Positions 1-20,202 of a stretch of DNA of 20,202 nucleotides are shown here, one piece after another (the stretch's first letter is position 1; each line of letters opens with the position of its first letter). Position numbers and translations under genes: made by a program. The stretch comes from a virus. The stretch covers positions 1 through 20,202 of the IMG/VR virus record IMGVR_UViG_3300020416_000079; one strand, 5' to 3'. The notes under the pieces are model-generated. The model made no database searches. It was not told where the DNA came from and saw only the letters and a program-made list of their open reading frames with translations.

Positions 1-506
1 TAACTATTTGCGTTTACTACGGAAGCGACAATAAAACCTATTTGATTTAAGTAAGTTGTTCCTGTTTGATTTAAAACATCAGCAGTTATAGCACCACCTA
101 AACTAGCTGCTCCACTAAAAGTTACATAGTCTCCTGCTCCTAATCCATGATTAGTGTCTGTTACAGTTATAGTAGTTGAACCTGAACTAGCAGAAAAAGT
201 TACGTCTCCTGCGGCTGTTGTCTGTCTTAGTGGTGTGATGTCGTAAAATGCACCACCCTTTTCAATATAATATTTACTAGTGGTGCCTAATCCTAAAAAT
301 TTCGTACCATTTAAATCAGTCCACGCGTGTAATTTTCTACAATTACCTAAAAAAGTATTACTGTTATCTTTTCTCCAACCACCTATTTTTTCTACGTTTT
401 GTTTATTAAAACGTATTAAGTTACCGTCAAACCAACCACCTTCGTTACTATAATTAGTACCTTCTCTGTTGATTCCTGGTTTAAATTGTAATTTCAATAA
501 AGGCAT
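1..506 (-). CDS. Large virion structural protein, N-terminal part (runs off the window)
   Basis: The frame is open from an ATG at 506 to the window edge, giving about 168 residues with no stop, so the gene continues beyond position 1. The start overlaps the endolysin stop by one base (TAATG). The protein opens MPLLKLQFKPGINRE and continues with NEGGWFDG and EKIGGW. I recognise this opening from large structural proteins of many marine and podovirus-like phages. It is followed by Trp/Gly-rich strands, then a Ser/Thr/Gly-rich beta stretch at about residues 100-150. Lying last in a tail and lysis block, it may be a tail nozzle or hub component. That role is inferred from position and family resemblance only. 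It could also be a receptor-binding or DNA-stabilising tail protein. Confidence 0.8.
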   Translation of the reverse strand, partial: MPLLKLQFKPGINREGTNYSNEGGWFDGNLIRFNKQNVEKIGGWRKDNSNTFLGNCRKLHAWTDLNGTKFLGLGTTSKYYIEKGGAFYDITPLRQTTAAGDVTFSASSGSTTITVTDTNHGLGAGDYVTFSGAASLGGAITADVLNQTGTTYLNQIGFIVASVVNANS

Positions 507-973
507 TAAACTACTCTATAATTTATTCCGTCGTATGCGAAACTGTTTTTTCTGTTTTCTTCAGGGTTTACGTATGATACATGAATCCAACCACTATCTG
601 GAGTTATTCCATCATAGTACTCTAAAATAACTTGGTCAAAGTCTAACTCATTTTTTATGTATGCGAATAGCGTTTCGTTGTCTATGCCAACGATTTCTAT
701 ATCTACGGCTTGACCTAAAGTATGTTGACTAGTGTCACGAGAGCCAAGCTTTCTATTGAGCTCCAAACAGCGGTAACCAGAATTAGGAGTAAAAGGTTTG
801 CCGAAATGATTTCGTATAGGTTCAAGTATTTCCTCACTTAAATTTTTTAAATTATTAAATATTGTTTTGTCAGTTACTCTATTATCAATACCTAAACGAT
901 AAGCCATTTGAGATTTTTCAAATTCTTTTAATTTAAAGTGTTTTGATAATTTAGTTTCTGAGGAGAACTCCAT
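506..973 (-). CDS. Endolysin, M15-type zinc D,D- or L,D-peptidase
   Basis: This 155-residue protein matches the small M15 peptidase fold used by phages to cut peptide cross-links in peptidoglycan. The zinc-binding pattern is visible: SQHTLGQAVDIEI supplies H84 and D91, and GWIHVSY supplies H131. The upstream PNSGYRC segment is also typical of the family. The N-terminal LSKHFKLKEFEKS is the usual first helix of the domain, so there is no separate cell-wall-binding domain and no signal peptide. Export to the periplasm would therefore depend on a holin, and the two membrane micro-proteins encoded just before it are candidates. A Shine-Dalgarno AGGAGG lies five bases before the ATG. The stop overlaps the next gene by one base. 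Exact bond specificity cannot be read from the sequence. Confidence 0.9.
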   Translation of the reverse strand: MEFSSETKLSKHFKLKEFEKSQMAYRLGIDNRVTDKTIFNNLKNLSEEILEPIRNHFGKPFTPNSGYRCLELNRKLGSRDTSQHTLGQAVDIEIVGIDNETLFAYIKNELDFDQVILEYYDGITPDSGWIHVSYVNPEENRKNSFAYDGINYRVV

Positions 974-982
974 TTAGCCCTC

Positions 983-1192
983 CTAAAACAAAGTGTATCT
1001 TACTAGAAACCCTACAATAGTCAAGGAAATAGTAGCAGTGAATATTAAGCTATTCCTAATAGTTTTATTAATTGATAGAATTCCATTTTCTATAGAATCT
1101 AATCTACGATAATTTTCTTTCCAACGTTGGTCACATGCTGCTTCATGAGCACTTAATCTTTTATCTACTTCGTTTACTGTTGTTCTAGGCAT
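983..1192 (-). CDS. Small membrane protein, XhlA-like; lysis-associated candidate
   Basis: This 69-residue protein has a charged helical N-terminus (about 1-45, coiled-coil-like, with heptad-style leucines and isoleucines). A single hydrophobic segment follows at about 47-65 (SLIFTATISLTIVGFLV) and then a very short tail. This is the layout of XhlA/hemolysin-type phage accessory proteins, which sit in the inner membrane with the helix in the cytoplasm and work with a holin. It lies directly before the endolysin. Its ATG overlaps the stop of the 44-residue membrane protein (TAATG), so the two are probably translationally coupled. The lysis role rests on position and topology, not on a recognised domain. 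It could itself be the holin. Confidence 0.65.
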   Translation of the reverse strand: MPRTTVNEVDKRLSAHEAACDQRWKENYRRLDSIENGILSINKTIRNSLIFTATISLTIVGFLVRYTLF

Positions 1193-1326
1193 TAGAAATA
1201 TTCTTTTAAGTTCTTCCAGTATTCTTTTATTTTATCGTCTAATGCTCTATTTGTGTAAGGAGCAACTGCTTTTAGTAGTGCTTTGCCTACCACCGTTACA
1301 AATATTATCCAAAGTAAAATTTCCAT
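1192..1326 (-). CDS. 44-residue single-pass membrane micro-protein (holin or antiholin candidate)
   Basis: This short ORF fills the space between the fibre-assembly gene and the XhlA-like gene. Its start codon follows immediately after the previous stop (TAA ATG). A good Shine-Dalgarno, AGAGGA, lies four bases upstream inside the previous gene. The product begins MEILLWIIFVTVVGKALL, a hydrophobic helix of about 15-18 residues at the extreme N-terminus. A charged, amphipathic C-terminal half with three aromatic residues follows. The stop overlaps the next ATG. Ribosome-site strength, tight packing and membrane topology support a real gene. Function is inferred: small membrane proteins placed before an endolysin are commonly holins, antiholins or pinholins. 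The helix is short for a classical holin. Confidence 0.7.
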   Translation of the reverse strand: MEILLWIIFVTVVGKALLKAVAPYTNRALDDKIKEYWKNLKEYF

Positions 1327-1662
1327 TTATTCCTCTAAATCATTTATTGTTTGTCTTGCCTCTATTCTTTTTGTTGTCACATCTTCTGGGATAGCTTTAC
1401 CTGTGTCTGCTTTCCTAACAACGTACCAATCAGTAGAATTTAAATAAGCGTGTGCTCCCGCAACTTTTTCTTCTGCAGTGAGTTCTAAAGTTACAGTTTT
1501 TGATGAGCCATCATTGGCAATATAATTATGATTATTGTCTAATGCAGTTTGCCATTGTTCATCAGTTAAACTTACGTTAGGTGTCGGAATACTGTCATGT
1601 ACCTCATTATCATAAAAACCTTTTAAAATGTTGTTTTCATCTATGTGTGCGTATTTAGACAT
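1327..1662 (-). CDS. Tail fibre assembly chaperone-like protein
   Basis: The 111-residue product resembles the small proteins encoded directly after tail fibre genes in many phages, which help fold or attach the fibre tip. The beginning MSKYAHIDENNILKGFYDNE is the usual opening beta unit. The C-terminal part has the typical pattern DWYVVRKADTGKAIP followed by a helix with KRIEARQTIND. The family name (gp38/XkdW-type) is a resemblance from memory, not a search result. It sits two bases after the fibre gene at 1664-2734, the expected position for its client. It is unlikely to be a virion protein if the chaperone assignment holds. Confidence 0.7.
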   Translation of the reverse strand: MSKYAHIDENNILKGFYDNEVHDSIPTPNVSLTDEQWQTALDNNHNYIANDGSSKTVTLELTAEEKVAGAHAYLNSTDWYVVRKADTGKAIPEDVTTKRIEARQTINDLEE

Positions 1663-1663
1663 A

Positions 1664-2734
1664 TTAATACCCTATAGCGATTAAATAAGTGTAACCTTGA
1701 GGGACACTAGAGGTATAACTAAAACTGGAAGTACCCGCACTATATATAAAACCTGTTCCATCACCTGCGTTAGTTGACCTATTATCTGATACAGAACCTG
1801 CAACAAAAGCATTAGGAAAACTTAATGGATAACTCCAACCACCTCCATAATAAGTGTGATAGTTTTTACCCCAAACTATTTGTAATCCATTACTGAATCT
1901 AACATATCCTGATGTGGAACTTTGTGAGTAACTAGCGGTTAAAAATCCTGAATTATTACTTAATTGAGATGTAGCTGTAGGTATTGTGGGTTTATTACTT
2001 AAATCATTATAACTACCACTGAAACTAGATGTGCCTTTAGAATTTAATTGTGTTTGTATTGCAGAAGTTACTCCATCCAAATATTGAAACTCTGCATTAC
2101 TAACATTTCCATTTGCAATTTTTGAAGCGTCTATTGCAGCACTAGCTTTTATATTAGCGTCTTCTACATTTGTTAAACTATTGCCTGTTCCATCTGCGTC
2201 AAAAGTTTTGTTAGTAAATGTGGTCGTACTTGAAGCAGTTAAAAAACTAGATAATTGACTAGCTAAAGTACTGCCTCCGATAGTTGCATTAGATGATAAA
2301 GCTATTTTATCTAAAGCGTCATAAACTGCTGCACCAGAACCTAATCCATCAGTAAATACTATTTTAGAAGCTCCGTTAGCGATAGTTACATCAGCTCCTG
2401 AACCTTGTGATATAGATATTGATTGTCCTCCTGTAGTAGCGTTTTCTATAATAAACATTTTAGAAACCGTATTAGGAGCTATATTTAATGTTCTAGTAGC
2501 AGATAAACTAGTCGTCGATGTAACTTTAATATACATCGCTCTATATTTATCAGATACTCCATCTCCTATAGTAGCAGTTTTATCTCCATCACTGTCGAAT
2601 GTAGCTTCAGTTTGATATGAAAAAGCCTCCGCTATTAACTCTAAATTAGTATTAGTCACGGTTCCCCAAGTACCAGATTGGTCCCCAGTTCCCATTTCAT
2701 TTAATCTAAGATTATTTCCGTATGTACTCGCCAT
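1664..2734 (-). CDS. Tail fibre protein with gp53-like C-terminal tip
   Basis: The 356-residue protein begins MASTYGNNLRLNEMGTGDQS and then GTWGTVTNTNLELI. I recognise this fibre N-terminus from marine phages and prophages, where it is thought to attach to the virion. The middle (about 60-260) is Ser/Thr/Ala/Gly-rich, with FTNKTFDADGTGNSLTN and EFQYLDGVTSAIQTQLNSK, linkers common in phage fibres that form trimeric shafts. The C-terminus (about 280-356) has GLQIVWGK followed by a WSYPLSFPNAF stretch and ends in YLIAIGY. That is the pattern of gp53/pyocin-type receptor-binding tips. Its function is host recognition. The probable chaperone gene follows two bases later. Which host receptor it binds cannot be told. 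Confidence 0.85.
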   Translation of the reverse strand: MASTYGNNLRLNEMGTGDQSGTWGTVTNTNLELIAEAFSYQTEATFDSDGDKTATIGDGVSDKYRAMYIKVTSTTSLSATRTLNIAPNTVSKMFIIENATTGGQSISISQGSGADVTIANGASKIVFTDGLGSGAAVYDALDKIALSSNATIGGSTLASQLSSFLTASSTTTFTNKTFDADGTGNSLTNVEDANIKASAAIDASKIANGNVSNAEFQYLDGVTSAIQTQLNSKGTSSFSGSYNDLSNKPTIPTATSQLSNNSGFLTASYSQSSTSGYVRFSNGLQIVWGKNYHTYYGGGWSYPLSFPNAFVAGSVSDNRSTNAGDGTGFIYSAGTSSFSYTSSVPQGYTYLIAIGY

Positions 2735-2764
2735 AGTGCCTCAATTATATGTAATAAAGTTTAT

Positions 2765-3679
2765 TTACGCTACCTCCTCCCAATTAGGACTTTGTGCGTC
2801 GCTAACGGAAGTGTAATTAGGTGATTGTGTAGTATTTATAGAACTGTAATTAGGTGTTTGACTATCATCAATTTCTCCCCAAACTAATACAACAGGAGTT
2901 CCCACTGTTCCTACTTGTCCTACAGGAATTATATTTGCTTTAGCCGATATTAAAAGAGAGCCTAATCCCGAAGTGCTAGAAAGACCAGAAACACTAATTA
3001 CATTTTGTGTTCTTGTACTAGGGTTATTCAAAGTAGCTTGAAGGATTAGTCCTGAAGCAGAAACATCAGCTGCACATGCTGTTGAAGGTGTGCCTAAAGC
3101 TGATGTGCCAGTTTGACCATCTACATCTATATTAGCTATTCCGTTTATTGTTATTGAGCCTACTGCAGAATTTGCAGCTCCTACTGCTTCTGTATCGGTA
3201 CTTGCAAATACGTTTGCTGCAGCTACAGTAGAAAGTGAGCCAACTACTGATGTGCTAGTTTGACCTGCAGGAGTGACATTAGCTTCTGCATCTGTACTTA
3301 CACTTACAGAACCAACATTAGCCGAAACGCTTGGTAGAATCGCTACAACACTACCATTTACCCCAACACCTGCTATATCTCCCGTGCCAACTTGTCCAGA
3401 AGGAACAACATTTCCTTCTCCTACTTGTGAGGTTGTGCCTAATTCAGATGTGGTTGATTGACCAGATGGTACAACACTTGCTTCACCTATTTGTGAGGTT
3501 GTGCCTAAAGCGGAAGTTCCTACTTGAGAGGCAGGTGTTACGTTTGCCTTACCTACAAAAGTAAAACTACCTACAGCTCCAGTAGCAGATTGTCCTGTAA
3601 GAGTTACACTGACGTTTGCGGAGTCACCTCCAGCTAATGCTGAAAATGGAGCTTCTGAAAATGCACTAATACCAAACAT
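2765..3679 (-). CDS. Repeat-rich virion or tail protein
   Basis: This 304-residue protein is built from degenerate repeats of roughly 20-25 residues with the pattern NVxPxGQxGTSxLGT, from about residue 20 to 265. The C-terminus has three short copies of QSPNY/QTPNY/QSPNW. It starts MFGISAFSEAPFSAL, an opening I associate with minor structural proteins of marine phages. Composition is Ser/Gly/Val/Thr/Ala-rich with no catalytic motif, suggesting a beta-solenoid or Ig-like stalk, but the fold is inferred. A related repeat (VTGQAGTSSLGT) occurs inside the copper-site protein at 7957-8769, so the two probably share an assembly partner or fold. Several repeats are also similar at the DNA level, which would allow recombination to change copy number. 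Confidence 0.75.
   Translation of the reverse strand: MFGISAFSEAPFSALAGGDSANVSVTLTGQSATGAVGSFTFVGKANVTPASQVGTSALGTTSQIGEASVVPSGQSTTSELGTTSQVGEGNVVPSGQVGTGDIAGVGVNGSVVAILPSVSANVGSVSVSTDAEANVTPAGQTSTSVVGSLSTVAAANVFASTDTEAVGAANSAVGSITINGIANIDVDGQTGTSALGTPSTACAADVSASGLILQATLNNPSTRTQNVISVSGLSSTSGLGSLLISAKANIIPVGQVGTVGTPVVLVWGEIDDSQTPNYSSINTTQSPNYTSVSDAQSPNWEEVA
2768..2869 (-). repeat. Three C-terminal QxPNY repeats
   Basis: The last 34 residues of the repeat protein contain three copies of an 11-12-residue unit with a core Gln-Ser/Thr-Pro-Asn-Tyr/Trp, preceded by VWGEID. The last copy has Trp in place of Tyr. Regularly spaced aromatic units at the very end suggest a small docking element, which is an inference. 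Confidence 0.65.
2884..3622 (-). repeat. Protein-coding tandem repeat array (GQxGTSxLG units)
   Basis: The reading frame here encodes about nine to ten degenerate units centred on a Gly-Gln then Ser/Thr-Ser/Ala-x-Leu-Gly core. Some neighbouring units are close at the DNA level. For example, tgtgaggttgtgcctaa occurs twice about 65 bases apart, around 3425 and 3491 on the plus strand. Spacing is irregular, so this is an aged array and not a simple tandem duplication. Confidence 0.7.
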
Positions 3680-3683
3680 AATT

Positions 3684-4403
3684 TTATTTTGAGATAGATA
3701 TTATTCTTGCGTTATTTTCTGATATATTTTTTATATCTATAATATTACTTGTTAATTTTTTTACAGAATATTTATCTATTGTTAGTTCATTATTTATCTT
3801 GCATTGTTCAGAAAAAAATATGTAATTAGTGTCTGATTGTTTATTTATTTGTTTTGATTGATTAGGTTTTAAATCTAAAACTTTAATTTGATAATCACTT
3901 CCGTCTGTTAAACAACAAAAATATTTTGTTTTGTCTGACAATGCTTTTAAATTTATTTGACAGCTTAAAACATATTTTTCTGCTCTTTCAGATAGATTTT
4001 CATAATCATATCCAAATACATGAACAGTTTTAAAAGAATTTTTTTCTAATGCTTCATCTATAGAATCAAAAATTAAATTGTCTGAACTAATAGTATTGTA
4101 TGAATTTAAAGAAAAATATCTTTCTAAATCTTCTTTATTAATTTCTCCTTCATTCCAAAGTGTATCTACCTCAAAACTGCCTTCTATCAAAATTAAATAA
4201 TAAACATCTTCTCTATTTATAATTTTATTATTGACAGTATCGTATTTTGTTTTATCAGTATGATAATTTTTATATTGATTTCTTTTTATGAATGAGTTTT
4301 CACTACCTTCGCATACTGTAACTTGTAAATCTTCAAAAATTTTTACAGGTTCTAGTATTGATAAAAAATCAAATTGTTCAACACTTTCATTTGCTTCATT
4401 CAT
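3684..4403 (-). CDS. Unrecognised protein, strongly AT-rich; possible acquired gene
   Basis: I do not recognise this 239-residue protein. It is acidic and Asn/Lys/Ile/Ser-rich and lacks the Gly/Ser/Thr low complexity of the fibre genes around it. It has no signal peptide or membrane segment. Its last 65 or so residues alternate hydrophobic and polar positions (YIFFSEQCKINNELTIDKYS), which could be a small cupin-like beta sandwich, but this is a guess. Hand counts over four 60-base rows (3721, 3781, 3841, 4081) give 43 G+C in 240 bases, about 18%. A row in the neighbouring fibre gene (4681) gives 20 in 60. Its ATG overlaps the stop of the 35-residue ORF (ATGA), so it is translationally coupled. 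The composition suggests recent acquisition, and a fibre-associated or moron role is possible. Confidence 0.75.
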   Translation of the reverse strand: MNEANESVEQFDFLSILEPVKIFEDLQVTVCEGSENSFIKRNQYKNYHTDKTKYDTVNNKIINREDVYYLILIEGSFEVDTLWNEGEINKEDLERYFSLNSYNTISSDNLIFDSIDEALEKNSFKTVHVFGYDYENLSERAEKYVLSCQINLKALSDKTKYFCCLTDGSDYQIKVLDLKPNQSKQINKQSDTNYIFFSEQCKINNELTIDKYSVKKLTSNIIDIKNISENNARIISISK

Positions 4404-4507
4404 ATTTCTTCTACTATAGCTATAGGTCTAAGTGGATGTATTGTTGCAACATCTTCGTGTCCTAGAAGAATAGTGCCATTTTTTAAATCTTCTTCTTTAT
4501 CTATCAT
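4400..4507 (-). CDS. 35-residue micro-protein coupled to the downstream gene
   Basis: A short ORF fits exactly between the fibre gene at 4509-5174 (one base gap) and the 239-residue gene, which it overlaps as ATGA. The product begins MIDKEEDLKNGTILLGHE and ends RPIAIVEEI. It is acidic at both ends, has no membrane segment and no Cys. Its GC content (19 of 60 in row 4441) is like the fibre genes and unlike the gene after it. No clear Shine-Dalgarno precedes its ATG, so it may be read by reinitiation after the fibre gene. The perfect fit between neighbours supports it. Function is unknown; it could be a fibre chaperone or only a leader that couples translation. Confidence 0.55.
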   Translation of the reverse strand: MIDKEEDLKNGTILLGHEDVATIHPLRPIAIVEEI

Positions 4508-4508
4508 T

Positions 4509-5174
4509 TTAAGAAAATGTTAGAGTGACACTTCCAGAACTAGGAAGTGTACCCGTAGTATTGTTTGTATTAGGAAAGTTTAGGTCTCTATAGTTAAGAA
4601 TACTGCTATAACGAGTTGTACCCGCAGTTAGATAAGTGTTTGAACTTCCTGAACCTCCATTCAGGTTGTATCTAAAAGTATTTCCAGAATCTGTTACGTA
4701 ACCAGAAGGTAAACTTAATAAAGTTGCTAAAGTTGGTCTAGCAGTAGTAGTGTTCAGTGTAAATGCAGGATTTACTTGGTCAAACACTATGCTTAAAACA
4801 TTAATAAAACCAACATTAGCAACACAAGCTAATATTCTAATTATTCTATTTCCGTTATACCTAACATATTGTGCCGAACCCGAACCAATAGTATTTCCTG
4901 TTCCTGTTACATATCCAGCTGGGTCCCAACCATGATATGTAACAGGAAATTTTGACCCTGCAGGTGTATAACTTACATACCCACAAGTAAAAGTAAAAGA
5001 GCGTTGATTATAAAATAATCCATGAAATTCGTTAAAAGACATTTGTGCTCCCGAACTTTTGTTAGCTAATCCTCTTATATCGCTATCATTCATTGATGCT
5101 GTTGTCCCAGAAGAACCTCCTACCTCCGTGTGCATTTGATTTAAACTTATTGCTCCTGAACTTGGTAGTGCCAT
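4509..5174 (-). CDS. Tail fibre or adhesin-like structural protein
   Basis: The 221-residue product starts MALPSSGAISLNQMHTEVGG, then has MNDSDIRGLANKSSGAQMSF and NEFHG. This N-terminal module is frequent in marine phage tail proteins and presumably attaches to the virion. After residue 55 the protein is Tyr/Asn/Thr/Gly-rich and beta-predicted, ending in a Ser/Thr/Gly stretch (LPSSGSVTLTFS). There is no enzymatic motif. Its start overlaps the stop of the S74 fibre gene by one base, so it is translated with that gene. Its role is probably a minor fibre or adhesin head that varies between strains. Confidence 0.75.
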   Translation of the reverse strand: MALPSSGAISLNQMHTEVGGSSGTTASMNDSDIRGLANKSSGAQMSFNEFHGLFYNQRSFTFTCGYVSYTPAGSKFPVTYHGWDPAGYVTGTGNTIGSGSAQYVRYNGNRIIRILACVANVGFINVLSIVFDQVNPAFTLNTTTARPTLATLLSLPSGYVTDSGNTFRYNLNGGSGSSNTYLTAGTTRYSSILNYRDLNFPNTNNTTGTLPSSGSVTLTFS

Positions 5175-6547
5175 TATTTATCCTCTAATTCTTTTACTCT
5201 AGCTTCTAATTCTTTAATAGCTTCAACTAATAAACCTACTGTGTTGCCATAACGAATAGCTAAGTGTTCCTCATCTTCTAAATCTTTTGCTGTATAAACT
5301 GCTTCTGGTAATACTTTTTCTAAATCTTGTGCTATTAGTCCTGTGCTTTTTGACCCATCTTTTTTGTAAGTAAAATTAACACCTTTTAAGTTTTTTATTT
5401 TTTCAATAGGATTTTCTATAATTTCTATGTTTTCTTTTAGTTTTTCATCTGACATTGAGCCATAAGCTGTTACATTTCCTGCAGCCACTAAATTACCAGA
5501 TGAGTCTAAATACATTTTCAGGACACCATTAGGATAAAAAGTATTAGATGTTCCACTACACCCAATTTCAGCACTACCACCACTATCTACAAATTGTATT
5601 GCTGAGATTGAGTCTGTACTTTCAAATTTTGCTGATACATTACCTGAGCCTGAATTTACATGAAGATAATAGTCAGGAGATGTTTCATTAATACCAACAT
5701 AACCAGAAGAAGTAATTCTCATTCTTTCTGCTAAACTTCCTGCACCTCTAGTTCTAAAAACTATATCTCCATCTTCTGTCCCGTCTGATACATCTGTTGA
5801 GATAAAATCTATGGATTGAAATATAGTTTCTTCACTAGCATCGTTCTCTCCACTAACATTTATCATACCTATGTAATCGCCGTCTGCTGGAGAGCCTGAA
5901 AGTTTTTGCAGTCTTAGATTTGCTGGGTTAGCATCTGCATTAGTATTAATTAATCTTGCAGTAATTGAACTTGCACCAGAGTCAGATACTACAAGGGGGT
6001 CAGAAGGACTAGAAGTACCAATACCAATATTACCATCACTATCAATACGCATTGCTTCTGCTGTAGTACCTCCAGAAGCTTGAGTAAAAAAAGCTAAATC
6101 AATGTCGTCTGTACCATCTTTTTTAGCTGTTGCTTGTATAACGTCTGAACTACTATCTATAAGTAAATTTGCTGAAGAACTTGGATTAACTTGAAAAGTT
6201 CCTGAAGTAGTAATATTATTAGAAGCGTCTCCAAATACAGCTTTACTTGCGGGTAATGTACAAAATACATCTTTAGTTCCTGCGGAGAAATTAACTGCGG
6301 AGTCAGAATTAGAACTGCTGATAATTGTAGTTCTTGATAATGTGTCGGGAGTTGAATCTGATACTGTACCGAGCCCTATTTCAAACTCATCTGCTGCTTG
6401 ATGAACAATACAGTAGTAAGTAGTGTTGGTATTACCTACACCTGCTACAAAAGTTTCAAAGCCAGTTTCGGCTCCAGCTAAGTCAATCGTACCTGTGCCG
6501 TTAGTACTAGTGGTTTCTTTTACCCTATCGTTTAGGACAAGAGCCAT
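5174..6547 (-). CDS. Tail fibre/spike with C-terminal S74 self-cleaving chaperone domain
   Basis: This is a 457-residue fibre. Residues 1-105 form an N-terminal attachment module (MALVLNDRVKETTSTNGTG...), followed by a beta-rich shaft containing two MRI(D/T)S-SGxxGIG-type motifs (about 166-177 and 276-286). The C-terminus (about 362-457) is an intramolecular chaperone domain of the peptidase S74 family. The motif SDEKLKENI provides the expected Ser-Lys pair, S366 and K371. GLIAQDLEKVLPEAV and the closing coiled coil (GLLVEAIKELEARVKELEDK) are also present. In this family the domain guides trimer folding and then cuts itself off just before the catalytic Ser, so the mature fibre should end near residue 365. 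It is a likely host-recognition protein. The upstream gene ends ten bases before this start. Confidence 0.9.
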   Translation of the reverse strand: MALVLNDRVKETTSTNGTGTIDLAGAETGFETFVAGVGNTNTTYYCIVHQAADEFEIGLGTVSDSTPDTLSRTTIISSSNSDSAVNFSAGTKDVFCTLPASKAVFGDASNNITTSGTFQVNPSSSANLLIDSSSDVIQATAKKDGTDDIDLAFFTQASGGTTAEAMRIDSDGNIGIGTSSPSDPLVVSDSGASSITARLINTNADANPANLRLQKLSGSPADGDYIGMINVSGENDASEETIFQSIDFISTDVSDGTEDGDIVFRTRGAGSLAERMRITSSGYVGINETSPDYYLHVNSGSGNVSAKFESTDSISAIQFVDSGGSAEIGCSGTSNTFYPNGVLKMYLDSSGNLVAAGNVTAYGSMSDEKLKENIEIIENPIEKIKNLKGVNFTYKKDGSKSTGLIAQDLEKVLPEAVYTAKDLEDEEHLAIRYGNTVGLLVEAIKELEARVKELEDK

Positions 6548-6556
6548 GCTCTCCTC

Positions 6557-6985
6557 CTACGCTATTCTGATAATAGCTGTACTTGCTGCTGCTGCTGGGA
6601 ACTGAATAGTGAAGTCACCTGCTGTAGAAGTTTTATCACCACCAAAATCTATACTAGCTACTGATTTATTAGAATCAGAACTATTATAAATTAAACATCC
6701 TCTAGCAGTTATTGTGGCACTACTAAAAGTTAAATCTGCAAAATCTGTAATTGCAGTTGTTCCATCAGCCGACGGAGTAACGTTAGTTAGTGTTCCTCCA
6801 CCCGCACTATATCCACTACCTGAAACTTCGTTACTAGTAGCGTAAGCTGTAGTAGCAGCTCCTAAAGTAGCAGAACTTGTAAAAAGTGCTAATTTAAAAG
6901 TATCTCCACTACTATTGGTGAAGTTATGAGTACCAGTTAAAAGTTCAGTTTTAAAACTAGTTGTTAAAGTTGAAGTTATTGCCAT
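6557..6985 (-). CDS. Small beta-rich virion structural protein
   Basis: The 142-residue protein begins MAITSTLTTSFKTELLTGTH, then TFKLALFTSSATL and a Ser/Gly/Thr-rich middle. It ends in FTIQFPAAAASTAIIRIA. I recognise the TFKLALFTSSA pattern from small structural proteins of many marine phages. No enzyme motif, signal peptide or membrane segment is seen. It sits between a short helical protein gene and the S74 fibre gene, so a role at the tail or fibre base, or as a decoration protein, is plausible. That role is inferred from location. Confidence 0.7.
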   Translation of the reverse strand: MAITSTLTTSFKTELLTGTHNFTNSSGDTFKLALFTSSATLGAATTAYATSNEVSGSGYSAGGGTLTNVTPSADGTTAITDFADLTFSSATITARGCLIYNSSDSNKSVASIDFGGDKTSTAGDFTIQFPAAAASTAIIRIA

Positions 6986-6986
6986 G

Positions 6987-7277
6987 TTAAAGCTCCTTAA
7001 TAATTTTAGCTAAATCACCATGACCTTGTTTATTTAACATCTGGGTTACAGTTGTTCTATCACTGGTGATAGCTTGGTTCATATAATAAAGTATTGTCTG
7101 ATAAATAGCTACCTTGAACGCTTCAGCTTGTTGCCTAACTTCAGGTGTAGCACTTTCAGAAATACCGCAGATTTTATCGGCACATCTTTGAGCCCAATAA
7201 TCTGAAGAATGTCCTTTGTTATTTTCAGTAGCTACAGAAATATCTCCTATATTACTTTTTACCTCTATCTCAAACAT
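6987..7277 (-). CDS. Conserved-type phage protein of unknown function
   Basis: This 96-residue protein has an N-terminal strand (MFEIEVKSNIG) and a mostly helical remainder. The recognisable pattern is GHSSDYWAQRCADKI ... AEAFKVAIYQTILYYMNQAI ... SDRTTVTQMLNKQGH, similar to small proteins in other marine phages near adaptor and neck genes. It contains two Cys, five residues apart (C32, C37), without a second pair, so a metal site is not indicated. The gene overlaps the adaptor-like gene by eight bases and stands one base before the next gene, so it belongs to the neck/tail block. A neck assembly role is inferred from position only. Confidence 0.7.
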   Translation of the reverse strand: MFEIEVKSNIGDISVATENNKGHSSDYWAQRCADKICGISESATPEVRQQAEAFKVAIYQTILYYMNQAITSDRTTVTQMLNKQGHGDLAKIIKEL

Positions 7278-7938
7278 TTGATTGTTTTACTGGTGGTGTT
7301 AATTTTATACTATCGTTTCTAGATTCATCTCTCATATTCTTAAACTCTCCTAAAGATTTTAATAAAACTAATGCTTCTTGAAATTTACTTTCGTATAATC
7401 CTATCGTATTAGGGTCTTGTTTCATATATACTGCTGCTTCAACTAATGCACCGTACAGCAAAGCATTAGGAGCATTATCTGAAAGCCAACTTTTACCGTC
7501 CGAAGCTAATGAAGTTACAGAAGCGGGTCTATAATAGTAATGTAGTTCGAATGTGTAATTAGAATTAGGGGTTGGAGCTAAAATAAAAGTATTATCATCA
7601 AATAATCCATAGTAAAGGGGTTCTCCAGTAGTACTAGCGTTTGGAGTGTAATCTCTTATAAACGAAACGTGTTTTAACAATAAATAATTATAATTATTAC
7701 TTGAATCTATTACAGCTAAACTATACGGAGATAAAAAATCACTAGGAGTGGCTAAATAAGTATTACTCGCAGTAGCTGTACCCGTTACATTTTTTCTAAA
7801 AACGGGTAATTGTACTGTTTTTAAAATCCTTTCTTCAGCTGTTTTTATAAAATTATCTAAGTTATTTACGAAAGAAGTTTCAGAATAGTCAGAGTAATCC
7901 TGAATAGCCGTTTTTAATTGTGTGTAAGTAAAACTCAT
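7270..7938 (-). CDS. Head-to-tail adaptor-like protein (SU10-type)
   Basis: The 222-residue protein begins MSFTYTQLKTAIQDYSDYSE, then FIKTAEERILKTVQLP. It has a central beta insertion with FRKNVTGTATA, YLATPSDFLS and TFELHYYYRPA, and then a helical C-terminal half (ALLYGALVEAAVYMKQDP ... FQEALVLL). This layout, helix, beta domain with PTPNSNYTFEL and back to helix, matches adaptor proteins of short-tailed phages such as SU10. In those phages twelve copies connect the portal to the nozzle. The charged C-terminal tail is typical of proteins that insert between portal subunits. The assignment is by remembered family pattern. A second adaptor-like gene lies at 8769-9440, so the two may divide the job or form successive rings. 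Confidence 0.75.
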   Translation of the reverse strand: MSFTYTQLKTAIQDYSDYSETSFVNNLDNFIKTAEERILKTVQLPVFRKNVTGTATASNTYLATPSDFLSPYSLAVIDSSNNYNYLLLKHVSFIRDYTPNASTTGEPLYYGLFDDNTFILAPTPNSNYTFELHYYYRPASVTSLASDGKSWLSDNAPNALLYGALVEAAVYMKQDPNTIGLYESKFQEALVLLKSLGEFKNMRDESRNDSIKLTPPVKQSNV

Positions 7939-7956
7939 AATTAAATTATACTCTGA

Positions 7957-8769
7957 TTATGGAGTATTAGCTTGTCCTCCCATACCAGAATGATTTGTAC
8001 AATAATAATAAAGGGTTGGGGCTCCTACCGCAACAGTTATTTGTGTATAAGCTCCTGAACTTCCAGGGGTTCCATTAGTAGTGACTCCTGTTGTATATTC
8101 TGTGCCTCCGCCATGACTACCATTAGAAGTAGTGGAAAATCTTAATGGATGTCCAGAATTAGATGAATCAGATTGGTCGAATCTGTATATGCTACCTTCA
8201 GACAAATTTAAAGTAGGGTATACAACTCCATCTATGTAGTATCTGTTTGCTCCTGAATAAGAGGCTACAGTAACCGCATATTCTGTGTAATTAGTATTAA
8301 TAGTAGGTGTTCCTAAACTAGATGTACCAGCTTGTCCCGTTACTTGATAAGTGGAATCTATATTCCCACTTACTACAATACTACCTAAACTTGAAGAAAG
8401 TAAAAAAGAATTAGTGCTTACTGTTTGACTTCCATCTGCTACAGAAACGATTAGATTACCGACAGAGCTTGTTACAGCGAATAAAGAAAATTTAGTTCCT
8501 ATTAAATCTTCATTAGGGTTGACATTTCCTGGATTATCCGTAAAAACTCTACCTAACTGTGCTTGAGGTAAAGATACTTCGGTTCTGGGTTGGAATAATG
8601 CCTCTGAATCTACTGTTAAAAACGGAGGGTCATTTTGTGGGTGTTTAGGCTCGTAACATTCTTCACAAACTCTGTTGCCTTTCCAAGTTACTTTTGCTGT
8701 TGTGTATGGGTATGCAAAGCCACAGGTATCGCATATAAATTTTGCATATTTACCAGAAGCGTAAGCCAT
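7957..8769 (-). CDS. Virion protein with zinc-finger-like N-terminus and cupredoxin-like (type-1 copper) C-terminus
   Basis: The 270-residue protein has three parts. Residues 10-40 carry two Cys pairs (CDTC at 13-16, CEEC at 35-38), a zinc ribbon pattern. Residues 85-155 hold two beta repeats, including VTGQAGTSSLGT, related to the repeat protein at 2765-3679. Residues 160-270 end in a cupredoxin-like segment: SGHPLRF gives H207, and YYYCTNHSGMGG gives C257, H260 and M263. The spacing Cys-x2-His-x2-Met equals the short copper loop of amicyanin, and the upstream His is the expected fourth ligand. The domain is known to me from marine phages without a proven function. Copper binding is inferred from the ligand set. 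It overlaps the adaptor-like gene by one base, so it is probably made with neck and tail proteins. Confidence 0.8.
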   Translation of the reverse strand: MAYASGKYAKFICDTCGFAYPYTTAKVTWKGNRVCEECYEPKHPQNDPPFLTVDSEALFQPRTEVSLPQAQLGRVFTDNPGNVNPNEDLIGTKFSLFAVTSSVGNLIVSVADGSQTVSTNSFLLSSSLGSIVVSGNIDSTYQVTGQAGTSSLGTPTINTNYTEYAVTVASYSGANRYYIDGVVYPTLNLSEGSIYRFDQSDSSNSGHPLRFSTTSNGSHGGGTEYTTGVTTNGTPGSSGAYTQITVAVGAPTLYYYCTNHSGMGGQANTP

Positions 8770-9440
8770 TAGATATATTGTTGTTTCGGTACTATCCTAA
8801 CAGAAGACCTATCTTCGTCATATTTTAAGGCATTCTGTAAATCTTGTTCATATTGTTGTTTTATTAAAGGTGCTTTTTGTACGTTCTTTTTTAGACATAA
8901 ATAATATGCTAACCCAGAAGCTAAACAAGGCATAAATCTACTTGGTATATCTACATCATTCACAGAAGCGGTAGAATCTTCTATTCTTCTCCAAACATAG
9001 TAAATGAGTTTGTCGGTTGAATTCTCTGGTGTTGGATAAATGTGTATTACTGGTGTTTTAACTCTTTCTAACCAAAACTGTGTTGGTCTAGCTTGAGTTG
9101 ATTTTTGTGGTATTCTAATATATTCGTTTCTATCTATACGCTCCATATTATGGTCGGTTGTTACTCCGTTTTCAGTTTTACTGATATAAGCGTCTAATAT
9201 ATCTATGTCATATGAGTTTATTGTGTATTCATTAGTACCTTGTGTTAAGTCTTGGGTAACTTTAGATACTTCCCACATTTGAATACCTCTGTTTGACCAA
9301 TCGGCAAACATTATATTCATTGAACGTCGTGCAGTAACCGCGTCGTAAGAGGTACGAACTTCCATACCTGCAAGTTCGTAAGCCTCTTCGATAGCGGTTG
9401 CTACATCTAAACTAAATGCTCTAGTTCCAGAAGTTGCCAT
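8769..9440 (-). CDS. Tail accessory/adaptor protein, P22 gp4-like
   Basis: The 223-residue protein opens with a helical region containing AIEEAYELAGMEVRTSYDAV, then MFADWSNRGIQMW, close to the pattern of P22 gp4-like proteins that seal the portal after packaging. A beta segment follows (NEYTINSYDIDILDAYIS), then RPTQFWLERVKTPVIHIYP, and a helical end with LASGLAYYLCLKK. The first 90 residues are the most convincing part. The C-terminal extension is longer than in P22 gp4 (166 residues). It is located downstream of capsid genes and directly before the copper-site protein. It would act at the head-tail joint. It could also be described as a generic phage adaptor. Confidence 0.75.
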   Translation of the reverse strand: MATSGTRAFSLDVATAIEEAYELAGMEVRTSYDAVTARRSMNIMFADWSNRGIQMWEVSKVTQDLTQGTNEYTINSYDIDILDAYISKTENGVTTDHNMERIDRNEYIRIPQKSTQARPTQFWLERVKTPVIHIYPTPENSTDKLIYYVWRRIEDSTASVNDVDIPSRFMPCLASGLAYYLCLKKNVQKAPLIKQQYEQDLQNALKYDEDRSSVRIVPKQQYI

Positions 9441-9441
9441 A

Positions 9442-9768
9442 TTAAGAAACGTATGCTACAAAAAAGTCGCAGTTTGCTAATACGACATAAGCTCCAGTAC
9501 TAAATCTAACTCCGTCGCTTGGTAATCTTTGGTCAAATGATTCATTTGCCGCACTACCAAATTTAAACTCTATTAATAATTTAGTTCCAGAAGCACTAGT
9601 GCCATCATATATTTTTATACTAGCGTCAGCCGCACTTGTTTGAGCTTGAATGGACTTAATTCTTATAGGACCTAAGTTTGTGGCACTACCTGCACCACTA
9701 CCTATATATCCTTGAAGTTGTCCTGAACTCGTTAAAGGGACTGTTACTTTTACATCTGATGAATGCAT
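9442..9768 (-). CDS. Small virion structural protein
   Basis: The 108-residue protein is mostly beta-strand in pattern: VKVTVPLTSSGQLQGYIG, IRIKSIQAQTSAADASIKIYDG, then TKLLIEFKFGSA, and it ends YVVLANCDFFVAYVS. It resembles short structural proteins that marine phages encode after capsid genes. No enzyme, metal or membrane signature is seen. It stands one base before the gp4-like gene and 17 bases after the upstream gene, so it is in the same transcription unit. It may be a neck or decoration component. I would not assign anything more specific. Confidence 0.65.
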   Translation of the reverse strand: MHSSDVKVTVPLTSSGQLQGYIGSGAGSATNLGPIRIKSIQAQTSAADASIKIYDGTSASGTKLLIEFKFGSAANESFDQRLPSDGVRFSTGAYVVLANCDFFVAYVS

Positions 9769-9785
9769 TTTAAGCTCCTAAATTA

Positions 9786-10292
9786 TTACGCGTCAGCAAA
9801 TGGAGTAACTAAAGTTCCTGAACCTAAAGTAATACCTTCTACGGCATATTTAGCAGAAGCTATAGCTGTTACTGTTATTATACTTCCTGCAAGACCACCT
9901 TTAGTAGTACCGTTTAAAGTAATAACATCATTAGTTGCTCCAGATATAAAAGTTTTTCCAGTTGCATTATTTACACCTGTGTATAACCCTCCAACGAATT
10001 TATCTGTTCCGTCGGTTAATATATCTAAATCAGTAGCTGCTGTTTCTACTACGAAAGTAAAAGTAGCACCTAAGTTATTAGTTTGGTTTGGGTCGTCATC
10101 ACGTCCAGGAGCTGTTGCTACGATACTAGGTAAAGTGAATTTACCGTCAGCGTCGTTACACAACAAGATTTTACCTGCGTGAGCGTCTACTGTTAAAGTT
10201 GTGTCAGCTGTTAAGCTAACTGCGTTTGCATTTCCTGCGGAAATAAAACCAGCAAGTGACCTTACTGGACCTGAAAATGTTGATTTTGCCAT
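9786..10292 (-). CDS. Capsid-associated or decoration protein candidate
   Basis: The 168-residue protein begins MAKSTFSGPVRSLAGFI and is rich in Thr, Gly and Ala with alternating strands: LTVDAHAGKILLCNDADGKF, ATFTFVVETA, NDVITLNGTTKGG. It ends SGTLVTPFADA. It has no signal peptide or catalytic motif. A strong ribosome site (AGGAGG, five bases before the ATG) and its position as the first gene after the capsid terminator suggest an abundant product. By analogy with marine phages it may be a head decoration or fibre-base protein. That is inference. Confidence 0.65.
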   Translation of the reverse strand: MAKSTFSGPVRSLAGFISAGNANAVSLTADTTLTVDAHAGKILLCNDADGKFTLPSIVATAPGRDDDPNQTNNLGATFTFVVETAATDLDILTDGTDKFVGGLYTGVNNATGKTFISGATNDVITLNGTTKGGLAGSIITVTAIASAKYAVEGITLGSGTLVTPFADA

Positions 10293-10347
10293 TTTTTCCT
10301 CCTAAAAGAAAAATACTCTATAGTCTTGGCTTGTCTGCTAGGTCAGT

Positions 10348-10365
10348 CTATAGAATAAGTTATTA
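10348..10365 (-). promoter_or_regulatory. T7-promoter-like motif upstream of the 9786-10292 gene
   Basis: On the minus strand the 18 bases match the ends of the T7 RNA polymerase promoter core at the right distance: TAATA at 10365-10361 and CTATAG at 10353-10348, with seven unmatched bases between. It lies just after the capsid terminator and 55 bases before the next start codon, where a restart promoter would be useful. The middle specificity bases do not match T7, and no phage RNA polymerase gene is in the window, so it is only a candidate. Confidence 0.3.
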
Positions 10366-10370
10366 CCTAG

Positions 10371-10401
10371 TTTGGTAAAGTCTATCTTGTTTTTTACCAA
10401 A
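10371..10401. repeat. Nine-base inverted repeat in the intergenic region
   Basis: TTTGGTAAA (10371-10379) and TTTACCAAA (10393-10401) are perfect inverted copies with 13 bases between. The arm at 10393-10401 overlaps the T-run of the capsid terminator, so the RNA could fold in alternative ways. It could also be an operator-type protein site. Nothing in the window identifies a regulator. Confidence 0.45.
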
Positions 10402-10428
10402 AAGAAAGGGGAACCGAAGTTCCCCTTC
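10397..10428 (-). terminator. Intrinsic terminator after the major capsid gene, C(UUCG)G loop
   Basis: On the minus strand a perfect nine-base-pair stem (10427-10419 pairing with 10414-10406, core GGGGAAC/GTTCCCC) encloses TTCG closed by a C-G pair, an ultra-stable tetraloop. It is followed directly by a T-rich run (TCTTTTT). It begins 18 bases after the capsid stop codon. This is a textbook Rho-independent terminator. It should end most transcripts after the most highly needed virion protein and lower expression of the genes beyond. Confidence 0.9.
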
Positions 10429-10445
10429 CTACTAATCGTTTAAGA

Positions 10446-11354
10446 TTAAGCTCCAGGTGAGCCGAAGATTCCTCTCCAGTCACTGAAACCAAAACTGTAA
10501 CGTTCTCTAGCTTTGTATCTTACATTACCAGTTTCGAAGTCTCCTTCCATGCTGGTTGAAACTGGAGTTCTAACGAAATGTTTTAATCCGTTAGGAACAT
10601 CAGTTTTAATGAAGAAAGCGTCTGTGTCAGTTAGATAATTGTTGACAGTATAACCACCAGAAATCATTCCTAGATTTCTAATAGCGTTGATGTCATTATC
10701 TGAAGTTCCGACACGACCTTGAGATTCCATTAGTCTGTCTGCTACGAATTGTAGAGCAGGTGGAATTATTAGTCTTACTGCTTGTGCATTAACCTTTAAT
10801 CCTCTTTCATCTTTAAAATCAGCAATGTCAATCAATGCTTGTTCTAAAGAAGTTTCGTTAAGGTCTGCTGCTGTTGCAAGTTCATTTCTCAAATCACCTG
10901 CACCAACTGTTGGATGGTCTGTTGCACACAGTTCTTTTCCGTCACCACCAACAAAAGAAGAACTAAACGCATTGTTTAATACGTTAGCTGCTTTTACTTG
11001 TTTAGTTGTTGACATTGACCTAGCTAAAGCTCTTGTGTATCTGGAAGAAAGAGTATCGTAGAGATTATCTTCGATAGCTTCTTCTGTCAATGCAAAAGCT
11101 AATGCTACTGTTTCATGTGTGTAACGACTGGTCCACGCTTCCTGAGCAGTATCATAACTAACAGCTGCACCTTCACCTTTTACGGTTGCTTGACCAAAAC
11201 CAGAAAGCATAACTTCTTCTTCAAAAGCTCTATCAGAGTTTTCTGTGTCGAAGATAGCTTCGTGTTGGTTTTCATAACGGTCATACTCTAATCCAAAGAG
11301 AGCATGTAGACCAGGAACTAACTCTTTTACGAGTTGGGCTCTATTTATTGCCAT
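10446..11354 (-). CDS. Major capsid protein (HK97 fold, Mu gpT-like)
   Basis: The 302-residue protein has the features of a phage major head protein. It opens with MAINRAQLVKELVPGLHALF, then has FEEEVMLSGFGQATVKGEGA and HETVALAFALTEEAIED. The long helix region contains SRYTRALARSMSTTKQVKAANVLNNAF. A P-domain-like part holds LIIPPALQFVADRL, and it ends with YKARERYSFGFSDWRGIFGS, the conserved closing strand pattern of the Mu gpT-like group. There is no N-terminal delta domain, consistent with a separate scaffold gene upstream. It is preceded by AGGAGG and followed by a strong terminator. Its position after the scaffold and probable decoration genes fits. About 415 copies per T=7 head is usual for the fold; the T number here is unknown. 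Confidence 0.9.
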   Translation of the reverse strand: MAINRAQLVKELVPGLHALFGLEYDRYENQHEAIFDTENSDRAFEEEVMLSGFGQATVKGEGAAVSYDTAQEAWTSRYTHETVALAFALTEEAIEDNLYDTLSSRYTRALARSMSTTKQVKAANVLNNAFSSSFVGGDGKELCATDHPTVGAGDLRNELATAADLNETSLEQALIDIADFKDERGLKVNAQAVRLIIPPALQFVADRLMESQGRVGTSDNDINAIRNLGMISGGYTVNNYLTDTDAFFIKTDVPNGLKHFVRTPVSTSMEGDFETGNVRYKARERYSFGFSDWRGIFGSPGA

Positions 11355-11367
11355 GATGTCCTCCTAA

Positions 11368-11907
11368 TTAGACTGCAAATGTGTTAGTTGGGAAAGTAAA
11401 GTAAGCTCTAGCATTAGCTCCTATTGAGTTGCTTGGTGCTAGATTAAACCCTACACATAAAGCTACACCACTTGAAGTAGTTGCTGTTACACCTTCTTTA
11501 CTTCTGCCGTTTAATGTACTACCAGCAGTAGTTGATAAAGTGTATTTGTTACCAATAAAACTTACTGCAGGAGTTCCCGCTGTAAATTGAGCTTCGTATA
11601 CGATTCCAGGGTCATTGTATACAAGAGCTTTGGCGTCAGCACTACCTTGAGTAGCTGTGCTTCCTGTCCATACTTTAGAAAACGTAGGAGTTCCATCCGT
11701 TGCTGTAAAGAATACTCCGTAAAAAACACCTATAGGTGTATCAGTGGCTCCTGCTTGTTCAACATAGCCGCTTGATAAAGTTACCACGTCACCGCTAAAA
11801 ATAGAAGTGTTATATCCACTAGCTATTCTCATTTCAGCAGGTCTGATAGTACCACCATAGATGTGATATGCGGGAGTAAATCCATTAGGTGCGTCTGTAT
11901 TTGCCAT
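11368..11907 (-). CDS. Probable head decoration protein
   Basis: The 179-residue protein starts MANTDAPNGFTPAYHIYGG and has RPAEMRIASGYNTSIFSGDVV followed by TLSSGYVEQAG, GVFYGVFFTATDGTP and ANARAYFTFPTNTF. This set occurs in proteins found next to the capsid gene in many marine phages and is usually annotated as structural or decoration. It is beta-rich and globular in composition, with one Cys and no enzymatic motif. Only 13 bases separate it from the major capsid gene that follows. A capsid-surface role is likely but rests on synteny. Confidence 0.7.
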   Translation of the reverse strand: MANTDAPNGFTPAYHIYGGTIRPAEMRIASGYNTSIFSGDVVTLSSGYVEQAGATDTPIGVFYGVFFTATDGTPTFSKVWTGSTATQGSADAKALVYNDPGIVYEAQFTAGTPAVSFIGNKYTLSTTAGSTLNGRSKEGVTATTSSGVALCVGFNLAPSNSIGANARAYFTFPTNTFAV

Positions 11908-11938
11908 TTTATTTTTACCTCTTTATATTAAATACAAA

Positions 11939-12439
11939 TTAATCACTTTCGGAATTTTTCCTACTACCAAATGCGACTTTAGATGACCTTTGGATATCAC
12001 TATCTTTCAAAGGCATTTTAGGGTCGCTTTCTCGCAAGAAGTTTTGGTCTACACCGCTCATAGCGTCTCTGGCTTGGCTATTAAAGTAAGCGTTACGCTC
12101 GTCTGCAGTTTCGACTGGAACTTTTGCAAGTATTAAACCTCCAACTCCTATTACTCCTTTATTAGCTCCGTTCTCTACGGTAGGTGCTTCAAAATTAGGA
12201 TAATCTTCTGCTCTCACAGGTTCATATCCTTCTCTAATACGTTTAGACATATTAGATTTATCGTCGCTTCCTCTTGTAGATTCACGAATCCACCTGAACT
12301 GATATCCAGGAGGTGCTTCGGGTGCGTCCAACATGGACGGGGGTTGCCAAGGTCTTCTGCGAGTTTGAGATTCTCGTGTCTCTGCAGAACGTGAGTTTCG
12401 CTCTGGGCTGACTTCTGGGTTTTTAATATCATCTGTCAT
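11939..12439 (-). CDS. Capsid-region protein of unknown function
   Basis: The 166-residue product is hydrophilic and probably partly disordered. An N-terminal Arg/Glu/Ser-rich segment is followed by RRPWQPPSMLDAPEAPPGY and QFRWIRESTRG. The acidic and proline-rich core (GYEPVRAEDYPNF) follows, then a GVGGLILAKVP strand and the helical VETADERNAYFNSQARDAM. The WQPPSMLD...PPGYQFRWIR pattern recurs in marine phages between scaffold and capsid genes, but I know of no assigned function. The gene is one base after the scaffold gene, so it may take part in procapsid assembly. It could be a second scaffold-like or minor capsid protein. Confidence 0.65.
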   Translation of the reverse strand: MTDDIKNPEVSPERNSRSAETRESQTRRRPWQPPSMLDAPEAPPGYQFRWIRESTRGSDDKSNMSKRIREGYEPVRAEDYPNFEAPTVENGANKGVIGVGGLILAKVPVETADERNAYFNSQARDAMSGVDQNFLRESDPKMPLKDSDIQRSSKVAFGSRKNSESD

Positions 12440-12440
12440 T

Positions 12441-13325
12441 TTATACTCCTTTTTCTATATGTTTAGCATATTCTTCAAGCGGAACATTAAGTCTTTTAGC
12501 TATTGCTACTTGACTCGGTGTCAGCTTGACCTTGCGTGACGCTTTTCTGCCACTAGCACCTCTGCTAGAGGCGGCAACTTGTTGCACGGGTTTAGGTTGC
12601 TCTTCTGAAAACTTGTTTGGATAGATGTCTCTCATACCTAAATCTATTTTTTCATAATATTCATCAGATTGTGGGTCAACACCTGAATCCACTAATTCTT
12701 TATGTAATCCGAAAGCAGTAAACGTCATGGTTTGGTCTTCTCCGAACCATTTGTTTTTAGAAGCCCATTCTTCAGCTTTAGGGTCAGGTTGTGGTTGAGG
12801 TTGTGAATACTGCTGTGGAGCAGTGTACTCAGTTTCAACTTTTTCTTCATTTTCTTCTCTAAGCTGTTGTTGTGCAGATAACCTTCTAAAGTTTTCAGCT
12901 TCAGCGGCTGCTCTAGATAGATTTTCTGTGGCGACTGTAATCGCTTCTGCATTTTGTGCTTCATTTGCTTCTCTGAGCTCAATTTTGGCTCTTTCGAGGT
13001 CAGATTGTATCCTATTTTCATACTCTTTGAAAAGGGATGAGTCAGAACTTTTTAATTTACTTTTTAAATCAGAATTAGCACTATTTAAAGTTTCAGCGTA
13101 TTTTACAGCCTCGTCTCTTTGACGTTCTGCTTCACGCATTTTATAAGTTAGTTTATCAATACGTTTTTGTACTGAATCACTTATAGAATCTAATTCATCT
13201 TTAGTTTCTACTACTTCTGGTTCTTGTTCAGGCTCATCAACGATAGTATCGTCTACATCTGCCTCCCTTATATCAACTTCCCCTTCAGGAAGTTCTAGTT
13301 CTATTTTTTCTTCTTCTTGTTGCAT
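12441..13325 (-). CDS. Capsid scaffolding protein
   Basis: The 294-residue protein is highly charged and helical. The N-terminus is very acidic (about 1-45, many Glu/Asp), followed by a long coiled coil (about 48-165, with QKRIDKLTYKMREAERQRDE) and a Gln/Pro linker (YSQPQPQPDP). The C-terminus is basic, with SRGASGRKASRKVKL and then a small helix pair, LTPSQVAIAKRLNVPLEEYA. An acidic coiled coil ending in a basic helical hook that binds the capsid protein is the standard plan of phage scaffolds. Location between the chaperonin and capsid genes agrees. It has no protease domain, and no separate protease is seen. GGAGG lies four bases before the ATG. Confidence 0.8.
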   Translation of the reverse strand: MQQEEEKIELELPEGEVDIREADVDDTIVDEPEQEPEVVETKDELDSISDSVQKRIDKLTYKMREAERQRDEAVKYAETLNSANSDLKSKLKSSDSSLFKEYENRIQSDLERAKIELREANEAQNAEAITVATENLSRAAAEAENFRRLSAQQQLREENEEKVETEYTAPQQYSQPQPQPDPKAEEWASKNKWFGEDQTMTFTAFGLHKELVDSGVDPQSDEYYEKIDLGMRDIYPNKFSEEQPKPVQQVAASSRGASGRKASRKVKLTPSQVAIAKRLNVPLEEYAKHIEKGV

Positions 13326-13341
13326 GGTACCTCCTCCATGA

Positions 13342-13773
13342 TTATGATGATAGTATGTCTTCTGGATTATCGATAACTGCTAATATTTCGTCATCATTTA
13401 ACAGTCGCATATCGCCACCATCAATTTGAAAACGAGCACCAGCATATCTACCGAATATAACCCAATCTCCTTCCTTACACCAAGCTCCATCAGGAAATTT
13501 TCCTAAATCACCATAAGCGTCAGGTCCAAGAGATACGACATATCCAACAACGGTTGCTAACCTTTCTTTATCTACGGTCTGTGAAGCTAAGTGTATTCCA
13601 CCCTTAGTTATACTAGACATAGTGAAAGGTAATATTAAAATTCGATAACCCGTTGGTTTGGGTAATCGCTCTTTATGCGAGTCTAAGTTTTCGTGAGTGA
13701 TTTTTGGCTCCTGAGGAACAGGAGTTTTATCGCTACCGAAGTTTTCTACTCGGTCGGGAACAGTATTAGTCAT
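13342..13773 (-). CDS. Phage GroES-like co-chaperonin
   Basis: The 143-residue protein contains the GroES (cpn10) fold pattern: GYRILILPF at 42-50, the mobile loop ending KGGIHLA at 57-63, VVGYVVSLGPDAYGD, WCKEGDWVIFGRYAG and then LLNDDEILAVI. In the host it would cap GroEL in place of, or with, host GroES to help fold a large phage protein, in T4 the capsid protein through gp31. No GroEL is encoded here. I chose the ATG at 13773, because GGAGG is six bases upstream. A longer frame starts at 13818 but has no ribosome site. The start overlaps the previous gene by eight bases. About 35 extra N-terminal residues precede the fold. Confidence 0.85.
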   Translation of the reverse strand: MTNTVPDRVENFGSDKTPVPQEPKITHENLDSHKERLPKPTGYRILILPFTMSSITKGGIHLASQTVDKERLATVVGYVVSLGPDAYGDLGKFPDGAWCKEGDWVIFGRYAGARFQIDGGDMRLLNDDEILAVIDNPEDILSS

Positions 13774-13963
13774 TAACATCCTCCATATTAGAATGTAGGT
13801 CTTGAATTTCCTGTTCAATGAAATTCAATCCTGCGATTTGCCCTACTATCTTCTGGTATTGATTAAAGTCTTCAACACCTCCAACAGCAAGTGTCTGCGA
13901 AAGAGCTTCGCGTCTCTCTCGCACCTTACGGAGTAAATACTCCGTACCCATTATAAAATCCAT
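13766..13963 (-). CDS. Small helical phage protein, unknown function
   Basis: The 65-residue protein is a helical, heptad-like peptide: MGTEYLLRKVRERREAL, then VEDFNQYQKIVGQIAGLN and FIEQEIQDL. The pattern of a short EYL-type helix and then DFxxYxxxxGxxxGL recurs in small proteins of T7-like and marine phages between portal and scaffold genes. I know no firm function. Either the first or the fifth codon (both ATG) could be the start, and neither has an obvious ribosome site. The end overlaps the GroES-like start by eight bases, so the two are coupled. Confidence 0.7.
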   Translation of the reverse strand: MDFIMGTEYLLRKVRERREALSQTLAVGGVEDFNQYQKIVGQIAGLNFIEQEIQDLHSNMEDVND

Positions 13964-13966
13964 TAA

Positions 13967-14104
13967 TTACTTAATGTATCTATAAAACTTGTTTCCTTTA
14001 GTCGCTGCACCTGAGCCTTTTATTAAAATTTCCTCACCTACAACTTTCCCTTCGGAATCAGTAATCAACTTTGGTTGCTTTACTTCTTTTATCTTATTTT
14101 CCAT
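13967..14104 (-). CDS. 45-residue basic micro-protein
   Basis: A short ORF between the poly-lysine and 65-residue genes starts MENKIKEVKQPKLITDSEG and ends KFYRYIK. It reads ATG to TAA with three bases left before the next start. Composition is Lys-rich (11 Lys and 1 Arg of 45) with a beta-like centre (KVVGEEILIKGSG). No clear Shine-Dalgarno is seen, so the call relies on the tight fit and the coding-like composition. Function is unknown. Confidence 0.5.
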   Translation of the reverse strand: MENKIKEVKQPKLITDSEGKVVGEEILIKGSGAATKGNKFYRYIK

Positions 14105-14121
14105 AATCCGTGTATTATATG

Positions 14122-14223
14122 TCAATATTTTGATTTTTTACTAGTCTTTCTTTTCTTTTTCTTTTTCTTTTTCTTTTTAGCTATCGCTATAGCTGCTTGT
14201 TGTGCTCTACTTTTATAAGGCAT
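14122..14223 (-). CDS. 33-residue poly-lysine micro-protein
   Basis: A short ORF whose ATG overlaps the portal stop (TAATG) gives MPYKSRAQQAAIAIA, nine lysines in a row, and then RKTSKKSKY. The opening MPYKSRAQQ is familiar from tiny phage proteins. Sixteen of 33 residues are Lys or Arg, so nucleic-acid binding or DNA condensation is plausible. The gene lies directly after the portal gene and is probably co-translated with it. It belongs in type with the basic proteins at 18186-19607 but is separated from them by terminase and portal. Confidence 0.6.
   Translation of the reverse strand: MPYKSRAQQAAIAIAKKKKKKKKKRKTSKKSKY
14155..14178 (-). repeat. Four tandem AAAAAG units coding for lysines
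   Basis: On the minus strand four perfect six-base units (AAAAAG) encode eight of the nine consecutive lysines of the 33-residue protein. Such a tract is prone to length change by slippage in steps of two lysines, and to polymerase or sequencing errors. Confidence 0.8.
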
Positions 14224-16628
14224 TATCTGTCCATATCTTTTAAAACTTTTACTGTATCTATAAAATCTTTATCTAAATCTTTTTTAGTTTGTGCTTCTAA
14301 CTTTTGAATATCTAAGGCAGTTTGAGTATCTAACTTTTCTAATTCTAAATTAGCACTTAATTGAGCTTTAGCTAACTCTACTTCTTTATCTCTTATATCT
14401 TCATTTTCTTTTTGAGCTAATTGTTGTTTTTCTAACTCTAATTGTTTTTCAAACATCTCTCTTTGTGGGTCTGCCTGTGCTCTAGCTTGTGCTTCTGCCA
14501 TAGCTTGTGCCTGACCTGTTACTATTTGTGTTGCTTGAGCCGCTGCTACTGCTATTTCATTCATAACCTCTGGAGACATTTCTTCTCCAACAGGTGGAAG
14601 CTCTCTACCTAATGCTTGTTGTATTTGTTGTCTATAAAGCATAGCTTGTCTTTCTTGTATATTAGCTCCTATAACTTGTAAGGCTGTAGGGTTTTGAGCA
14701 ACCATTGGATTTTGTAAAAAAGCACTATGTGCTGCTATGTATGCTTCGTGGTTTTGAAAATCGAACGCTTTTATAGGATTGCCTGTCAATGCTGCTTGTT
14801 GTTCACTAATAGGGTCTCTTGGTGGTAGTTCTTCTACCTCAGGTAATAACGCTTCTATGTTTTTCACGTTCAATGCTAAATACATTTTACGATACGCTTC
14901 TCGTAAGTCGTGTAATTCAGGTGCTGATTGTGCTAATTGTAATTGTGTTTGTGCTAATGTAATTCTTTGTGTTGTACTGAAGATATTAGGGTCACTCACA
15001 GGAATAATATCTACACTATCATCAAAATCTTGTTTAAAAACTGTAGAAGAAGCACCTTGTACTTCGTAAGGGTACTCATCTGGTAAATATTCACCAAATA
15101 TTCTTTTTAAAATTTTAAATTCAGTTTTTTGAGCATAATGTAATCTTTTATGTATTGCGGACATAATACGTTGCCCTTTTTCTAAAAGAGCTACGGTTGT
15201 ACCTACTGGTGCTTCTGAATTTCCGTCTCCAGTCGGATTTTCTATAGTAGAAGCGAATTGTTTTCCAGAAGTTACTAAAGCACCTAATAAATTAGCTAAA
15301 GTTCCTGAAGGTTCTTTATACGGTAACGTCATAAACGAATCTGTTAGTCTACCACCAGGAGCGTCAACGTCTCTCCATTCTCCAGGCTGTAATGGGTCGT
15401 CCATTCTTTGAATATTTAATCCTCTAGATTTAAAACCTGCTGGTAAATTAGATAAAGTTCCTGCGTCTATTAGTTGTCTTAATATTGCAGTAACAGATTT
15501 AGTCAATCCACCCATCATGTGGATAAGTCCGAAACCATAAAAACCTAATCCTGGAAGAAACTTGTAATGCGTAAAGTGTTCTATCTTTTTACGCATTGGG
15601 TCTTCTTTATCGTAATTAGCCCTTATAGATAAAACTTTATTCATATCTTTACAGATAGTTACTATGTAAGGTAACGCTAATCCTGTTGGTTGACCGTTTT
15701 TATCTGTATCTTCGTAACCTTCTATATCTAAATCAACATGAACTTCTAGTAAAGTGTATTCTTCTTCACTAATTGTTTTACTAATACCTTGTATTTCATC
15801 AATTTTATCATCTACTTCATTAGAACCTATGTCTGCTCCTGGATTTCCTAAATCTACGTCCCTATAAAACCCAGAAAGTTGCATTTTACGTAATTCATTC
15901 TCAGTCATGTTAATTACGTGAGTAATTCTGGGGCTTGTGAGTAAATCTACCGCATAATACGGTACAACTAGGTCTTCTGCTTTAATAAATCTAGCTGAAG
16001 CACGTCCTAAAGCGGGGTCGTAATAAACTTTTTTAAAAGCTGAACCAGAAAGCGGTAAATAAAACAATAATTGGTCCATTTCTGGGTCATATTCTTCCAT
16101 TCGACACGTAATTTGGTAATTCATAAAGTTTTTTACTCTATTTCCCCTAGAAACTTTAGCGTCATCGGTTTTTCCTAAAATTTCTACGTCTACAGGTCCT
16201 CCTGCGGGGAGTAATTCTTTATATGCTTGTGCTTGGAACTGTGTAACTGCTTCTGCTAGTATTGGATGATGAACTCCAGACGCTCCAACGAAAGGTTCTG
16301 ACCTATCTTCTCCGTTTATACCTAATAAATCTAATCCTTTTGTAAAAGTTTGGAACCAATCGTCTCTAGATTCTAAATCTTCCTCAAAAAGTGAAGTTAA
16401 TTCTGAAGCTATTTCGTTTAGTTCCCCTTCGTCTAACGATTCTGCTATATTTTCACCGAACTCAATCCTACTTTGTTCTTCGAATTCGTCAGCGTCTAAA
16501 AAAGAACCGTCTTCTTGTACTAAAAAAGTTTTACTACCGTCAGGTTCTCCTAAACTTTGTTCTAATTCTATCTCGATAGGAGTTTCATCTTCCATAGATG
16601 ACTCTAAAGGGGATTTTTCAATAGCCAT
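14223..16628 (-). CDS. Portal protein (P22-like)
   Basis: The 801-residue protein has an acidic N-terminus (about 1-85, SMEDETPIEIELEQSL...), then WFQTFTKGLDLLGIN, RSEPFVGASGVHHPIL and FQAQAYKELLPAGGPV. This is the conserved opening of P22-like portals. The stem and wing part contains DQLLFYLPLSGSAFKKVYYD and FYGFGLIHMMGGLTKS. The C-terminal part (about 680-801) is a Gln/Glu/Ala-rich coiled coil (EMFEKQLELEKQQLAQKEN), comparable with the long barrel helix of P22 gp1, which runs into the head. Twelve copies would form the DNA channel at one vertex, docking terminase outside and the adaptor after packaging. It follows terminase by 26 bases and has no fused domain. Confidence 0.9.
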   Translation of the reverse strand: MAIEKSPLESSMEDETPIEIELEQSLGEPDGSKTFLVQEDGSFLDADEFEEQSRIEFGENIAESLDEGELNEIASELTSLFEEDLESRDDWFQTFTKGLDLLGINGEDRSEPFVGASGVHHPILAEAVTQFQAQAYKELLPAGGPVDVEILGKTDDAKVSRGNRVKNFMNYQITCRMEEYDPEMDQLLFYLPLSGSAFKKVYYDPALGRASARFIKAEDLVVPYYAVDLLTSPRITHVINMTENELRKMQLSGFYRDVDLGNPGADIGSNEVDDKIDEIQGISKTISEEEYTLLEVHVDLDIEGYEDTDKNGQPTGLALPYIVTICKDMNKVLSIRANYDKEDPMRKKIEHFTHYKFLPGLGFYGFGLIHMMGGLTKSVTAILRQLIDAGTLSNLPAGFKSRGLNIQRMDDPLQPGEWRDVDAPGGRLTDSFMTLPYKEPSGTLANLLGALVTSGKQFASTIENPTGDGNSEAPVGTTVALLEKGQRIMSAIHKRLHYAQKTEFKILKRIFGEYLPDEYPYEVQGASSTVFKQDFDDSVDIIPVSDPNIFSTTQRITLAQTQLQLAQSAPELHDLREAYRKMYLALNVKNIEALLPEVEELPPRDPISEQQAALTGNPIKAFDFQNHEAYIAAHSAFLQNPMVAQNPTALQVIGANIQERQAMLYRQQIQQALGRELPPVGEEMSPEVMNEIAVAAAQATQIVTGQAQAMAEAQARAQADPQREMFEKQLELEKQQLAQKENEDIRDKEVELAKAQLSANLELEKLDTQTALDIQKLEAQTKKDLDKDFIDTVKVLKDMDR

Positions 16629-16654
16629 AGTCCGAAATCATAATCTTTATTTAC

Positions 16655-18184
16655 TTAATAATAAACCCTTGAAGTAGGAAAGTAATCCTCGTCGTCATAA
16701 TAATCACTTGATAACTTCAAAAAGCCGCCTTCTCTAAATCTAGCAAGTGCTAAAGTTGTAGCGTCTACTAAATCATCATTTTCTCCTGCTGGGAAATCAC
16801 TAACTTCTTCCATAAGTTCTTCACCAAACCTATTATCAGGTACCCAAACTCTACCGTCTTGAAAAATAGGTGATACAGAATTTAATCTTGCTATTTTATC
16901 TTGACCTTTTCCTGGAGAAAATGTATTTACGGGTATACCTATACGTCTAAGTTCTTGTACCAAAGGTATACCTGACGCTTTTGCTTCAATAATTACTGTA
17001 TCGGGTTGCCAATATTCGTATAAACGTAATGCTTCGTTTTTTAATTCTGGAAAATCAAACCTTTCTTTTATACAATCTACTAAAATTAAGTGGGCTTCAT
17101 CACCAGAATACGTTTCTTCACCTATTTTACCTTCTGGATAAAAAACTCCCCACGTTGTTATAGCTGTAAAGTCTGACCTTTCGCTTTTTAAAAACGCAGT
17201 ATCGTAACTTTGTATTAAATAATCACATTTTGGTGGTTTTAATTCTTCCCAAACGTTAAACCAATCTTTAGGAATAATAGAAATACCTTCACCCGTAGGT
17301 CTTTGCATGTATTGTGCCGCCCATTTAGAAGGACTTACTGACGCTTTTATACCTTCAAGTTCTTCTAACTTCCAAAATTCTTTCCATAATGGTTTTCCTG
17401 AAGGTAAAATCGCAGGGAACTCAATAACTTCCCATTGGTCAGCTCCTTTTTCTTGTGCCATTTTCTTAATTAACCTACCCGTTAAGTCTTTTTTATTCCA
17501 ACGGGTCATAACTATTACTATTGCACCTCCAGGCTGTAACCTTTGTCGAGGTCCAGACATATACCATTCGTATGCTTCTTCTAATGCTTTATCTGACATA
17601 GCGTCTTGTTCCGAATGTGGGTCATCAATAATAAACAAATCTGCTCCCCTTCCTGCTAAAGCACCCCCAATACCTGCGGCATAATACTCACCGCCTTTAT
17701 TAGTAAGCCATTTTCCTGCACTTCTACTATCTGCTTTTAGTTCTGTTTCAGGAAAAAGTTCTGCATAATCTTCACCGTCAATTAAGTCCCTAACTTTTCT
17801 ACCGAAATTTACTGCAAGGTCAGCGGTGTGCGTTGCCTCAATGATTTTTAGTTTAGGATTTTTACCTAATAAGTAAGCTGGAAATAAATGCGAAGCAAAT
17901 TCAGATTTAGTATGTCTAGGGGGCATATTAATAATTAATCTTTTTAATTTACCCGTAGCAATATCATCAAATGCTTTTGCCATTTTTACGTGGTGGTCTC
18001 CAGAAATAAAATCTTTCCAGATTGCTTTTACGAAACCTAAAAAATCTTTAGTGGAGTTTTCTTGATGTTCTCTTTTTTCTAGTTGTTCTAAAAGCAGTGT
18101 AAATTCTTTTGCTTCTGTTGTAGAAAAACTAGAAATATCAATTTCTTTTAGAGCCTGAAGTCGTTCCCTAAAATTTTCAGACAA
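16655..18184 (-). CDS. terL: Terminase large subunit (packaging ATPase and nuclease)
   Basis: The 509-residue protein has both terminase domains. The ATPase part has NMPPRHTKSE (P-loop-like, 87-95), LFIIDDP (Walker B, D187-D188) and VIVMTRW (225-229, coupling motif). The nuclease part has SYDTAF (D328), DTVIIEAKASG (E400) and NDDLVDATTLA (D471, D474), the expected acidic metal ligands. It would pump DNA through the portal and cut the concatemer. The HTKS P-loop variant, lacking the classic GKS/GKT, is usual for this group. No small terminase gene is recognisable in the window; it may be further upstream or one of the basic proteins, although none looks like a helix-turn-helix TerS. The 60-residue basic gene precedes it by one base. 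Confidence 0.93.
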   Translation of the reverse strand: MSENFRERLQALKEIDISSFSTTEAKEFTLLLEQLEKREHQENSTKDFLGFVKAIWKDFISGDHHVKMAKAFDDIATGKLKRLIINMPPRHTKSEFASHLFPAYLLGKNPKLKIIEATHTADLAVNFGRKVRDLIDGEDYAELFPETELKADSRSAGKWLTNKGGEYYAAGIGGALAGRGADLFIIDDPHSEQDAMSDKALEEAYEWYMSGPRQRLQPGGAIVIVMTRWNKKDLTGRLIKKMAQEKGADQWEVIEFPAILPSGKPLWKEFWKLEELEGIKASVSPSKWAAQYMQRPTGEGISIIPKDWFNVWEELKPPKCDYLIQSYDTAFLKSERSDFTAITTWGVFYPEGKIGEETYSGDEAHLILVDCIKERFDFPELKNEALRLYEYWQPDTVIIEAKASGIPLVQELRRIGIPVNTFSPGKGQDKIARLNSVSPIFQDGRVWVPDNRFGEELMEEVSDFPAGENDDLVDATTLALARFREGGFLKLSSDYYDDEDYFPTSRVYY

Positions 18185-18185
18185 T

Positions 18186-18368
18186 TTATTTTCCTACTTT
18201 TTTCATCGCAATTTTATGCGATTGTCCAAAAGTCTTACCTGCTCTCATCAATTTTTTCATCTCGGTCATATGTTTAGCCGTATGGTGTTTTTGATGCCTT
18301 TTCAAAGTATCTTTTTGTCTTTGCGTTAGTTGTTTTAACTTACTACGCTTTTTTCTTTTTTCTGCCAT
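18186..18368 (-). CDS. 60-residue basic protein, KHM/SH motif
   Basis: About a third of the residues are Lys or Arg (21 of 60) and five are His. The protein starts MAEKRKKRSKLKQLTQRQK and has HHTAKHMTEMKKLMRAG followed by TFGQSHKIAMKKVGK. I recognise the HTxKHMxxMxxLMxxGxTFxxSHxxAM pattern from tiny phage proteins without assigned function. A strong AGGAGG stands seven bases before the ATG, inside the previous gene. The two genes overlap by 26 bases, and terminase starts one base later, so it is coupled to both. It may bind DNA. Confidence 0.75.
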   Translation of the reverse strand: MAEKRKKRSKLKQLTQRQKDTLKRHQKHHTAKHMTEMKKLMRAGKTFGQSHKIAMKKVGK

Positions 18369-18651
18369 TGGTTTTCCTCCTTTTTACAATAGTTCTTACG
18401 TTAGTTGGTTTACCACCAGGATTTCCTGCTGCCCTTTTTCTACGTACTGCACTTCTTCTTTGTGCCGCTGTCATAGTTCTAGCTTTAGCTCGTGGAACAC
18501 ATTTAGGATATTTTCTTTTAGATTTACCTTTAGCAGATTTACGACCGCATTTTTGGAACTTACCTTTTTTCTTAGGTGCTCCTATATCTACCCAATCACC
18601 TTTCGGTCCTTTACCGAACCAAGCGGTTAATCCGCCTTTAGGTTTAGCCAC
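18343..18651 (-). CDS. 102-residue basic protein, cysteine and GRKSAKG motif
   Basis: The protein begins MAKPKGGLTAWFGKGPKGDW and has VDIGAPKKKGKFQKCGRKS, then KRKYPKCVPRAKARTM, and TAAQRRSAVRRKRAAGNPGG, ending in a basic tail. The two Cys (C35 and C51) lie 16 apart, too few for a standard zinc site. I recognise this highly conserved small protein from phages and large algal viruses, with no known function. The charge suggests nucleic-acid contact, for example in packaged DNA. It overlaps its neighbours at both ends (8 and 26 bases). Confidence 0.75.
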   Translation of the reverse strand: MAKPKGGLTAWFGKGPKGDWVDIGAPKKKGKFQKCGRKSAKGKSKRKYPKCVPRAKARTMTAAQRRSAVRRKRAAGNPGGKPTNVRTIVKRRKTNGRKKKKA

Positions 18652-18940
18652 TTTTCTTCCTCGCTTTCCTAATAGCTTCTTTACCGCGTTTAAATATACC
18701 TACTACTTGTGTTTTACCCATAACTTTAGCTCTTTGTTCCCCTACTGTAAGTATTTGTATTTTTCTAGCAAAAGGTTTTTTAACTTTTTTAACTTTAGCC
18801 ACTGTAGCTCTCGCGTCTGCTGGTGTAGCGAATTTAATTTTAACAGTGTCTTTAGGATTTTCATCAGTATATAATCTTCTACCAGAACCTTTAGGTTTTT
18901 TACCAGTACCTTTTTTCGGGTCACGTTTTTTCCTAGACAT
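18644..18940 (-). CDS. 98-residue basic protein, RRLYTDENPKDT motif
   Basis: The N-terminal 20 residues are very basic (KKRDPKKGTGKKPKG), followed by GSGRRLYTDENPKDTVKIKF. A helical region comes next (ATPADARATVAKVKKVKKPF, ARKIQILTVGEQRAKVMG) and then a basic end. The central part looks like a small folded domain with a basic tail on each side. The motif occurs in other phage micro-proteins that I remember, but no function is known. It overlaps the next gene by eight bases and meets the previous one at a shared base (18940). Confidence 0.75.
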   Translation of the reverse strand: MSRKKRDPKKGTGKKPKGSGRRLYTDENPKDTVKIKFATPADARATVAKVKKVKKPFARKIQILTVGEQRAKVMGKTQVVGIFKRGKEAIRKARKKSG

Positions 18941-19131
18941 TACGAACTACGGTAACCACCACCACGTTTTTTATATTCTCTTACTAACCAACCGTTAGCA
19001 TAAGCTGAAGGGTAAACTTTAAATTTACGTTTAGCTTCTGCTTTTACTCTAGCGTATAAAGCTGGGTTAGTTGGTTTAGCACCACCTTTCTTAGCAGCTT
19101 TTTTCTTTCTTTTCGCTCTTTTTTCAGCCAT
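18940..19131 (-). CDS. 63-residue basic protein, YPSAYANGWLVREYKKRGG motif
   Basis: The N-terminus is Lys/Ala-rich (MAEKRAKRKKKAAKKGG). The C-terminal two-thirds carry ALYARVKAEAKRKFK and YPSAYANGWLVREYKKRGG, a motif strongly conserved among marine phages. The alternation suggests a helix plus a short strand that could bind DNA. The ribosome site AGGAGG is five bases before the ATG, within the end of the previous gene. No function is known to me. It is one of six neighbouring basic genes. Confidence 0.8.
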   Translation of the reverse strand: MAEKRAKRKKKAAKKGGAKPTNPALYARVKAEAKRKFKVYPSAYANGWLVREYKKRGGGYRSS

Positions 19132-19133
19132 AC

Positions 19134-19313
19134 CTACCTCCTTCTTTTAGATGTTGACCTTGCTTGTTTAAAATTCTTTTTAGTTGGGGCACCTTTACTT
19201 CCTGGTTTACGCATACGTTCACCACTACCAGCTTTTATACGTTTACGTTTTGCATGAATATTAGCCCATAATCCTGGACGTTTACTTTTACCTTTTTTAC
19301 TATGTTTTGGCAT
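19134..19313 (-). CDS. 59-residue basic protein, GLWANIHAKRKR motif
   Basis: This short gene lies in the apparent gap between two basic genes. It begins MPKHSKKGKSKRPGLWANIH and continues AKRKRIKAGSGERMRKPGSK, then APTKKNFKQARSTSKRRR. Lys and Arg are 23 of 59. The KRPGLWANIHAKRKRIKAGS block is a widespread phage motif that I recognise, without a reliable function. Its ATG directly follows the stop of the previous gene, and its end supplies the AGGAGG ribosome site of the next, which strongly supports it as real. Confidence 0.8.
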   Translation of the reverse strand: MPKHSKKGKSKRPGLWANIHAKRKRIKAGSGERMRKPGSKGAPTKKNFKQARSTSKRRR

Positions 19314-19607
19314 TTAACACTTCCATCTTCGTCTTGCTTGTCTCAACCTAGAATTAGGATTTTTTGCTGCCTTCGGAAACTTTTTCATCTGTCCTGCTGA
19401 ACGTGCACAATAAGACTTTCTTCTTTTAGCAGCTTTACTACCTTTTTTAACTTTACCTGTAACAGCAGTTTTTAATTTACTTCCAGGATTTTTACGTCTA
19501 TAGGCAGCAACACCTTTTTTAGTCATTCCCGCACCAGATTTAGTCGGTCTATAATTACCGCCTTTACCTGTGGTACGTCTAATTGATTTTTCTTTTTTCC
19601 TTGGCAT
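19314..19607 (-). CDS. 97-residue basic protein, DUF6321-like
   Basis: The protein has MPRKKEKSIRRTTGKGGNY, then SGAGMTKKGVAAYRRKNPGS, KLKTAVTGKVKKGSKAAKRR and YCARSAGQMKKFPKAA, ending RRRWKC. I associate the CARSAGQMKKFP block with the DUF6321 family; the name is from memory. It has two cysteines and many Gly and Lys. Conservation of this exact block across phages with very different capsids suggests a strict role, possibly with DNA during packaging. It is the first of the six basic genes and is followed directly by the 59-residue gene. Confidence 0.8.
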   Translation of the reverse strand: MPRKKEKSIRRTTGKGGNYRPTKSGAGMTKKGVAAYRRKNPGSKLKTAVTGKVKKGSKAAKRRKSYCARSAGQMKKFPKAAKNPNSRLRQARRRWKC

Positions 19608-19627
19608 AGCTGTTTTATTTTATAACA

Positions 19628-20202
19628 TTATTTCCTACGTGACTTAATATACTTGACGAATTCTCTCGCCTGAACTAAATCATCAAGTTCTGCTAAAGAT
19701 AATTCGTCTAAAATTTCTGTAGTTCTTTCAGGCATTAGTGAAACTAAAGTATCTGATTGGTCACTTCTTCTAGTCGGGTACCGTATAGAATCTATGCCTT
19801 TATCTTTTAAAACGTCACCTGCTTTTTTAGTAAATCCTGTAGGTGCTCCGCTTAATATCGGTGCACGAGTTTGACTTAATTGAAAAGCAGCTTCGTCAAA
19901 ATTACCATCTTTAGTAAGTTGTTTTTCCATTTGTTTAAATAATTTTTCTGTCTTTTTATCTAAATTACCTGCTACTATAGTGTTTTTAAAATCAGGTCTG
20001 ACAATATACGCTGAACCTGCTCCTTGGGAGGGGCGAAAAACATAATCTCTTAATCTAGGGTCAAAAAAATCATCTGTAAAATAAAGTCCTCCTGGAGAAC
20101 TACCTTTCGGGTTTAAAAGTAATTGTGGTATACCTTTTGTTGTACTACCGTGAAATATATTTCTAGGGTCTTTTATTAAACTTTCTAAACCATAATCTCT
20201 AT
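19628..20202 (-). CDS. C-terminal part of an ADP-ribosyltransferase-like phage protein (partial)
   Basis: The frame is open from the window edge (20202) to a stop at 19628, 190 residues, with the only internal Met at residue 91. The start is therefore outside the window, and a Met-to-stop reading would lose half of what is visible. Reading from the edge gives IFHGSTTKGIPQ (H17), GGLYFTDDFFDPR (Y40), AYIVRPDFKN, then DKGIDSIRYP (133-142) and TLVSLMPERTTEI (151-163). This order resembles the HGTS ... YFTDxxxxA ... KGYDxI ... VVFxPxxI series of ADP-ribosyltransferase-like domains in phage polyvalent proteins. The usual Glu before the last strand appears as Ser-Asp (D150), so activity is uncertain. 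The final 30 residues are helical with a basic end (IKSRRK). A virion-packaged host modifier is possible. Confidence 0.6.
   Translation of the reverse strand, partial: RDYGLESLIKDPRNIFHGSTTKGIPQLLLNPKGSSPGGLYFTDDFFDPRLRDYVFRPSQGAGSAYIVRPDFKNTIVAGNLDKKTEKLFKQMEKQLTKDGNFDEAAFQLSQTRAPILSGAPTGFTKKAGDVLKDKGIDSIRYPTRRSDQSDTLVSLMPERTTEILDELSLAELDDLVQAREFVKYIKSRRK

Follow-up and report, generated by a model that had tools for sequence, protein, structure and literature searches.

The window, i.e. the whole stretch of DNA analysed, comprises the 20,202 bases of a virus record in which every identified gene lies on the minus strand, in the order p0, p6, p5, p4, p3, p2, p1, TerL, portal, a 33-aa poly-lysine ORF (p7), GroES and MCP; tail, fibre and endolysin genes follow after the gene for the major capsid protein. 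The context genes were recognised by their PHROG matches (TerL, at 16655..18184 directly downstream of the block: phrog_38, E 3.5e-111; portal: phrog_1216; GroES: phrog_3188; MCP: phrog_371). The block comprises, all on the minus strand, p6 (19314..19607, 97 aa), a DUF6321 module with the motifs CARSAGQMKKFP...RRRWKC (PF19846, E 2.8e-12); p5 (19134..19313, 59 aa), with GLWANIHAKRKRIKAGSGERMRKPGSKGAPT (phrog_16028, E 2.3e-24); p4 (18940..19131, 63 aa), with YPSAYAN, the N-terminal half of DUF5872 (PF19197, E 2.8e-10); p3 (18644..18940, 98 aa), with RRLYTDENPKDT, matched by the profile of an N-terminal module of T4-like phages (3.5e-16); p2 (18343..18651, 102 aa), with WVDIG..CGRKSAKG..KYPKC, the C-terminal half of DUF5872 (phrog_23735, E 2.2e-24); and p1 (18186..18368, 60 aa), with KHMTEMKKLM (phrog_31838, E 1e-10). 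From p6 to p1, in the order of transcription, the gaps are 0, 2, -1, -8 and -26 nt, with a further 1 nt to TerL. The start codons listed are GTG for p2 (18343-18651) and TTG for TerL (16655-18184), and the real start of TerL may lie further in. The six ORFs (59–102 aa) are extremely basic, with a K+R content of 33–39%, a net charge of +18 to +35 and a pI of 10.8–12.0; in the 26 other window genes examined, K+R does not exceed 16% (median 9%). The six consecutive small basic genes before TerL described in the initial annotation are therefore present with their ORFs, place and overlaps as claimed, every one of the six motifs quoted there occurs in the ORFs, and the seventh, poly-lysine gene announced after the portal corresponds to p7 (14122..14223, minus strand; MPYKSRAQQAAIAIAKKKKKKKKKRKTSKKSKY), whose ATG overlaps the portal stop codon.

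That p1–p6 are real genes follows from the homologues found in each family and from the median pairwise dN/dS, which ranges from 0.18 to 0.35 in the six families vs 0.09 for TerL (up to 70 sequences per family, pairs with dS of 0.1–1.5) and indicates purifying selection on all six. Together with the gene spacing, these data rule out chance ORFs or a frame artefact. The possibility that p1–p6 are repeat copies of one gene is ruled out by the specificity of the profiles: those built from the p2, p3, p4 and p6 modules of T4-like phages each match only their own counterpart among eight window proteins, in agreement with the earlier statement that the genes are not copies of one another. Upstream of the block lies a variable gene, p0 (19628..20200, minus strand, with its start outside the window), which differs strongly among phages whose TerL is 100% identical and for which profile searches identified no confident family. 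Inspection by eye of p0 (19628-20200; in contig L002, 596-1633) revealed invariant HG...GGxY...E positions resembling those of the ADP-ribosyltransferase fold, compare Alt of T4, an internal head protein. The assignment of p0 as an ADP-ribosyltransferase was rejected, as Pfam gave only weak matches (RES in 2 of 13 members, ART-PolyVal in 1 of 13); the comparison with the PDB yielded nothing convincing (best E 0.16).

Two of the window proteins are members, above the curated cut-offs, of Pfam families without an assigned function. The p6 protein belongs to DUF6321 (PF19846; 47.5 bits vs a cut-off of 28.5), covering positions 6–72 of the 72-position profile, and p4 belongs to DUF5872 (PF19197; 41.2 bits vs 27.5), covering only positions 1–39 of 116. 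The second half of DUF5872 is p2, whose homologue in P-SCSP2 matches positions 55–112 of 116 (5e-14). DUF5872 as defined is a fusion of p4 and p2, as seen in the fused proteins of contigs L156 and L168 (positions 8–111 of 116); in the window no single protein contains both halves, and p4 and p2 are separate genes with p3 in between. The p5, p2 and p1 proteins match PHROGs without a function, and a homologue of p1 was found in the P-SCSP2 cluster (E 2.7e-20), while p3 has no match among the Pfam or PHROG profiles. A gene of its own in T7-like cyanophages, p5 is joined to p6 in several contigs. Its apparent fusion to ribonucleotide reductase in phage S-B28 was dismissed: the feature concerned (L331 3489-3638) is a mislabelled stand-alone p5 of 49 aa, called 'ribonucleotide reductase A subunit' apparently by propagated misannotation. 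The sequence search for relatives of p6 and p4 with a solved structure returned none up to E 1. Each of the module scans run on viral contigs gave at least 600 matches, and the modules occur in phages of Pelagibacter, Prochlorococcus, Synechococcus and Roseobacter. A scan of genome contigs added 44 relatives, mostly on contigs of metagenome bins or single cells, which we read as phage DNA. DUF5872 is also listed for the algal virus CpV-BQ1 in the table of PMC12085832, as far as that source was available.

In marine T4-like phages, four of the families (p3, p2, p4 and p6) are united in one chain, the T4-GC119 protein. Its version in S-SM2 (SSM2_109, 708 aa) consists of p3, p2, a Cys-variant p4 and p6, and its gene ends directly before gp17. 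A scan with this protein gave at least 597 relatives, of which 80 loci were kept; 64 of the 80 contain an ORF with p2-p4-p6, preceded in 15 of these 64 by p3. Among the 66 fragments that show TerL, the stop codon lies 6–17 nt before it in 49 and 36–2311 nt away in 17; the other 14 of the 80 fragments have no visible TerL. A natural split, with p6 as its own ORF after p3+p2+p4, was found in 4 of the 80 kept loci, and natural fusions of p4 with p2 (DUF5872) and of p5 with p6 occur as well. Profiles made from the fused form recognise the window proteins p2 (4.6e-11), p3 (3.5e-16), p4 (4e-8) and p6 (6.4e-29); judged by such matches, the fused and the separate forms share ancestry. The T4-GC119 proteins (S-SM2 SSM2_109, S-SCSM1_29, S-B43) thus resemble the window in having p2, p4, p6 and often p3 directly or closely before TerL, and homologous p2, p4 and p6 modules adjoin TerL in both. 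They differ in forming one long chain with linkers, a Cys-variant p4 and, in some cases, a DUF192 domain, whereas the window has no such single polypeptide but six separate ORFs, and has p5, p1 and p7 in addition. The DUF192 (COG1430) domain lies between p2 and p4 in some T4-GC119 proteins (aa 310–412 in L377, aa 339–441 in L329). In the fused proteins the net charge per 100 residues is about +16 in the modules and +2 in the linkers. The AQQAAIAI-type motif of p7 recurs in 6 of 93 module ORFs of T4-like phages vs none of 2235 other ORFs at the same loci.

An AlphaFold model of the fused L377 protein (31 sequences) shows confident helices for the p3 part (pLDDT about 90) and moderate helices for p6, while most linkers and, contrary to expectation, p4 are modelled with low confidence; since window p2 modelled alone reached a pLDDT of 68, no fold is claimed for it. 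Foldseek comparison of the L377 model with the PDB gave 3 matches with E <= 0.001, of about the length of DUF192, which we read as matches of the DUF192 part. The viral models that match with E <= 0.001 and bear a name are proteins of cyanophages and uncultured viruses and one podovirus protein, including the 517-aa virion protein of S-SCSM1. No function follows from the Foldseek searches of the PDB or of the viral models.

The modules keep company with each other also outside the fused proteins. Among 53 p2-anchored representatives (77 new loci clustered at 95%), p4 was found within 1.5 kb in 53/53, always upstream and on the same strand; the other modules near p2 were p6 (33), p3 (23), p1 (7) and p5 (5), and the markers TerL (4) and GroES (2). 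Conversely, p6-anchored representatives have p2 in 23/39 and p4 in 22/39 cases, and p5-anchored ones have p6 in 33/61. In a set of 99 p2 representatives the nearest module upstream is p4 within 400 nt in 82 and p3 in 9, the rest having p4 in the same ORF (1), p4 farther away (2) or another module or none (5). The anchored loci are the best-scoring ones among the matches listed and are mutually related, so these counts describe the groups found and not all phages. In the T7-like cyanophage P-SCSP2 a row p4-x-p1-p2-p6 of separate genes lies between scaffold and MCP, and P-SCSP1u has p6 and p5 after MCP. The P-SCSP2 cluster is like the window in having stand-alone p4, p1, p2 and p6 in a row among head genes, and unlike it in its scaffold-MCP site, instead of one before TerL, and in that no p3 or p5 was found in the cluster. 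It also encodes a protein of 41 aa that bears an EF-hand-like DANKDGKISREDF motif (L457 2410-2535); a related DLTGDGEVTKAD stretch is contained in HTVC027P gp44, a basic protein encoded after the portal. The view that p1–p6 form one set, put forward in the initial annotation, has strong support from the fusions, the natural splits and the recurrent clustering. Of the preserved order proposed with it, one part stands: in almost every stand-alone case p4 comes before p2, while p6, p5 and p1 move. The order is p4-(p3)-p2 in stand-alone clusters and (p3)-p2-p4-p6 in fused proteins, and as to presence, p3 is already variable among phages whose TerL is 100% identical.

Could the modules be head-assembly factors, i.e. 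basic partners of an acidic scaffold or of the capsid's inner surface, or packaging-motor cofactors, that are removed from or left in the mature head? The scaffold-MCP site in P-SCSP2 would agree with this, as would the positions in 146 p2 contigs (not de-replicated and with a few fused forms included), where p2 lies before TerL in 28, downstream of the capsid gene in 32 and between portal and GroES in 3, the other 83 showing no marker. In T4, moreover, head assembly is slow when IPIII is mutated, and the core protein gp22 is purified together with the internal proteins (PMC9026906 section 2.3). Against it, the modules are bound neither to one site nor to one motor. Among contigs whose TerL is 100% identical and whose flank is long enough (n=9), 3 have all six modules and 6 lack p3; at 94–98% TerL identity (n=5), only p1, p5 and p6 are kept in 4 and no modules in 1; and at 87–90% identity, again with enough flank, no modules lie beside TerL in 48/48. 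Longer records of the last group contain p6 elsewhere in 5/8 (L025, L027, L057, L062, L067), and in the other 3/8 (L020, L023, L058), which are possibly incomplete, p6 was not found. As modules are gained, lost and moved even at near-identical TerL, a dedicated terminase cofactor is unlikely, and the distribution of the 63 marker-bearing p2 contigs over three sites (28, 32 and 3) weakens the earlier suggestion of an assembly factor set acting with terminase. A fixed terminase cofactor, considered as a candidate in its own right, is likewise weakened by the relocation of the modules. By these genomic comparisons the set is mobile and mixed, with no fixed attachment to the terminase, and we regard a role in head assembly as improbable.

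Relatives of the modules are present in virion records. The virion proteome of S-CREM2 lists ORF137 with 4 unique peptides and a coverage of 4.1% (Table 3 of PMC10665884, a source available in part); the C-terminus of ORF137 is DUF6321 and its gene lies between TerS and TerL. The same table lists the neighbouring ORF136 with 8 peptides and 24.1%. S-SCSM1_29, a p2+p4+p6 protein, carries the label 'virion protein' in its record; 48 features are so labelled and 45 MS-detected proteins are reported in the accessible part of PMC9602691, so the label is probably, not certainly, based on MS. The S-B43 homologue is labelled 'structural protein', and the T4-GC119 homologue of S-SM1, a phage whose virion was analysed by MS according to the part of PMC3037559 at hand, is labelled only 'hypothetical' in its record. 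These records, which concern relatives (S-CREM2, on a partial view of its source, and S-SCSM1) and not the window phage, indirectly support the packaging of the set with DNA. Alternatively, the modules could be cytoplasmic proteins, early or late, that bind DNA or RNA and have no virion role, their detection in virions being contamination; the low coverage (4.1%) of the S-CREM2 relative would fit. Against this explanation stand the head-gene location in several phage types, the leaders on some modules that resemble a capsid-targeting sequence (CTS) and the occurrence of both neighbours, ORF136 and ORF137, in the S-CREM2 list as far as seen, and we consider it highly improbable.

A 10-residue leader targets the internal proteins of T4, which are cleaved behind L/I-x-E, according to the part of PMC9026906 available. 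Leaders of this T4 type (CTS), defined by a regular expression that also matches T4 IPII and IPIII, were found in the p5-anchored set in 4/72 module ORFs vs 11/2246 others (p = 9e-4), a test that is partly post hoc, since the first one, limited to ORFs of 110 aa or more, gave a weak result (2/24 vs 10/826, p = 0.04) and was redone at 60 aa after contigs L183 and L215 had been seen. In both of these, IRFK(E/N)FISEA stands directly before DUF6321. In the p6- and p2-anchored sets no module ORF has a CTS (0/177 and 0/226), inspection by eye of those T4-GC119 N-termini that were read revealed none, and, again by eye, none of the six window proteins begins with a CTS ending in L/I-x-E. When 56 representative fused proteins were compared at their module borders, no enrichment of the strict T4 site L/I-x-E was seen (42/163 vs 117/560, p = 0.2); a broader border motif, picked by eye after looking, is enriched (105/163 vs 147/560). 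Processing of the fused form as a polyprotein is plausible. In T4-like contigs, proteins with the motif GRFxPPTxGH, which we take to be nucleotidyltransferase-like, also begin with a T4-type CTS (L176 2033-3931, L228 681-1616, L245 7042-9054). As cyanophage virions are reported to contain NMNAT-like proteins (PMC9602691, available part), these CTS-bearing proteins may be packaged enzymes.

Taken together, the charge, the head-gene location and the relatives in virions suggest, with a rough probability of 0.55, that the window block is the 'split' form of the same modules as in T4-GC119 and that these are modular small basic internal head proteins packed with DNA and working like IPI–III of T4. 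The modules would be made late together with the head genes, enter the prohead and remain inside the capsid, touching the packaged DNA, which their positive charge would screen; some may be injected along with it. In T4-like phages the prohead protease may cut the long form into modules, while the window phage would simply encode them as separate genes. For the window phage, the location in the capsid lumen and the binding of DNA, like the cleavage of the long form, are what we infer. The T4 internal proteins are basic, each is present in about 300 copies, and at low salt they bind DNA (PMC9026906 section 2.3). Like them, the window proteins are small and basic (59–102 aa, net +18 to +35). The T4 proteins are found in the virion and are CTS-targeted, whereas a CTS occurs on a few module proteins of relatives and on none in the window; K+R amounts to 18–19% in T4 IPII and IPIII vs 33–39% in the window proteins, and none of 10 module profiles significantly matches IPII or IPIII. 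By analogy with T4 and from the charge, the DNA-condensing or -protecting role proposed in the initial annotation is plausible. The conserved Trp, Cys and Gly residues suggest that bulk charge alone is not the whole function, and the conserved Trp, the Cys pairs and the YPSAYA and GSG motifs argue that, besides being charged, the proteins bind a specific partner. Since the same modules occur in phages with different heads and, on the partial source cited above, in an algal virus, DNA would be the simplest shared partner.

Specific conserved motifs, unlike those of a simple polycation, would also be expected of another class of head-packed proteins, namely injected proteins for host takeover or genome defence such as IPI* or Alt of T4, with host nucleases, the nucleoid, ribosomes or RNA polymerase as targets. 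T4 IPI inhibits a restriction enzyme, and the host RNA polymerase is a substrate of Alt, which modifies it (PMC9026906, available part). The gain and loss of modules between near-identical phages is as expected of host-matched accessory proteins, and CTS-bearing nucleotidyltransferase-like proteins occur at the same loci. However, phages of Pelagibacter, Prochlorococcus, Synechococcus and Roseobacter share the modules, an odd breadth for host-specific effectors, and the DUF5872 family includes the protein listed for CpV-BQ1 in the seen part of its source. We therefore consider injected effectors a rather unlikely explanation, and prefer internal head proteins packed with DNA.

A bolder form of the preferred reading, which we put forward tentatively and hold to be possible though not probable, is that of an exchangeable kit of phage 'chromatin' modules, comprising at least seven families (p1–p7), that neutralise and order the capsid DNA and that unrelated marine morphotypes and, via DUF5872, giant algal viruses mix, fuse and split, with the polyprotein of T4-like phages cut in the prohead. 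If so, the window phage would encode directly what a T4-like phage makes by proteolysis. In the literature searches on DUF6321, DUF5872 and the set, nothing was recognised as describing the set. The families are common among the small genes of ocean phages and have no known function; with the modules recognised as one set, with relatives in virions and with fused and split forms homologous, several DUFs and unnamed PHROGs become one question, the role of basic proteins inside phage heads. This question dates from the discovery that the internal proteins of T4 are abundant and bind DNA, yet can be dispensed with (PMC9026906 section 2.3). Cultured pelagiphages and cyanophages with these modules exist, which makes the question directly testable.
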